A stretch of 64,000 bases of DNA, from the NCBI RefSeq assembly GCF_015240255.1, contig NZ_CP061205.1, forward strand, positions 1,447,501-1,511,500, in the 5' to 3' direction. Positions within the stretch are counted from its first letter, which is position 1. Each line of letters starts with the position of its first letter. Both the position numbers and the translations under genes were made by a program. Origin of the DNA: Kordiimonas pumila. Lineage in GTDB: Bacteria; Pseudomonadota; Alphaproteobacteria; Sphingomonadales; Kordiimonadaceae. Of the stretch, positions 1 through 64,000 are shown in pieces. Under the pieces are notes generated by a model. It searched no databases and was not told the DNA's origin. It saw nothing but the letters and a program-made list of their open reading frames with translations.

Positions 1-929
1 GCAAAATAATTTTCAGTTTTTGATGCCCAGAAAGACCAGTCAGGCGCTATCGTTTTTGTGCGGTCCCAATCTGTTCTGGTACCGTCGCTGTGCCATGTGG
101 GTAGGCCGCCCCATGTTGAGCCTTTTGGGTTATTATCTTGGTAGCTTGCGCCAGCACGGATAAGGAAATGATCTGTAACGTCGGCTTCCAGTACACCGTA
201 TAGAACAGTTTTTTCATTGCTGCCCCAGTCACGGAAAGAATCGCCGTCGCGGTATTTAGCAACAACACGTCCGCGAATAGAGCCATCCTTATTCAGCGGC
301 GTGCTGACATCGGCTGTTATGCCGTATGTATCCCAGCTACCGGCATCAACCGCAATGCTGCCTTTAAATTCGCGGCTGCTAGCTTGTTTTCTCACCAAAT
401 TGATCGAAGCAGAGGGGTCGCCAGCGCCAGTTAGCAGGCCAGTCGCGCCGCGCACAATTTCAATGCGCTCATAAAGGGCTGTATCAACCTGTGTTTCGCC
501 AGAATCACCGCCAGGGCTCCACGCCAAAGGCACACCGTCAAGCTGGTAGTTCTGAATGGCAAAACCGCGTGCTGAAAAGCCAAAGCGGGAACTATCATAT
601 TCCTTTGCAGAAACACCAACAGCGTTCATCACAATATCGGTTAAGGAGTTAAGGTTTTGGTCTTCAATACGCTGAAATGTCATTACAGATACGGATTGCG
701 GTGTTTCCTGCAACGATAAACCAAGGCCTGTTGCCGAATCCAGCCTGTCGTTTGTTGTATATGAACCGGTGACGATAATCTCTTCCATATCGTCTGCTGT
801 TTTTGTACTGGCTGCCTGAGCAATCTGAGGTGTTACAGCGCTTAAGGCACATGATGTAACAAGGCCTAGCAGAATACGGTTTTTTCTGTAGGTTGAAGGC
901 GTCAGGTACTGATAACAACTGGAAGGCAT
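1..929 (-). CDS. TonB-dependent siderophore receptor (3' end outside window)
   Basis: Outer-membrane ferric-siderophore receptor of the FpvA/FhuE type, energised by TonB-ExbB-ExbD. The frame stays open from an ATG at 929 to the left edge (about 309 codons), so the C-terminal part of the beta-barrel is missing. The N-terminus has a long signal peptide ending near SCALSAVTPQIAQA, a TonB box (MEEIIVTGSY), then the plug with ETPQSVSVMT, an RGF motif and YERIEIVRGATGLLTGAG, which are hallmarks of siderophore receptors. The barrel begins around SREFKGSIAVDAGSWDTYG. AAAGGGA lies upstream of the ATG. A perfect palindrome resembling a Fur box sits about 65 bp upstream, so iron repression is likely. 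The ligand cannot be predicted. Family assignment is secure; the gene is only partly seen. Confidence 0.93.
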   Translation of the reverse strand, partial: MPSSCYQYLTPSTYRKNRILLGLVTSCALSAVTPQIAQAASTKTADDMEEIIVTGSYTTNDRLDSATGLGLSLQETPQSVSVMTFQRIEDQNLNSLTDIVMNAVGVSAKEYDSSRFGFSARGFAIQNYQLDGVPLAWSPGGDSGETQVDTALYERIEIVRGATGLLTGAGDPSASINLVRKQASSREFKGSIAVDAGSWDTYGITADVSTPLNKDGSIRGRVVAKYRDGDSFRDWGSNEKTVLYGVLEADVTDHFLIRAGASYQDNNPKGSTWGGLPTWHSDGTRTDWDRTKTIAPDWSFWASKTENYF

Positions 930-993
930 GATGAAATTCCCTTTACACTAATGTGCACTCATGGTGGTAATTCACACTGAATGCTTATATGCA

Positions 994-1012
994 ATTAATA
1001 ATGATTATTAAT
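994..1012. promoter_or_regulatory. Fur-like operator upstream of the siderophore receptor
   Basis: ATTAATAAT-G-ATTATTAAT is a perfect 9-1-9 inverted repeat, close to the 19-bp Fur consensus in layout and in its AATNATT core. It lies in the receptor promoter region, where an iron-responsive repressor would act. The 930-1240 interval otherwise holds only AT-rich sequence and the ychF terminator. Fur, or another alphaproteobacterial iron regulator, is inferred. Confidence 0.6.
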
Positions 1013-1174
1013 ATTAGAAAAGGCTTATTGCATATTGTTCTTAACAAGGCAAGGGGGGCGTAAAAGACTTTTTTGAAAAGATTTTTTATTTAAATGTAAA
1101 TAAAAACAAAAGGTTACCTGAGGTATTGCTGAATGGGTTGTTTTTGATTAAGCGTAAATACTTGTGTAGCGGGC

Positions 1175-1223
1175 AAAAAAATACCGCCTGAATAGCTATA
1201 TAAAGCTAGAAGATCAGGCGGTA
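1175..1223 (-). terminator. Rho-independent terminator after ychF
   Basis: The inverted repeat TACCGCCTGA / TCAGGCGGTA (1182-1191 and 1214-1223), followed on the minus strand by a T run, lies just downstream of the ychF stop. Confidence 0.8.
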
Positions 1224-1240
1224 AAATATTCTTTTAGAGA

Positions 1241-2344
1241 TTAGTTAGCAAACCGGAAGTGCAGAACGTCGCCGTCTACTACCAGATATTCTTTGCCTTC
1301 CAGACGCATCTTGCCTGCATCTTTCGCCCCTTGCTCACCGCCTAAGGTTACATACTCATTGTAGGCAATGGTTTCAGCGCGGATAAAGCCTTTTTCAAAG
1401 TCAGTATGGATCACCCCTGCGGCTTGCGGTGCCTTGGTGCCTTTGGTGATTGTCCATGCACGGGCTTCTTTGGGGCCAACAGTGAAATAGGTGATTAGTT
1501 CCAAAAGGTCGTAGCCTGCGCGAATAACGCGGGCGAGGCCAGTTTGGCCAAGGCCAAGAGTTTCTAAAAACTCGGCTTTCTCTGCATCATTATCAAGCTG
1601 TGCAATTTCTGATTCGACCGCCGCAGAAATAATAACACATCCAGCACCTTGTTTGGCCGCCATCTCAGCAACAGCTGTAGAAAACGCGTTGCCTTCAGCG
1701 GCGCTATCTTCATCCACGTTGCAGATATAAAGGATAGGCTTGCCGGTTAACAGTTGCATGCCTTGCAGAACCTTTGCTTCTTCTTCGTCTTTAACATCCA
1801 CTATCCGCGCAGGTTTGCCGTCTTTCAATAGTGGTATGATCTTGTCGATCAGGGCCATAATAGCAATGGCTTCCTTGTCGCCGCCGCGCACCCGGCGCCC
1901 AAGACCGTGGATACGGCCCTCTAGGCTTTCAAGGTCTGCAAGCATCAGCTCTACTTCAATGGTTTCTGCGTCAGATACTGGGTCAACGCGGCCATCAACA
2001 TGGGTGATGTCATCGTCTTCAAAACAGCGTAGCACATGGCAAATGGCGTCAGTTTCGCGGATATTGGCAAGGAATTGGTTACCGAGGCCTTCGCCCTTAG
2101 AGGCACCGCGAACAAGGCCCGCAATATCAACAAAGGAAAGCTGTGTGGGGATAATTTCCTTTGAGCCAGCAATTTTAGCAAGTTTGAACAGGCGTTCATC
2201 AGGCACTGGTACTTGGCCAACGTTTGGCTCAATCGTGCAAAAGGGGTAGTTGGCCGCCGCCGCGCTTGCTGTGTTCGTAAGCGCGTTAAACAGGGTTGAT
2301 TTACCCACATTTGGCAATCCGACAATGCCGCATTTAAAACCCAT
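1241..2344 (-). CDS. ychF: Redox-regulated ATPase/GTPase YchF (Obg family)
   Basis: Universally conserved P-loop protein of the Obg family that binds ATP, associates with ribosomes and affects stress responses. At 367 residues it has the usual family length. The G1 loop [11 protein letters not shown] is at residues 8-18, [17 protein letters not shown] forms G3 and the following loop, and the G4 position reads NVDE instead of NKxD, as expected for YchF and its ATP preference. A coiled-coil insertion and a C-terminal TGS domain (about residues 280-365) follow. Its ATG overlaps the pth stop by one base (TAATG), so the two genes are translationally coupled as pth-ychF. Confidence 0.97.
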
Positions 2345-3051
2345 TATGTATCTCCGTTTTTGAGAGCGCGCAGTGCATCAGCAAGCGGCCCTTCATCAGA
2401 TTGCTTTTTAAACTGATCCGCCTTTTTTACAGGGGAAGTGGTCACGACCGTTTCCGGTTTTAAGGTGCCAGAGCTTGGTCGCTGTGGCTGCATTACAAGT
2501 GCCAGTTGGCTCATATAGCGCGGGTAGTCATTTTCTGCCAGATAGCGAGCTTCTGATGCTAAAGCAGACAGTATTTTTTCCAGCTCGGGCATTTCTGCTT
2601 TTGCAAAATCCCCCAGCACATGACCATGTACACGGGCTTTGTCACCCGGGTGGCCAATGCCTATGCGAACACGGGTGAAATCAGGGCCAATATGGCTGGT
2701 GATAGACCGTATGCCATTATGGCCAGCAGCACCGCCGCCAACCTTTACCTTCACCTTGCCAAATGCCAAGTCAAGCTCATCATAGAAAACCACAACATCA
2801 GCAGGGGTAAGCTTGAAAAAGCGCATAGCCTCGCCAACAGCCCGGCCACTTTCGTTCATGAAGGTTTGGGGCTTAATGGCAACGATTTTTGTGCCAGAGA
2901 GTGTGCCCTCGCATGTTAGGGCCTGCCAGCGGCTTCGGTCTGGCGAAAAATTATGGCGGCGAACGATTTCATTCACCGCCATAAAACCAACATTGTGACG
3001 GTGGTTTTCATATTTGCTGCCGGGATTACCTAACCCTACAAATAGCAGCAT
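2344..3051 (-). CDS. pth: Peptidyl-tRNA hydrolase
   Basis: Cleaves the ester bond of peptidyl-tRNA released from stalled ribosomes, recycling tRNA in the cytosol. [18 protein letters not shown] at residues 6-23 contains the catalytic His and the conserved Asn; [10 protein letters not shown] and FYDELDL follow in the expected order. The enzyme proper ends near residue 190. The remaining 40 or so residues are a low-complexity polar tail ([11 protein letters not shown]...) common in alphaproteobacterial Pth. The stop overlaps the ychF start, and rplY lies about 50 bp upstream in the same direction. The rplY-pth-ychF order is widespread in bacteria. Confidence 0.97.
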
Positions 3052-3101
3052 GAAAAACCCCTTCAGTTATGAGTATAACTGGCATACCCATAAGTTGCTG
3101 T

Positions 3102-3728
3102 TTATTCTGTGTCTTCTTCGTCTTCGTCAGAATCTGCTTCAGCATTTTCTGTAGACTTGAGGCCAGACGGTGCAACAATCGCGCAGATTGTGAAATCGCG
3201 GTCAGTGATTGTTGGTTTTGCGCCTTTTGGCAGTGTTACGTCAGAAATTTTAATGGCGTCACCGATATCAAGTTTCGCAACTGATACTTCGATAAATTCT
3301 GGAATAGCATCTGCCTGTACTTCAAGCTCGATCTCGTGACGGGTATGGTTGATAACACCGCCGCGTTTCAGGCCAGTTGATTTCTCTTCGCCTGTTACAT
3401 GCACTGGTACAGCCATAATCACTGTAGCACCTTTGCCAAGACGCAAGAAGTCGATGTGCATTGGTACGTCAGAAACAGGGTGTAGTTGCAGATCGCGTGG
3501 TAGAACAGATGTTTTCTTGCCGCTCACTTTGATTTCAAATGTATGAGACATGAAACCGCCACGGTTCAAGAGACGAACCACTTCGTTCAGACGAATTTTT
3601 ACTGATTCTGGCTCTTTTTTGTCGCCGTATATAACGGCAGGTACAAAGCCCGAACGACGTGTTGCGCGAGAGGCTCCCTTGCCAACCCGATCACGTGGTT
3701 CCGCTTCGATGGTGATGACTTTTGCCAT
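3102..3728 (-). CDS. rplY: 50S ribosomal protein L25/general stress protein Ctc
   Basis: Long (CTC-type) L25 that binds 5S rRNA. At 208 residues it has the N-terminal 5S-binding domain (GKGASRATRRSGFVPAVIYG, about residues 17-36) and the C-terminal TL5/CTC beta domain (VPVHVTGEEKSTGLKRGG). It ends in a strongly acidic tail (EADSDEDEEDTE) typical of the family in alphaproteobacteria. It is the first gene of an rplY-pth-ychF cluster. The region upstream (3729-3950) is the promoter and leader; no ribosomal-protein leader structure was recognised with certainty. Confidence 0.96.
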   Translation of the reverse strand: MAKVITIEAEPRDRVGKGASRATRRSGFVPAVIYGDKKEPESVKIRLNEVVRLLNRGGFMSHTFEIKVSGKKTSVLPRDLQLHPVSDVPMHIDFLRLGKGATVIMAVPVHVTGEEKSTGLKRGGVINHTRHEIELEVQADAIPEFIEVSVAKLDIGDAIKISDVTLPKGAKPTITDRDFTICAIVAPSGLKSTENAEADSDEDEEDTE

Positions 3729-3999
3729 TCACTTTCTCCAAACTATATTCAGTAGCCGGACCATCCGGTTACTGACCGTCACTTCCTCCAGGGATGCAAG
3801 GACGGGTTTTCCTGAAAAGGCAATCCTTCCCAAGTGCGCGCGATTTAGCGTGAATCCCGCAGAATTGCAAGCATATTGACACTTTAATTTAAAAAGTTAG
3901 CCTGTTATTAACGAGTTTTAGTAAAAGATAGCCATAATTCAGGCAGGTTTAGTCATGGCGGCTAGGGCCAGGATATTATTTTGTATTGAGTATTTTGTT

Positions 4000-4722
4000 A
4001 TGCGGCTACTGTATTTTACACTTTTTTGTTTGTGCTTCTTATCCGTCGGGTCGAAGGCTTCCTACGCATTAGATGCCGGGCAACTTGTACAGAAACCAGC
4101 GCCTGTTCGGCTTTATGTTCACGGTGAAAGTGACGAGGCGAAACAGCAGCCAGATGGTTCTTTTACAGGGCCTGTGGTTGATGTGTTTAAATGCAGTATG
4201 GCAGCGCTTCATATGTCTTATTCAATTAATGCCGTAACCATGAACCGAAAAGAATGGGTGGAGGAAGCCGGCGGTCTTGATCTTTGGTTCCCGCTGTTTG
4301 ATGACGGCGCACCCGGCAAAAAAGAGAAGTTGGTGCCATTAGGCGAAATAATTATTTATTGGTTTATTCGGCCTGAAATTACCTTGGATCCCATTACAGA
4401 CGATTTTAAGAAAACGGTGAAAGTAACAGCATTTCCAAAATCTGCTCCAGAGGGATACCTCAAAGATAATGGCTATCGCTATGTCCTCAGTACTGACGAT
4501 GAAAACCACATGATGCTCTGGCTTCTGGAGGGGCGAATTGATGCGATTTTGGCGCCTGACTTTATACATTTGCTGAAACCTGGCGCACGCGCTATTGCAG
4601 AAAGCCTGCGCCGCACGGTATATGCGCGTTACAAAACCGGGTTTGAAGTAACACCAGCTTATCAAGCCAAAAATCCAGCGTTTAAGGCGGCCTTCAGCAA
4701 GGCGGTTGAGGGGTGCCGGTAA
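4000..4722 (+). CDS. Periplasmic substrate-binding-like protein
   Basis: Exported protein resembling type 3 extracellular solute-binding proteins (amino-acid ABC transporter family), but standing alone without a permease or ATPase. From the ATG at 4000 it has a clear signal peptide (MRLLYFTLFCLCFLSVGSKA). The mature protein of about 215 residues has the SBP_bac_3 rhythm: an initial strand VRLYVHGES, PDGSFTGPVVDVF and a hinge-crossing LLEGRIDAILA. An upstream in-frame ATG at 3955 would add 15 residues before the signal peptide and looks less likely. Stand-alone versions of this fold often act as sensors or orphan binding proteins; the ligand is unknown. Confidence 0.75.
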   Translation: MRLLYFTLFCLCFLSVGSKASYALDAGQLVQKPAPVRLYVHGESDEAKQQPDGSFTGPVVDVFKCSMAALHMSYSINAVTMNRKEWVEEAGGLDLWFPLFDDGAPGKKEKLVPLGEIIIYWFIRPEITLDPITDDFKKTVKVTAFPKSAPEGYLKDNGYRYVLSTDDENHMMLWLLEGRIDAILAPDFIHLLKPGARAIAESLRRTVYARYKTGFEVTPAYQAKNPAFKAAFSKAVEGCR

Positions 4723-4770
4723 AGGTTTTGTCTGGGATACACAGCATTATCTGCTTATAAGTCTGGCTAT

Positions 4771-4800
4771 AAAAAAGCCCCGCTAAGAAGCAGGGCTTTT
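4771..4800. terminator. Bidirectional terminator
   Basis: AAAAGCCC..GC / GC..GGGCTTTT hairpin between two convergent genes (the binding-protein gene and prs), with A and T runs on either side, so it can serve both strands. Confidence 0.8.
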
Positions 4801-4821
4801 GGGTATTATGTCGTTGCTGCT

Positions 4822-5760
4822 TTAATCAAACAGGCTTGAAACACTTGTTTCATGAGCAATGCGGTTCATTGCCTCTGCCAGAAGCGGTGCCACAGTAACA
4901 ACTCTCACCTTTTTGCTGGTGTTCACACCGGCTGTTGGTCTGATGCTGTCTGTGATAATCACTTCATCAAGGCCGCTCGCCGCAATGCGGTCAATAGCAG
5001 GGCCAGAGAGAACACCGTGCGCAACATACGCTGAAACAGATTTTGCACCAGCGCTTAGCAAAGCTTGGGCTGCATTACAAAGGGTACCGGCGCTGTCGAC
5101 AATATCATCAACCAGCACGCAGTTTGTGCCTTCTACTTCACCCACAATGTGCATCACCTCAGAAACACCGGCGCGTTCGCGGCGTTTATCAATGATCGCA
5201 ATCGGCGAATCCATTCGTTTAGCATAGGCGCGTGCCCGAACCACACCGCCAACATCGGGCGATACGATTGTTGTAGGGCGGCCTGCATATTTTTCTTTCA
5301 TATCACGCACCAGCACAGGCATGGCATAGAGATTATCTGTCGGGATATCAAAGAAGCCCTGAATTTGGCCTGCGTGTAGGTCAATTGTCAGAACCCTGTC
5401 AGCGCCTGCTGTTGTGATCAGGTTGGCAACCAGCTTTGCTGAAATTGGTGTGCGGGGGCCGGGTTTACGGTCCTGCCTAGCATAACCGAAATACGGAATA
5501 ACTGCTGTAATACGCCGTGCTGAAGCCCGTCTTAGGGCATCAATACAAACAAGCAGCTCCATCATGTGGTCGTTTGCTGGGTAACTTGTCGGCTGCACAA
5601 GGAAAACATCCTCACCGCGAACGTTTTCCAGAATTTCAATAAATACTTCCTGATCTGAAAAGCGCTTTATAGACGCTTTCGCGAGCGGGATATTAAGATA
5701 AGCGGCGATTGCTTCCGCTAGTTCCGGGTTCGAGTTCCCGGTTAAAATCTTCATGCCCAT
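4822..5760 (-). CDS. prs: Ribose-phosphate pyrophosphokinase
   Basis: Makes PRPP from ribose-5-phosphate and ATP for nucleotide, His and Trp synthesis. Class I PRPP synthetase features are present: the ATP-binding loop [30 protein letters not shown], and the PRPP-binding loop [18 protein letters not shown] chose the ATG at 5760 because a GGAGG sits seven bases upstream; it gives 312 residues starting MGMKILTG, the usual family length. A longer in-frame start would add unconserved residues. It is monocistronic, with a bidirectional terminator just past its 3' end. Confidence 0.97.
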
Positions 5761-5901
5761 CAAATGGCCTCCACGGTGATGAAGATTGACCAATATTGCC
5801 GGACCTTTAACAGTGCAAAGCCACTGTGTAAAGCCGCACGGGCAAAATGTTTCAAATAAGTTGCTGGATTATGTAAAATACAGGACAAGGGCACCGGTAT
5901 T

Positions 5902-6693
5902 TTAAGCCGGTATCATAATGGCGGAAAGTTGCCGGCCATAGTCTGGTTCGCCCCTATGGGTGGTGCGTCTGTAAGAAAAGTGATCCAGGCTTTTATAGGT
6001 GTCAGTGCCGGCACTCCAGACAGATGTAAGACCACTTTTCCCAAGTTGCGTGCAAACAAAGCCGGGCAGGTCAAACTGGTAATGGTCTGGGTTTGTGCCA
6101 GCGATGAAAAAAGAATCGTTATCAGGGTCTGTATCTGTGAAAACGGTTTTGAAATCACTGCCTACTTCATAGCTTTGCTGGTGGATAGTAGGGCCAACAG
6201 CTGCATGGATTCGGTCCCTGCTTGCGCCCAAGGCCTCCATCGCAGCAATGGTGTTTTCCAGAATACCCGCAAGAGCGCCTTTCCAGCCAGCATGAGCTGC
6301 ACCAATAACGCCTGCATCAGAATCAATGAATAATACCGGGGTGCAGTCTGCGGTTAAAATGCCAAGAACAACCCCGGTTTGTTTGGTAACAAGGGCATCA
6401 GCTCTGGGCCTGTTATCCGGGTCTACTTCCCAGTCATCTGTAAGGGTTAGAACATCTGCACTGTGGATTTGGTACAGGGTTGCAAGTGGCGGCGGGCGTT
6501 TGCCGTTTGTTAGATATTGCAAGGCGATTCGCCTGTTGGCAGCAATGTTTTCCGGTAGGTCATCAGACCCCGTGCCGCAGTTAAGGCTTGCGTATATGCC
6601 GCTTGATATACCGCCTTTGCTTGGAAAAAAAGCATGGGGCAGTTGAATGTAGGGCGACTTGATCAGCCCTTTCATCATGGGTGCATTTTTCAT
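5902..6693 (-). CDS. pgeF: Multicopper-oxidase-fold purine nucleoside phosphorylase/polyphenol oxidase (YfiH family)
   Basis: YfiH/RlmD-type 'laccase domain' protein. Characterised members act as zinc-dependent purine nucleoside phosphorylase/adenosine deaminase; older names are polyphenol oxidase and PgeF (peptidoglycan editing factor). At 263 residues it carries YQIHSADVLTL (first His), LTADCTPVLFID (conserved Cys) and IGAAHAGWKGALAGI (second and third His), the zinc-binding set. It follows midA with only two bases between stop and start, giving a lgt-midA-pgeF operon, a conserved alphaproteobacterial arrangement. An internal ATG pair five to six codons in is an alternative start. Confidence 0.93.
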   Translation of the reverse strand: MKNAPMMKGLIKSPYIQLPHAFFPSKGGISSGIYASLNCGTGSDDLPENIAANRRIALQYLTNGKRPPPLATLYQIHSADVLTLTDDWEVDPDNRPRADALVTKQTGVVLGILTADCTPVLFIDSDAGVIGAAHAGWKGALAGILENTIAAMEALGASRDRIHAAVGPTIHQQSYEVGSDFKTVFTDTDPDNDSFFIAGTNPDHYQFDLPGFVCTQLGKSGLTSVWSAGTDTYKSLDHFSYRRTTHRGEPDYGRQLSAIMIPA

Positions 6694-6695
6694 TT

Positions 6696-7772
6696 TTAAA
6701 ATCCCGCCGGTGGTGCAAGCTTTTTATCCTGCAAGGCTAACACTTTAAAAAGTGTACCCATTTCTTCACCGGCTGTCAGGCGTTTTAATTCAGACAAAAT
6801 GCGTGATTGCCCTTCTTCTGACCCAATATGGTCTGAAAGCTGTTGGGCGCGAGCGCCGATTCCCAGCGCCATTAGGAACATGCCTTGGGCGGCAGGACCG
6901 TATGATACAGCGCCCTTTGATGTGGCTGCCTTTGCAAGTTGATCGAACGCAACATGGGCGGTAATATCGGCGGTGCCTGGCTCTAAAAGCGGGCTGATAA
7001 ATGTATGTTCTTTAAGGGCTTGGAATGTATCGCCGTGGGCACTTTTCCTATAGCCATAATCAATAATAAGCGCTGCACCGCCGTTTTTATCCAGCCGTTC
7101 AGCAATGTCGCCAGCGATAGAAAGCGCGCTGGGGCAGACCTCTAGAATACTCCCTTCAGCACCTGATTGCCTTAATGTTTCCTCAGTCAGCGCCAGCTTG
7201 GGTGTGGGCGGCGTAAGCACAAGGGTGAAGTCCTCTCCCTCTGCATTTATGCGGCGCTCCAGCCAGTTGCCTTGGAACTTTTCAAATTGATGAATGGGCA
7301 GGGCGTCGAAGAATTCGTTCGCCACAATCAGGCTTGGGCCGTCTGGCACCTGTGCCAGCGTATCGTGCCAGTGTGCAAAGGGCACCAGCTCTGCTTGCAG
7401 CTTTCTAAGCTGCTCGCTTGCTTCAACAAAATGAACGGTAAGGGCAGACTGAAAGCCTTCAACCGCAGCTGTGGCGCGTAGCATGTCAGACATTAATGTG
7501 CCGCGCCCCGGCCCTAGTTCTATAAGCTGTACACCGTCAGGTTTACCCATTTTATACCAGCGGTCAGCAAGCCAAAGGCCGAGCATTTCGCCGTACATCT
7601 GGCTAACTTCAGGCGCGGTTATGAAATCACCGTCTGCCCCAAAAACTGTTTCTTTCTGGTAATACCCATGCTCTGGGTGCATCAGGCACTCGGCCATATA
7701 GTCTGCAATAGTCATGGGGCCTGATGTGGCAATGCGCTCGATCATTAGCTTTTTAAGGGCGTTTTCTGTCAT
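6696..7772 (-). CDS. SAM-dependent protein arginine methyltransferase, NDUFAF7/MidA-like
   Basis: Class I SAM-dependent methyltransferase of the COG1565 family, whose mitochondrial member NDUFAF7/MidA methylates an arginine in complex I. The SAM-binding motif I is LIELGPGRGTLMSDML; IVANEFFDALPIHQFEK follows, and YFQ-type motifs plus the late GxDI-like segment (EPGTADITAHV) complete the fold. The ATG at 7772 overlaps the lgt TGA (ATGA), which fixes the start and gives 358 residues. An in-frame start at 7823 would extend into lgt. It sits between lgt and pgeF. A bacterial complex I role is plausible but unproven. Confidence 0.9.
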   Translation of the reverse strand: MTENALKKLMIERIATSGPMTIADYMAECLMHPEHGYYQKETVFGADGDFITAPEVSQMYGEMLGLWLADRWYKMGKPDGVQLIELGPGRGTLMSDMLRATAAVEGFQSALTVHFVEASEQLRKLQAELVPFAHWHDTLAQVPDGPSLIVANEFFDALPIHQFEKFQGNWLERRINAEGEDFTLVLTPPTPKLALTEETLRQSGAEGSILEVCPSALSIAGDIAERLDKNGGAALIIDYGYRKSAHGDTFQALKEHTFISPLLEPGTADITAHVAFDQLAKAATSKGAVSYGPAAQGMFLMALGIGARAQQLSDHIGSEEGQSRILSELKRLTAGEEMGTLFKVLALQDKKLAPPAGF

Positions 7773-8602
7773 GGTTTTTTCGCTTTCTTTGCCTTGTGCT
7801 GAAAGCCTTTTGAGATAAGCCAAAGCGCTAGTAGGAACATGGGAACAGAAAGCATCTGTCCGCGTGATATGCCAGAGGTTAGCCCAAGCTGTGCGTCTGG
7901 TTCCCTTACAAATTCCACCAAGATGCGCACCAAGCCGTAGCCTGCAATAAAGAGGCCTGCTAGAACACCCGGCATATCTTTTGCGACACGGGTTTTATGG
8001 TACAAAAGCTGTAGAATAAGAAAAAGAATCAGCCCCTCGCCAAGCGCTTCGTAAAGCTGGCTTGGGTGTCGGGGCACCTGCAGGGGGTCGCTTGGGAATA
8101 TCATTGCCCAGCTTACATCTGTTGGCCGGCCCCATAACTCGCCGTTTATAAAGTTGGCAATGCGCCCTGCAAAAAGCCCAACCGGGGCGACAATCGCCAT
8201 CAGGTCAGAAACCCGCATCAGTTCGAGCCCGTGCTTGCGGCAAAACAGAATAACCGCAACAACCACACCTGCGAACCCGCCGTGGAAAGACATGCCGCCA
8301 TCCCACAGGCGAAATATGGCAAGAGGGTCGTTCATATAGGCAGGCAAATTATAAAACAGCACATACCCAATGCGGCCGCCAATAATGACGGCAAGCACTG
8401 CCCATGTTACAAAATCATCCACGTGACTCTCTGACATGGCAGCACCGGGTTTTCTGGATAAGGTGCGAATATACCACCAGCCAAACATGATACCGCCAAT
8501 GTAGGCAAGGCTATACCAGCGGATTGCCACAGGGCCGATTGCAAAAATAATTGGATCAATCTGGGGGTATGTCAGCACGCTAGCGGCGAAAAGTTCCTGC
8601 AT
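7769..8602 (-). CDS. lgt: Phosphatidylglycerol-prolipoprotein diacylglyceryl transferase
   Basis: Integral inner-membrane enzyme that transfers diacylglycerol from phosphatidylglycerol to the lipobox cysteine of prolipoproteins. At 277 residues it has several membrane segments. The family signature GRIANFINGELWGRPT contains the conserved Arg, Asn and Glu; the early conserved block is RWYSLAYIGGIMFGWWY, and MSFHGGFAG is also present. It is the first gene of the lgt-midA-pgeF operon, with a four-base ATGA overlap to the next gene. Confidence 0.97.
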   Translation of the reverse strand: MQELFAASVLTYPQIDPIIFAIGPVAIRWYSLAYIGGIMFGWWYIRTLSRKPGAAMSESHVDDFVTWAVLAVIIGGRIGYVLFYNLPAYMNDPLAIFRLWDGGMSFHGGFAGVVVAVILFCRKHGLELMRVSDLMAIVAPVGLFAGRIANFINGELWGRPTDVSWAMIFPSDPLQVPRHPSQLYEALGEGLILFLILQLLYHKTRVAKDMPGVLAGLFIAGYGLVRILVEFVREPDAQLGLTSGISRGQMLSVPMFLLALWLISKGFQHKAKKAKKP

Positions 8603-8759
8603 ATTTGTATGTCCTATGAATTTTCTGCATCATGCGGGGTAAGGCTCAGGTGTCAAGTATTCATACAGGAATATGTCGCTCTTGTGGTGGTGCACGCCGC
8701 CATTGCAATTTTGTATTTATTGCCCCATATGTGATTTGTAGACATGAAGGGAAGATGAC

Positions 8760-9008
8760 ATGCAAACAAGCAACAAGTTTTTTGATGATATGGCAAAACT
8801 CGCAACCGGCGCGGTTGGTGCAGCCCATAGTGTTAAAAGCGAAATGGAAGAGGCATTTCGGTCATGGCTTGATCGGCAGCTTGCTGGAATGGACCTCGTT
8901 ACGCGGGAAGAATTTGAAACAGTTCGGGCGATGGCAGAAAAGGCCCGTATGGAAAATGAAGATTTACGCGCTGAAATAGAGCTCATGAAGAAGAAAAAAG
9001 CAAAATAA
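8760..9008 (+). CDS. ubiK: Ubiquinone biosynthesis accessory factor UbiK (BMFP family)
   Basis: Small trimeric coiled-coil protein of the membrane-fusogenic BMFP/YqiC family, which supports aerobic ubiquinone synthesis in E. coli through the Ubi complex. The 82 residues have an amphipathic N-terminal half (FFDDMAKLATGAVGA) and a C-terminal coiled coil (LVTREEFETVRAMAEKARMEN) that ends in a lysine-rich tail. The spacing of 'LVTREEF' before the coiled coil is diagnostic for the family. It is divergent from lgt and preceded by GGGAAGATGAC as the ribosome-binding site. Confidence 0.88.
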   Translation: MQTSNKFFDDMAKLATGAVGAAHSVKSEMEEAFRSWLDRQLAGMDLVTREEFETVRAMAEKARMENEDLRAEIELMKKKKAK

Positions 9009-9311
9009 TTTACGCTATTTTCATGAAAATTTCTTCCAATAATCTGCTTCAATTCTTGTTGCTAACAAGCTGAATTTTCTACTTGAATCAGCAAAATAGA
9101 ATGATGCTTTTAATAAGTTTTCCACAGAAAAAATACAAAAATATAATTAAACCCTTGCAAGCGTCGCTGTGGGCTGGCACCCTATATTTAGTGTTAAGTT
9201 AGTTAAAGGGATCCAGATTTCGTGTTTCTGGTTGATCAATACTAAGGCGCTACCGACAACCCATCTTGTCGGATTGGCTTCCGGCAAGAGCATCTCCGAG
9301 GGGGATTTGAG
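9009..9311. other. Intergenic region with a leader hairpin
   Basis: No gene is seen. A perfect CCGACAA / TTGTCGG hairpin (9253-9272) lies about 40 bp before the start of the YbjN gene and would sit in its 5' leader. The rest is AT-rich and featureless to the eye. Confidence 0.4.
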
Positions 9312-9824
9312 ATGACCACACTCAGTACCGGCCATTCGGAAATAACCGTCAGTAATCCTGTTGACATGGCAGAAGAGCTTGCAGGCGCTAATGATTGGGC
9401 TGTTGAGCGCCATAGCGACCATGAATTAACCATGTTTATTTCGGGCCAATACACCGAAATGCAGTTTCGGGTTTTCTGGCGTGAAGATTTCAAAACGCTG
9501 CAATTTGCCTGTTTGTTTGACCTTAGGGTGCCTGAAGGGCGCCAATCTGATATTTATCAGGTCATTGGCCTTATTAACGAGCGTATGTGGATTGGCCATT
9601 TTGAATATTGGTCAGAAGAAGAAGTTCTTTTGTTCCGCCATGCAAGCCTTGCTAATGACCCACTTCTTGGGGGAATCGGCGAGGACCATATGGTAACAAT
9701 GATTGAAACAGCCTTGGGTGAATGCGAGCGTTTTTATCCTGTATTCCAGTTTGTTATGTGGGGCGGTCAAACGCCTGCCGAAGCCATAGAATCAGCAATG
9801 CTAGAGTGTGCAGGCTGCGCTTAA
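9312..9824 (+). CDS. YbjN domain-containing protein
   Basis: A 170-residue cytosolic protein of the YbjN family, a type III secretion chaperone-like fold found throughout proteobacteria and linked in E. coli to stress and motility phenotypes. The early part (NPVDMAEELAGANDWAVERHSDHELTM, quoted in pieces: ELAGANDW, AVERHSDHELTM) and the following FRVFWREDFKTLQFACLFD match the family pattern, as does the closing VMWGGQTPAEAIESA. GAGGGGGATTTGAG precedes the ATG. It is the gene before proC, separated by about 120 bp. This YbjN-proC neighbourhood is common in alphaproteobacteria. The molecular function is unknown. Confidence 0.88.
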   Translation: MTTLSTGHSEITVSNPVDMAEELAGANDWAVERHSDHELTMFISGQYTEMQFRVFWREDFKTLQFACLFDLRVPEGRQSDIYQVIGLINERMWIGHFEYWSEEEVLLFRHASLANDPLLGGIGEDHMVTMIETALGECERFYPVFQFVMWGGQTPAEAIESAMLECAGCA

Positions 9825-9943
9825 AATAATTACTGTGGTCAGGTTTTAGTTTATACAGTCTGCATGATTGGCAGGCTTGATGTACGAGACGGGTGGGGCT
9901 ATGCTCTGCCCTTCTTTTTTTATAATCAGTTCAGGGTTTTTTC

Positions 9944-10774
9944 ATGCACCATGTATTTTCTGCACAGCATCCACTTGTTCTTGTTGGTTTTGGTAATATG
10001 GGACGGGCACTTGCCAGTGGCTGGTTAAAGGCAGGTCTGCCCGCAGAAGCCTTGTATGTGGCAGACCCATTTGCAACAGCTGATTCTTTTCCATCTGTTC
10101 CGGCGGCTAATTTTGTTAAAGGGGCAGATGCCCTGCCAAAAGGCATTATGGCACGCGGGGTTATTCTTGCGGTTAAGCCACAGATCATGAACACTATATT
10201 GCTTGCTGTTGCAACGATTACGGCACCCACAACGCTGATCATTTCCATTGCTGCGGGTGTAACGCTTAACCAGATGCAAAAGGGTATTGGCAAGCCAGCG
10301 GTTTACGTGCGGTCTATGCCCAATACACCAGCGGCTGTTGGTGCTGGCATTACGGGTGTAACGGCTGATGATATTTCACCTGAAAACCAACAGCTTGCGC
10401 TTGATATTCTCTCTGCAACAGGGTCGGCTGTATGGATACCATCTGAAACATTGATGAACGCGGTAACGGCGGTATCGGGCAGTGGCCCTGCATATGTCTT
10501 TCATTTGGTTGAGGCCATGGCCGCTGCTGGCGTAAAAGAAGGCCTAGATGCGAAGACGGCTATGGCACTTGCGCGGCAGACTGTTATTGGCGCAGGGCGT
10601 TTGATGGAAGATGATCAGGCAACAGAAGCGGCTGAACTGCGTAAGCGTGTTACAAGCCCAGGCGGCACGACGGCTGCGGCGCTTGATGTTTTGATGGATG
10701 ATAGCGCAATGACCCGTTTGCTGGAGCGTGCGATTGCAGCTGCATCAAAGCGCGGCGCCGAACTTGCTGGCTAG
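9944..10774 (+). CDS. proC: Pyrroline-5-carboxylate reductase
   Basis: NADPH-dependent final step of proline synthesis, reducing pyrroline-5-carboxylate. At 276 residues it has the Rossmann loop VGFGNMGRALASGWL near the N-terminus, ILAVKPQ, RSMPNTPAAVGAGITG, and the C-terminal P5CR signature (AELRKRVTSPGGTTAAALDVL) in the dimerisation domain. A GC-rich terminator follows the stop. Confidence 0.97.
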   Translation: MHHVFSAQHPLVLVGFGNMGRALASGWLKAGLPAEALYVADPFATADSFPSVPAANFVKGADALPKGIMARGVILAVKPQIMNTILLAVATITAPTTLIISIAAGVTLNQMQKGIGKPAVYVRSMPNTPAAVGAGITGVTADDISPENQQLALDILSATGSAVWIPSETLMNAVTAVSGSGPAYVFHLVEAMAAAGVKEGLDAKTAMALARQTVIGAGRLMEDDQATEAAELRKRVTSPGGTTAAALDVLMDDSAMTRLLERAIAAASKRGAELAG

Positions 10775-10810
10775 AAATATACCAGTATAGATTCTTCATC
10801 GATTACAATT

Positions 10811-10840
10811 TGGGCTGCCCCTTTTGGGGTGGCCCTTTTT
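10811..10840 (+). terminator. Terminator after proC
   Basis: GGGCTGCCCC / GGGGTGGCCC hairpin followed by TTTTT, about 40 bp after the proC stop. Confidence 0.8.
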
Positions 10841-10851
10841 ATAAAGCGCGC

Positions 10852-10880
10852 AAAAAAAAACGGCCTGCAAAAGCAAGCCG
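10852..10880 (-). terminator. Strong minus-strand terminator of an unknown transcript
   Basis: Read on the minus strand: CGGCTTGC-TTTT-GCAGGCCG followed by nine T. The nearest annotated minus-strand gene (LysR) ends more than 450 bp upstream, and a G/C-rich hairpin lies in between, so this may end a separate short RNA rather than the LysR mRNA. Confidence 0.7.
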
Positions 10881-10921
10881 TATAGGTATCATTCAGGGAG
10901 GAAGCTCACTAGGAGCTAAAT

Positions 10922-10979
10922 AAAAGGGCCGGCCCCGGGGGAAGTGGGGGAGGGGGGAGGGTCCCGGAGCCGGCCTTTA
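10922..10979 (-). other. GC-rich hairpin with C-rich (anti-Shine-Dalgarno-like) loop; possible small RNA
   Basis: A stem of about 16 bp (10924-10939 with 10963-10978, few mismatches) encloses a loop that on the plus strand is four G tracts, able to form a G-quadruplex, and on the minus strand is a run of CCCTCC/CCTCCCCC. It lies in the 560-bp gene-free gap between proC and the LysR gene. A strong minus-strand terminator sits 40-70 bp downstream, and a smaller AGCTC hairpin lies between them. Alphaproteobacterial small RNAs with CCUCC loops are known, so a minus-strand sRNA is a reasonable reading. I cannot see a convincing promoter. The rest of 10980-11336 holds nothing I recognise. Confidence 0.4.
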
Positions 10980-11336
10980 TGACGGAAAACCGTCAAATCA
11001 CTGTACATTTACTCAAAACTAAAGCCTTTAACAAATTCGCAGGGAGATACGTTTCCGTTTGGCTTGATGGGTATATAGGATTGAATTCTTGCCTGGAAAA
11101 CCCTTTTTATAGTCGTATCAGATATGCGTTTTTTGCATGTCTGTGCTATGTGAACTATTTGTGAAACGCATTGCTTGGTTAATGGTATCGCTATGAAAAA
11201 AATATCTTTATTTTGCAATAGTTTAGCTATTTGTCCGGGAAGATAAGCAATAAAGAGCCTTTGTAGGCATTCACGGTAAAAGCTGCTAAAATAGTGAAAA
11301 CGTTAATAAAAATTAATTTTTAGGTGCTGTGAAATA

Positions 11337-12230
11337 CTATAAAATATTACTTTCAGATCGAATCTGGCGGACCATAAAATCTCTGAATAAAGCAACCCTT
11401 AAGGAACCTCTCAGTTCGGGAGGATAGCAATAGTAACTATTGAACGGTTGTTCCTCAACATCAGGTAAAACACGGACAAGCTTTTTTCTGTTGTGCACAA
11501 GGTAATCTGGTAATACTGCAATACCAAGCCCGGCTTCAACGGCATGAAGCATGCCGTAGAGGTTATTAATTTCAAGTCGGGGTCTGCGCCGTTTTTTACC
11601 TGTGCTGAGTTCCACAAGCCAGTTCAAGTTTTGCAGGGTGCTAACCTTGCTGTTCCCGAAGGCAATCAAGTCGTGCTGATCGAGGTCTTCAATACGGATG
11701 GGCATACCCTTGCGGTCAAGGTATTCAGGGCTTGCATAGATATGCGTATGAAAGGTTGCCAGTGGTCGCTGTATCAGGTCTGCTTGCTCTGGTTCGTGCA
11801 GGCGGATCGCAACATCAGCTTCACCTGCTGCCAGATCAAGATCTTCATCATCCAGAATCAGCTTGATATCAATATCAGGGTATTCTGACATGAAGTGCTC
11901 AAGATGAGGCGTGAGCCATACAGCACCAAAGGTTACCATGGTTGTAACCCGTAACAGCCCGGAAGGGCGCTCCTTAGATTCCATCAGGCTGCGTTCGGTT
12001 TCTTCGATACGCAGCACAACTTCGCGGGCGGTATTATAAAGCTCCTGTCCTTCCTGAGTGAGAACAAGGCCGCGTGCATGACGGGTGAAAAGGGAAACCT
12101 TCATGCTTTCTTCAAGCGCCCTGATCTGCCGGCTAACGGCGGATTGGCTAGAGTTTAGGCGTGCACCGGCATTGGTGAAGCTGCCTGATTCTGCTACTGT
12201 GTGAAAAATCCGAAGTCTGTCCCAGTCCAT
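11337..12230 (-). CDS. LysR family transcriptional regulator
   Basis: LysR-type regulator of 297 residues. The N-terminal winged helix-turn-helix (MDWDRLRIFHTVAESGSF..., about residues 1-65) contains the recognition segment SSQSAVSRQIRALEESM. The effector-binding domain follows from about residue 90. It starts at an ATG whose Asp-Trp-Asp opening is common in GcvA/AmpR-like LTTRs of alphaproteobacteria. No target gene is adjacent: the divergent neighbour is a small winged-helix protein gene 160 bp away, which is the natural candidate target by position. The inducer is unknown. Confidence 0.93.
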   Translation of the reverse strand: MDWDRLRIFHTVAESGSFTNAGARLNSSQSAVSRQIRALEESMKVSLFTRHARGLVLTQEGQELYNTAREVVLRIEETERSLMESKERPSGLLRVTTMVTFGAVWLTPHLEHFMSEYPDIDIKLILDDEDLDLAAGEADVAIRLHEPEQADLIQRPLATFHTHIYASPEYLDRKGMPIRIEDLDQHDLIAFGNSKVSTLQNLNWLVELSTGKKRRRPRLEINNLYGMLHAVEAGLGIAVLPDYLVHNRKKLVRVLPDVEEQPFNSYYCYPPELRGSLRVALFRDFMVRQIRSESNIL

Positions 12231-12389
12231 AGACTATCCTTTTGAACGCGAATATTAACTATTTCATTCCTTTACGGATTGATCAAGCTTTAGCAGAAGT
12301 ATGAGGGATGGTTTTTTTCTGGTAATCTTTTGCGCAGGAAACCATACTTGGTTTTGCTTCGTCATAATATGATCAAAGTGAGTTGCTGA

Positions 12390-12698
12390 GTGAATAATAA
12401 AGCTCTACTTGAAAGCGCGGCCAATTTTTTTAAAACCAGCTATCCTGGGGTGACAGCAGAAGCTGTTGTTTGTTTTTTGGTTTTCATTGATTTGCCATCA
12501 TTGGTGACTGTTGGCTCGCTTGCGCAGGAAGTGCACATGGCTGAGCTGGATGTTTACAATCATTTAACATTGCTGGCAGCGGGTGGTGCCGGGTTGCTCT
12601 CATTGGAAAATACGGGTGGAGACGACACCATTATAAGCCTTACTGACGAAGGCTATGCTGCCAAAGATAATTTAATGGCCAGTGTTGCAACTGCTTAA
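12390..12698 (+). CDS. Small winged-helix (MarR-like) protein
   Basis: A 102-residue protein starting at GTG. It has the helix-turn-helix-wing layout of small MarR-like proteins: LESAANFFKTSYP, then LVTVGSLAQEVHMAELDVYNHL as the likely HTH, then a beta wing (GLLSLENTGGDDTIISLTDEG) and a short C-terminal helix. There is no effector domain. It is divergent from the LysR gene and convergent with trxB, from which it is separated by a bidirectional terminator. DNA binding is inferred from the fold only. I do not recognise a named family. Confidence 0.65.
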   Translation: MNNKALLESAANFFKTSYPGVTAEAVVCFLVFIDLPSLVTVGSLAQEVHMAELDVYNHLTLLAAGGAGLLSLENTGGDDTIISLTDEGYAAKDNLMASVATA

Positions 12699-12701
12699 AG
12701 T

Positions 12702-12727
12702 AAGGCCCCTCAGGTTTGAAGGGCCTT
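12702..12727. terminator. Bidirectional terminator between convergent genes
   Basis: AAGGCCC / GGGCCTT hairpin between the small winged-helix gene and trxB, with short A/T flanks. Confidence 0.6.
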
Positions 12728-12746
12728 TACTGAGTTATGCCATCGT

Positions 12747-13823
<1,077 letters not shown>

Positions 13824-13904
13824 TTATGTTAATCGAGAAAGCCGATACTGCAGGCGTTACCTATATTTTAGGAGCCTCAAGTCAGAAAGGCCTATCGTTT
13901 TCAG

Positions 13905-14174
13905 TTAGATGGAATGGGAATGCTTAACCGCTTCGTTGCAGCGCGGGCACTTTAACATATTGAAGCGTGAGTGAAGGTAGGTAAGCGGTGTCAGAGTGAA
14001 AATTTCACCGCAAGATTTACAGCGTCTTTTGGGTTGCACAATGGCGAGTGAGATAATTGGCAAAACCACTAGCAGGCTGACTATGGCTGCAGGCGTAGGG
14101 TGGACGAACAAAAGGAGCGTCAGGCATACAATTGCAAACAGTAAAATACTGAGGGATATGTTCTTTAGCAACAT
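13905..14174 (-). CDS. Small membrane protein with zinc-ribbon (two CxxC)
   Basis: An 89-residue protein I do not recognise by name. Two adjacent hydrophobic segments (about residues 8-26 and 30-46) form a membrane hairpin. A cytosolic tail then carries CKSCG and CPRCN about 24 residues apart, a probable zinc ribbon. The layout suggests a membrane-anchored metal-binding or protein-interaction module. It lies between trxB and a peroxiredoxin gene, both thiol enzymes, but there is no operon link. Confidence 0.65.
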   Translation of the reverse strand: MLLKNISLSILLFAIVCLTLLLFVHPTPAAIVSLLVVLPIISLAIVQPKRRCKSCGEIFTLTPLTYLHSRFNMLKCPRCNEAVKHSHSI

Positions 14175-14353
14175 AAAGGCTCACGTGTCGTTGAATTAGC
14201 TTTTTTAAATATAATGTCAGACATAAATGACCCCAATCGCAATGTCTGTAAATATTATAAATTATTAGAGAATATTATGAAACAGTTTCAGTTAATATTT
14301 CCTTAGCAGATTTGTAAAATTTTTGAAAAAATTGATGGGTTAGGCGCAAAAAA

Positions 14354-14380
14354 TAAGGGCCTACAAAATGCAGGCCCTTA
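14354..14380 (-). terminator. Terminator after the peroxiredoxin gene
   Basis: TAAGGGCCT / AGGCCCTTA hairpin followed on the minus strand by ATTTTTTG, 20 bp past the stop. Confidence 0.8.
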
Positions 14381-14402
14381 AAATAAACATTATTCAGAAG
14401 GT

Positions 14403-15008
14403 TTAGAGCTTGCCAGCATGCTTGCTGAGGTAAGCCGCAACACCGTCTGCATCAGCTTTCATGCCTTCATCGCCCTTGTTCCAGCCAGCAGGGCAAACTT
14501 CGCCGTGCTCTTCATGGAACTGAAGTGCTTCAACAAGGCGAACAAACTCGTCAACATTCCGGCCAAGCGGCAGGAAGTTTACATACTGGTGCCAAACGTT
14601 ACCGTCTTTACCAATAAGGAATGTGCCGCGCAGAGCAACGCCGTCTGCTTCGATCAGAACGTCATAGTCGCGTGAAATCTGTTTTGTGATATCTGCAACC
14701 ATTGGGAAGTCAACAGGGCCAAGGCCGCCTTCTGCTGTTGGCGTGTTGCGCCATGCAGCGTGCGAGAACTGGCTATCAACAGAAACGGCAACAACTTTCA
14801 CGCCAAGTTCTTTGAACTTTTTCATGCGGTTGTGGAATGCCAGAATTTCAGAAGGGCACACAAATGTAAAATCGAGCGGATAGAAAAATACCAAGCCGTA
14901 CCCATCGCCGATATATTCTTTCAGGTTGAAGGATTCGTTGATGCTGCCATCTTCCATTACCGCTGCTGCGGTAAAATCTGGTGCTGGTTTGCCTGCTAGT
15001 ACAGCCAT
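14403..15008 (-). CDS. Peroxiredoxin (typical 2-Cys, AhpC/Prx1 type)
   Basis: Thiol peroxidase of 201 residues that reduces H2O2 and organic peroxides. The peroxidatic Cys is in PLDFTFVCPSEILAFH (about residue 50) and the resolving Cys in HGEVCPAGWNKGDEGM (about residue 169). The active-site Pro/Thr and the later Arg are in place. No AhpF gene is adjacent, and trxB lies 700 bp away on the same strand, so thioredoxin is the likely reductant. The ATG has AGGAGGCCC just upstream. Two perfect palindromes lie in the upstream region and may be regulatory sites. Confidence 0.95.
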   Translation of the reverse strand: MAVLAGKPAPDFTAAAVMEDGSINESFNLKEYIGDGYGLVFFYPLDFTFVCPSEILAFHNRMKKFKELGVKVVAVSVDSQFSHAAWRNTPTAEGGLGPVDFPMVADITKQISRDYDVLIEADGVALRGTFLIGKDGNVWHQYVNFLPLGRNVDEFVRLVEALQFHEEHGEVCPAGWNKGDEGMKADADGVAAYLSKHAGKL

Positions 15009-15040
15009 TAGGGCCTCCTGTTCGTCTTAAAATTAAAGGT

Positions 15041-15057
15041 TAACTGAATTTCAGTTA
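15041..15057. promoter_or_regulatory. Palindrome in the peroxiredoxin promoter region
   Basis: TAACTGA-ATT-TCAGTTA, a perfect inverted repeat with 7-bp arms 33 bp upstream of the peroxiredoxin start. The position suits a repressor or activator site. The factor is unknown. Confidence 0.4.
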
Positions 15058-15147
15058 TGCATACGCTGTTTATATGACAGCAGTACTGCTTAACTAAGTC
15101 GGCGTTACTTTATGCTTTTTCAAGGTAAAATCAACGCGGTTTAAAGT

Positions 15148-15160
15148 GATTACTGTAATC
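15148..15160. promoter_or_regulatory. Second palindrome upstream of the peroxiredoxin gene
   Basis: GATTAC-T-GTAATC, a perfect 6-1-6 inverted repeat about 140 bp upstream of the peroxiredoxin start, in a 375-bp gene-free gap (15009-15383) shared with the divergent AraC-type gene. The gap is AT-rich. Beyond these two palindromes and a CAATAT/ATATTG repeat at 15180-15199, I see nothing in it. Confidence 0.3.
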
Positions 15161-15383
15161 GTTTTTTTCGATTAAATATCAATATAAAAAACAATATTGT
15201 CACTTTTAACGTAACATGGCTTTTTATGCAAGTGCCTAATGCCATGCGAAATGTGGGGGGCTAGGTAAAATGGTATATTCATAATTGTAACCGGGGGTAT
15301 GTAATCTTCTGCTTTGAATGAGGCAGCCTGTGCCTGTATAATATTGCCATGACCGGCTAGCAATTAAAGCGTGGGGAATACAA

Positions 15384-16493
15384 ATGCTGGAGTTACTGGA
15401 CAATTTGTTCAGATTTGGTGCCATCACATGTTCTGTTTATATAGCTGTACTTATATGGCGCGATGCGGTTCACGGCCTGCCAGCCAGACTTGCTGTATTA
15501 GCAGCCCTTACTAATGCCTCTTATATGATGTGCTACTGGCCAGGGCTTAGTGATGCCATTGGCGCATGGATGCTACTGCTGTTGCTGGTTTGTATTATCT
15601 CGCCCATTGCCATATGGCTGTTTTGCTTATCTTTATTTGACGATTCTTTTCGGTTAAGCCGCCTGCATTATGTTGTTGGAGGTGCTTTTAAAGCTCTGTG
15701 CATAGGTCAGTATATTCAATATTACATCATAACTGGTCAGTTGCCACTGATTTTACCGTCTGGCACCCACCCGGTTCTTCTGGGGGCTGGTCCGTTTGGC
15801 TGGCTTACAAGCACCCTAATCGTGCTGATCAAGGTTGTTATTGTGTGTCACTTACTGTTGGTTGCCTGGTCTGGCCGTGATGAAGACCTTGTGGAAAAAC
15901 GCAGGCAATTCCGAATGGTATTTGTAAGCGCTGTTTCGGTTATTTTTGCAGCGGTCATCATCAATGAAACATGGTTGGTGGGCTATGCCCCTGAAGTGGC
16001 ACATATTTTTAGGGTTGTGCAGTCAGGCTTTATTCTTGCCATTATGTTTTATCTTCTTATGCATATGACGCGCATTGAAGGCGAATGGGTTTTTGGTAAA
16101 GCTGAGCAAGAGGTTAAATTACGGACAGAAAAGCCGAATGAGCAAGACAGGCATGATTTGTTGGCGCTTGAAAAACTTGTAAAAATTGGAGCGCTGCTTG
16201 AGCAAGGCATGACAATAAGCAGTCTTGCCTCTGCGGCACTCATGCCGGAGCACCGCTTGCGCCGCCTTATTAATCAGCATTTAGGGTATCGTAATTTTTC
16301 TGATTATATTAATCATCACCGCGTAGAAGCTGCCAAATCGCATTTAGCTGATGTGGATAAACGCCATGTGCCTGTGTTGACTGTCGCCATGACGCTTGGG
16401 TATGGATCTCTTGGGCCTTTTAATCGCGCTTTTAAAGAGCGTGCAGGCATGACCCCCACTGAGTTTCGCAAAAAAGCGCTTGCTGATTTTTGA
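15384..16493 (+). CDS. AraC family regulator with N-terminal membrane domain
   Basis: A 369-residue protein with about seven hydrophobic segments in residues 10-230, then a polar linker, then an AraC-type DNA-binding domain (about residues 265-365). The second HTH is recognisable as VLTVAMTLGYGSLGPFNRAFKERAGMTP..., with the AraC signature GYGSLGPFNRAFK and the ending GMTPTEFRKKAL. Membrane-bound AraC proteins of this type are common in Kordiimonas-like and other marine proteobacteria and are thought to sense signals at the inner membrane. The gene is divergent from the peroxiredoxin gene, and a DUF2147 gene lies downstream. Ligand and targets are unknown. Confidence 0.88.
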   Translation: MLELLDNLFRFGAITCSVYIAVLIWRDAVHGLPARLAVLAALTNASYMMCYWPGLSDAIGAWMLLLLLVCIISPIAIWLFCLSLFDDSFRLSRLHYVVGGAFKALCIGQYIQYYIITGQLPLILPSGTHPVLLGAGPFGWLTSTLIVLIKVVIVCHLLLVAWSGRDEDLVEKRRQFRMVFVSAVSVIFAAVIINETWLVGYAPEVAHIFRVVQSGFILAIMFYLLMHMTRIEGEWVFGKAEQEVKLRTEKPNEQDRHDLLALEKLVKIGALLEQGMTISSLASAALMPEHRLRRLINQHLGYRNFSDYINHHRVEAAKSHLADVDKRHVPVLTVAMTLGYGSLGPFNRAFKERAGMTPTEFRKKALADF

Positions 16494-16647
16494 AAATATC
16501 AGCTGATTTCTTAAAACTATAGCTGATTTAAAAATCAGCAGGACGCGTATCTGTAAACCTTTCATAAGGTACCCATCTTACTGTGATGGCGAAGCTGGCG
16601 GAATGTGCAGCATCCATACAACCTTAATGAAGAGCGAGGATACACTC

Positions 16648-17088
16648 ATGAATTTCTATATGAAAAACAGCTTACTAGCTGGGGTATTATGTGCGGGTGC
16701 TTTAGTGCCTGTGCAGGCGGAAGATCAAAATATGGTTGCTGGTTACTGGCTTACGGAAGGGCAGCAGGCAATTGTTGAGATCGCACCGTGCGGTACTTCA
16801 GCAAAGCGGATATGCGGCACCATTGTGTGGGCAGAAACCGGTGCCGAGCAGGTTTTGGGCGGCGAAATACTGAAAGGTTTTCGGCCTATTGATAAAAAGG
16901 CCTCAGATAAATGGGCCCAAGGCAAAGTGGCAATGTCTACAAAAGGTAGGGGGCTGGACGGTAAACTGGACCTTATTGAAGAAGGTTTAAAGGTTAGTAT
17001 TTGCAAAGGATCAAGCTGTACTTACAGCATTTGGTCGCGCCCGAGCAGCAGTATGACTGCGGCAGCGGGCTTGCGCTCTGGAGGCTAG
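16648..17088 (+). CDS. DUF2147 domain-containing exported protein
   Basis: A 146-residue protein with a signal peptide (MKNSLLAGVLCAGALVPVQA) and a mature domain of DUF2147 type: GYWLTEGQQAIVEIAPCG, CGTIVW, EILKGF, and a C-terminal segment LKVSICKGSSCTYSIWSRP. Members are small beta-rich periplasmic proteins of unknown role. The ATG at 16648, preceded by GCGAGGATACACTC, is preferred over one 15 codons upstream. It is about 150 bp downstream of the AraC-type gene and may be its target, though there is no direct evidence. Confidence 0.8.
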   Translation: MNFYMKNSLLAGVLCAGALVPVQAEDQNMVAGYWLTEGQQAIVEIAPCGTSAKRICGTIVWAETGAEQVLGGEILKGFRPIDKKASDKWAQGKVAMSTKGRGLDGKLDLIEEGLKVSICKGSSCTYSIWSRPSSSMTAAAGLRSGG

Positions 17089-17163
17089 GCTATAAGGCTG
17101 ATAGTTTTACACAGGCGGGTCCGGGAATACCTAGCCTGCCTGTGCCTCTATATATACAAAGTG

Positions 17164-18060
17164 TTATTCACGTGCTGCAATAATACCAAAGTTTTGACGT
17201 AGTAATTCCTGAACAGAATCAGGCCCTACAAGGTGGCCAGCACCAACAGCTATCAATACTGTGCCAGACCCTTTTAAAATTTCGTTGATCTGATTGGCCC
17301 AGTTTTGGTTTCTGTCCAGCAAAAGCGCTTTTTGCAGTTCAGGGTGAGCTTCCAAAGTTTCTAGTAAAATTGTATCAACCTGAGCCACATTACCTGTGCG
17401 CCAGCCTTCAATCAGCTCATCGACCATGTCTGGGTCTTCAATCATGGTTTTCAGGCCATCTTCCAGAAAAAACAATTGTGCAGAAGGGGAGAGGTTGGCA
17501 AGTGCCATCACCTGGTCTGCATCTGTTTCCAGATAGGCCATTTTTTTGCCGTCAGTTGCTGCGCGTTTTGATAATACCCGGTCAGCGCCCAGTTCAGGGT
17601 CAGCGCCGCTTGCCTGCATTTGTACATTGGCTATCTGCACGGCAGCAAGCCAAGGCTTTAGAGGTTCTAGCTGCTGCGGAAAGTTTTGCGGCAAGCCAAG
17701 CATCTGAATAACCTGCGCCAGATATTCCGTGCCTTCTGAAGTCATTTGGGCGCTCAAGGGGGCTGTTGTGTTCAGGCCGTATTTCATAACATAAGGCTTG
17801 ATTCCCGCTGGGTCAGCCGGGGCTTCGAAATATACTACATCTGCCCGATTATACGCTTTGTTCAGAGCCGGAGAATACCAATCTGTATCGGGTTTTAGAA
17901 TATGGATTGTGCCAAAAAGCCAGATTTCACTATCCTCATCGGACACTTTCCAAATGGCCGGACCTTCACCTGCTGTAGCAGTTATGCTCAGGAAGGTGAG
18001 CACCAGAATAGCAGTAATGCGGCGATATAGTTTGTAGCAGGTAGCCCCGTAAAGTGTCAT
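17164..18060 (-). CDS. TraB/GumN family protein
   Basis: Exported protein of the TraB/GumN (TIKI-like) family, related to metal-dependent proteases. From the ATG at 18060, with GGGAG upstream, it has a signal peptide (RITAILVLTFLSITATAGEG). The family core follows: WKVSDEDSEIWLFGTIHILKP with the GTIH motif, VYFEAP, a central helical region with MAYLETDADQVMALANL, and the C-terminal GTVLIAVGAGHLVGPDSV with the conserved GAGH. The two motifs GTIH and GAGH are the putative metal-binding sites. It lies in a two-gene cluster with the DUF2336/PAS gene. Substrate unknown. Confidence 0.9.
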   Translation of the reverse strand: MTLYGATCYKLYRRITAILVLTFLSITATAGEGPAIWKVSDEDSEIWLFGTIHILKPDTDWYSPALNKAYNRADVVYFEAPADPAGIKPYVMKYGLNTTAPLSAQMTSEGTEYLAQVIQMLGLPQNFPQQLEPLKPWLAAVQIANVQMQASGADPELGADRVLSKRAATDGKKMAYLETDADQVMALANLSPSAQLFFLEDGLKTMIEDPDMVDELIEGWRTGNVAQVDTILLETLEAHPELQKALLLDRNQNWANQINEILKGSGTVLIAVGAGHLVGPDSVQELLRQNFGIIAARE

Positions 18061-18130
18061 GCATAGCTCCCATAATTGCATATCCGGTATACATAGAATG
18101 GAAGTAAATATCAATTATGGCAACAGGATG

Positions 18131-19810
18131 TTACTGTTTACTGAGCAACTGCTCTTTCAGCGAGCGGGCACAAGCTGTGGCAATATCACCCTGAAGGCGA
18201 ACGCCAGGGTTTGTTGATGTTTTTGCAGCATCAGTTAACCGTTTCAAAGCTTCATCCAACACTTCGAGTGTGGCAAGCATTTGTTCAATGCCCGGTGCGG
18301 CAGCAACGTTTGTATCGGGTGTGCTTTCTGCTGGTTGTGGTGCGGCGGTTTCTTGTGGCTCTTTTGGTGCATTATTTGTGTGCAAGCCACCAAAAGCATC
18401 TTTAATTATATCTGCTACCGCTGTGGCTGTTGTCGCAGATATAAGAGAGGTGGTATCGTCTGTAAGAGATACCGATTCTTCTGGTGTATTAAGCCTTTCT
18501 TGCGAGGGTAAAGGCTCTTTGTCGAGGCGCTTGAAATAAGGCTGTTTCTCTATTGGGGCATCGTCTTCATCGTCCCCGTGCAGATCATCTAGGAACATGG
18601 CGCTGCCATCATCATCGTTCAGCAAAAAGCTGTCATCGTTGCTGGCGGGCACTACGGGTGTTAAAATGCCCTCATATCCTTCAAATATGCCACCGTGTGC
18701 GCTGAAGAGAGGCGTTGCCTCCAGCGTCCAGTGCTGGTGCGGTTTGTCGAGCATGCCAAGGTGAATGGGCGCATCATGGATCGTGCTGCGGCGCTGGAAA
18801 GCCCGCGCAACCGGATGCCCCAGCTTTGCGTTCAAACCCAGCAAGTCAAGGACGGATGCCCCAAGTGCAACGCTGGTTTCGCCGAGAAGTTTTTCGCCGT
18901 AAGGTGAAAGCTGCATTACAATGCCATCCCGGTCTGTTTGCCATGACCAGCCACCGGGGCCGGGGTCTTTTAGGGGGGAGGTTGCAAAATCTTCGGTTAA
19001 AAACTGTTGCAGCGCTGCGTTATTCACCGATGGCTTGGAAACAGTTTTTCGTTCCGGCTCCGTTTCTTTTGGTGCTGGCTGTTTTAATGCCGTGTGCGGA
19101 AGCTTTTCATTGTCTTGCGCAGCATTAGGTTTTGTGTCTGCACGCTCTGCAATCAGATCATCGCCGGTTTTTATAATGCGAATACCGTTTGTGGCCGCTT
19201 GATGCGGTGTTTCTGCGTGCATCTGATCAAGGCGAGCCGGGTGCAGCGGTGTAACGGTTGCGGTGTCTTGGCGCGGACTATGTTTTGGTGCCGTGCGCAG
19301 AATACCTAAATCATCACTCCAGAGTGCAAGGGTAGACTGGTGGTCAAAAGGAGGGGCGCTTGGCGCAGCACGGGCAAGGGCAATCCACACGTTTGCAGAC
19401 AGGTCTTCTCGTGTTGCCAAAATTTGATGGTGCTCACGCCCTGTCCGGCCAATCAACTCAATGATATCATCTTCATCAAACGGAGCTAATTTAATAAGGT
19501 TTGCTACAATACTGGCGCGGTCACGGCACAGTCTTAAGGCAAGATCAGAGGGTGGCAAGAGCATGTTGGCAAGCAGATCTGCTGCCGTGCGTCTGGTTTC
19601 GCTATCAACATGCGGGATCATGGCTTCAATAACATCAAGTAACTGGCTGCGGGTATGGTCTGCTTTTGGGGCCTTGCCTGTCAGAAACAGATCAATAAGG
19701 TTACGGTACAAGGTTGATCTATCTTCGCCGTCACGCGAACGTGCGTAAGCGACAAGTTCCTTGATTCTGTTGTCAAGTGCGTTCATGTCGAACGCGGATG
19801 CCTTGCTCAC
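18131..19810 (-). CDS. DUF2336 protein with a PAS-like domain
   Basis: A 559-residue cytosolic protein. Residues 1-150 match the alphaproteobacterial DUF2336 helical-repeat domain (DSETRRTAADLLANM, LCRDRASIVANLIKLAPFDEDDIIELI). After a low-complexity linker, residues about 295-395 look like a PAS domain (PGGWSWQTDRDGIVMQLSPY..., HWTLEATPLFS). The C-terminus (about 500-559) is a predicted helical segment. DUF2336 plus PAS suggests a sensory or scaffold role in two-component networks, but no kinase or output domain is present. The ATG at 19810 follows directly on the non-coding gap. The next gene, TraB/GumN, starts 70 bp later on the same strand. Confidence 0.72.
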   Translation of the reverse strand: MSKASAFDMNALDNRIKELVAYARSRDGEDRSTLYRNLIDLFLTGKAPKADHTRSQLLDVIEAMIPHVDSETRRTAADLLANMLLPPSDLALRLCRDRASIVANLIKLAPFDEDDIIELIGRTGREHHQILATREDLSANVWIALARAAPSAPPFDHQSTLALWSDDLGILRTAPKHSPRQDTATVTPLHPARLDQMHAETPHQAATNGIRIIKTGDDLIAERADTKPNAAQDNEKLPHTALKQPAPKETEPERKTVSKPSVNNAALQQFLTEDFATSPLKDPGPGGWSWQTDRDGIVMQLSPYGEKLLGETSVALGASVLDLLGLNAKLGHPVARAFQRRSTIHDAPIHLGMLDKPHQHWTLEATPLFSAHGGIFEGYEGILTPVVPASNDDSFLLNDDDGSAMFLDDLHGDDEDDAPIEKQPYFKRLDKEPLPSQERLNTPEESVSLTDDTTSLISATTATAVADIIKDAFGGLHTNNAPKEPQETAAPQPAESTPDTNVAAAPGIEQMLATLEVLDEALKRLTDAAKTSTNPGVRLQGDIATACARSLKEQLLSKQ

Positions 19811-20071
19811 AACTTGTAACCCATTTCAAGCAGACTCTATGCTCGGCATAAATCTGATTGGCCGTCCCAGCCTATAAAATATTGTTTTTAAGGTGGGCGA
19901 TTTCTGCTCCCGAATCACCCTTTGCGCGTATTGTACTCAAAAATGCCTCAGAAGCTAGTGATGATTAAGATTGGAAATAAAATTATAAGTATTTGGAACT
20001 TTATTTCCCAAAAGCCCTTCTGTAAGATAGATAGTAAGCGTAATTGAAAGTTTAAGCTAAGGAGTTGCCTG

Positions 20072-20551
20072 ATGGGGCGTGTCAAACTTGACCAAGTTGA
20101 TAGAAAAATTTTGACGTGTCTGCAAGCAGAAGGTCGCATCACGAATGTGGAACTTGCCGAGCGTGTGGGTATTACAGCCCCGCCGTGCTTGCGCCGGGTG
20201 CGTGCACTTGAGGAAGAAGGCTATATTCAAGGATATCATGCCCAGCTTAATCAGGAAGTTTTGGGGTATGGTTTGATCGTTTTTGCGATGGTTGGCCTTC
20301 ATAGTCAGGCCGAAAGCGATTTGCAGGCTTTTGAAAAACAGGTGCTAGGCTGGGAAGAAGTGCGCGAGTGCTTTATGTTAAACGGTGAAATTGATTTTAT
20401 GTTGAAAATTGTAGCGCATGACCTGTCGTCATTTCAGAAATTTCTAACCGGCAAGCTGACACCAGCCCCGAATGTTGCCAGCGTCAAAACATCGCTCACG
20501 ATCCGGACATCAAAACACCTACCTGGTGTGCCTATGCCTGAAATAGGCTAG
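20072..20551 (+). CDS. Lrp/AsnC family transcriptional regulator
   Basis: Feast/famine regulator of 159 residues with an N-terminal HTH (VKLDQVDRKILTCLQAEGR..., then NVELAERVGITAPPCLRRVRAL) and a C-terminal RAM ligand-binding domain (about residues 70-150). CLRRVRALEEEGYIQGYHA is typical of alphaproteobacterial Lrp proteins. AAGGAGTTGCCTG is the ribosome-binding site. It is divergent from the DUF2336 gene and followed by a terminator shared with greA. Ligand and targets are not evident. Confidence 0.93.
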   Translation: MGRVKLDQVDRKILTCLQAEGRITNVELAERVGITAPPCLRRVRALEEEGYIQGYHAQLNQEVLGYGLIVFAMVGLHSQAESDLQAFEKQVLGWEEVRECFMLNGEIDFMLKIVAHDLSSFQKFLTGKLTPAPNVASVKTSLTIRTSKHLPGVPMPEIG

Positions 20552-20577
20552 TTTTTAAAATTGAGACACCCATAAAA

Positions 20578-20599
20578 AAAGCCCGCACTTGCGGGCTTT
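20578..20599. terminator. Bidirectional terminator
   Basis: AAAGCCCGCA-CT-TGCGGGCTTT, flanked by A and T runs, between the convergent lrp-type and greA genes. Confidence 0.85.
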
Positions 20600-20620
20600 G
20601 GTGTTTCTGTGTGACACGGT

Positions 20621-21094
20621 CTAAATGAATTCGATCTTAGTGATTTCATAATAACGCTCACCGCCGGGCGTTTTCACTTCGACTTCTTCACCAATTTGGC
20701 GGCCAATAAGTGCACGTGCAATGGGGGACTGGTAAGAGATCTTGCCCTGTTTAACATCGCCTTCTTCAACGCCGACAATCTGATACTTTACTTCATGATC
20801 GTCTTCATCAAGCAGTGTCAGGGTAGCGCCAAACATAACCCTGTTACCAGAGAGTGTGGTCGGATCAATCACATCAGCGCGAGACAGCTTGCTTTCAAGA
20901 TCAGCGATACGGGTCTCAATGTGGCCTTGCTGTTCTTTTGCAGCATGATACTCAGCATTTTCCGAAAGGTCGCCGTGTGCGCGCGCTTCTTCAATAGCTG
21001 CCACTACTGCAGGGCGCTGTACACTTTTCAGGTTTTTAAGCTCGGCTTCCAGTTTTTTATGACCGTCTGCCAGCATGGGCACTTTGTCGTTCAT
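20621..21094 (-). CDS. greA: Transcription elongation factor GreA
   Basis: Secondary-channel factor that stimulates RNA cleavage by backtracked RNA polymerase. At 157 residues it has the N-terminal coiled coil ([39 protein letters not shown] with the acidic tip residues) and the C-terminal FKBP-like domain ([23 protein letters not shown]). [15 protein letters not shown] is the family signature. It is a single gene with a GC-rich hairpin about 70 bp upstream. Confidence 0.97.
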
Positions 21095-21163
21095 GTGTCC
21101 CGTCCATCGTTTATAGTTATTACGGCAGGTGTTATTTTATGTTCCACCCTATACAAAACAGGA

Positions 21164-21186
21164 GCGCCGACCCGAAGGGCCGGCGC
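21164..21186 (-). other. GC-rich hairpin upstream of greA
   Basis: GCGCCGACCC-GAA-GGGCCGGCGC, a 10-bp stem with one mismatch, 70-92 bp upstream of the greA start. It lies in the otherwise featureless 21095-21461 gap, which also holds the carB terminator. It could be an attenuator-like or leader structure, or the terminator of an unseen short transcript; there is no clear T run. Confidence 0.35.
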
Positions 21187-21400
21187 AACCTAATTACTAT
21201 TTAGGCATATTATCGTCAAAAATCAAGGCTGTGTGTATGAGACACCTGAAAAATCCCTAATTTTCAATGATTTGTTGCATAAAGTGGTGTGGGGATACGT
21301 GCTGATTTAGCAAAAATACGGGGTTCTATCCATGTGTGTTGCCCGAACTATCTACATCTTTACCGGGGTTTTGGGTTTTACCAAGGGCACGACATATTAA

Positions 21401-21430
21401 AAAGCCCCGCACATATCATTATGCGGGGCT
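21401..21430 (-). terminator. Terminator after carB
   Basis: AGCCCCGCA / TGCGGGGCT hairpin followed on the minus strand by TTTTTAAT. Confidence 0.85.
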
Positions 21431-21461
21431 AAAACAGGCAAATTATTAAACCGCTATGTTT

Positions 21462-24400
21462 TTATGCGTAATCCTGCAGGCGTTTAACAGATAGTTCCTG
21501 TGTTTTGAGGGCATGCAGGGCCTCTGTTGTTGCGCTTGAGGCGGCATAGGTTGTGAAATAAGGCACTTTCATCACAAGGGCCGTGCGCCGCAAGGCATAG
21601 CTATCCTTGATGGCTTGTTTGCCTTCTGTCGTGTTAAACATCAGCTTGATATCGCCGTTTTTCATGATATCCAGCACATGGGGGCGCTGGCCCTCTACAA
21701 CTTTAAAGACAGTTTCAACGGTAATGCCGTTCTGTGCCATAAACGATGCTGTGCCGCCTGTTGCCACAACACCGTACCCCATTTCGGTCAGGGCTTTAAC
21801 AAGCGGCAGGAAGCGTTCCTTGTCGCTATCTTTCACAGATACAAAAACCTTGCCGCTAAGTGGTAGTTTAACACCTGCTGCAAGCTGTGCTTTATAAAAG
21901 GCCATGGGGAAGGTGGTATCGATCCCCATAACCTCGCCGGTTGATTTCATTTCAGGGCCAAGAAGCACGTCAACACCAGGGAAACGGGCCCACGGTATCA
22001 ACACTTCTTTCACTGAAATATGCTTGGTGATCGGGTCTTTGAGGTCAAAAGCTGAAAGCTTTTCACCCGCCATGGCCCGCGCTGCAAAAGCCGCAATTGG
22101 GCTACCAATTGCTTTTGCAACAAAGGGTACTGTGCGGCTGGCGCGCGGGTTCACTTCAATCAGGTAGACTTCGCCGTCTTTAACTGCAAACTGCACGTTC
22201 ATCAGGCCTACAACATGCAGTGCACGGGCTAGTTGGATAGACTGTTTTTTCACTTCTTCGATAATGTCTGCAGGCAAGCTATAGGGTGGCAGGCTACAAG
22301 CGCTGTCCCCAGAGTGGACGCCTGCTTCTTCGATATGCTCCATAATGCCAGCTATGTGGATTGTTTCGCCGTCAGAAAGGGCATCAACATCCAGCTCTGT
22401 TGCGTCATTCAGGAAGCCATCAATCAGCACAGGGCTTTTGCCTGATACATGCACAGCTTCATTAATGTAACGGTCGAGGCCTTGACGGTCGTGAACAATT
22501 TCCATAGCTCGCCCACCAAGCACATAGCTAGGGCGGATAAGAACTGGATATCCGACGTCGTCTGCGACCTTTACCGCTTCGTCGTGGCTGCGGGCAATGC
22601 CGTTACGGGGTTGCTTTAGGCCCAGTTTTTGCACCAGTTCCTGAAAACGTTCGCGGTCTTCAGCAAGGTCAATCGCATCGGGGCTGGTGCCCAAAATTGG
22701 AATGCCAGCATCTTCAAGCGATTGACTCAGCTTTAGGGGCGTTTGGCCGCCAAACTGAACGATCACGCCTTTTACGGTGCCGTTTTCCTGTTCCTTGCGG
22801 ATAATCTCAACCACATCTTCCGATGTCAGCGGCTCAAAATATAGTCGGTCTGATGTATCATAGTCGGTCGATACCGTTTCAGGGTTACAGTTTACCATGA
22901 TGGTCTCATAACCCGCTTCAGACAGGGAGAAACAGGCATGACAGCAGCAATAGTCAAACTCAATACCCTGTCCAATGCGGTTTGGGCCGCCACCCAAAAT
23001 AACAATCTTTTCGCGGTTTGTAGGGGCAGATTCGCATTCTGGCGCTTCACCGTCCGCAAATGTTTCGTAAGTGGAATACATATAGGGTGTTTTGGCGTCA
23101 AATTCTGCGGCGCAGGTATCTATGCGCTTGTAGCTTGGGCGTACACCAGCATCTAGCCGGGCTTTCAGAACATCAGCCTCTGGCATGTTGGTTAATTCTG
23201 CAAGGCGGGCATCAGAGAAGCCAAGCATTTTGATTTTGCGTAACGCGCGCGCGTCTGTTGGCAGGCCGTCTTTAATAATGTGTTTTTCCGCAGTAACAAG
23301 GGCTTCAAGCTGCTTCAGGAACCAAGGGTCAAAGTGGCTTACCCTGTTAATATCCTCAAGGCTAACGCCTTCGCGAATTGCCTGAGTGATACGCAGAATA
23401 CGCTCTGGTTTTGCTGTGCCAAGGTCGTTCAGGATAATGCTTTTGTCAGGGTTTTGCCGGTCATAGCCGTCAAACACCACCTCATTCAAGCCCGTTAGGC
23501 CAGTTTCCATTGACCGCATGGCCTTTTGCAGGCTTTCCGCAAAATTGCGGCCAACGGCCATTACTTCACCAACAGATTTCATAGCGGTGGAAAGAACAGG
23601 GGTGGTATCCGCAAATTTTTCAAAAGTGAAACGCGGTATTTTGGTAACCACATAATCAATTGTGGGTTCAAAAGCGGCGGGGGTAACGCCTGTTATGTCG
23701 TTTGAAAGCTCATCTAGTGTGTATCCAACAGCCAGTTTTGCTGCCACTTTGGCAATTGGAAAGCCTGTTGCCTTCGATGCCAGTGCGCTTGAGCGGCTAA
23801 CACGAGGGTTCATTTCAATAACAATTAGGCGACCATCCTTTGGGTTGACAGCAAACTGTACGTTTGACCCGCCTGTTTCCACGCCAATTTCCCGCAGAAC
23901 CGCGATCGAGGCGTTTCGCATGATCTGGTATTCTTTGTCGGTCAGTGTAAGGGCTGGGGCAACCGTGATACTGTCGCCTGTGTGCACGCCCATTGGGTCG
24001 ACGTTCTCGATAGAACATACAATGATACAGTTGTCCGCCTTGTCGCGCACAACTTCCATCTCGTATTCTTTCCAGCCTAAAATGCTTTCTTCAATCAGCA
24101 CTTCATTGGTGGGCGAGGCATCTAGCCCGCTGGTAACAAATTCAACAAACTCGTCTTTATTATAAGCAACGCCGCCGCCGGTACCGCCCATTGTAAAGCT
24201 GGGGCGAATAATGACCGGCAGGCCAACCCATTCCAGCACTTCATATGCTTCTGCAAGGTTGTGGGCGGTTTTGCCGCGGCATACCTCTAGGCCAATTTTT
24301 GTCATAGCCTGATTAAAGCGTGTGCGATTTTCAGCTTTGTCGATCGCGTCTGCGTCTGCGCCGATCAGTTGCACACCGTACTTTTCAAGTGTGCCATCCT

Positions 24401-24710
24401 GTGCCAGCGCCAGTGCCGTGTTAAGGCCTGTTTGGCCGCCCATAGTGGGAAGCACTGCATCAGGTCGTTCTTTTTCAATAATTTTGGCAACGACCTCAGG
24501 TGTGATTGGCTCTATGTAAGTGGCATCGGCCAGATCTGGGTCGGTCATTATGGTAGCAGGATTGCTGTTTACCAGAATAATCCGGTAGCCTTCTTCCCGA
24601 AGTGCTTTACAGGCCTGTGTGCCAGAATAATCAAACTCGCATGCCTGCCCAATAATAATGGGGCCTGCACCGATGATAAGGATACTTTTGATGTCGGTTC
24701 TTTTTGGCAT
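21462..24710 (-). CDS. carB: Carbamoyl-phosphate synthase large subunit
   Basis: Synthetase subunit that makes carbamoyl phosphate from bicarbonate, two ATP and ammonia supplied by CarA, feeding arginine and pyrimidine synthesis. The 1082 residues have the usual duplicated ATP-grasp architecture: a first half with [21 protein letters not shown] and [13 protein letters not shown], and a second half with [19 protein letters not shown] and [16 protein letters not shown]-terminal MGS-like allosteric domain (about residues 935-1070) follows. It is downstream of carA with a nine-base gap, forming the carAB operon. The terminator follows 30 bp after the stop. Confidence 0.98.
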
Positions 24711-24719
24711 TAGGTGTCC

Positions 24720-25895
24720 TTATGCGGCTTTGCTTTTTACGATCATGTCCATGAACTGCTCAAACAGATAGAAGCTGTCTTGCGGTCCGGGCGAGGCTTC
24801 GGGGTGTTGTTGCACGCTGAAGATCGGTTTATCAGTGCATTCAATACCGCATACTGTTTTATCAAACAGTGATATGTGGCTGATTTTTACATTTTTCGGC
24901 AGGCTGTCGCCGTCAACACTGAAGCCGTGGTTCATACTGGTGATTTCCACCTTGCCTGAACGCAGGTCCTGCACCGGATGGTTCGCGCCCCGATGGCCCT
25001 GTTTCATTTTGTATGTCTTGCCGCCAAACGCGAGTGCCAAGAGCTGATGCCCAAGACAGATACCAAAAATTGGCAGCCCGGTATTTATAAGGTCTTTTAA
25101 AACCGGTAGGGCATATTCGCCTGTGGCTGCCGGATCGCCAGGGCCGTTAGACAGAAAAATCCCGTCTGGTTTATGGGCCATAATCTCTTCAAAGCTGGCT
25201 GTTGCGGGTACCACAGTTACAGCAGCGCCTGTTTCTGCAAGGCAGCGTAGGATATTATCTTTTGCGCCGTAATCAACGGCAACTACATGGGCCCTTATGT
25301 TTGTTAGGCTTCCGTAACCATCTGCTATGGTCCAGCGTGTGCCATCCCATTTTTCTATCTGCGTACGGGAAACATCTTTTGCGAGGTCCATGCCCTTTAG
25401 GCCGGGCCATGCTGTTGCCTTAGCGAGCAGGGATGGAATATCAAACACCCCATCTTTGTTGTAGGCGATTACCCCTGTTGGTGCCCCAACGGCCCGAATG
25501 TGGCGGGTAAGCTTTCTGGTATCAATACCGGAAATGCCTATCAGATTCATGCTTTCTGCCCAGTCGCACAGGTGGCTTGTTGACCTATAGCTTGAAGGTT
25601 CGGTAACGTCTTCGCGCACCACAAGGCCGCGTGCGGCCGGAGTGCGGGTTTCTGTATCTTCAATGTTTGCCCCTACATTCCCGATGTGCGGGAAGGTAAA
25701 GGTAATGATCTGTCCGGCATAAGACGGGTCTGTCAGTATTTCCTGATACCCGGTGATGGAGGTGTTGAAGCAAACTTCGCCAACAGTATCCCCCTCGCGG
25801 CCAAACCCATAACCCCAGAATAGTGTGCCGTCTGCAAGAACAAGAACAGCCGTAATATCGGGTGAGGGCGGCACAGCCTTGGTGGATTCGGTCAT
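24720..25895 (-). CDS. carA: Carbamoyl-phosphate synthase small subunit (glutaminase)
   Basis: Class I glutamine amidotransferase subunit that hydrolyses glutamine and channels ammonia to CarB. From the ATG at 25895, preceded by AAGGAAGG, it has 391 residues. The N-terminal CPSase_sm_chain domain contains GYQEILTDPSYAGQIITFTF. The glutaminase domain carries the catalytic Cys in FGICLGHQLLALAFGG and His in VQQHPEASPGP. First gene of carAB. I looked for a pyrimidine attenuator in the 285-bp upstream gap and did not see one. Confidence 0.97.
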   Translation of the reverse strand: MTESTKAVPPSPDITAVLVLADGTLFWGYGFGREGDTVGEVCFNTSITGYQEILTDPSYAGQIITFTFPHIGNVGANIEDTETRTPAARGLVVREDVTEPSSYRSTSHLCDWAESMNLIGISGIDTRKLTRHIRAVGAPTGVIAYNKDGVFDIPSLLAKATAWPGLKGMDLAKDVSRTQIEKWDGTRWTIADGYGSLTNIRAHVVAVDYGAKDNILRCLAETGAAVTVVPATASFEEIMAHKPDGIFLSNGPGDPAATGEYALPVLKDLINTGLPIFGICLGHQLLALAFGGKTYKMKQGHRGANHPVQDLRSGKVEITSMNHGFSVDGDSLPKNVKISHISLFDKTVCGIECTDKPIFSVQQHPEASPGPQDSFYLFEQFMDMIVKSKAA

Positions 25896-26181
25896 TAGTT
25901 GCCTTCCTTTCATACTGGCCTAGTGGGCGATCGAGCCAGTCTATCATACGATGACCCTTGCGCTACAAGGGAATAGCCGCTAAATACACGCGCCCGGTCA
26001 GGTGTCGGGCTGCGGCCAAATTGTCGGGAACATAAGCAAAAGGGCCCTTGGGGTCAAGTAAAACTATTTATTAAAAAACACAATAAAAACAATGAGTTAC
26101 AGAGCACATTCTTCATTGCTTCATGCGGGCAGGTGATATAGTATGGGCGCTTCCGACTCGTTCTAACGGGGTGCAAAAAAA

Positions 26182-26637
26182 ATGTTACGTGAAGAACTTA
26201 CCCAGTCGATGAAAGACGCAATGCGCGCTAAAGACAAGCGCACTCTTTCCACAGTTCGCCTGATTCTGGCGGCTATTAAGGAAAGAGATATTGAAATGCG
26301 TGGCTCTGATACTGCCGAGCTAGACGACGATGCGGTAATTACTGAAATTCTGGCTAAAATGGTAAAGCAGCGGGGCGACAGCATCAAGGCTTACGAAGAA
26401 GGTGGGCGCTGCGAGCTGGCTGAACAGGAACGCGATGAGATTGAGATCATCCAGCAATTTTTGCCAAAACAAATGGATGAAACCGAGATCAAAGTTGCCT
26501 GCAAGGAAGTGGTGGGTGAACTGGATGCAGAAGGCCTGAAAGATATTGGCCGCTGCATGGCTGCGTTGAAAGGGAAATACCCCGGCCAGATGGACTTTGC
26601 CAAAGCCAGCGGCATGATTAAAGGTATGCTGAGCTAA
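26182..26637 (+). CDS. GatB/YqeY domain-containing protein
   Basis: YqeY family, related to the tail domain of the GatB subunit of tRNA-dependent amidotransferase. The 151 residues contain LREELTQSMKDAMRAKDKRTLSTVRLI at the start (in pieces: MKDAMRAKDK, RTLSTVRLILAAIK) and the C-terminal MAALKGKYPGQMDFAKAS motif typical of the family. It may bind tRNA, but its role is unsettled. It lies just before dnaG and rpoD, the usual alphaproteobacterial order, with a small terminator between it and dnaG. Confidence 0.92.
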   Translation: MLREELTQSMKDAMRAKDKRTLSTVRLILAAIKERDIEMRGSDTAELDDDAVITEILAKMVKQRGDSIKAYEEGGRCELAEQERDEIEIIQQFLPKQMDETEIKVACKEVVGELDAEGLKDIGRCMAALKGKYPGQMDFAKASGMIKGMLS

Positions 26638-26672
26638 AAATAGCAGTTTGTAATGCGTTAGCGCTGCATAAA

Positions 26673-26700
26673 AGGGGCTTTCATAGCCCCTGTTCTTTTT
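26673..26700 (+). terminator. Terminator between yqeY and dnaG
   Basis: AGGGGCT-TTCAT-AGCCCCT hairpin followed by GTTCTTTTT. Confidence 0.75.
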
Positions 26701-26738
26701 CTATTGTGGCAGACAGTCAAACAACAGTGATGTGATCA

Positions 26739-28646
26739 ATGGCGCTTAGTCCGCAGTTTTTGGATGACCTGAAACACCGTTTCACCCTTTCTGATGTGGT
26801 AGGGCGGCAGGTGAAGCTTGTGCGCAACGGCCGCGAGCATAGCGGCCTATGCCCATTTCACAGTGAAAAGTCGCCGTCTTTTACCGTGAACGACCAAAAG
26901 GGTTTTTACCACTGCTTCGGTTGTGGTGCTCATGGTAGTGTTATTGACTTTGTAATGAATACACAGGGTATGACCTTCCCTGAGGCAATAGAGCAGTTAG
27001 CCTCGGAAGTGGGTGTTGATGTTCCAAAGCCTACGCGCGAGCAAATGGAGCGCGACAAGCAGCGCGCCTCCAGTACAGAAGTTATGGATGCGGTTTCAAG
27101 CTGGTATCAGGCACAGCTTGTGGGCCAGATAGGTAAAGCGGCACACGACTATATAAAAGGGCGCGGCCTAAGGGACGAAACCATCAAGCGCTTCGGGCTT
27201 GGTTATGCCCCTGATGGGCGTACCACCCTGAAAGAAGCCATGCAGGCACGCGGTATTAAAGAAGACCAGCTTGTTGAAACAGGCATGTTGATTAAACCAG
27301 AAGATGGCAGTGCCGGTTATGACAGGTTCCGCGATAGGCTTATGTTCCCGATCACTGACCGGCAGGGCCGCATGATAGCCTTTGGTGGGCGAGCACTGTC
27401 AAAAGACGTGAAGGCAAAATACCTGAACAGCCCGGAAACGGTTTTGTTTCATAAGGGTGCGACGCTTTATAACTGGGCGAATGCGCGGGCTGCAAGCTAT
27501 GACACAGGCCAGATACTGGTAGTTGAAGGTTATATGGATGTGATTGCCTTGGCACAGGCCGGGATTGATCATGCGGTTGCCCCCCTTGGTACAGCCCTTA
27601 CAGAAGAACAGATTAGCCACTTATGGCAAATGGTGGATGAACCTACCCTGTGTTTCGACGGTGACAACGCTGGTATGCGCGCCGCTGAACGCGCGGTAGA
27701 GCGGGCCCTGCCAATGTTAAAACCCGGAAAGTCGCTTCGATTTATTTTAATGCCAGAAGGTGATGATCCCGATACACTGGTTCAGCGCGAAGGCAAGGGC
27801 GCTATTGATAGCCTGGTTGATAGTGCTGATCCACTGGTTAACATGTTATGGAATATGCTGCTTGCAGGCACCGCTTACGACACGCCAGAACGCCGCGCTG
27901 GATTAGAGAAAAAGATATTTGTAAAGCTCGCTGAAATTACCGATGAAAATGTCAGAAAGCTTTATCAAAGCGAATTCAAGGATAGGCTATTCCAGCTTTT
28001 TCGCCCTAAAAAGCAAGCAAAAGCACCCTTTGTGCCTTACGCGGCAGGCAAAGGGCAGGCACGAGGGGGGCGCGGGTTTGCCTTTAAACCGCCAGCCACC
28101 GGGCTACTTTCCAAAACATCGCTTGGTCGTAGCGCAGGGTCGATCGCCGTAAAAGACAAGATCGAAAAACTTATTATTCTAACGCTTGTGAACCATCCTG
28201 AAATTCTGGTGCGGCACGATGAAAGGATAGCCGGTATTCACTTTACAGTGCCAGAGCTTGATTCTATTAGGTCTGCCCTACTTGAAAAAGCAGTAAGTGG
28301 TGACCATCTTGAACGGGAAGCGATTGAAATATGGCTCAATCAAAAGGGCCTTTTAGCGCCTGTTAGCAAGATGATGCAGGATAATAGCCTTAGAGATGAC
28401 TGGTTCGCGTGGCCAGAGGCGGCTCTCTCTGATGCGCTTACGGGTTTTGAACACTTGATGATGCGGTATCAATATATTATGGCAAAGAAAGCCTATGCGC
28501 AGGCTGAAGCTGATTTTGCGGCAAATATGACAGAAGAAAATCAGGCCCGGTTTGTTGCAGCGCAGCAGGTTTTCCGGGCTTTAGAGGAAAAAGAAGCGGA
28601 TAAAGAGGGCTATAGGCTCGAATCAGGGCGGTTTTCTTTCAGCTAA
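26739..28646 (+). CDS. dnaG: DNA primase
   Basis: Makes RNA primers for lagging-strand synthesis with DnaB. At 635 residues the three domains are in order: N-terminal CHC2 zinc finger ([11 protein letters not shown] ... [10 protein letters not shown], about residues 40-65), the catalytic core with Toprim ([17 protein letters not shown] and [15 protein letters not shown]), and the C-terminal DnaB-interaction domain. Motif RFGLGYAP lies between the zinc and Toprim parts. It is the middle gene of the yqeY-dnaG-rpoD cluster, 45 bp before rpoD. Confidence 0.98.
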
Positions 28647-28690
28647 TATGCTATTACTCCGATTCGCGAGTATATCTGGAGATTTTTTGT

Positions 28691-30742
<2,052 letters not shown>

Positions 30743-30765
30743 GGGCTTTTTAGCCTCAGAAATAG

Positions 30766-30794
30766 AAAAGCGGCTGTATAAGCCGCTTTTTTTA
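30766..30794 (+). terminator. Terminator after rpoD
   Basis: AAAAGCGGCT-GTATA-AGCCGCTTTT followed by T residues, 25 bp past the rpoD stop. Confidence 0.88.
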
Positions 30795-30826
30795 TGGGTG
30801 CTTCATGGTGTGCGTCGCTGTGTTTG

Positions 30827-31153
30827 TTAAGCTGCTTCTTCCAGCAGGGAAAAAATAGCAGAAGGGTTACCGTTTGCAATCGGCTGTGATTGCCCGCTCA
30901 GTGCTTCCTTAAGCTGATTGGCGAGTGCGGCAGCATCCTGTTTGTTCAGGTCTTCCTGCACAAGGCCTTCGAGCTTTTCTTCTTTCTCAAGCGCGGCGCT
31001 TGCATTTTTGGAAAGGCTGGTTGTGTCGTCTGCCGTGTGGGCAGGTTTTTTAGCAAGCGCGGATTGGTCTTGCGCTTTGCCTGTGACTGCCTGTTTATCT
31101 GTGGCTTTAGGGCTTGTTACATTGCCCGCTGCCGGCGTAATAGGGTTAACCAT
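30827..31153 (-). CDS. Hypothetical protein, low-complexity N-terminus
   Basis: A 108-residue protein from the ATG at 31153 (MVNPITPAAGNV). The first 60 residues are Ala/Lys/Gln/Thr-rich and probably disordered. The second half (EKEEKLEGLVQEDLNKQDAAALANQLKEALSG) is helical, and the sequence ends IFSLLEEAA. I do not recognise a family; this disordered-plus-helix layout is seen in regulators such as anti-sigma-like or flagellar accessory proteins, but there is no specific evidence. It converges with rpoD. An in-frame start at 31183 adds ten residues. Confidence 0.5.
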   Translation of the reverse strand: MVNPITPAAGNVTSPKATDKQAVTGKAQDQSALAKKPAHTADDTTSLSKNASAALEKEEKLEGLVQEDLNKQDAAALANQLKEALSGQSQPIANGNPSAIFSLLEEAA

Positions 31154-31243
31154 ACTGTAGCACCATATATTTTTTGCGCACACCCGCGCCTTCTAGTCCA
31201 TATTTCACTGTAGCATTATGCAGCGCACCATGAAAGCCCGTTC

Positions 31244-32671
31244 TTATGGGCGGTTATATTCAAGAAACGCCTGCACAGCATTTTTAAGCGAGAGAATGTC
31301 CATTTTATCGCATACACCGTAAGGCGAATGAATGGAAAGCACGGGCGCCCCAAAGTCAATCGTGTCAATATTCAGCTTAGACAGTTCTGTGCCCAGTGTG
31401 CCACCACCGGCTTTACCAACCTTGTAGGTTGTTGTTTGCCACGGAATGTTACGGCTATCGAAGGCTGCTCGTATCCATGCCGTTGTTTCACTGTCAGCAT
31501 TCAGCCCTCTACCATAAGCCTTTATATTCACGCCGTACCCAAGGCGCGGTGCATTACCTTCTTCCCAAACGCTAGTATCAAGCGGGTTAATGCCAGGGTT
31601 CATGTCAATCGACAGCGCAGTAGAGGCGCGCAGCGCCCGTGCCAGCATGGGCTGGCGGTAGGCATCGCCTGTTTCCGCATAGATCAACTCGCCGATAATA
31701 TCCTGTAGGTAACTCGAAGAGGCCCCTGTAACATTCACATTGCCGCCTTCTTCATTATCTGCAAACAGGATGATGGCCGTTTGTTCTGGGGTTGCCATGC
31801 TAAACAGGGCAGCAAGGCTTGTGTAGGCACCAAGCCGGTCGTCGTGGCCGTCTGCTGCAATCAAATGCCGATTAAGGCCCATGTCACGGGGCGGCATGGC
31901 CGGTACCAGCGCCAGCTCCGATGAAACAAGGTCAGCTTGCTCAACGCCATATGTATTTTTTAGGTATGCAAGCACGGAGGCCAAAACATCAAGCTTACCG
32001 TCAGGCCCGTGGTTTATAATGGCGTCGAGGTCTTCATAGCTAATAACCGTTTCGGCAGAGCGTTTCATTTGGTCTTTTGCAACATGGGGTGATAGGTCAG
32101 TGATCATGAAAATTGGGTCATCCGGCTGCAACCCGACAGACACATTTACTATTGTACCATCTTTTTTATCAATACGCCCGACAAGCGCAAGCGGTACATT
32201 TGTCCATTGATATGCCTTTATGCGACCATGATAATTGGTTTGCACAAGTGCAAATTCATTAGTGGCATAAAGAGGGCGCAGTTTCAGGTCTAGCCGCGGG
32301 CTGTCTATATGGCTTGCAACAATACGTACACCCTTTGAAACCGGCTTTTTCCCGCCTAAAATTAGCAGTAGGCCCCGGTCACGGTTGTTATGATAATATT
32401 TATCGCCTGGCTTTATTGAGGTACCTGTCTGCCATGGCTTGAACCCGCGCTTTTCTGCAAGAGCAATGGTTTTTTGAACTGTTGTCAGCTCTGTGCGGGC
32501 TGTGAATAAAAAGTCTTTGTAAGAATCGCCAATATCAAACGCCTGTTCTTTTTGGCTTTTACTGGCTGTTTTCCAGCTGTTTTCACAGATTCCTTGCGGG
32601 CAGGCTTTGGCGCTACCTGTTAGCTGAAGATGAAGAAACAAAAGGGTCGCAATAACAGTGAAAAAACGCAT
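31244..32671 (-). CDS. M18 family aminopeptidase with signal peptide
   Basis: Zinc metallo-aminopeptidase of the M18 (aspartyl aminopeptidase-like) family. Metal and catalytic positions are present: SHIDSPRLDL, DGHDDRLGAYTSLA, FADNEEGG, ALSIDMNPG and the late HSPYGVCDKMDI. Unusually, it begins with a clear signal peptide from the ATG at 32671 (MRFFTVIATLLFLHLQLTGSAKA), preceded by GAGAGCCCACC. M18 enzymes are normally cytosolic, so this one is predicted to act in the periplasm or beyond. The mature protein is about 450 residues, the family length. It is monocistronic and divergent from the PspB-like gene. Confidence 0.9.
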   Translation of the reverse strand: MRFFTVIATLLFLHLQLTGSAKACPQGICENSWKTASKSQKEQAFDIGDSYKDFLFTARTELTTVQKTIALAEKRGFKPWQTGTSIKPGDKYYHNNRDRGLLLILGGKKPVSKGVRIVASHIDSPRLDLKLRPLYATNEFALVQTNYHGRIKAYQWTNVPLALVGRIDKKDGTIVNVSVGLQPDDPIFMITDLSPHVAKDQMKRSAETVISYEDLDAIINHGPDGKLDVLASVLAYLKNTYGVEQADLVSSELALVPAMPPRDMGLNRHLIAADGHDDRLGAYTSLAALFSMATPEQTAIILFADNEEGGNVNVTGASSSYLQDIIGELIYAETGDAYRQPMLARALRASTALSIDMNPGINPLDTSVWEEGNAPRLGYGVNIKAYGRGLNADSETTAWIRAAFDSRNIPWQTTTYKVGKAGGGTLGTELSKLNIDTIDFGAPVLSIHSPYGVCDKMDILSLKNAVQAFLEYNRP

Positions 32672-32810
32672 GGTGGGCTCTCTTGTGTTCTTATTTGTCA
32701 TTTGTAATATCAGTCGTAATAGTATGGGCTAGGTAGTTCTATAAGGCATTGCAAATATTTGTGATTACACCCATATTTATGATTATTGCAAATAGGGAGG
32801 AAACCATTCA

Positions 32811-33032
32811 ATGGATGTTTTTACAATGGTGGTGGTAGTGGTGGCCATTGGGTCACTTTTAATTGTTATTCAGCACTGGCTTAAGTTGAAGGAAAAAGCA
32901 CTGGATGCCAGCAAGCAAGAAGATGGTGTTCTTGCAGGGCGTGTCGATGTGCTAGAAAAGCGTATCAGAGTGTTGGAGCGGATAGCTACAGACAAAAGCA
33001 GCCACCTTCAGGAAGAAATTGACGCCCTTTAA
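32811..33032 (+). CDS. PspB-like small membrane protein
   Basis: A 73-residue protein with one N-terminal membrane segment (MVVVVVAIGSLLIVIQHWL) and a cytosolic coiled coil (EDGVLAGRVDVLEKRIRVLERIATD), the layout of phage-shock protein B. An excellent AGGGAGGA lies upstream of the ATG. There are no neighbouring pspA or pspC genes, so it may act alone or with distant partners in envelope stress. The PspB assignment rests on length, topology and the late LEKRIRVLERI pattern, so it is moderate. Confidence 0.6.
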   Translation: MDVFTMVVVVVAIGSLLIVIQHWLKLKEKALDASKQEDGVLAGRVDVLEKRIRVLERIATDKSSHLQEEIDAL

Positions 33033-33094
33033 GCAAAAACTGCATTTTTTGCTATTCTTCACAAAAAACCTTTGCTAGGTAGTGCGCGTGGTAC

Positions 33095-33171
33095 GGGCCT
33101 GTAGCTCAGTTGGTTAGAGCAGACCGCTCATAACGGTCTGGCCGGGGGTTCGAGTCCCTCCGGGCCCACCA
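33095..33171 (+). tRNA. tRNA with CAU anticodon, probably tRNA-Ile2
   Basis: A complete 77-nt cloverleaf with encoded CCA: acceptor GGGCCTG / CGGGCCC, D-arm TAGCTCAGTTGGTTAGAGC, anticodon arm GACCG-CTCATAA-CGGTC with anticodon CAT at 33129-33131, and T-arm GGGGGTTCGAGTCCCTC. The GGGCCTG...CGGGCCC acceptor and the body match the alphaproteobacterial species that carries lysidine and reads AUA (Ile2), rather than elongator Met; this identity is inference. The 3' half overlaps the end of the broken serine-recombinase gene on the other strand, so this tRNA is the probable attachment site of the island. Confidence 0.9.
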
Positions 33172-33781
33172 CACCGCACTTCATGGTATCAAACACCCCA
33201 AAAAGCTTTAGTGGCTGGGCGATTGCGGCGGTTCGTATACCTGTTTCACGGTCATAGGCAAGACGCTGCGGAAACGCCAATCTTAGTAACATTCTTTTAT
33301 GCTCCAATAGCTCGGATGTCCAGAGTTTCCAAGGGTTCGCGAGAAATTTACAAGCGGTTCGAAAAGTTTCGTCAAAGGTAGCCAGCGGCGAGGCCGTAGT
33401 GTCTACTTTTTCGCGCATAAGGGCTTTTTCGGTTTCCAGCTTTTCAATGCGGGCTTCATAGGCCGGAATCAGCTTGGGATTGTCTGCGCTGACAATCCGG
33501 TCCATGAGCTTATCAATCGCTTGCTCGGCTTTTACCAGTTCAGCTTTCAGGGATGCTTGGCGCGTTTTAACGGCAGCGGAGCGCTTGCCCCATTCATCAC
33601 TGAGCATCATGTGGAACAGTTTGAACAGCCTTGGCGCTGGTTTGAGGGTGCGGATCATATCCTCAAACTCGCTCTCAATTTTATCACCGCGTATGGACTT
33701 GCGGTATTCGCTGCATGCTTTCTGATGACAAAAATAATAGGCGTAACGGCTATTGCGTCCCTTGCTCCAAGAAGCTGTCAT
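33128..33781 (-). pseudogene. Large serine recombinase, C-terminal part (separated by deletion/frameshift)
   Basis: The 217-codon C-terminal piece of a large serine integrase. It begins MTASWSKGRN, which in intact relatives lies inside the recombinase zinc-beta-ribbon domain directly after its first Cys pair. Here YYFCHQKACSEYRKSIR keeps the second Cys pair, while the first pair has been lost with the deleted segment. A long coiled coil (about residues 80-135) follows. The last codons run into the tRNA gene, ending GPEGLEPPARPL inside it. Its ATG overlaps the stop of the N-terminal piece (CCATGA), but it has no function of its own. Confidence 0.8.
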
Positions 33782-34587
33782 GGGTTGCTCACAGGTGGCT
33801 CATGCTTGCCGGGATGTAGATGGATGTTCCATTTGGGAACGCTGATATGTCCGGTGTAAAGAACACGGTCCAGCATATCGACTACAGTGTTGAGAGGCAC
33901 ATCACCGTATTTGCCTTTTTGTATGCTGGGGAATGTACCAAGGAAGCGGCGTACCTCATTGGCATTTTGAAAGCGGCCACAGGCATAGCCCTCAAGCGCC
34001 TCAGCTACGATAGAGGCGTTAGGTTCATCCCGTACGATCATTTTGCCGTGTCCCGGTACGTTGGCGTAAGTGTAGCCAAGTACAGGCGCAAAACACCAAT
34101 AGCCTTTTTCAATACGAGCCTTCATTTTTTGAACGACTTGGCGCTGATTTTGTTTGCGCTCCAATTGGCCTTGGGCCGCGAATATGGTTTCAATAAATTC
34201 ACCCTCTGGCGTGTCTTCAAAATTGAAGTTCAAACATTCAACACTAGCGCCTTTTGCAGCGAGAGTAGCGCGAAGTTTGAAATGGAAGTCCCGGTCACGA
34301 GCAAAGCGTTTCAGATCATCAAACACAATCACATAATCCTTGCTAGTGTTAGCATCTAAATACGCCAGAAGCGCCACCATCCCCTTACGCTTCATAAAAT
34401 CACCACCGCCGGACACATCATCGGGGAAGACTTCTTCAACATCATACCCTTGGAAAGCCGCATATTGGCGACAGCGGTGCTCTTGACTATCTAATCCGTG
34501 GCCTTCTAAACGCTGTTTCGAATCTGAAACTCGGCAGTATATAAGGGCCGCTTTGCCCGGTGTGTTTTGGGATAATACTGGTTTCAT
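33778..34587 (-). pseudogene. Large serine recombinase, N-terminal part (truncated)
   Basis: A 269-codon piece with the resolvase catalytic domain (YCRVSDSKQRLEGHGLDSQ with the active-site Ser, FDDLKRFARDRDFHF) and the recombinase domain (about residues 170-255), ending HLHPGKHEPPVSNP. Relatives continue from HEP(L/P)V/IS through about 40-50 more residues with the first CxxC before reaching MTASWSKGR. That stretch is missing, and the join is out of frame. Catalytic activity of the pair is therefore doubtful. The next upstream gene overlaps it by four bases. This is the integrase expected for an island at a tRNA. Confidence 0.82.
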
Positions 34588-34949
34588 CGGTGACTCCTCG
34601 CAAGCGGCATATCACAGCCGCCTTTGTCTGCTTTAGGTTTTATGGATTTACCGGATGATTTTAGCATATTTACGGCAGATTTTGGCAAAGGTGTTTGCTG
34701 TGCATTTTGTTTTCCACAGGCGGTTTGCGTGGCACTGACCCGCATTGCAATATCAACAAAACCGACAGCAAGGGCATGTAATGTTTCAATAAGCTGGTGC
34801 GCTTCCTCATCACTATAATCGTAGCCCTCAAGCTCGGCCATATAGCGATCATAGTCCACTTTGGGAATGCCCGGTACGCCGCTGGCCTTGAGCCACACAC
34901 CTTGAATTGAGCCATTATCTTTATGTTTATTTGCCCTTTTAACTGTCAT
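34584..34949 (-). CDS. Hypothetical protein of the integrase operon
   Basis: A 121-residue protein not recognised by name. The N-terminus is basic (MTVKRANKHKDNG), the middle helical (YMAELEGYDYSDEEAHQLIETLHALAVGFVDIAM, in pieces), and the end is lysine-rich with a single late Cys. Its stop overlaps the recombinase start (ATGA), so the two genes are translationally coupled. Small proteins at this position in other islands may be recombination directionality factors, but this one has no recognisable HTH. Function unknown. Confidence 0.6.
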   Translation of the reverse strand: MTVKRANKHKDNGSIQGVWLKASGVPGIPKVDYDRYMAELEGYDYSDEEAHQLIETLHALAVGFVDIAMRVSATQTACGKQNAQQTPLPKSAVNMLKSSGKSIKPKADKGGCDMPLARSHR

Positions 34950-35062
34950 ATTTTGTATCCTTATCGTTCACTTTCTCCTGTTTACTGCTCCATCACTGCA
35001 ACGGAACAAAAAGAGAACATTTTTATATAAAAATATCCGCTTGTATAGGAAAATATTCCTCA

Positions 35063-35458
35063 TTATCGACCTTTATTAGGGCCGGGCTGTCGAGCTTGGC
35101 TTTGGCTGCGACTTTGCCCGTTATCCCGGCGTTTCATAAATTCAAGACGGGATAGTTCGCTCACGCGGTTATGAGCGCGCCGGGCGATCTCAGCCACGCG
35201 CAGGAGGTCATCCTTGTTGAAGTTATGCGTGTCTTTGAGCACCCCGTCTTTGTCGCGGTAGGTCTTGGCAAGATCGGTGGTGAAGAAATCCTGTTTCTGC
35301 CCCTCACGCCGCCAGATTGTCGCCTTGATATTGACATCGCGTACCGTGTCTTCGGGCTGTCTGTTTTGTGCGGGCACTTGTGCAGGGGTGGATTGCCCCT
35401 GATTTTGCGCTTGCTGCGTTTGTTCCTCAAGTGGTGCCTGTAACTGCTGGTCATTCAT
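35063..35458 (-). CDS. Hypothetical protein of the mobilisation region
   Basis: A 131-residue protein. Residues 1-38 are Gln/Pro-rich and probably disordered. The core (RDVNIKATIWRREGQKQDFF, TYRDKDGVLKDTHNFNKDDLLRVAEIARRAHN, in pieces) looks like a small folded domain with a strand pair and a helix, resembling single-stranded-DNA-binding-like or conjugation accessory proteins seen beside coupling-protein genes. The tail is basic. It has a good AGGAGAG. It is the last gene of the coupling-protein operon. Function is not known. Confidence 0.62.
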   Translation of the reverse strand: MNDQQLQAPLEEQTQQAQNQGQSTPAQVPAQNRQPEDTVRDVNIKATIWRREGQKQDFFTTDLAKTYRDKDGVLKDTHNFNKDDLLRVAEIARRAHNRVSELSRLEFMKRRDNGQSRSQSQARQPGPNKGR

Positions 35459-35467
35459 TATGCTCTC

Positions 35468-35977
35468 CTATCTTTTCTGGGTTTTGGATTTCTGATGTAT
35501 TCGGGATTGGCTGTGGGTTTGTACTTGCCGCCGGGCCATGAACAGGGCCTTACGCCTCATTTTGTCCAGATTGGCGGCTCCACTTTGTGCTTTGGTCTGC
35601 GCTTGGGCCTGCGTTTTGCTCTGTGCTTTGACGGCTTCATTATGCATGCGCGTTTTTTTGAACGCATCCATACGTTGCCGGATACCTTCCAATTCTTCAC
35701 GCGGAATGCGGGGCGTTTGAGGTTTGCGTTTTACGGCTGGTCCTTCCAATCCGTATGGGCTTGGCTTGAACAGGCGATTGCCCTTTACTTGCTTGGCGAT
35801 ATATTCTTCCTGCTGAATACGCACACGCTCAGGATCACTCGCCACGTAAAAGTTGCTGCGCATATGTGTCTTAGAGAGGCCGGAGGGCGCATTTGCCCGT
35901 GGCAGGTTGTCTCGGTTCTTATGCGCATAGCTTACGCCCTCACGCTGTCCGGCTGGTTTTTTAGGGGGTGTACTCAC
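35468..35977 (-). CDS. Hypothetical basic protein coupled to the coupling-protein gene
   Basis: A 169-residue, strongly basic, Gln/Lys/Arg-rich protein with no membrane segment. Its ATG overlaps the stop of the coupling-protein gene by four bases, so it is translationally coupled to it. PYGLEGPAVKRKPQTPRIPREELEGIRQRMDAFKK (in part) is the only segment likely to be folded. It may be a DNA-binding or relaxosome-interacting partner of the coupling protein. No family recognised. Confidence 0.62.
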   Translation of the reverse strand: MSTPPKKPAGQREGVSYAHKNRDNLPRANAPSGLSKTHMRSNFYVASDPERVRIQQEEYIAKQVKGNRLFKPSPYGLEGPAVKRKPQTPRIPREELEGIRQRMDAFKKTRMHNEAVKAQSKTQAQAQTKAQSGAANLDKMRRKALFMARRQVQTHSQSRIHQKSKTQKR

Positions 35978-37590
35978 TTAAAGCCCTCCACATAAGACCA
36001 CATGCCATCCGCATATTGCGGCAGGTGCGCAAAGCACGCTGGCACAGGTTCGTTGATGATGTTTTTCCAGCGATAGCCAATGAGGGCCTTAACGCGCACA
36101 CGGTCTATCGGCGGGTGGTATGGATTGGGATGGAAGCGCCCGGCCATGGAGCGCTCTTTGTAATACGGCCTACGGTCTGCGTAGATGGGCAGAGGTACAT
36201 CATCCATGAAGACATAGGCTTTATCATTCGGTGTTTTGAGAATTTCATCCGGGGTGCGCAAAAGCCGTTGTTGCTTGCTGCGGTTCTTGGCCGCCATGCG
36301 GTAATGATTCAGCTTATGCGCGGTTTCTACCGGGCTGGCCCCATTTAGCATGGCGTGAATGGCTTCCTTACGGGCCATGTCATCGCGCCCTTGCGTTAGT
36401 GTGTCATCATACTCAAGGGTTTGGTGCCCTAGCATCCGCGATAGGCGCGCGGAACCTTCCTCATCACGGATCGTGAAGTAAATCCTCACCGCCGCCGATG
36501 ACGGAATGATGGTCTTGGCCCCGCGCCCGGTCAGTTCCATTTGGTCTGCGCTTTGGTAAACGGCGACCGGACGGATGCCGATTCCTGCGGTGTATGTAAA
36601 GAGCTTGGGTACAAGTGGGAAGCTGCCAAGCTGCGCGCATTCATCCAAAATCCATGTTTGACGCGGCGCGGATGGGGCGCGGGATTTATAGATCATAGCG
36701 CCGACAAATATGGCTTTGATGACTGATCTCCAACCATCAATAAACTCGGCTGGTGGCATCATATAAAAATTGTAGGCTTGGCTGCCCTCGCATAGCTGTG
36801 ACAATGAGAAGTCATACGGCGGGGATATAGAGTCTAGGAGAACTGGATCAGAGAGCGCCGAGAAAGATTTGAATATCTCACCCAATATACCGCGCATACC
36901 TGCGCTTTCGCCGTGTCTGCTTTCGGCGATTTCTTCTTCAATACGGCGGGAGATTTCAAACCCGCATTCATTCATCTGAAAAGCAAACTCCACCCACGCT
37001 TCGCTATTGCCGGGGATCAGGTTGATGATTTCATACAGGCGTGGCAGGGTTAATGCGCCATCCATATCGACTATGGTCAGAATAACAGCTTCGAGAAACT
37101 CACGGCCCCGAAGCTCAAAATACTCTCCATTGTTCGAGCCGGAGAGTGCGATCATATTCTCGGCAAAGACCTTGGTATCTGCAATCAGGGTGGGGCTATC
37201 CGCATGGATATAATCAACTGGGTTGATCCGGTGCTGAGGCAGGCTCCCGCCGTGAAGCGCCAAGGGATTCCAGTAGATACAGGGCTTACCAAGGCGGGTC
37301 TGATTTTGGCTGATATAGGCGCATTCGCCCTTCATGTCGAGCATGACCAAAGTGCCCTCATACATGCCATCAAGCATGCTGTAGGCCAGTATATCGCGGA
37401 GCTTGCCACCGCGCGCGCCAGCGGTCAGAAGCACACCGCCCATACCGTTCCAATACAAGGGCCTGTTGCCGACAAATCCGCAAAACAGCGAGTCTGGCGT
37501 TTTCTTGAAACAGGGCCGCAGGGCCGGATCATCCGCATCGATAAACCCGGCGCTTCCATAGCGGTCCCGTTCATTATCAAAATCTGTCAT
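35974..37590 (-). CDS. Type IV coupling protein, VirD4/TraG-like
   Basis: A 538-residue ATPase of the VirD4/TraG coupling family that would link a relaxosome to a type IV secretion channel. The Walker B region is WILDECAQLGSFPLVPKLFTY, the TraG/VirD4 signature. EYFELRGREFLEAVILTIVD is characteristic. The Walker A position reads AGARGGKLRD, with Leu where Ser/Thr is expected, a noteworthy substitution. There is no N-terminal membrane segment, so it resembles the shorter soluble forms. I used the ATG at 37590; a TTG seven codons upstream is also open. A terminator lies just upstream. The next two genes overlap or lie close. Confidence 0.85.
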   Translation of the reverse strand: MTDFDNERDRYGSAGFIDADDPALRPCFKKTPDSLFCGFVGNRPLYWNGMGGVLLTAGARGGKLRDILAYSMLDGMYEGTLVMLDMKGECAYISQNQTRLGKPCIYWNPLALHGGSLPQHRINPVDYIHADSPTLIADTKVFAENMIALSGSNNGEYFELRGREFLEAVILTIVDMDGALTLPRLYEIINLIPGNSEAWVEFAFQMNECGFEISRRIEEEIAESRHGESAGMRGILGEIFKSFSALSDPVLLDSISPPYDFSLSQLCEGSQAYNFYMMPPAEFIDGWRSVIKAIFVGAMIYKSRAPSAPRQTWILDECAQLGSFPLVPKLFTYTAGIGIRPVAVYQSADQMELTGRGAKTIIPSSAAVRIYFTIRDEEGSARLSRMLGHQTLEYDDTLTQGRDDMARKEAIHAMLNGASPVETAHKLNHYRMAAKNRSKQQRLLRTPDEILKTPNDKAYVFMDDVPLPIYADRRPYYKERSMAGRFHPNPYHPPIDRVRVKALIGYRWKNIINEPVPACFAHLPQYADGMWSYVEGFK

Positions 37591-37607
37591 GTGAAAATTC
37601 CAAAGGG

Positions 37608-37640
37608 TCAAAAAAAGACCGGGCGGCGCACCACCCGGTC
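37608..37640 (-). terminator. Terminator between the small membrane genes and the coupling-protein gene
   Basis: GACCGGG / CCCGGTC hairpin followed on the minus strand by TTTTTTTGACCC. It separates the upstream small genes from the coupling-protein unit. Confidence 0.78.
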
Positions 37641-37656
37641 AAAGCGTTATTCCTGA

Positions 37657-37785
37657 TTATGTTGCGCAAGAGGCGATTAGCAGGATGAGGGCGACTACAA
37701 AAATAATTGCCCCCCAGTTCGTAGGTTCAGGACGTTTCTTGTAAACGCCATAACTACCGCCTGCGACTTTGTCGTATTTAGCCAT
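37657..37785 (-). CDS. Small single-span membrane protein (42 aa)
   Basis: Very short protein from an ATG at 37785 with AAAAGGAGAAAGCC upstream. The N-terminal half is basic (MAKYDKVAGGSYGVYKKRP) and the C-terminal half is one membrane span (NWGAIIFVVALILLIASCAT). The near-ideal ribosome-binding site supports it. It lies between the 96-residue membrane protein and the coupling protein and may be part of the conjugation apparatus. Function unknown. Confidence 0.65.
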   Translation of the reverse strand: MAKYDKVAGGSYGVYKKRPEPTNWGAIIFVVALILLIASCAT

Positions 37786-37808
37786 TGGCTTTCTCCTTTT
37801 GCTGAGGA

Positions 37809-38099
37809 TTAAAAGATTTTCGAGGCTAGAGCGAAGCCGCCAATGGTGATGACGGTGGCAATGGTGGCTCTCGCCAAGGCATATGTGGAAAGGGCCGTCA
37901 CTACGAACCAGAAGGCTTGAATGACCCATTCAAATCCATCGCCGTATTGTGTTGATGTGAAGTCAAGAACCCATCCGATACTCACCGCATAAAGCGGACC
38001 CGTCGCGAAAAACGCCGCCACAATTGCCGACAGGTTGGCAATCGACTGGACCGACTTCTCATAAACACCCTTCGCTGCGTTTTTAGTGGAACTAGACAT
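37809..38099 (-). CDS. Small membrane protein of the mobilisation region
   Basis: A 96-residue protein with hydrophobic segments at about residues 20-45 and 58-75, plus a third near the C-terminus (IATVITIGGFALASKIF). GAAAGGAGGCATC precedes the ATG. It resembles small pilus- or channel-like proteins found near VirD4-type genes only in size and topology. There is no named family. Confidence 0.65.
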   Translation of the reverse strand: MSSSTKNAAKGVYEKSVQSIANLSAIVAAFFATGPLYAVSIGWVLDFTSTQYGDGFEWVIQAFWFVVTALSTYALARATIATVITIGGFALASKIF

Positions 38100-38183
38100 G
38101 ATGCCTCCTTTCGCTGTGTGCTGGTGTTCCCCTTAAGAGATACCAGCGTTCACAGGAGGCCAGAGGAGGATACGCGACAGATT

Positions 38184-38609
38184 TTAGGGTTTTTCATTGT
38201 CGTTTGCTGCCCGTACACCCCACATCAGGGCTGCTTTAGAGTTATTGGCCCGCAGGATAGTAGCAAGCACCCTGACCCGTTCACGGGCTTCTCCGCGTAC
38301 ATAGGGCGTAATGTCATCTGAAATGGGCGTGCAACAGAAGGCGCGAAACCAGTATTGAATGTTTCCGGTTTCGAATACTTCGGTGTCCAGAAGCACCTCT
38401 TTGCCATCCGGTCCGGCAATCCAGCCGCGAAAGTCCCGGTACAGGTTGACGGCATATTCATGCCACCCGGTATATGGAATGTTGAGCGTATAGGCATAGG
38501 CGCGGATATCGCGGATCATATAAGGGTTAGCCAGTTCCTTATCGGTGAGCAGTTGCACTTTGCGTTTGGTGCAGTAACCGATGGTGATGCATTGGGTGCA
38601 TAGAGCCAT
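38184..38609 (-). CDS. Hypothetical protein
   Basis: A 141-residue soluble protein with Cys residues at the very N-terminus (MALCTQCITIGYC: Cys-x2-Cys and a third Cys), which may bind metal. IPYTGWHEYAVNLYRDFRGW and VLDTEVFETGN-like segments look like a compact mixed fold. An AAGGAGATAA lies before the ATG. It belongs to the string of small minus-strand genes running towards the coupling protein. I do not recognise it. Confidence 0.6.
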   Translation of the reverse strand: MALCTQCITIGYCTKRKVQLLTDKELANPYMIRDIRAYAYTLNIPYTGWHEYAVNLYRDFRGWIAGPDGKEVLLDTEVFETGNIQYWFRAFCCTPISDDITPYVRGEARERVRVLATILRANNSKAALMWGVRAANDNEKP

Positions 38610-38649
38610 AATTTATCTCCTTCGCTATTATTATTCTTGGAATTGCCCC

Positions 38650-38952
38650 TCAGCTCAGGAAGCTGAGGAACGCGTTTGCGAAGATGAGCGGATCGACCTG
38701 TTCAACGGCCTGTTTGCAGTAACCGCCCAGTGCGATAACCCGATCAGACATAATTCCGGCAATCACACCGATCAGAAGGATGCGGTCTTGAAACCGTTTT
38801 CTCGGCTTTCCAGCTTTTAGGGCTGCTCGTTCCTGCTGGTGGGCTTTTGCCCGGCGGCGGGTTTTCGCCAGCATCCTATCTACTCTTGCATACGCACGTT
38901 GCTGTGCAGATGAAGCGGTAGAGATATTCCTGTTTTGGTTCCGGTTGCTCAT
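38650..38952 (-). CDS. Hypothetical basic protein with a C-terminal hydrophobic segment
   Basis: A 100-residue protein from the ATG at 38952 (MSNRNQNRN), preceded by TTTGAGGACAAAGAA. The first 60 residues are Arg/Lys-rich and helical (VDRMLAKTRRRAKAHQQERAALK); the rest has one hydrophobic stretch (ILLIGVIAGIMSDRVIALGG) that may associate with the membrane. A longer frame to 39063 has no support. First gene of the small minus-strand series. Function unknown. Confidence 0.55.
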   Translation of the reverse strand: MSNRNQNRNISTASSAQQRAYARVDRMLAKTRRRAKAHQQERAALKAGKPRKRFQDRILLIGVIAGIMSDRVIALGGYCKQAVEQVDPLIFANAFLSFLS

Positions 38953-39206
38953 TTCTTTGTCCTCAAAGAAAAGTGAGCAGTGCACTGCGTTACGGTCCAA
39001 AGGGCCCTTAGACCGATCAACAGGCTTCATTACCCGCTGACAGGAAAATAATCCCACAAACACAGGCGGTTATCGAGGTGAAGGTTTAGGTGAAAACAGG
39101 TGAAATTCGGTGATTCTGCAAATTTTATCAGCCCGAATTACAAAACTATATGAATGCATTACATAGTAACATTGCAGGTAAGTTTGCTCAAATGATACTA
39201 TCATGA

Positions 39207-39680
39207 ATGAGTTCGAGTTTTGAGTTACCCGGTGAATTACGCGTTTCTGAATTAGAGGGCACACACGATATTGTAGGGCCATGCCTCATTGAATCACGCT
39301 GGAAACATAGAGTTAGACACAGTATAAATGACCAGCCTGCTGTTCTTTATCGACACCCTGACACCAGAAAGGTTTTCAGGCGTGAATGGTACGATAAAGG
39401 TTTGCACGGCAGGGCGAACGATCTGCCATCGATTATTGATGAAAGTAGTGAAGACACCCTCTCTATTTGGCATGAAGATGGCCATGTTGGTCGTCCCCGG
39501 GGCCCAGCAGTTACATGGACGGCACCTAATGGTATTGTAGTGCGTGAAGAATATTGGCGGCGCGGTGATCAGCCAAAACGAGGCGTAGTAGCAATTGAGC
39601 GGAACAGGTATACGGGAGAAGAGACCATGCGTGAGCTGGTTGGCCTACCCGGGATGGATCGCTTCCAACCCGCACCCTAA
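39207..39680 (+). CDS. Hypothetical protein with MORN-like/'DGxxHR' repeats
   Basis: A 157-residue protein with repeating short motifs in the style of MORN-variant repeats: NDQPAVLYRHPDTRKVFRREWYDKG, WHEDGHVGRPRGPAVTW and VVREEYWRRGDQPKRG (parts shown), each alternating aromatic, charged and Gly residues. Such repeats are seen in phage- and island-borne proteins. It precedes the ATPase-ankyrin pair by about 80 bp in the same direction and could be co-transcribed with it. The role is unknown. Confidence 0.6.
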   Translation: MSSSFELPGELRVSELEGTHDIVGPCLIESRWKHRVRHSINDQPAVLYRHPDTRKVFRREWYDKGLHGRANDLPSIIDESSEDTLSIWHEDGHVGRPRGPAVTWTAPNGIVVREEYWRRGDQPKRGVVAIERNRYTGEETMRELVGLPGMDRFQPAP

Positions 39681-39757
39681 ACACACTTTTCCTATACTAA
39701 AAGTTGATATTTCTAAAAGTTATGGCAAGAATTGTCCCTGAATTTTAGGGGGTAATA

Positions 39758-41491
39758 TTGGCCAAAGATCACAATAAATCGGATGGTGAGCAAGCACACA
39801 ATTTGGATGAAAATCCGAAGCTATCCAAAGCTGGAAACTTGGTTGAGCATGTAAAATCAATCATCAAGGAACTTTACAACGATAATAGGGTACAAGCTTT
39901 TGATCAACTGAATGAGATTGCAAATTTTGTCGGAAATGGGAGCGATTATTCTCAAGACGCAATTATTGAGCTCAGAGAAGGTCTCAAAATGCTCCGAAAC
40001 GATAACTTAACCCTGAGTGAACGCAAGCGAATCTCTAAGTCTATCAATTCAGCAAAGAAAGCATGGCTAAAATATTATTTTACCAGCGTTAAATATGGTC
40101 GAATAAAAGACAACGAATGGGTATTGAATGCCTACATCAAGAAATACGGGAAAAAGGTCAATCCGTTCGAGACGGTTAACGAAGAAAAGCATTGGCTACG
40201 CGCAAATAACGATACGTTCATTCCCTTTGTAGGGCGTGAGAAAGAGATGTCTGCGCTGACGGACTTTATATCCATTGAAACTCAAAAGAATTTTCAAATG
40301 TGGGCTATTGTTGGTCCGTCTGGGGCTGGTAAAACGCGCCTTATGGTCCACTGGGGTAACAGCGGGGTTCTGGATAAGTGGCGGGTGATAAATGTTGATC
40401 AATATCGTCAACCAGACCTTACCAATATTGATCAGCCAACGCTTATAACCATTGACTATATTTATGGCTATGAGGACCTAATCGCGGCCATTTTATCTTG
40501 TGCAAGAGATGGTGATTTTGTTCATCCTGTACGATTGTTATTACTTGATCATGCAACACCAGATCATATGGAGGACCTTTTAAAAGGTCCTCGTTTTGAT
40601 TACGGAGGTACTCAATTAGCAGATTCCGGTATTGTGGAGGAAAATTACTTTTTCAAAGACGAACCTCTGAAGCTTTTAGTCACAGAAAATAAACAAGGGG
40701 ACCAATTTTTAGCAGATATCATTTCTGGGGTTTGTAAGTATCCACCAGATCATGTTGAGATTCAAAAAGGTGTTGCTTACTTGAAGGATACCATTGGTGC
40801 TCGCCAGCCCCTTTTTGCAGCTCTTGTGGGCGATGCGATTCTCAATAATCTATCCTTTGTGTCTGGAGATCGTCGAGAGTTGATCGCCGGATTTTTGCAG
40901 CATCGCCATCGGATCACTTGGCGTATGGATCAGAGAGAATATGTGAATTTATCCTATCGGAAAGGTGCGTGGGCAGCATGCTTTATTGCTGCTGCTACAG
41001 CACGCCGAGGAGCAGACTATCGGGTGTTAGTTGACTGTATTCCCGATGGTTTTGAAGATGCTAAAAAACAGATTATGCAAGATTTAATGGACTTCAAGGC
41101 TCTATGCGCCGGGGTGGTCTCGGGTGAGACGGAAACACATCTGAAAGCCTTTGAGCCTGATATTCTTGGTGAGAGCCACTTCTTGCTTCTTTTGCAGGAA
41201 ATTAAAAGCAACCTGTGGGACTTTGATAGGGTACTTTTGGCTCTCATCGTTGAAGGAGAAAGGTCCGTTGCCGAGCAAAGTGCCGTGCAGTTTGTCGCTT
41301 TTATGACACGGCTGGCTCGCAACCTAACGAATGATGATCAATCGCTCATGGAAACTCAACAACATTGGGACGCTATTGAGACTTTCCTAACACCTGAACG
41401 GTTTCCAGAAAACAGCCCTTTCAGGTGGGCTGTAGCCAGCGCCTGTTTTGAGTTGGCGGAGATTTTGGAAGAGAAGAAAGTTGAAGAATAG
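39758..41491 (+). CDS. P-loop ATPase (STAND/AAA-like) paired with an ankyrin protein
   Basis: A 577-residue protein starting at TTG, with TTTAGGGGGTAATA as ribosome-binding site. The N-terminal 150 residues are helical and of unknown fold. VGREKEM at 158-164 and GPSGAGKTRL at 186-195 give the hallmark opening of a STAND/AAA P-loop module; TIDYIYGYEDL (231-241) is a possible Walker B; LLLLDHATPDHM is a possible sensor. The C-terminal 300 residues are helical. There is no effector domain I recognise. Its end overlaps the start of the ankyrin gene, so the pair is coupled. STAND ATPases are common in anti-phage sensing. Confidence 0.68.
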   Translation: MAKDHNKSDGEQAHNLDENPKLSKAGNLVEHVKSIIKELYNDNRVQAFDQLNEIANFVGNGSDYSQDAIIELREGLKMLRNDNLTLSERKRISKSINSAKKAWLKYYFTSVKYGRIKDNEWVLNAYIKKYGKKVNPFETVNEEKHWLRANNDTFIPFVGREKEMSALTDFISIETQKNFQMWAIVGPSGAGKTRLMVHWGNSGVLDKWRVINVDQYRQPDLTNIDQPTLITIDYIYGYEDLIAAILSCARDGDFVHPVRLLLLDHATPDHMEDLLKGPRFDYGGTQLADSGIVEENYFFKDEPLKLLVTENKQGDQFLADIISGVCKYPPDHVEIQKGVAYLKDTIGARQPLFAALVGDAILNNLSFVSGDRRELIAGFLQHRHRITWRMDQREYVNLSYRKGAWAACFIAAATARRGADYRVLVDCIPDGFEDAKKQIMQDLMDFKALCAGVVSGETETHLKAFEPDILGESHFLLLLQEIKSNLWDFDRVLLALIVEGERSVAEQSAVQFVAFMTRLARNLTNDDQSLMETQQHWDAIETFLTPERFPENSPFRWAVASACFELAEILEEKKVEE

Positions 41492-42875
41492 GGCCAATCA
41501 ATTCTTCAGCAAAATTGTCGCTGATGATCTATATATTCCGCCCAAAGATCATATGACAGCAAGGCATGTTTGGCAGGCAATCCGGTATTTTGGTGTCAAA
41601 AAAAATGAAAGCTCTGAGCTACCGAAAGAACTGAAGAACTTACTGAAAATATGGGATCAAGAAGGGGATCAGAATTATACCGTCCTTATGTTGGCTATTT
41701 TAGCTACAAACTCAACCGTAGCGGATTATTTGATTGATCGTGAGGCCTATCTTGACGCTGTTAATAGAGATGGCTGGACTGCGCTCATGATGGCCTGCGG
41801 TAGTAGTCAAGAGAGTTTGGGGGTCAAACTAGTTAGTAAAAAAGTAGGCCTCAATATACAAAATAGAGAAAAGGTAACAGCGTTAATGCTCGCCAGCATC
41901 AACGGCTTAGAGAGCTTGGCTTGCAGGCTAATAACTGCAAAAGCCAATCTTAATGTGCAGAACAAAGATAAAAATACAGCACTGATATTTGCCTGCAATT
42001 ATGGGCGGGAGGCTTTGGCATTCCAGTTAATCGGAGCCAAAGCTAATTTAAATATCCAAGGCAAGAAAGGTTGGACGGCATTGATGTTTGCTTGCTGCTA
42101 TGGGCACGAGAACATTGTGCAAAGATTAATAGATGCAAACGCCAAGCTTAATTTGCAAAACGAAGGTAGATGGACAGCTTTAATGGTTGCTTGCTTTCAT
42201 GGTCAGGAAGCTGTGGCACTTAAGTTGATCAATGCAAAAGCCAATCTATCCATACAAAACGAAGGGAAGTTGACAGCGTTGATGCTTGCCTGTCGCTATG
42301 GCTTAAAAGCAGTGGCCTTACGTTTGATTGCAGAAAAAGCCAACCTTGAAGCACAGAGTGATACCGGCTCGACGGCGCTTATGATTGCCTGCCACTATGA
42401 TCAGGAAATAGTGGCACTGCAGTTGATTGAAGAGAAAGCTAATCTTAAGGCACAGGATAATGAGGGCTGGACGGCATTGATGATTGCTTGCGCCAAGGGT
42501 CAAGAAGCTGCGGCCATGAAGTTGATTGAGGCGCAAGCCAACCTTGAGGCAAAGAATAAAGTTGGCATGACCGCCCTGATGTTTGCCTGTTCCTATGATC
42601 ATGAAGTCGTGGCGCTGAAACTGATTAAAAGTGATGTTGAGATCAATTGTAAAAATAGTATTGGCCTGACCACTCTGATGTTTGCAGCCAATGCTAATCA
42701 GAAATACGTTGTGAGAGCCCTAATGAAACGGAATGTGCGTACAGATGATGTATGGGAATATGAGGAAATTAAAGCTACTGCGCTTGGGCTGGCAAGAGAA
42801 AAAGGTCATCAAGAAATCATAGAAATGCTTGAAGCGGCAGGCGCTCTCGAACTCCCACCCTACAACCCCTCATAA
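41481..42875 (+). CDS. Ankyrin-repeat protein
   Basis: A 464-residue protein from a TTG at 41481 (good GAAGAGAAGAAAG upstream), overlapping the ATPase gene by 11 bases. After about 65 residues it is built from roughly twelve 33-residue ankyrin repeats whose consensus is WTALMxAC...LI.AKANL.IQN. The repeats are strikingly regular, giving a 99-bp periodicity in the DNA. No catalytic domain is visible; it is probably the protein-interaction partner or target sensor of the upstream ATPase. The 3' end overlaps the convergent XRE gene by 16 bases. Confidence 0.85.
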   Translation: MKNRANQFFSKIVADDLYIPPKDHMTARHVWQAIRYFGVKKNESSELPKELKNLLKIWDQEGDQNYTVLMLAILATNSTVADYLIDREAYLDAVNRDGWTALMMACGSSQESLGVKLVSKKVGLNIQNREKVTALMLASINGLESLACRLITAKANLNVQNKDKNTALIFACNYGREALAFQLIGAKANLNIQGKKGWTALMFACCYGHENIVQRLIDANAKLNLQNEGRWTALMVACFHGQEAVALKLINAKANLSIQNEGKLTALMLACRYGLKAVALRLIAEKANLEAQSDTGSTALMIACHYDQEIVALQLIEEKANLKAQDNEGWTALMIACAKGQEAAAMKLIEAQANLEAKNKVGMTALMFACSYDHEVVALKLIKSDVEINCKNSIGLTTLMFAANANQKYVVRALMKRNVRTDDVWEYEEIKATALGLAREKGHQEIIEMLEAAGALELPPYNPS

Positions 42876-43090
42876 AACCACGCCACGGGCACGCCGAGTT
42901 CATGAGCGAGCGTATGCAGCTTCGTCGCGCTTATAATGCTTTTGCCTCGGTCATATTTCTGCATTTGTTGCCAGCTTACATCTAAAACACCGGCTAGTGT
43001 TTTAAGGCTGATTCCAAGGTCTAATCGCCGCTCTCGCACACGCTGGCAAATATGCTGATTAATTGGCTCGTCCGGGGTCCAGCGGGTCAT
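42860..43090 (-). CDS. XRE family transcriptional regulator
   Basis: A 76-residue HTH protein. The core is VRERRLDLGISLKTLAGVLDVSWQQMQKYDRGKSIISATKLHTLAHELGV (in pieces: GISLKTLAGVLDVS, WQQMQKYDRGKS), a standard Cro/C1-type five-helix domain. It is the second gene of a resolvase-XRE pair (start/stop overlap of four bases). It is a candidate binder of the GGG-WW-CCC palindromes found upstream of the resolvase. Confidence 0.85.
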   Translation of the reverse strand: MTRWTPDEPINQHICQRVRERRLDLGISLKTLAGVLDVSWQQMQKYDRGKSIISATKLHTLAHELGVPVAWFYEGL

Positions 43091-43689
43091 ACTTCACCTT
43101 CCATGCCGTATCTCTTGAATGCTCGCCCCAGTGTCACCGGAGCAACGCGGTATTTATGGGCGATAAGGCCAATATCCATACCAGATGAAAGCAAGCGCCA
43201 TGCATTTACGGCTTTGCGGCGGCTGATCTTGTAGGGCCTGCCCATATGCAAGCCCCGGCGCTTGGCTGCGGCCATCTTGTCTCGTGTTCGGCGGGAGATA
43301 ACCGCACGTTCATATTCAGCATCCGCTACATCATAGGTAAAACGCTTACGCCCTTCCGGGGTCCGCGTGTCCATCTGCTGATAGATGGAATAAAAGGTAA
43401 TGCCTTCCCTGTGTAGGACATCGAGAAACAGCAACCCTTCGATAGCGGAACGAAACGCCCGGTCTATGGACAGCACCACAAATACATCACCGGGCCGCAG
43501 GGCTTGACGTGCGTCTTGAAGTCCGGGTCTATCTGCAGCAACGGCTGAGGTTGCATCATCGGTGAAGACTTTATCACACCCGGCATCTTCCAGCGCATCA
43601 AGATACTGATAGAGCGTTTGCTTGTCCGTGGAAACCCGCGCGTAGCCGATCTTGCGGCTTCGTTTGGAAGGCACATTTTTCTTGCTCAT
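43087..43689 (-). CDS. Small serine recombinase (resolvase/DNA invertase)
   Basis: A 200-residue Tn3-resolvase/Pin-type recombinase. It has the catalytic block IGYARVSTDKQTLYQYLDAL (the Ser of ARVS), SIDRAFRSAIEGL (the conserved Arg/Asp helix region) and YERAVISRRTRDKMAAAKRRG at the E-helix, followed by a C-terminal HTH (GMDIGLIAHKYRVAPVTLGRAF). Full length with all usual features, so likely active. No transposase is beside it. It may resolve dimers of the element or invert a segment. It overlaps the XRE gene by four bases. Confidence 0.9.
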   Translation of the reverse strand: MSKKNVPSKRSRKIGYARVSTDKQTLYQYLDALEDAGCDKVFTDDATSAVAADRPGLQDARQALRPGDVFVVLSIDRAFRSAIEGLLFLDVLHREGITFYSIYQQMDTRTPEGRKRFTYDVADAEYERAVISRRTRDKMAAAKRRGLHMGRPYKISRRKAVNAWRLLSSGMDIGLIAHKYRVAPVTLGRAFKRYGMEGEV

Positions 43690-43709
43690 GGCCGCACTCC
43701 TTGCTTGCC

Positions 43710-43725
43710 AAAAGGGAACCCTTTT
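43710..43725. promoter_or_regulatory. Inverted repeat upstream of the resolvase gene
   Basis: AAAAGGG-AA-CCCTTTT, a perfect 7-2-7 inverted repeat 21 bp before the resolvase ATG. It shares its GGG-WW-CCC core with a repeat at the start of the divergent gene, suggesting one regulator for both. Confidence 0.5.
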
Positions 43726-43827
43726 GAAGGGAGGTCATGGCGATGTCCTTTCCGGTATATAAATGCCTGATTTCTGCGGGTGTGCGGTTCGTATTTCATT
43801 TCCATAATAAGTTGTTGTATAAGGTTA

Positions 43828-43845
43828 CATAAGGGTTCCCTTATG
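43828..43845. promoter_or_regulatory. Inverted repeat overlapping a start codon
   Basis: CATAAGGG-TT-CCCTTATG, a perfect 8-2-8 inverted repeat whose last three bases are the ATG of the exported-protein gene. Binding here would block translation or transcription initiation; a stem in the mRNA would also hide the start. Confidence 0.5.
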
Positions 43846-44190
43846 ACTCTAAAGAAACTGGCGGTTTCAGCCAGTATCGCACTGGCATTTACCACTTTTA
43901 ATCCACAGAATGTTTTGGCCGAGGGCTTTCGGGGAAAGCAATTTCTCGAAATGCCGCCAGAGCAACAGCAATACTGGCTCAATGGTTCTATTGGTACACT
44001 TGTCTATATTGCAGCCTTTAAGAAGGCAGAGATCGGTCAATGCGTGAATGACTGGTATTTTGGTGAAAAATTTGGGGAACGAAATTGGCTGATACTGGAA
44101 AGTATGAAGAAATATCCTGATCATCAGCCCGTGGTTATACTGGTAGCACTGACAGAACGCGCATGCGGTAAATATACCAAGATTGAATGA
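43843..44190 (+). CDS. Small exported protein
   Basis: A 115-residue protein with a signal peptide (MTLKKLAVSASIALAFTTF ... VLA-EG). The mature part (about 90 residues) has Cys residues in QCVNDWYFGEKF and ERACGKYTK, likely forming one disulphide. Its start codon lies inside a perfect palindrome. It resembles small periplasmic proteins of the Rap1a/Tai size class, but I do not see a conclusive match. It is divergent from the resolvase-XRE operon. Confidence 0.62.
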   Translation: MTLKKLAVSASIALAFTTFNPQNVLAEGFRGKQFLEMPPEQQQYWLNGSIGTLVYIAAFKKAEIGQCVNDWYFGEKFGERNWLILESMKKYPDHQPVVILVALTERACGKYTKIE

Positions 44191-44196
44191 CCCTCA

Positions 44197-44823
44197 TTAT
44201 GGGGAACCCAACGGTAAATCGGGTACAGAGGTATCTTGAGGCTTTGAAACTTTTAACTCGTTATTTGATGTAAGGTCCGGTTGAACACCCTCTTGAATAT
44301 CGATAGCACGTTTTTTGAGGGCTTCTAGTTCTTCCGGCGAAGGTGGATCGTTCTCGTTTTCCATGCGCGCTCTGATCGCCGCAAGCTCGGCTTCATATTC
44401 CTGCATACGGCGATGCCGTTCTTTGGCATCTTCATATTCCTTTTGAAGCCGAGCGATTTCCTCAGGGCTGGCACCGCGCTCTCTGGCATCTTCTAAAGCG
44501 TCACTGGCATCGTGCAGTTTATCGGCTGATTCAACCATCGCATCATAAACAGCGCTATCGGCATCGTTTATTGCGTTCATGGTGTCTTGATAGGCGGCTG
44601 CATATGCGGGATCGGCAAGCATGGCATCAAGCATAGTCTGAAACACTTTGTCAGAAGCGGTTTTGCCGCTGCGCCGTTTGCGTTCTTCGTCAGTAACAAA
44701 GCGGGAAATTTTGCCATTATCACGGCCAGCCAGTTCATGTTGAAGATCATCAAAATCAACCTGCCGCTTTTCAGCAGCGCGGGCAGTTACCTTCTCACCT
44801 GAATAATAGTCGTCACCAGCCAT
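44197..44823 (-). CDS. Hypothetical coiled-coil protein
   Basis: A 208-residue acidic protein, mostly helical. A long coiled coil spans about residues 95-165 (ASDALEDARERGASPEEIARLQKEYEDAKERHRRMQEYEAEL, quoted in part), followed by a disordered tail (TSNNELKVSKPQDTSVPDLPLGSP). The N-terminus has a possible short conserved motif (MAGDDYYSGEKVTARAAEKRQ, in part). It is convergent with the exported-protein gene. Function not known. Confidence 0.58.
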   Translation of the reverse strand: MAGDDYYSGEKVTARAAEKRQVDFDDLQHELAGRDNGKISRFVTDEERKRRSGKTASDKVFQTMLDAMLADPAYAAAYQDTMNAINDADSAVYDAMVESADKLHDASDALEDARERGASPEEIARLQKEYEDAKERHRRMQEYEAELAAIRARMENENDPPSPEELEALKKRAIDIQEGVQPDLTSNNELKVSKPQDTSVPDLPLGSP

Positions 44824-44990
44824 GAACCCTCATTTTCATGGCATCATTATATTACGAATATCGTTAATTTTTGAATAAGATTAAGCTTAAAATTACAAGG
44901 TCAAGGGCAATATAAAAGACGCAATATAGGGTCATACCAATTCAATTAACCCAAAGATTTTCACAATAATTTCAAATTTAAAAACTAATG

Positions 44991-45111
44991 CAAGATGTGC
45001 GTGGGGTAGTACCCACGCATCTTGTGCTCCCAAATGCTGCGCATTTGCTCGGCAAGGGGAACCCGTTCCCGGTTCCCCGTTGCATCCCCTCCGGCTTTGA
45101 TATGCTGGAGG
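44991..45111. repeat. Tandem array of four hairpins
   Basis: Four adjacent inverted repeats: CAAGAT(GT)GCGTGGG / CCCACGCATCTTG (44991-45024, two-base bulge); CAAATGC-TGC-GCATTTG (45031-45047, perfect); GGGGAACC-CGTTCCC-GGTTCCCC (45056-45078, perfect); CCTCC / GGAGG (45088-45111). They end six bases before the methyltransferase stop, between the island backbone and the four-gene defence-like operon. No run of T follows on either strand, so it does not look like an ordinary terminator. The rest of 44824-45116 is AT-rich without genes. Confidence 0.7.
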
Positions 45112-45116
45112 CAAGG

Positions 45117-46709
45117 TTAGCCTAAACGCCGTTGTGTAAGCTTCTGTCTTATGATTTGTAATTTATCTACCACTTCATCATTTAAGTGAAATGTTTCAAT
45201 CAGAATTTTACGATCTGATTTGAGAAGTATCTCATCAATCGACCCTTTATTGTCAAAGTGACCAGCAAACTCTATAAAATCCGATTTGCTAATTTTAGTG
45301 TAGGGAACCGGAATCGATTTAAACTCATTTGGAGTTAGCTCGAGCACACCGCCACCGTAAAACCTACCTCTTAATTCTGCCAAAGAAAGAGTTAGAGAAT
45401 TATAAAAGGAGTGGACAAGGCTTTGGATGTCATAGTCGTCCAGCATTGTAATGCGATAAGCTGAATCAGTAGCTACTGCATCAGAGGTGTTTTCTAAGAG
45501 CTTAGGGTAAAGATGACTTCTCTTAAAGAAGAGTCCTTCTGAAGACCATATTCCAGGAACATTGTACCAAGGTGATCTTTTTCGACATTTGTATCTTTGA
45601 TCAATTTCCAGTTTTTCACCAAGCTCCAAATATCGCCGCGTCTGAGCCGAGAAATTATTTTTTTTAACCTTGCTGAAATCTAATAAATGGCAAGCTTTTC
45701 CACTTTTTTTGATTTTTTTAAATGCTTCGGGGGTAAAGGATGCACTGCCATTTACGTACATTCCTTTCTGTATGATAGGCTGCGCAAACTCTTCCAAATC
45801 GTATTCATTAAGGGTTTCATCATTTACGATAAAAAAATTATTTGCGGCGGTAACTATACCTGCGACTGCAGTACAATAGCTGGACACTGGTTTAAATTGT
45901 TTTTCTAAGTCCACAAGAAGCTTAAGTTCTTCTTGTGTTAGAATGTGACTAGTCCATTTGAAAGTGTGCGTACTTATAGGTCTTCTTTTAAATTTTGGCT
46001 TATTTTCTAGTAATTTAGAAATGTTCTTTCGACTGGTTGAAAAGAGACCCTTATTAGAGTGTTTTTTGTGAGCGATTAGCAGAATCGTGTCTTGTTCAAT
46101 GTCCTCAAAAATAATATCCTCGAAGGCTATTATCTCCACACGATCAAAACATTTCAGCAGAAAGCTTCTTAACTCTTCTGAGTACTTTACCTGCAGTAAT
46201 TCAGCGGGTAGCACAAAAGCTAATATGCCGTTTTCCGAAAGGAAAGAGGCCGATTGTACTAAAAATCCACCCCACAGGTTTCTAAAGCATCGACTATTCA
46301 ATCCTGCTGCATTGTATACTTCTTTGCATTTGTCCGTGGTCTCTAGGGAGAGTCGTTTTTTAACGACATACGGCGGGTTTCCAATAACTAAGTCATATTT
46401 TTTTGTATTTTCTAAAGAAAAATCAAAAAAATCTGCGTTAATATAATTACAGCGCATAACTTTATGAGACGAACGTTTTTGTGCCAACGTCAATGCAGTT
46501 TCATCTAGCTCTACACAGTCAATTATGTGACCATTATTTTTGTGTTTAAGAAAACAGCTCATGATGGCTTCAATAAATACGCCATCACCACAACTAGGCT
46601 CTAAAATTGATAGGGGTTTACCCTTCATCGAAGCAGCTAAAGCATGTTCCGCTAAAAACTTGGCAAGTAAGGGTGGGGTATAATAGACCCCATGATCTTT
46701 TGCCGTCAT
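45117..46709 (-). CDS. N6-adenine DNA methyltransferase (gamma class, TaqI/Eco57I-like)
   Basis: A 530-residue SAM-dependent DNA methyltransferase. Motif I reads EPSCGDGVF at 37-45, motif IV reads GNPPYVVKK at 110-118 (NPPY: N6-adenine), and the N-terminal MTAKDHGVYYTPPLLAKFLAEH is the typical motif X opening of such enzymes. The C-terminal half (about 260-500) is the target-recognition domain, with the late YGGGVLELTPNEFKSIPVP motif of the TaqI/Eco57I class. It is the last of four overlapping genes (ATGA overlap with the HNH gene). It likely marks host DNA for a nuclease system. AT-rich relative to the core genome. Confidence 0.92.
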   Translation of the reverse strand: MTAKDHGVYYTPPLLAKFLAEHALAASMKGKPLSILEPSCGDGVFIEAIMSCFLKHKNNGHIIDCVELDETALTLAQKRSSHKVMRCNYINADFFDFSLENTKKYDLVIGNPPYVVKKRLSLETTDKCKEVYNAAGLNSRCFRNLWGGFLVQSASFLSENGILAFVLPAELLQVKYSEELRSFLLKCFDRVEIIAFEDIIFEDIEQDTILLIAHKKHSNKGLFSTSRKNISKLLENKPKFKRRPISTHTFKWTSHILTQEELKLLVDLEKQFKPVSSYCTAVAGIVTAANNFFIVNDETLNEYDLEEFAQPIIQKGMYVNGSASFTPEAFKKIKKSGKACHLLDFSKVKKNNFSAQTRRYLELGEKLEIDQRYKCRKRSPWYNVPGIWSSEGLFFKRSHLYPKLLENTSDAVATDSAYRITMLDDYDIQSLVHSFYNSLTLSLAELRGRFYGGGVLELTPNEFKSIPVPYTKISKSDFIEFAGHFDNKGSIDEILLKSDRKILIETFHLNDEVVDKLQIIRQKLTQRRLG

Positions 46710-47290
46710 ACTTTAGTCCTGATAATTTTATGGTAAGCCTGATAATGTCTTAATAATTCATAATGCTGCTTTTTGAGTTCTTCTATATCCGGATCATCCT
46801 CGTCAACGGATTGTAAAACAACTTCCACTTTCTCACATTGTTCCATCACGCGGTCTAGGAGCCATAGAAAACGGTGTTTCCTTAACTGCAATTTGAGTCT
46901 CTTGGATATATAGGCACCTAAAGGGGTTTTACCCGCAATACTACCATCAGTGCGCCGCTCCAAATGGTCATCATATTCACTTTCGCAAGGATCAATAAAG
47001 CCTCGTTGATTGTCATGCGATGGCCGGGCGGTACTCATTGGCCAATGATTCCATTTTGCACGATTACAACTTGGGCAAGCATATACTAGATTCGAATAGT
47101 CAGTCTCTAGCTCTCCGAAGCGTTCCAGTGGAGCGAAGTGGTCAATATGGAAGGGAACACCCAAAACTTCATCATGAATATCACAATATCCGCAACGATT
47201 ACTAAAGTCAGCCTTCAGTGGATCACGGTAAGCGCGATAATTGCCTGATTGATCAGTATGTGTTCTGGTTGGTATGCTACGCCTAAGCAT
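46706..47290 (-). CDS. HNH endonuclease (PtuB-like)
   Basis: A 194-residue HNH nuclease. CGYC (33-36), HIDHFAP (48-54), NLVYACPSCNRAKWNHWP (67-84) supply the treble-clef zinc ligands (two CxxC pairs) and the catalytic His, and their order and spacing match PtuB of the Septu system and related HNH proteins. The C-terminal half is helical. The gene overlaps the receiver gene by eight bases and the methyltransferase gene by four. The only nuclease of the four-gene operon; probably the effector. Whether it cleaves phage DNA is inference. Confidence 0.9.
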   Translation of the reverse strand: MLRRSIPTRTHTDQSGNYRAYRDPLKADFSNRCGYCDIHDEVLGVPFHIDHFAPLERFGELETDYSNLVYACPSCNRAKWNHWPMSTARPSHDNQRGFIDPCESEYDDHLERRTDGSIAGKTPLGAYISKRLKLQLRKHRFLWLLDRVMEQCEKVEVVLQSVDEDDPDIEELKKQHYELLRHYQAYHKIIRTKV

Positions 47291-47954
47291 TGTCTATCTT
47301 TTGAGCCGTTATTTTTGAAATTAGTTCTTCGGAAATGTTTATTAGTTTTTGGGTTAATTCAGCATTGGATGTTTTTTTTAGGTGTTCAGGTATATCAAGG
47401 TCATGGCCAACTTGTTGGCTTAAAAATGTATCAAGCTCGATTAGGCGCTCTTCTTCTAATGCGTTTAATGGACCTGTATCTGCTTTTTGGATTAAGGCCA
47501 TAAACTCGTTTTCTGAAGCTTCACACGCTTTTTGATAGTGCTCGATTTGTAATCGGATTCTCTCATTAAACTCGCCTTTGCCATCAACTTGTTTCTCTTT
47601 TTGTGAAATCACATTTTTTGGATAAACATAATTGACATCTTCGGCTTGCTCCATTGCTTTGACATCATGAGAAGTAAGGACAAAAAGTGGAAATCGTTCA
47701 TTGTATTGTTTCAGTTTTTTAACAATATCAACACCATCATAATTTATTTCTGGCATTTTCTCTGACAATAGATGATCCAAGATCACAGCCTCAGCGGATG
47801 AGTAACGGATGTAATGTAATAGTTCATCTTGATCTTCAAACGGAGCAATGGTTTCAACTTCAAAAGCGTCATAAGTGTAGCGGGTGAAGTTATCTCTCCA
47901 GATTTTTTCCTCATCTATATACAAAATCTTGTATGGAGCCATTTTGTTTCTCAT
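47283..47954 (-). CDS. Receiver-domain protein without output domain
   Basis: A 223-residue protein. The first 120 residues are a response-regulator receiver: KILYIDEE (Asp14-Glu15), AVILDHLLS (phosphoacceptor Asp60), FVLTSHD (Thr94) and VYPKNV (Lys113) supply all conserved positions. The rest is helical with no DNA-binding or enzymatic domain. It starts in a four-base overlap with the kinase-like gene upstream and ends in an eight-base overlap with the HNH gene. I infer that phosphorylation changes its contact with the nuclease or methyltransferase. An unusually long spacer (EKMPEINYDG) follows the Asp. Confidence 0.85.
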   Translation of the reverse strand: MRNKMAPYKILYIDEEKIWRDNFTRYTYDAFEVETIAPFEDQDELLHYIRYSSAEAVILDHLLSEKMPEINYDGVDIVKKLKQYNERFPLFVLTSHDVKAMEQAEDVNYVYPKNVISQKEKQVDGKGEFNERIRLQIEHYQKACEASENEFMALIQKADTGPLNALEEERLIELDTFLSQQVGHDLDIPEHLKKTSNAELTQKLINISEELISKITAQKIDNA

Positions 47955-50275
47955 GCTGCTGGAAGTGTAATGTTTAATGAAAAGCCATTTTGAGCTTTCC
48001 CAAAACTCATGGAGCCTTCGTAATCATCAACAATAGACTTAACCAAGTACATTCCAATACCGGTTCCTATGGTTTGGCCAGTATTTGGGTTGCGTTTTGT
48101 AGAAAAGTAGAGATTAAAAATCTTGCTTGGGTCGTCAATGTCTGGAGATAGGCCCGTACCAGTATCTCTGTAAGAAATATGAATTTCTTGATCTTTACGA
48201 GCTACTGAAAATGAAATTCTTCTTTCATCAAATTTAATTTTTTTACTGAAAACCTCAACTGAGTTAATAATTAAGTTGTTAAACAACGCATCAAGTTCTG
48301 CCTCAAAACCTCGAAACTTTACATCATCCTCAACAGGATTGATCTTTATCTCTATTTTTCTATCTTCAAGAAATAGTTTCCACAGACTTTCAAAGTCGGA
48401 AAAGTACTTTTTCAGACCAATTTTTCGTCTATTTCGTTTGTCTTTTCTAATGCCGGATAGTGCAAATTTCATCCAATGCAGAAGTTTCTCATCAGTCTCT
48501 GCTGTTTGGTCAATGTATGAGTAAGGGTTGAAGGCACTTGGAATGTCAATCGCTGTGGCTTCATCTAAATACGGTTCAATAAGGCTTTTCAGTGTCGCGG
48601 CTCTATCATTTATAATATTTTGCATCGCATGGACTTCGTGACCAAACGTAGCAAGCATTGACCCGCTGCTAGCTAGCACCCGAAGTATTTTTTGTTCATT
48701 TAAAAGCTCGTCACGTTCTTCTTTAAGGTCTTCTGCGTGTTGGATTAAAACTTCTATATCTTCTGTTGTATCTTCTTCTTCAGTTTCAGTGCGTTTCTGG
48801 TTTTTTTTTGTTCTTTTGGCAATTTCTTCAGCGCGCTTGGCTCTTTCTTCTTTTGGACTTTTTGCCTTATGCAAGGCATCCATTTCATAAGCTATATAAC
48901 TTCTATCGTACTCGAATTCATTCACAATACTAATTAACAGCTGTTTAAATAAGTCGAATGCACTATTTTCATGGATACCTGTGCGACTAGAAAGGTCTTT
49001 TAAAAATGGATTGTTAACCCGCGAAATATCTACAATGCCTGAAAGGTTGTGTTCACGAGTTTTATACTGACCTTTTCTTGCCACACCCGCGGGGTTTGAA
49101 CCATACCTCGGCCCTAGACCTAACCAGTCCATTGAAGAACTATTGGGTTCGCCATATGGCCGAACTCTGAAGTTATCCCGAAATATCTTTATCCCTACAT
49201 GTTCTTGAAGCCAATCATTTCTGAGTTTGGCATTTATATCCTTGTGAAAGAATTTTTCTTTCTCTTCAGAGCCAAGGTGTTTCTTCATAAAGTAAAAAGT
49301 AAAAGTAAAACCGCCTATATTTTCCACTGCGCTTTCTGCGGCTTCGCGTTCAAAACCGGGCATGAGTTGTGATAAGGTTTTCTCATACTTGAAGGTTTTA
49401 TTAGAAAACGTTTGCATATCGAAGGGAAACTCCTTCATTCCCCCACGTTTAAATAGGTCTGGATCAATGCGCTTTAGATCAAATTCATTTCTAGTAATTG
49501 TGATAAGAGCTTTATTGTCTTGTGATACCTCTGCGATTACTTTGTAGTCGTAGTCATCACAAGGACTGGTTTCTATTTTGCCAAAACGTTTTGGGTATTG
49601 TTCTGAAAAAAGATAAATGTCGAAAGTTGTTTGTTCTTTTGGCGGTATTAGGGTGCTTAAAGACTTGTATAACCGCTCTAATTCATTTGATTGCCAAGAG
49701 TCTCTCAAATCTTCTACGCTAATAAAAGTGCCTGAATTAAAGGGGAACTGTTTTATACTTTTTATTGCGGGAGTTTTTGTGGCAGAAAAAATTTCATTTG
49801 CGGTATTAGATAATTGCAGTTTAACAGTATCAAGGTCAGCCTCAATCTGCTCGACTGTATCAAACTCGTCACTTTCGAAATCTTTCCAGTCAGCCACCCA
49901 AATAAAGCCCACTTCTGACTTTATAGGTTTTGTAAGCATTGAGCAGGTTTGGCCCAATCGGTCTAGGGCAAAGCGGCCAATACCTTTTTCACCTGATTTT
50001 ATGCGTCCTAGCTTTGAGGATATATAGTCTCTCTCTTTGTTATTGGTGCCAATGGTCATCCAATAATCTTCGATAATTGTATCGGACATTCCATGACCAT
50101 CATCCATTATATGGAGTTGTCCTTTGTTGTCGAAATAAATTATACAATTCTGTGCGTCGGCATCATAGGCATTCTTCACAAGTTCAATTAGGGCGCTTTC
50201 GGCACTACTAACGTTTTCCCGGCCTATCAGCCGAGCTGTTCGTGCTGAGACTTTGAAATGGACCTTTTTGCTCAC
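47951..50275 (-). CDS. Dual GHKL ATPase: Hsp90/MORC-like N-terminus plus histidine-kinase C-terminus
   Basis: A 774-residue protein starting at GTG. Residues 1-110 form a Hsp90/MutL/MORC-type GHKL ATPase: ELVKNAYDADA (31-41), DDGHGM (58-63), GEKGIGRFA (95-103). A long middle region resembles the transducer segment of such ATPases. After a charged coiled coil (about 480-550) comes a histidine-kinase module: MLATFGHEVHAMQN as probable H-box (about 565), LFNNLIINSVEVF (N-box), DTGTGLS (G1), FNLYFSTK (F-box) and GTGIGMYLV (G2). No membrane segment. It is the first gene of the four-gene operon and its likely sensor; MutL/MORC-type GHKL proteins occur in restriction-type operons. Confidence 0.88.
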   Translation of the reverse strand: MSKKVHFKVSARTARLIGRENVSSAESALIELVKNAYDADAQNCIIYFDNKGQLHIMDDGHGMSDTIIEDYWMTIGTNNKERDYISSKLGRIKSGEKGIGRFALDRLGQTCSMLTKPIKSEVGFIWVADWKDFESDEFDTVEQIEADLDTVKLQLSNTANEIFSATKTPAIKSIKQFPFNSGTFISVEDLRDSWQSNELERLYKSLSTLIPPKEQTTFDIYLFSEQYPKRFGKIETSPCDDYDYKVIAEVSQDNKALITITRNEFDLKRIDPDLFKRGGMKEFPFDMQTFSNKTFKYEKTLSQLMPGFEREAAESAVENIGGFTFTFYFMKKHLGSEEKEKFFHKDINAKLRNDWLQEHVGIKIFRDNFRVRPYGEPNSSSMDWLGLGPRYGSNPAGVARKGQYKTREHNLSGIVDISRVNNPFLKDLSSRTGIHENSAFDLFKQLLISIVNEFEYDRSYIAYEMDALHKAKSPKEERAKRAEEIAKRTKKNQKRTETEEEDTTEDIEVLIQHAEDLKEERDELLNEQKILRVLASSGSMLATFGHEVHAMQNIINDRAATLKSLIEPYLDEATAIDIPSAFNPYSYIDQTAETDEKLLHWMKFALSGIRKDKRNRRKIGLKKYFSDFESLWKLFLEDRKIEIKINPVEDDVKFRGFEAELDALFNNLIINSVEVFSKKIKFDERRISFSVARKDQEIHISYRDTGTGLSPDIDDPSKIFNLYFSTKRNPNTGQTIGTGIGMYLVKSIVDDYEGSMSFGKAQNGFSLNITLPAA

Positions 50276-50543
50276 TGTTGAACCTTGATTAAAATCATTT
50301 TAAACTATTGTTGTTTAGTATTTTTACGCTAAAATTAATGAAAATAGCGAGAACTTTGTTCTGCGTGGCAAACACTCTTCCCCAATTAATGTTCAAACTC
50401 AAGCTTGCTTGGTCGAGAGAATTCAAGGCACCATAGTGCAAAGAGTGCAGGCTGCCCAACCCTTGCGCTAGTGTCTATGCTTAAAATTGACAATTTTTGC
50501 CAAAATATGTCAATAATCAATATTGAGAAATGGAGATTATGAT

Positions 50544-50789
50544 ATGGCGACCATGAATGTTTCACTTCCTGATGAAATGAAAAACTGGGTTGAGGGTCAG
50601 GCTCAAACAGGCCGTTACAGCAACGCCAGTGACTATGTGCGCGACCTCATTCGTCACGATCAGGAACGCAAAGACAAGATTGCCCATATGCAAACGCTGG
50701 TGACAGAAGCACTCGAAAGCGGTGAGGGTCAAAAATCCATGAGTGATATTCTGGCCGAAGCTGGTTCTCTCACCTCTATGTCATTATAA
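50544..50789 (+). CDS. ParD-like antitoxin (CopG/RHH family)
   Basis: An 81-residue ribbon-helix-helix antitoxin: MNVSLPDEMKNWVEGQ and GRYSNASDYVRDLIRHDQERKDKI are the classic ParD pattern. The ATG at 50544 has TGGAGAT upstream. It is intact, but the parE toxin gene that should follow is reduced to a short stub, so the antitoxin is orphaned. Divergent from the four-gene operon, about 270 bp away. Confidence 0.88.
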   Translation: MATMNVSLPDEMKNWVEGQAQTGRYSNASDYVRDLIRHDQERKDKIAHMQTLVTEALESGEGQKSMSDILAEAGSLTSMSL

Positions 50790-50792
50790 GCC

Positions 50793-50864
50793 GTAGCCTA
50801 TAAACTCAGTGTTAAAACTGCAGAAGACATCCTCGATGATCTAGATATTCCCCCTTTGCTTTGA
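50793..50864 (+). pseudogene. ParE toxin remnant
   Basis: Directly after the parD-like stop, the sequence reads VAYKLSVKTAEDILDDLDIP-PLL-stop (shown in part), which matches the start of a ParE-type toxin (YKLS..AE.DL..). The reading frame then stops after 23 codons, and its start codon is lost. It shows the toxin was destroyed while the antitoxin was kept. Confidence 0.6.
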
Positions 50865-50990
50865 GGATTGGCACTTTAATGGCTGCGGGGCTGTGAGCAA
50901 CCACCTTCCACACATGCACTGAGAAGGCAGTTGCACCCACCCCCTATGCAGCCAGTGCTCCCTCCTTGTTCAAAGCAAAGGAGGAACATC

Positions 50991-51500
50991 ATGACATTCA
51001 CATTTCACGCAACACCTTTCGATATTTCAGCCGCGGGTTTCTATTTCAGTTCCGCTGATGAATACCGTAAAAAATCAGCCAATCATTTGAATGAATATTA
51101 TGAAATCGTTGAAGAATTTGAAATTCAGCCCATAGATGGTGAAACACTGGACCTTGAGCTTTTTAAAGCCTTATCTATCAATCAGTCCAACATCTGCACC
51201 TTCATTGAAAAATGCGAAGAGTGGGAAGACCATGAGAAATACAACATCATTATCGCCGCTGGTGAATGCGGCTATGATTTCGATATAGATACTGATAGCC
51301 CCTATGATTTTGATATCGATATCTATGACGTGGATAATCTGAAAGACCTTGCTTACCAATTTGTTGATGAAGGTCTGTTTGGTGACATTCCCATGAACAT
51401 TGCCTGTTATCTTGATTACGATGCCATTGCACGCGATCTGGGCGTGGATTACACGGAAACTGTTATCAATGGTCAGAGCATTGTGTATAGGTGTAGCTGA
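50991..51500 (+). CDS. ardA: ArdA-like antirestriction protein
   Basis: A 169-residue acidic protein of the ArdA family, a DNA mimic that blocks type I restriction enzymes and is usually carried by conjugative elements. The opening FHATPFDISAAGFYFSSADEY (in part) and VEEFEIQPIDGETLDLELF (in part), and the strongly acidic middle, are diagnostic. The start is the ATG at 50991, preceded by AAGGAGGAACATC. A longer frame from 50931 is not supported. It would help the element enter restricting hosts. Confidence 0.88.
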   Translation: MTFTFHATPFDISAAGFYFSSADEYRKKSANHLNEYYEIVEEFEIQPIDGETLDLELFKALSINQSNICTFIEKCEEWEDHEKYNIIIAAGECGYDFDIDTDSPYDFDIDIYDVDNLKDLAYQFVDEGLFGDIPMNIACYLDYDAIARDLGVDYTETVINGQSIVYRCS

Positions 51501-51531
51501 TGAGGGGCATTATTCGCTTTGGAAATAAAGC

Positions 51532-51687
51532 CTACTTTTTCGCGAGTGCTTTTAAGACCTCGTGATTACGGCGCATGATTTCTCTCCCTATTTCCATTTG
51601 CCGAGCTAACTCTATGTCATCGGTGGCTAGCTTGGTGTTTTTGGGAAGGCTATCATCCAGTTTTTCTTTTCCGTGTTTTTTACTCAT
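51532..51687 (-). CDS. Small hypothetical protein (51 aa)
   Basis: Short basic helical protein from an ATG at 51687, preceded by CTCAAGGAAGAAAT (a good ribosome-binding site). It begins MSKKHGKEKLDDSLPKNTKL and ends with EIMRRNHEVLKALAKK. Two predicted helices and no cysteine. It lies 64 bp downstream of the Fic gene on the same strand and may be its partner, as a small antitoxin-like protein would be, but this is only a positional guess. Confidence 0.5.
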   Translation of the reverse strand: MSKKHGKEKLDDSLPKNTKLATDDIELARQMEIGREIMRRNHEVLKALAKK

Positions 51688-51751
51688 ATTTCTTCCTTGA
51701 GAGTAAGCGGCGACTGCATATATTTCATAGCACCAGCGCTACCTTGCCGTG

Positions 51752-52816
51752 TTAGCCATTTAATCGGCCATACCACGTGCCTTTTCCGCTTCCATGCTGG
51801 GATAAATGGTTAGCTAAAACTAGGGCTTGCAGGTGCTTTTTAACAGTGTTGCGGTTTGCTCCTGTTAGTTTCACAATTTGACTATTAGTGAGCTTGCCGT
51901 GTTCCTTTGCCAATTCCAGTATTTGTATGGAAAGCTCAGGCAGGGTTTCAATGACAATACGCTCACGCTCAATCTTAACCTGAAGTCTGTTTTTTTGCTG
52001 TTGTAAGGCCCTCAGGAAATAAATCACCCATGGTTGCCAATCTGGTGCATCACTACGGATCGTACCTTGCGTTTTACGGAGCGCTATATAGTAACCTTCT
52101 TTGCTTTGCTCCACTACGCTTTCAAGCGAGCTGTAAGGTACATAATTATAACCACTTTTCAGCAGCAATAGCGTTGTTAGAACCCGAGATAATCTACCGT
52201 TGCCATCTTGAAACGGATGAATTTCCAGAAAGGTAACAGTGAATATGCCAATGATAAGGAGTGGGTGCAGTCTACCTTCCTCTAGCGCCGTTCGGGTCCA
52301 CTCGACTAATTCAGTCATTAACCGAGGTGTATCAAATGGGGTAGCGGTTTCAAAAACGATCCCGATTTCTTTACCGTCCGTATCAAATGCAACAACATGA
52401 TTGGGGTTGATTTTATACTCCCCACGATGCCGTTCATCTTTGGCGCTATATTTAAGAAGGTCGCGGTGAAGTTGCTTGATATAGTTTTCTGTAATATTGA
52501 TTGTATCCGCATGGGCGAAAATCGTTTCCATTACCTCTGCGTACCCAGCGACCTCTTGTTCATCGCGCGTTTCAAATTTCTTGATTTCCAGATTGGACAA
52601 CAGCCGTTCAACATCTTTGTCGGAAAGCTTGCTTCCTTCAATACGTGTTGAGGAACCAATGCTTTCAATCGTGGCAACGCGGCGTAGCGCAGACAGGCGA
52701 TCCGGGGCAAGTGTACCAAGCGCTCTCCATGCCCCTTTAAACTCGTCGATTTCAGCAATCAACAAGACAATTTCCGGTGTTATTTTTAATGTATCAAGAT
52801 TAAATGTCATATCCAT
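51752..52816 (-). CDS. Fic family protein with N-terminal inhibitory helix and C-terminal HTH
   Basis: Probable protein AMPylase of 354 residues. The core motif is HPFQDGNGRLSR (matching HPFx[D/E]GN[G/K]R). The N-terminal inhibitory motif is SSTRIEGSKLS ([S/T]xxxE[G/N]), so activity is self-restrained. Residues 50-130 are the Fic_N domain, and the C-terminus (about 290-350) is a winged helix (GKLTNSQIVKLTGANRNTVKKHL). From the ATG at 52816 the protein starts MDMTFNLDTL; a longer frame to 52897 runs over the upstream repeats and was rejected. Repeats upstream suggest autoregulation by the HTH. Confidence 0.9.
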   Translation of the reverse strand: MDMTFNLDTLKITPEIVLLIAEIDEFKGAWRALGTLAPDRLSALRRVATIESIGSSTRIEGSKLSDKDVERLLSNLEIKKFETRDEQEVAGYAEVMETIFAHADTINITENYIKQLHRDLLKYSAKDERHRGEYKINPNHVVAFDTDGKEIGIVFETATPFDTPRLMTELVEWTRTALEEGRLHPLLIIGIFTVTFLEIHPFQDGNGRLSRVLTTLLLLKSGYNYVPYSSLESVVEQSKEGYYIALRKTQGTIRSDAPDWQPWVIYFLRALQQQKNRLQVKIERERIVIETLPELSIQILELAKEHGKLTNSQIVKLTGANRNTVKKHLQALVLANHLSQHGSGKGTWYGRLNG

Positions 52817-52820
52817 ATAT

Positions 52821-52892
52821 TTACCCAAAAATATCCATAAGTGCAATAAATTAGAATAAATACCCAATAATATACCCACAAATACCCAATAA
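52821..52892 (-). promoter_or_regulatory. Operator-like repeats of the fic promoter
   Basis: On the minus strand, TTATTGGGTATTT occurs twice exactly (52880-52892 and 52858-52870), spaced 22 bp apart (two helical turns), with a variant TTGTGGGTATA between them and a fourth variant (TTTTTGGGTAAA) at 52821-52832, next to the fic start. The arrangement fits binding of a dimeric regulator, most likely the Fic protein's own HTH. Confidence 0.6.
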
Positions 52893-52984
52893 TGCATATG
52901 GGCAAGCCAAACACAATTTAAAGCAAGGCCGTTTTCATTACCTTCGGAGCATAAGTCTCTCGTTCAGAATTATGAGCGAGAGTT

Positions 52985-54403
52985 TCATCGCTCAGGGCCT
53001 GAGTTTTTGCCCCTTCTTTGGCGGGCTGGATCACTCTTTTGCATTTCTCTTTTCTTCATGAAAGCCTCTCGGCGCGCATCACGATTGGCGGCTTCATTGA
53101 ATGAAGTGCTTATGGTGCGGGTTGCATCAATTTTTTGCGGGCTGCGTCTGCGCCGCGTTTGCTGTGGCGGAACGTGTTCCGCTGTGATTTGAGCCGTGAC
53201 TTTGCGATCTTGCGCGATTACTCGCTGTTGCTGCCTAATCTGCACCAAGTCTTGCTTGGCGTTACGGGCTAGCCGTTTGCGTTGCTCCATGTGCCGGAAT
53301 ATCAATTCATCCCGCCGGGCTTGATCACGCCGGGTAGCTTGCCATGCTTCTATTTCATTGCGTTCACGAATGCGTTTGTGCTGGCCGTTGATCCGATCCC
53401 ACAAACCTTTCGTGCCTTTGCGAAAACGTGCTTGTCTTCGTATGGCCTCAGCTTGCAGCCGGGCTTCCATCATTCGTTTTTGCTCGGCGCGTTGTTCCCT
53501 CTGCTTGGCAATAAGCGCTTGTTTCTCTTTTTGCAGCGCTTCTTTGCGCAGTTGTTCTTTCTGTGCCAGTTCCGTATCAAAGCGGTCCAGCATATCCCCC
53601 ATATCTTGAGAGATTACCGCTTTGGTTTCCTCAAGGCCGGGCAGCTTGCTGGCATCACCAAGGCGGGCTTTCAGGTCTTTGGGTTTGACATCCGACCATC
53701 TGGACAGGGAATAATGCTTGCCATCCGTATTCACAGCCAGAAAGCCGCGCCGATCACCACGGGCAAGGCGGTAGCCCCGTTCTTCCAAAGCATGCGTGAA
53801 TGCGGCCTTATTATCAGAAATCGCCCATGCATCTTGCAGGGCGGTCTTGATGTCTCGCGGGTCTTTATCTTGCCGCTTGGCTTGCTGCCACTCTTCCAGT
53901 GTAAAATTACGCGGATCAGCTTGGCTGGACTTGGAAAGACCTTCTGGCATCTTCCAGCCATGTTCCAGATATAATTCGCGGGAAATTTCCTGCATCTTGT
54001 TTCTGTCAAAGGAAAGCTGCCTTGCCTTTAGCTCTTGCGCATCAATACGGGACCACACCGCATGGGCATGACGGCGCATCATACCGTCAGCCCCTTCTTT
54101 TTCATGGAAGACAATGGCGCGGGGCTGTCCATCTAGGCCAAGCTTGTTTTCCACGCGCTCAATGGCCGCTTCAAAGTCCTGCGTGGGTACTTCCACATCT
54201 GGCGGCGGGTTGAGGCTAAGGGAGAACAGGAATTGCTTGCACTTGGTGGCCTTGCTGATTGCATGTGCTTCTTGAAACGCACCATGGAGATCATCTGAGG
54301 CAAAGCCGCGCAGTTCATGAACATCCACATGTTCATTTTCATCTTTCATTAGATGGTGGGCAAGGTCATATGCCCCGCCGCGCTGATTACCGACAAGGAT
54401 CAT
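52985..54403 (-). CDS. MobP-type relaxase (mobilisation nuclease)
   Basis: A 472-residue relaxase that nicks oriT and pilots DNA. The opening MILVGNQRGGAYDLAHHLM, HVDVHELRGFASDDLHGAF and FLFSLSLNPP, and the HUH-type RRHAHAVWSRID with HxH, are typical of the MobP/'relaxase/mobilization nuclease' proteins of alphaproteobacteria. The catalytic domain is about residues 1-170; the rest is a long basic coiled-coil tail (KEKQALIAKQREQRAEQKRMM). Overlaps the MobC-like gene by four bases. No primase domain. Confidence 0.9.
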   Translation of the reverse strand: MILVGNQRGGAYDLAHHLMKDENEHVDVHELRGFASDDLHGAFQEAHAISKATKCKQFLFSLSLNPPPDVEVPTQDFEAAIERVENKLGLDGQPRAIVFHEKEGADGMMRRHAHAVWSRIDAQELKARQLSFDRNKMQEISRELYLEHGWKMPEGLSKSSQADPRNFTLEEWQQAKRQDKDPRDIKTALQDAWAISDNKAAFTHALEERGYRLARGDRRGFLAVNTDGKHYSLSRWSDVKPKDLKARLGDASKLPGLEETKAVISQDMGDMLDRFDTELAQKEQLRKEALQKEKQALIAKQREQRAEQKRMMEARLQAEAIRRQARFRKGTKGLWDRINGQHKRIRERNEIEAWQATRRDQARRDELIFRHMEQRKRLARNAKQDLVQIRQQQRVIAQDRKVTAQITAEHVPPQQTRRRRSPQKIDATRTISTSFNEAANRDARREAFMKKREMQKSDPARQRRGKNSGPER

Positions 54404-54759
54404 TGAGGCCGCACCCCCAGCTTACGCAGCAAAGCGGCGCGCATGGTGCGAATATCGGTACACGCTTGTTCTAGCTGCTCTGAAAGCTCCTCTGTTACAG
54501 GTAGCGCACCAATCTCGGCAGCTTTGGCGATACAGGCCATGCTGCGCGCCAAATCAGAGGAACCGAGGATAGCCAGCACCGTGGCGGCATCTGATTTTGT
54601 GATGGCGGCGCGATTGCCCTCAAACAACTGCGCCTTGATAAATGCGCCAAGCGGCTTCCCCTTGGCCCGGCGTACAAGCTTGGCTTTCTCATCCTTGGTC
54701 AGACGCAGGGAAAAGGGTGCTGGTTTCTTGGCTGGTTTTGCGGTTGAAGGCTGGGTCAT
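54400..54759 (-). CDS. MobC-like relaxosome protein
   Basis: A 119-residue protein with a ribbon-helix-helix-like N-terminal core (PFSLRLTKDEKAKLVRRA KGKPLGAFIKAQLF, in pieces) and a helical C-terminus, matching plasmid mobilisation MobC-type accessory proteins that help the relaxase bind oriT. ATG at 54759; overlaps the relaxase start by four bases, so relaxase and accessory protein are coupled. Confidence 0.8.
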   Translation of the reverse strand: MTQPSTAKPAKKPAPFSLRLTKDEKAKLVRRAKGKPLGAFIKAQLFEGNRAAITKSDAATVLAILGSSDLARSMACIAKAAEIGALPVTEELSEQLEQACTDIRTMRAALLRKLGVRPQ

Positions 54760-54818
54760 GGTTCCAGCCTTTCAAAGTCAATTTCAGCATGTTTTAGCTG
54801 GTGTTCCCAATCCCCCAA

Positions 54819-54897
54819 AACCTCGAAAACCTTGTTCGAGGTTTCTTCGTCCAAGTCCACCACTTTCTTGTTAAGTCTCAAAAATAAAGAGAGACTT
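54819..54897. other. Candidate oriT region
   Basis: The 150-bp gap upstream of mobC-relaxase holds AACCTCGAA-AACCTTG-TTCGAGGTT (54819-54843, perfect 9-bp arms) and AAGTCTC / GAGACTT (54873-54897). Inverted repeats immediately upstream of a mobC-relaxase pair are the usual site of oriT. No nic sequence from a known family is recognised, so this is positional inference. Confidence 0.4.
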
Positions 54898-54910
54898 TTG
54901 CCTCTGATAT

Positions 54911-55153
54911 TTATTGGTGTGGCATTAAAGCTGTGGGGGCACGGTCAGATTTATTCCAGATAAACTGATAATATTTAGTGGGCTGATCAACAATGCTAGA
55001 CCATACAAAGAGCAGTTCAATATCTGATATGAGCCTCGGGTAAGTGTTGCTGGTTTGTGCTGTGATAGCACTTGTCAATTTGCCGTCTTTCTTTTTAATA
55101 ACGATATCATTGCCACGGTTTTGTGACTGTGCTGCATTAGCGTGCATTGTCAT
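54911..55153 (-). pseudogene. Possible degraded exported protein
   Basis: An 80-codon frame with MTMHANAAQSQN at its start. Read a few codons further upstream it gives YLAVIGIMTMHANAAQSQN, the hydrophobic and cleavage part of a signal peptide, directly preceded by a stop. That suggests an exported protein whose 5' end was lost or shifted. The rest shows no known motif. It sits between the mobilisation genes and the edge of the island. Low confidence. Confidence 0.3.
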
Positions 55154-55361
55154 AATGCCGATGACTGCAAGGTATCAATCCACACACCGAAGGCAGGCGT
55201 TATTATACCACGCGATGGTATAAGGCATAGCCGCCAATGCACATTCAGATTAAGCCTTTATACTACGCTATTGCGGTGCCGTTTAGAGCTTTTCAGTTTG
55301 TTAAACTGTTCGGCTATCTGTGAGATTGTGCCTAGTTTTCTATAACAACGGACATTCCTGT

Positions 55362-55520
55362 TCATGCCAGTTGTTTTTCCCGACCTTCTTTGCGGGCAAA
55401 GGTGATGGCGGTAAGTTCCAGTAAATTTTTTACATGCAGCACATTGTTATGACTGGTTTTTTCACCGTTTATAGTAACGGCGTGGAGGGTTGTTTGGCCA
55501 TGAGTTTGAGTGATTTTAAT
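55362..55520 (-). pseudogene. Orphan 3' gene fragment (coding-like)
   Basis: A 52-codon open stretch with no start codon: IKITQTHGQTTLHAV, TINGEKTSHNNVLHVKN, LLELTAITFARKEGREKQLA (shown in pieces) then stop. The amino-acid pattern looks like real protein, with a final amphipathic helix, but the upstream sequence is closed by a stop and then the AT-rich receptor promoter. Probably the end of a gene cut at a recombination junction. The flanking gap 55154-55634 otherwise holds only the promoter of the receptor gene. Confidence 0.35.
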
Positions 55521-55552
55521 TATCTATTGACAAATTAATTATTTTATAACAA
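55514..55552 (+). promoter_or_regulatory. Promoter/operator of the first receptor gene
   Basis: TTTTAATTAT..ATTGACAAATTAATTAT is shared almost exactly with the region upstream of the second receptor gene (58095-58124). It includes TTGACA at 55527-55532, a good -35 box; the matching -10 is weaker here. A common regulator is implied. Confidence 0.6.
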
Positions 55553-55634
55553 ATTTAAATCATGTTACAGCACAAGTTTGATAAGTTTGTGCAGGGCCGA
55601 AATAATAAATATTCTAATATAGGGAGTGGAAGTC

Positions 55635-57914
55635 GTGTCAGGATTGGGATCGATGAAAAAACGGTTGCTGAATGCTAGCTGTCTGGCAGGGTGTGTTCAG
55701 GTAGTAATAGCTCTATTTCCTGGTGGAGCGGCGTTAGGGGAAGAAACTGAAAAGCCAGAAATGTGGCTTGATGAGATTGTGGTTACTGCGCAAAAGCGGG
55801 AACAATCGCTTCAGGACGTGCCGATTAGTGTTTCTGTTTTTGGTGGCCCAGCCATTGCAAAGCAGAATATTACAGAGCTGGGCGATTATTTTGACCTCAC
55901 GCCGAACATTGCAGCTGTGAATTTGGGGTCGCTTATTGATAATCAGGTGTCCGTTCGCGGTGTTTCCAACATTGGTGGTGCCCAGAATGTTGTTGGCTTC
56001 TTTGTCGATGAATTTAATGTGGCGCCCCTTGTAGAAAACGCGACTTACGATCAGCGCCTTATTGACGTTGAGCGGCTGGAAGTGTTGCGCGGCCCGCAAG
56101 GAACGCTGTTTGGACGCAATGCATCTGGCGGCGCCATCAGCATTACAACCAAAAAACCATCCAGTGAATTTGGTGGGTATGTAACCGCCGGCTATAGCAG
56201 TTTTAAGACAAAGTTGGTGAAAGCAGCGGTGAATGTACCAGTGTCAGACACTGTGTTTGTGAGAGTGAATGGTTTTCTGGAGGACAGCGCAGGCTTTTTG
56301 AAGAATGAAGGCCCGAGCGATGCAACAAATGATTACACCAGCTACGCTGTCCGGGGTGCCGTGCGTTTCCAGCCAAGTGAAGAGCTGACAGTGGACCTTG
56401 CGCTCTCGCATCAGGACCATGAGCAAGGCTTCATGAATTCCGTACCAACGGGCATTCAGGGCGATACGCTGGCGTCTCTTGGGTTTCCTATCTTTACTCT
56501 TGATGCAGGATATTTCCCGGAAAACAATGATACCATTCAGACTGACCGGGGACGCGATATTAAAGCAGAAACCACGATGGCAACAGCCCGGGTTCAGTAT
56601 GACTTTGAAAATGTCACACTGGTGTCTGTTACCGGTATTATTGACCATGATGCAACGATTAACGGCGAGGCTGATCAGTCTGGTCTCGACCTATGGAACG
56701 ATGAAAACTATATAAAATTGAACAGCTGGAGCACAGAGCTGCGGTTGCAAACGGGGAATGACACGGGCTTTAACTGGCTCCTTGGAGGTGTGTACGCAGA
56801 AGACAAAAACGAAACACTTGATCGTAGGCCTTTTTCTCCCACCTTCTTCAGCACATTCTTTGGTGTAACAGTGCCTGAGGGGACGATTGTGACCCCAATC
56901 AATGATTTGGAAACCTTTGATGTAACGTCTTTTGGTTTGTTCGGCGAACTGAGCTGGACAGGTCTTGATGATCGGTTAACGGTTAGCGCTGGTCTGCGTT
57001 GGCAGCATGATGAAGTGGCCTCAACCTTTTATGCGCTCCGGAATGCTGTATTTCCACCCTTTACAGCTGTCCCACAAGACGAAGCAGGCGAAGCGTCGTT
57101 TGATAGCTTTATGCCGCGCCTGACAGCCAATTATGCAGTATCAGATGAAGTGAGTATCTACGGTACTGTTTCGAAAGGGGCCAAGCCGGGTGGATTTAAC
57201 TTGGCCACCGTGACATTCCCTGACCTTGGGCTTCCGGAAACGTTCGATAGTGAAAGCCTCTGGAACTATGAGGTTGGTATGAAGGCTGTTCTTGCAGATC
57301 GCAAAGTCCTTTTGAATCTGGCAGCCTTTTATATTGACTGGAGTAAAATTCAGGTTTCCAGTTTCTTCTTTGATCCGGTTACATTTGACAGTGGCGTCGT
57401 AACGCAAAATGGTGCGGAAGCAAGCTCTAAAGGGTTTGAGGCAGATATTGCAATCCGGCCGGTTGAGGGGCTTGAGTTTAAGGCTGCAATTGGATACCAG
57501 GATTCAACATTTGGTGATTTCCCGGATGCGATCATTGACTCTACCGGCAACACAGCAGATGCATCAGGCAATCGGCTACCCCTTGCACCTGAGTGGACAT
57601 ATAATGCGTCTGCAGAATATAACTGGTTTATGTTTCAAGATGCTGAAGCTTTCGTGCGATTGGAATATATTTACCGTGACAGTGTGTTTACGGATAATGA
57701 AGCGCGGGCAACACCTCCGGACTTTGTAGGGGCCTATGATTACTTGAACCTGCGTGCTGGTTTTGATGTAGGACAGATTCGTGTGCTTGCATATATAGAA
57801 AACTTGACCGGGTCTGATTACACAACCGGATATTTGCCCCCGAATTCTATTACGGGTGTTTTAGCAACAGTAAATCCCAGACGCATTGGAGTGTCTGTAA
57901 CGTATGATTTCTGA
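55635..57914 (+). CDS. TonB-dependent receptor
   Basis: Outer-membrane TonB-dependent transporter of about 759 residues. Signal peptide around MKKRLLNASCLAGCVQVV, TonB box WLDEIVVTAQKREQ, plug with VPISVSVFGG, VRGVSN and LEVLRGPQGTLFGRNASGG, and a 22-strand barrel ending in IGVSVTYDF with the terminal Phe. The plug type is that of the Caulobacter/Sphingomonas-like receptors for sugars or aromatic compounds rather than siderophores. I used the GTG at 55635 (AGGGAG eight bases upstream); GTG 55626 and ATG 55653 are in frame. The second receptor follows. Confidence 0.95.
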   Translation: MSGLGSMKKRLLNASCLAGCVQVVIALFPGGAALGEETEKPEMWLDEIVVTAQKREQSLQDVPISVSVFGGPAIAKQNITELGDYFDLTPNIAAVNLGSLIDNQVSVRGVSNIGGAQNVVGFFVDEFNVAPLVENATYDQRLIDVERLEVLRGPQGTLFGRNASGGAISITTKKPSSEFGGYVTAGYSSFKTKLVKAAVNVPVSDTVFVRVNGFLEDSAGFLKNEGPSDATNDYTSYAVRGAVRFQPSEELTVDLALSHQDHEQGFMNSVPTGIQGDTLASLGFPIFTLDAGYFPENNDTIQTDRGRDIKAETTMATARVQYDFENVTLVSVTGIIDHDATINGEADQSGLDLWNDENYIKLNSWSTELRLQTGNDTGFNWLLGGVYAEDKNETLDRRPFSPTFFSTFFGVTVPEGTIVTPINDLETFDVTSFGLFGELSWTGLDDRLTVSAGLRWQHDEVASTFYALRNAVFPPFTAVPQDEAGEASFDSFMPRLTANYAVSDEVSIYGTVSKGAKPGGFNLATVTFPDLGLPETFDSESLWNYEVGMKAVLADRKVLLNLAAFYIDWSKIQVSSFFFDPVTFDSGVVTQNGAEASSKGFEADIAIRPVEGLEFKAAIGYQDSTFGDFPDAIIDSTGNTADASGNRLPLAPEWTYNASAEYNWFMFQDAEAFVRLEYIYRDSVFTDNEARATPPDFVGAYDYLNLRAGFDVGQIRVLAYIENLTGSDYTTGYLPPNSITGVLATVNPRRIGVSVTYDF

Positions 57915-58002
57915 TGCAAGATTTGGTTTCTTCTGAAATTACTAAAAGAACCGGATGACATAAAATTTTATTTAAATACAAATAGTTAACGTGACGTAAC
58001 TA

Positions 58003-58030
58003 AAAAAGCCCCTCCATGGAGGGGCTTTTT
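58003..58030. terminator. Perfect-palindrome terminator
   Basis: AAAAAGCCCCTCCA-TGGAGGGGCTTTTT, a 28-bp perfect palindrome with terminal A/T runs, about 90 bp after the first receptor gene. Together with the shared promoter at 58095 it fills the 318-bp gap 57915-58232. Confidence 0.88.
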
Positions 58031-58094
58031 CTTGAGCAGCATAATATGGAAAATATAGTCATGTAGACTAATGAGTTTAGGGTAAGCTTCAGCC

Positions 58095-58136
58095 TTTTTA
58101 ATTATTAATTGACAAATTAATTATCTATATTACAAT
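58095..58136 (+). promoter_or_regulatory. Promoter/operator of the second receptor gene
   Basis: TTGACA (58109-58114), 16-bp spacer, TACAAT (58131-58136). The -35 box lies inside the palindrome ATTAATT-GACA-AATTAAT (58104-58121), so a repressor bound there would block RNA polymerase. Nearly the same block precedes the first receptor gene. Confidence 0.65.
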
Positions 58137-58232
58137 TTTATAAATGATGATAGAGTCGCATTCTTCGCTGTAAGGATAGCAGTTCACGAATGATGAGCTC
58201 GTATAGTCATCAATAAAAAAGGGAGGAAAACA

Positions 58233-60299
58233 TTGCTTAATAAAATGACATCCAAAAGAACAATTGGTCTGAAAGTTGGGCTTATAAGTGCAGCTGCTTA
58301 TGCGGTTTTTCCAAAAGCAGTTATGGCTGAAACGGCGGATAGTACTGTTTCCGCCTTTGAAGAAATCGTCATTACAGCTGAAAAGCAGGGGCGGTCTATA
58401 AAGGACACCGCGACTAGTGTGTCTTTTTTCAATGAAGATGACCTCAAAGAGCGTGCCGGAATTGCGGCTTTAAGTGATTTGGTGATGCGCCTTCCAAATG
58501 CGAATTCATTTGGCAAAAGTGGATTGGTACCAACCGTACGTGGTGTTGATGGTACAGGCCCGGCTATTGGAGCAAATGCGTTTTTTGCAGGCACACGGAA
58601 CCGGCTTAATGTGCAAGTGGATGGGCGTGCGCTCAGCTATAATGAAGTTGCTTATGGCGATGCCCAGATGTGGGATGTGCAGCAGGTTGAAGTGTTGCGC
58701 GGGCCACAAAGCACCCTTCAGGGGCGAAATGCTGTTGGTGGTACGATCGCTATCACGACAAAAAACCCTACATATGAATTTGAAGGTGCCATTCGCGGGC
58801 AAGCGGGTACGCAGGATCTATATCAGGGTTCTATCGCTCTCTCTGGCCCGATTGTTGCCGATCAGGTGGCAGTACGCTTTTCGGCAGACCACAGGGAATA
58901 TGATGCGGGCGCAGAATTGGTGCCTGTGCCTGGCCTAGGTATTGACAGCCCTGAACATTATACAGCGACCACCTTGCGCGGGAAAATTCTGATAGAGCCT
59001 GAAAACCTTGAAGGTTTCCGGACGCTGGCAACTATCACCTCTGTTTCTTTCGAGGGTCCACAGGTGGAGCGGGTCGGACGGCCATTTTCTGACCGGGTTA
59101 GTGCTCTTGCCACGGGTGATCCTGTGCACAAAACCGAAGCGTTGAGTGGTATTTTGGATATGTCCTACGACATAAACGAGACAGTTACGCTCCAGAATAT
59201 TCTCTCTTACACAGATTTTAAAATGATCCGCTATGCTTCCAGCGCGCCAGCGCGTGTTGACGGTACGGAATTTGTTCTGGAGCCGCGTCTGGCTTTCGCG
59301 TCTGCTGATGCTGGGATCAGTGGTATCGTGGGCCTCTATTATTTTGAGGCTGAACAGGATGAAGAAATTCTGTTTGGCGTGCCGTCTACTTTTAGTGATG
59401 AAACAACAACAAAAGCAGCCTTCGCTGAATTTAACTATGATATTTCGGACAGTTTTACGCTTACCTTAGGTGCGCGCTATGAGGAAGAGCATCGTGTACG
59501 GGAAAATACAAATGCCGGCTTGTTCACTATCAACCTTGATGACAAATCCAGCGTATTTCTGCCCAAATTTGGCATTGCCTATAATGTAAGTGATGCCACC
59601 ACCATCGGTGCCATTGTGTCCAAAGGCTATAACGGCGGTGGTGCGGGCTTTACATTCGAGCCTCCATTTACAAACTTTGAGTTCGACCCCGAATTTGTGT
59701 GGAACTATGAAGTTTATGCTCGTAGCAGTCTTGCAGACGGTGTGCTTCTGACGGCTAACGTCTTTTATTCAGATTATAGCGGCATGCAAATTCCGTTTGA
59801 TCAAAACCCTGATCCTGCACTGAATTCGCAGATTATTCTGAATGCTGATGAAGTGATTACGTATGGAGCCGAGCTTGGACTGCGTTGGACGGTTAATGAA
59901 AACTTCGAGTTTTACGGTGAAGTAGGTCTTTTGGAAAGTGATGTAGATTCTCCCGGCTCTCTTATTGATGGTAACGAATTAACACGCTCAGCTAGTATCA
60001 CGGGTAATGCAGGTGTCATATTTACAAGTGGCGGTTTCCGGGCTGCGGTCGACGCTAGTTACTCAGGGTCATATTATACAGACGAGCTAAATGACCCGCG
60101 CGGCTATATAGATCCGTTCTGGTTGGCGAATGCGCAACTTTCCTACGCGTGGGACAATGTGCGAGTATACGCCAGTGTGAGCAACTTGTTTGATTCAGAC
60201 CATCCTGTTGGCATTCTTCCAGGAAATACAGCAAGTCTTGATCATGCCTTTCTTGTGCCAAAGCGGCGCTTGATTGCTGGTGTGACGCTTAACTTCTAA
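58233..60299 (+). CDS. TonB-dependent receptor
   Basis: Second outer-membrane receptor, 688 residues, starting at TTG with GGGAGGA six bases upstream. Signal peptide (GLKVGLISAAAYAVFPKAVMA), TonB box FEEIVITAEKQGRSI, plug with TVRGVDGTG and QVEVLRGPQSTLQGRNAVGG, and a barrel ending LIAGVTLNF with terminal Phe. Clearly related to the first receptor in architecture but distinct in sequence. Followed after 20 bp by the esterase gene, probably one operon. The substrate is unknown. Confidence 0.95.
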   Translation: MLNKMTSKRTIGLKVGLISAAAYAVFPKAVMAETADSTVSAFEEIVITAEKQGRSIKDTATSVSFFNEDDLKERAGIAALSDLVMRLPNANSFGKSGLVPTVRGVDGTGPAIGANAFFAGTRNRLNVQVDGRALSYNEVAYGDAQMWDVQQVEVLRGPQSTLQGRNAVGGTIAITTKNPTYEFEGAIRGQAGTQDLYQGSIALSGPIVADQVAVRFSADHREYDAGAELVPVPGLGIDSPEHYTATTLRGKILIEPENLEGFRTLATITSVSFEGPQVERVGRPFSDRVSALATGDPVHKTEALSGILDMSYDINETVTLQNILSYTDFKMIRYASSAPARVDGTEFVLEPRLAFASADAGISGIVGLYYFEAEQDEEILFGVPSTFSDETTTKAAFAEFNYDISDSFTLTLGARYEEEHRVRENTNAGLFTINLDDKSSVFLPKFGIAYNVSDATTIGAIVSKGYNGGGAGFTFEPPFTNFEFDPEFVWNYEVYARSSLADGVLLTANVFYSDYSGMQIPFDQNPDPALNSQIILNADEVITYGAELGLRWTVNENFEFYGEVGLLESDVDSPGSLIDGNELTRSASITGNAGVIFTSGGFRAAVDASYSGSYYTDELNDPRGYIDPFWLANAQLSYAWDNVRVYASVSNLFDSDHPVGILPGNTASLDHAFLVPKRRLIAGVTLNF

Positions 60300-60321
60300 A
60301 TTCTTGGTCCCGGAGATAACA

Positions 60322-61704
60322 ATGTTCTCAACCAATCGTATATCATATGCGATCCTGCCATGGCTGCTTAGTGCGGCCATGGCGATAGTGCTGGTTTTTC
60401 CTGCACTTGCGGAAGGCGCACCCGAAGTGGCCATAAGCCCTCGGTTACAGCAGCTAACGGAGAAAGTTCAGGCTGGCGACAGCAAGGCGCAGGACGTATT
60501 CTGGGCTGCTGTTACCAAAGAAGGCCTGCCGATGCTGGAAACGGGCGCTGAAGAGGGGCTGGTGACCATGACATTCCTCCTGCGTGCAGGAAACGGTGCA
60601 GACCCTCGCAATGTGCGCGTCGCGATGATGGTGCCTGAACATCCACTTTATGCCTTCTCTCCGGTTGTTGGTACAAACCTGTGGTCTGCCACGCTTGAAG
60701 TATCAGATGAAGCTATGGGCATGTATTGGCTGGCTTGGCCGCGCGGTAAGGACGGCAACAGCGAGGCCGTGTTTGACTATCCGCACCGTGACGGAATTCA
60801 TTATGAATTTTTTGCAGACCCGAATGCGGGCCATAGTATTAGGGGGACTATACAACCACAGTTTCCAGACAAAAAAATGTCTGTGTTTTTTGCCTCTCCG
60901 GATCAGCGCTTGCCTTATTCAAAAGCACAAGCGGATATTCCTAAAGGTACTTTGGAGCATAAAACTCTTGAGAGTGCAGCGTTTGGCGGTCCGCGTCAGG
61001 TTTCGGTTTATTTACCTAATGGCTATTCTGAAGGTTGCCGTTACCCATGGGTATTGGTTTTCGATGCGGAAAACTATCTGTCGCTTATGTCAACAACGAT
61101 AGTTCTTGATAATATGATCGCAGAAAAGATAGTACCGCCAATGGGTGCCGTTTTTATACATACTGGCGCGAGCCGGGTGCCTGATCTGGCGCCAAACCCC
61201 CGCATGGAAGGCTTTGTGCGCGATGAGCTTATCCCTTGGGCGCGGAAAACCTATGCTCTTTCAGTGGATAATCAGCAAACGGCAGTTATGGGCTTTAGCC
61301 ACGGCGGGCTTGCAGCCTTGAATGCAGGCCTCAAGAACTCTGACCTGATCGGAGCAGTTATTGCCCATTCTTCTTCAGCTTGGTGGTCATCAACCCTCCG
61401 GCCTCCTTTTAGCCTTCTGGAGTCAATGCCTCCTGAAGCAAACGAACTTGCGCGGTCTTTCACTGCCGGACAAAAGCTGCCGCTGCGCTTTTATATGGAT
61501 GTAGGGGCATGGGAAGGAAACTGGCAGGTTAATTCCAACATACAGCTGAAAGATGCACTTGTGAAAAAGGGGTATTCTGTCTCTTTCCGCACCTATGAGG
61601 GTGGACACGATTATTTGGCATGGCGTGAAACGATGCCTGGCGCGCTGCGTAATATTTTTTCAGGTCGTACTGAAGCTGCCGCGTGCGTCAGCTCACAACA
61701 ATAA
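60322..61704 (+). CDS. Fes-like esterase (alpha/beta hydrolase), exported
   Basis: A 460-residue exported hydrolase from the ATG at 60322 (CCCGGAGATAACA upstream). Signal peptide (ISYAILPWLLSAAMAIVLVF), then an N-terminal enterochelin-esterase-like beta-sandwich (about residues 70-180: LVTMTFLLRAGNG, WLAWPRGKDG) and a C-terminal esterase domain. Catalytic Ser in MGFSHGGLAALNAG, Asp probably in DVGAWEG-like context, and His in YEGGHDYLAWRETMPGAL, the Fes/IroD family ending. It follows the second receptor by 22 bp. It may release an ester-linked ligand or siderophore taken up by that receptor. Confidence 0.9.
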   Translation: MFSTNRISYAILPWLLSAAMAIVLVFPALAEGAPEVAISPRLQQLTEKVQAGDSKAQDVFWAAVTKEGLPMLETGAEEGLVTMTFLLRAGNGADPRNVRVAMMVPEHPLYAFSPVVGTNLWSATLEVSDEAMGMYWLAWPRGKDGNSEAVFDYPHRDGIHYEFFADPNAGHSIRGTIQPQFPDKKMSVFFASPDQRLPYSKAQADIPKGTLEHKTLESAAFGGPRQVSVYLPNGYSEGCRYPWVLVFDAENYLSLMSTTIVLDNMIAEKIVPPMGAVFIHTGASRVPDLAPNPRMEGFVRDELIPWARKTYALSVDNQQTAVMGFSHGGLAALNAGLKNSDLIGAVIAHSSSAWWSSTLRPPFSLLESMPPEANELARSFTAGQKLPLRFYMDVGAWEGNWQVNSNIQLKDALVKKGYSVSFRTYEGGHDYLAWRETMPGALRNIFSGRTEAAACVSSQQ

Positions 61705-61726
61705 ATACAAGGGAAAGGGTTGATTT

Positions 61727-62107
61727 ATGTCTACTTTTAAAATGTCTGTATTGCCTCTTGCGATGGCTGGTTTGGTTTTGTGGTCTGCAAACGCCACCGC
61801 TTATGCTGGTAGCCATGCAGAAGACCTAATGACAGGTTATTATGGCAACACATGGGAATACAAGGACCATGAAGGATTTAAGCTTCTGCACATCAACAAA
61901 GATATGTCGATGAAGGTTAAACTGAAAGATGGACGGGTGTTTGATGGTGTCTGGGATGTGACAGATAAAACCGTGTGTTTCCGTGTGGGGGATGATGCTG
62001 CTTGTTTTGATGATGTGCTTGGTCGCGGTGCAGGGGAAACCTGGACTGGTACTCATGATGATCATGCTTACACTGGAATAGTACACGAAGGTCGTGAGGC
62101 ATTTTAA
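61727..62107 (+). CDS. Small exported protein
   Basis: A 126-residue protein with a signal peptide (MSVLPLAMAGLVLWSANATAYA). The mature part of about 95 residues has GYYGNTWEYKDHEGFKLLHI and GVWDVTDKTVCFRVGDDAACF, a short beta-rich domain with two Cys likely to form a disulphide. This WxY...W..D.CF pattern is common in small periplasmic DUF families of alphaproteobacteria. It follows the esterase gene by 22 bp and is probably in the same operon. No known function. Confidence 0.72.
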   Translation: MSTFKMSVLPLAMAGLVLWSANATAYAGSHAEDLMTGYYGNTWEYKDHEGFKLLHINKDMSMKVKLKDGRVFDGVWDVTDKTVCFRVGDDAACFDDVLGRGAGETWTGTHDDHAYTGIVHEGREAF

Positions 62108-62274
62108 CGCCAGATCTGAATTGATACAGGCAGGTGGCTAAGGCTATCTGCACTAATCAAAAGCCATGGTTGGTGATGTAACCCAACTGGGCAGCCTGAT
62201 GGTTGGCCAGCAAGGTATCTGTCACGTCTGTGGTGGCTGCGGGGCGCAGCTAGAAAGGAAATACAGTACAGACT

Positions 62275-63219
62275 ATGATAGAAGATATAAACATAAAGCC
62301 GATACGAGAATTTGATCATCTTATGTGCGGAGTGAAGGATGTAGAGGCAGTAGAAGATGCATTTAAGATGTTAGGCTTTACCATGGGGCCGGTTACACCA
62401 CTAGAAGGCGTTGGTGTAGTAAATCGCCGTATCCTATTAACGCCCAAACATAAAAATATTGCGAATTATATTGAGTTTATGCAGCTTGGAGGGGCGTCTG
62501 GAGATATTCCATCCTACCTGAAAAAATGGCTTGGTGCTAGCGTGCGAGGTGATGAGGGTATTCATTCTTTTATCATGCGTACCGATGACGCACGAGCCGC
62601 CTTTACGCATTTTGAAAAACGACATCAGGCAGACCCGTCTGGTGGTTTTTCCCCTGTTTTGTTGGAACAGGATTTTGTGCAGAATGGGCCGGATGGTATG
62701 CCGTACCGGGTGAATTTCAGTAATTGTATTATGCCTGATCTTGAGCCACCTTTATATATTTCTACATCGCAGATCAAAACGCTGGATTTTTATATGGATT
62801 CTGTCTGGCGGACCCATCCGAACGGAGCCTGCTCATGGCTTTCTACAATAGCAGTATCAAAGACACCTCTGGAAACAGCTAAGGGTATGCAGGCTGTGTG
62901 GGGTGGTGATATTCACCTTGATGATGAGGGTATGGTTGCGGTTGGTCCTAGCGAAATGCGCCTAAAGATTTTCACACCTGAAAGGTTCGAGCATACCTAT
63001 GGTGTTCCTGTTAAGACAGGCGCTGACAGGCAAGAAGTGCTTCCCTATGCTGCGGGTGTGCACATATCTGTTAATAATATTGATGAAACGCTCGATTTTT
63101 TATTAAAGCGACAGATCAAGCCTGTGCTGCGGGAGCACTATGTTATTATTCCACCTGAATATGCACATGGCATTCTGCTGTGCTTCGAACAAGAAAAAAC
63201 CAATGCAGCGGGTGAGTAA
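62275..63219 (+). CDS. Glyoxalase-like (VOC superfamily) protein
   Basis: A 314-residue protein of the vicinal-oxygen-chelate fold. The first half (FDHLMCGVKDVEAVEDAFKMLGFTMGP, VVNRRILLTPKHKNIANYIEFMQL, in pieces) matches the Glyoxalase_3 domain; the second half (HISVNNIDETLDFLLKRQIK) is a second VOC unit, so four beta-alpha-beta-beta-beta modules may form the barrel. His in FDHL and Glu in YIEFM could bind a metal. It could be a dioxygenase or a lactone- or thiol-acting enzyme for the transported substrate. Convergent with the IclR gene. Confidence 0.8.
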   Translation: MIEDINIKPIREFDHLMCGVKDVEAVEDAFKMLGFTMGPVTPLEGVGVVNRRILLTPKHKNIANYIEFMQLGGASGDIPSYLKKWLGASVRGDEGIHSFIMRTDDARAAFTHFEKRHQADPSGGFSPVLLEQDFVQNGPDGMPYRVNFSNCIMPDLEPPLYISTSQIKTLDFYMDSVWRTHPNGACSWLSTIAVSKTPLETAKGMQAVWGGDIHLDDEGMVAVGPSEMRLKIFTPERFEHTYGVPVKTGADRQEVLPYAAGVHISVNNIDETLDFLLKRQIKPVLREHYVIIPPEYAHGILLCFEQEKTNAAGE

Positions 63220-63286
63220 GCGGTTATGCTCACGCTGGTGTATGAAGCTGAGTTGTTGCCCTTGATTTCAAAGGAGCACCTGAAAA

Positions 63287-64000
63287 TTAGGTGTCCTTAA
63301 AGCCCAAGTGATAGGAAAGGGCTGTAGTTGTTTCCAGCAAGTCCTTAAGTGCCGGGTGATCTGGGTCGTCCAGTTTTTCATTCTCACCTGTTACAGATAG
63401 GACTGCGCTGGCTTCGCCGTGAAAATTTAATATCGGGCTGGCAACGGCTTGAAGATGAGGCAAGACATCAACATCAATAAAGGAGAGGCGCGTTTTGCGT
63501 AAGTTTTCAAGGGATGACTCGATAGTCTTGAGTATAGCTTTTTGTGCGGCCTTTTCGCGCCTGGTCTTGAATTCCAAATCCACAGCAGGTTTGGTAACTT
63601 GCTCAGGGAGAAAGGCCCTGAAGATGCGCCCGGTTGCCGATCGCATCGGGAGTAGGGAACCCAGAGCAATAGAGGTGATTATTGGGGGGCTGCACTGCTC
63701 AAGCTTCACAATGGTAGGCCCTTGTACGCTATAAACAGTGAGTGCAACCATAACATGGTGCTCATGCGCTAAGCGCTTCATTTCCGGCGTGGCAATTTCC
63801 ACAATATTGGTGCGGCTGAGTGCTGATAGCCCAATATCGAGCGCGAGGGGGCCTAGGTCATAATGAGATGTGTAGGGGTCTTGCCGCAAAAGGCCAGACT
63901 GAAGAAAGCTGGACACGTACCTATGTACATTACTGGATGCCATCCCAACAGCTTCGCTGAGTTCCTTCAGGGGTAAGGGGCCGTTGGCCTTTGCCATTGC
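63287..64000 (-). CDS. IclR family transcriptional regulator (N-terminus outside window)
   Basis: At least 236 residues; the frame reaches the right edge of the window at an ATG that lies inside the HTH (GPLPLKELSEAVGMASSNVHRYVSSF, in part), while family members have about 15-20 residues before it, so the gene probably starts beyond 64000. The IclR effector-binding domain follows (about residues 65-235), with SVQGPTIVKLEQCSPPIITSIALGSLLPMRSATGRIF (in part) and DVLPHLQAVASPILNFHG. It is the natural regulator of the receptor-esterase-VOC locus and may bind the palindrome shared by both receptor promoters. Confidence 0.92.
   Translation of the reverse strand, partial: AMAKANGPLPLKELSEAVGMASSNVHRYVSSFLQSGLLRQDPYTSHYDLGPLALDIGLSALSRTNIVEIATPEMKRLAHEHHVMVALTVYSVQGPTIVKLEQCSPPIITSIALGSLLPMRSATGRIFRAFLPEQVTKPAVDLEFKTRREKAAQKAILKTIESSLENLRKTRLSFIDVDVLPHLQAVASPILNFHGEASAVLSVTGENEKLDDPDHPALKDLLETTTALSYHLGFKDT

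Follow-up and report, generated by a model that had tools for sequence, protein, structure and literature searches.

In Agrobacterium the genes trxB, vtlR, abcR1 and abcR2 follow one another in this order, and the pair trxB-vtlR has been described as well conserved in the class, as has VtlR itself (PMC7486931); LsrB has been described as unique to Rhizobiales (PMC11975290). Of the anti-Shine-Dalgarno (anti-SD) sequences of AbcR RNAs, one sits in the loop of a hairpin and the other between stem-loops, and the promoter PabcR1 has GCAT-N3-TG-N3-T at -61 to -49 and CTATAT as -10 box (PMC8844928). Binding of LsrB to PabcR1 and PnfeR1 has been demonstrated (PMC8844928, PMC10746234), and PMC7486931 and PMC8844928 disagree on the control of AbcR by LsrB in S. 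meliloti. NfeR1 of Sinorhizobium contains several anti-SD motifs and is activated by LsrB via TGCA-N6-GCAT (PMC8844928, PMC10746234), which in its promoter lies at -72 to -57 (PMC10746234). The Rfam family ar15 (RF02345) has been placed in Rhizobiaceae and Brucellaceae, where it occurs in multiple copies (PMC3712013), and belongs to one Rfam clan (CL00108) with suhB (RF00519), the model of the aR8 RNAs (MmgR/SisA-D); the aR8 RNAs of Caulobacter have UUUCCUCCCU in common (PMC12559287).

The window analysed here is a stretch of 64,000 nucleotides from the 4.04 Mb genome of Kordiimonas pumila (genus Kordiimonas), and its minus strand has the order trxB-LysR-sRNA, which is the trxB-vtlR-abcR order of Agrobacterium. 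The thioredoxin reductase gene trxB (12747..13793; TIGR01292 above cut-off) is located upstream of the gene for a LysR-type regulator (11337..12230), with 520 nt between the two matches, and is followed, beyond the LysR gene, by a locus at 10852..11065 that likely encodes a trans-acting anti-SD sRNA of the AbcR type, activated by the LsrB-like protein and missed by the Rfam ar15 model. The regulator, a putative activator, was recognized as LsrB/VtlR-like by Pfam (HTH_1 and LysR_substrate) and by its top PDB match 9HH1 (E 5e-87; next match 8e-32), the accession of the cryo-EM structure from the Agrobacterium LsrB study (PMC11975290). The redox cysteines of LsrB are C144 and C273, whereas the Kordiimonas protein has a single cysteine (residue 268, opposite position 273 of the 9HH1 chain in the alignment) and thus a counterpart for one of them but none for C144. 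An hfq gene was found in the source genome; Hfq binding, LsrB-dependent expression and the repression of mRNAs for ABC transporters are traits expected of an AbcR RNA. On the other side of the locus lies the convergent neighbour proC (9944..10774, plus strand); since proC stops at 10774, followed by its own terminator-like site (10812-10835), and the LysR gene stops at 11337, no known gene ends at the feature, as the original prediction had stated for 10852-10979.

The sRNA gene (minus strand, approximately 214 nt) was delimited by conservation, alignment and covariation, with the putative 5' end set 12 nt past the start of the -10 box. From 5' to 3' the RNA is predicted to contain hairpin 1 (10980..10995; UGACGG-UUUU-CCGUCA, from the fold), a GC-rich hairpin 2 (10927..10975) with a 13-bp stem (10975-10963/10939-10927) and a C-rich loop of 23 nt (10940-10962) that includes CCCUCCCCCCUCCCCC (anti-SD 1), a small hairpin 3 (10904..10916; GCUCCUAGUGAGC, from the fold), the single-stranded UUCCUCCCU (10895..10903; anti-SD 2, from the alignment to suhB) and an intrinsic terminator formed by a hairpin and nine T (10852..10881), so that the first anti-SD would be part of a hairpin loop and the second would separate two stem-loops. 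The GC-rich hairpin with its C-rich minus-strand loop, the small hairpin and the terminator with nine T had been described before and are present in the sequence as described; the feature runs beyond the span 10852-10979 considered then and adds the hairpin at 10980-10995, the -10 box at 11072-11077 and the palindromic site at 11124-11138. The fold of minus-strand positions 10845-11010 had an energy of -62.4 kcal/mol compared with a mean of -42.7 for shuffled sequences (z -5.44; none of 200 shuffles equal). The plus strand (10845-10985) read as RNA was ordinary against shuffles (z -0.90), and a structured RNA from this strand was ruled out on that value. Both the DNA search and the structure model R2 (see below) found one copy of the sRNA in the source genome.

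By DNA search, the element was present in 17 of 19 Kordiimonas genomes, the source genome included; the two genomes without a match have a completeness of 93% and 83%, and a second match of 27 nt in L019 was discarded from the genus set. Sixteen of the 17 copies were aligned, L018 being omitted because five consecutive T were absent from its scanned stretch; its locus (L185) was later matched by model R2 with 63 bits. RNAalifold gave 27 pairs on this alignment, 15 of them changed on both sides, with 96.3% of helix cells paired (15 distinct rows). The covariation score was 0.471 compared with 0.230 for shuffled alignments (none of 500 reached it) and no more than 0.180 for slid structures, where counting on a structure derived from the same alignment favours the structure somewhat. 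The 13-bp stem of hairpin 2 was paired in 99.5% of cells with 7/13 pairs changed on both sides, the terminator had 7/8 such pairs, and hairpin 1 was paired in 94.4% of cells with 1/6 such pairs. Among the genus copies the 5' part and the small hairpin are variable, the latter being absent from the consensus structure; the position of anti-SD 2 is C-rich in the genus alignment and degenerate in L015. Because it occurs in 17/19 genomes, has 96.3% of its helix cells paired and shows changes on both sides in 15/27 pairs, the element is not due to chance, and the helices of the Kordiimonas RNA are maintained by compensatory changes. The small RNA with an anti-SD-type loop that had been proposed for this site gains support from this conservation of sequence and structure in relatives, from the covariation, from the LsrB-type promoter site and from the finding of an RNA in the corresponding position in another family.

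At curated thresholds, Rfam found nothing but tRNAs in the window, in 20 class loci and in 15 of the 17 genus loci. The ar15 model (cut-off 40 bits) was unlisted for 10780-11340 even at E 10. Over 142 class genomes, the source genome included, ar15 had 0 matches, and the control was silent too, so that this search is no evidence of the absence of ar15. Downstream of related LysR genes (51% identity) ar15 scored 44.3 bits in Pleomorphomonas (L134, at a distance of about 335 nt) and 29.7 bits in Roseibium (L130), two loci at which the class RNA model R1 (see below) had no match. The window RNA resembles AbcR1/AbcR2 in its position after trxB and lsrB/vtlR, the LsrB-type site, the CTATAT -10 box, two anti-SDs and the terminator, but differs in the missing ar15 match, in the long GC-rich hairpin with its 23-nt C-rich loop and in being a single copy. 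Since neither the ar15 model nor the copy number agrees, it was not filed as ar15, and its link to AbcR rests on place and promoter. NfeR1 was compared with it by its published features and through the general Rfam scans. For the class RNAs scanned, the closest Rfam models were SorX (RF02784, Rhodobacter; up to 41.2 bits compared with 46.6) and suhB, both below their cut-offs; SorX was unlisted for the window RNA. In the open papers searched, neither the Kordiimonas RNA nor the module in bacteria other than Rhizobiales turned up; a query with stretches of the class RNA brought three papers on unrelated human topics, and the main text of an Azospirillum sRNA paper contains neither trxB nor thioredoxin reductase (PMC7685610).

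The closest Rfam model below thresholds was suhB/aR8, the top match, which covered 10845-10923. Window RNA and aR8 RNAs have a 3' module in common that consists of a weak hairpin, UUCCUCCCU and the terminator, with UUCCUCCCU corresponding to the last nine of the ten letters of the aR8 motif. The RNA could accordingly be seen as a plain member of aR8/MmgR under its own regulation, independent of the LysR gene; this is unlikely, since the score was 28.5 bits compared with a cut-off of 41, 17 of 19 Kordiimonas genomes have a different place that exceeds the cut-off (in the source genome G000:C1:3679291-3679365, minus strand, 53.8 bits), the neighbours are different and the long hairpin with the C-loop falls outside the stretch matched by suhB.

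Upstream of the predicted start lie a -10 box TATATA (11072..11077, minus strand; CTATATA including the preceding base), present in 17/17 genus copies, and the palindrome ATGCAAAAAACGCAT (11124..11138, minus strand), a putative LsrB/VtlR site that fits both TGCA-N6-GCAT and the T-N11-A box of LysR-type regulators. ATGC-N7-GCAT was found in 17/17 genus copies at a distance of 61 nt (16 copies) or 60 nt (one copy) from TATATA. With transcription assumed to begin 12 nt past the first base of TATATA, the palindrome is placed at about -73 to -59 and TGCA-N6-GCAT from about -72. GCAT-N3-TG is present at 11127-11119 (minus strand) and invariant in the genus copies by inspection; the window site has C where GCAT-N3-TG-N3-T ends in T. 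The promoter carries the site and the spacing published for LsrB/VtlR at rhizobial sRNA promoters, and binding is predicted from this sequence. A simple sigma-70 scan found no promoter on the minus strand. The palindrome followed by TATAT at 43-49 nt occurred three times in the source genome and not at all in the reversed control. Another such pair in the source genome (L298, approximately 1501-1566, minus strand) is located just upstream of a 310-aa ORF, by eye of the ketopantoate-reductase type, and could be a second LysR target or chance.

RNA and LysR gene are on the same strand and the predicted start lies about 270 nt past the LysR stop in the window, which would also suit a promoterless stretch of the LysR mRNA, either its 3' UTR with the terminator or a processing product of that mRNA. 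Sixteen other Kordiimonas genomes carry the RNA, and LysR was upstream on the same strand in 16/16 (trxB was visible within the stretch examined in 11/16), but the distance between LysR and palindrome was 0.4 kb in one genome and 1.8-4.4 kb in the remaining 15. In L173, the one gap that was read, the space between LysR and the sRNA promoter is occupied by an opposite-strand ORF of 590 aa (5092-6864, minus strand; C-terminus cyclophilin-like by eye). Together with the palindrome and -10 box kept at fixed spacing in 17/17 copies, this makes an origin from the LysR transcript quite improbable.

The non-adjacent position of the LysR gene in 15/16 of the other Kordiimonas genomes would also agree with an sRNA locus whose palindrome belongs to another regulator, with LysR not in control, and in S. 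meliloti AbcR was unaffected by the loss of lsrB (PMC7486931). Such a separation of regulator and site is nevertheless very improbable, given that the same palindrome stands beside the same LysR gene in many genomes of the class and matches published sites of LsrB, for which binding to PabcR1 and PnfeR1 is known (PMC8844928, PMC10746234).

A match to the LysR protein (E <= 1e-60) was found in 164 of 289 class genomes, the source genome included. In the first sample, 69 of 83 LysR places outside the source genome were examined, and 37 of these 69 loci had the exact palindrome in the 420 nt that follow the LysR match (control: 5 in 313,648 nt). A set of 80 named loci, 76 with enough sequence, had it in 29 of the 76 (control: 16 in 483,764 nt). 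A trxB match was upstream on the same strand in 57/69 and 65/80 loci. Downstream of LysR, 66 of 149 class loci showed the pattern of an RNA ending in CCUCCCUGUU and a terminator; upstream of these 66 the palindrome was exact in 48, had one mismatch in 15 and two mismatches in 3, where a lone one-mismatch palindrome is weak because the best place within approximately 200 nt was chosen. Palindrome or RNA pattern was present in 91 of the 149 loci and neither in 58; some of the 149 are near-copies (8 pairs with a common downstream 60-mer). The 5' parts of the class RNA differ between lineages.

A model of the class RNA, R1, was built from 53 of the 66 pattern loci, 29 rows coming from the first sample and 24 from named loci, which may include the same species as some of the later genomes. 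RNAalifold found no common pair on the class alignment (A3), and R1 is therefore a sequence-only model. It matched 126 of 289 class genomes, the source genome not being among the matches; of the positive genomes, 61 of 62 in the first sample and 63 of 64 among the later genomes had their places listed. Where the places of both R1 and LysR were listed, R1 was on the LysR strand and within 6 kb downstream in 47/55 genomes of the first sample, and within 8 kb downstream in 48/55 later genomes, 41 of them within 700 nt; it was elsewhere in 15 of the 110 genomes. Seven genomes with both R1 and LysR but with one place unlisted (six later, one from the first sample) are outside these counts, and nine R1-positive genomes (6 + 3) had no LysR match in the tables. 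Three tandem R1 matches followed one LysR gene in L115 (4042-4123, 4359-4412 and 4593-4637), and two or three R1 matches lay close together on one contig in G186, G283, G285 and G295.

Like the window RNA, the class RNA is found downstream of the same LysR gene with the palindrome upstream, and contains CCUCCCU and a terminator; the R1 model, however, matched neither the window nor the Kordiimonas loci L170-L185 at E <= 1. The bridge between the two is L031/G019. R2, a structure model built from the Kordiimonas RNA, was run on the same 289 genomes and matched the source genome and one other, G019 of another family (E 3.7e-5; C83:43733-43860), where the match is 189 nt downstream of the LysR match and the RNA likewise contains a hairpin whose loop carries CCUCCCUCCC. 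Run on 148 class loci, R2 had 16 matches at E <= 1, two of them near-copies (L122 and L131), all at most 0.8 kb downstream of LysR and on its strand, and 132 loci had no match at this threshold. On the window and the Kordiimonas loci there were three further, off-site matches (E 0.023 to 0.69); one of 21.7 bits (E 0.023) at 14349-14450 of the window (minus strand) lies at the 3' end of an ORF that by eye is peroxiredoxin-like, and is perhaps the terminator of that ORF. The weak locus matches on their own could reflect general features of sRNAs; the genome-wide result is stronger.

The plus strand of hairpin 2 has G-runs of 5, 5, 6 and 3 at 10937-10961, and no other G3+N1-7 motif exists on this strand of the window. 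This canonical motif was found in 6 of the 17 genus copies and the long C-runs of the loop in 17/17, which suggests that it is a by-product of the loop; as a function, the G-quadruplex that had been put forward for the opposite strand was not supported, and it was rejected as a conserved feature. That the conserved element is DNA, a plus-strand quadruplex acting on transcription or replication, is extremely improbable despite the canonical motif, as this is limited to 6/17 copies, the helices covary and the plus strand as RNA folds no better than shuffles. One motif of this type, the only one on the minus strand, is located at 45062-45089 of the window.

For candidate targets, the source genome was searched for GGGGGAGG at 4-12 nt before ATG, which gave eight places compared with two in the reversed control. 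Long frames started from four of the eight ATGs; the other four frames had 4-28 codons. The four candidates were a transporter-like protein by eye (L247), a GldF-like permease below cut-off (L248), hppA (L250; membrane pyrophosphatase models with E down to 8e-204, which did not reach their cut-offs, as the query was limited to 444 residues) and a frame of 168 codons that by eye resembles the end of a longer gene (L252). A G-rich stretch ahead of the hppA start, placed by hand, was seen in 19/19 species, with exact GGGGGAGG in seven. The duplex of loop and hppA had -24.9 kcal/mol in the source genome and -16.1 to -26.6 over the 17 species with the RNA, compared with a mean of -10.2 (sd 4.7; best -20.3 kcal/mol) for 46 start regions of the window; as hppA was chosen for its SD, this energy is no independent test. 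In Caulobacter the aR8 RNA SisA represses an hppA fusion (PMC12559287). The aR8 RNA of Kordiimonas could be the true regulator of hppA instead of the window RNA, for which hppA is a candidate target and nothing more.

For the AbcR-type sRNA that we favour, the following course of events is proposed. The LsrB/VtlR-like LysR protein, encoded upstream in the order trxB-lysR-sRNA, would bind ATGC-N7-GCAT at about -73 to -59 and, once bound, would activate a promoter with a TATATA -10 box and no clear -35 box. The resulting RNA of about 214 nt would expose two anti-SD stretches, the loop of the long GC-rich hairpin and the single-stranded stretch before the terminator, and, with Hfq, would base-pair with ribosome-binding sites that are rich in G, blocking translation. 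Transcription, binding and activation by LysR, use of Hfq and repression of targets are each what we infer for this locus, activation and the covering of ribosome-binding sites by analogy with rhizobial work.

The pair of regulator and RNA appears to be more widespread in the class than the literature found describes. We lean slightly towards regarding trxB-LysR-sRNA as an old module of the Alphaproteobacteria in which a regulator of the LsrB/VtlR type is coupled by the palindrome to an anti-SD sRNA, with AbcR, the R1 RNA and the Kordiimonas RNA being diverged forms of one ancestor or successive replacements under the same promoter. AbcR RNAs and VtlR/LsrB have been studied as virulence and symbiosis factors in rhizobia and their relatives; if the module is class-wide, it would be better viewed as an old link between the redox or nutrient state and translation, and harmless species from the sea or from soil could be used as models to study it. 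It would then also add an sRNA family that went unrecognized at the thresholds of Rfam release 15 in the loci scanned (20 class loci, 15 genus loci).
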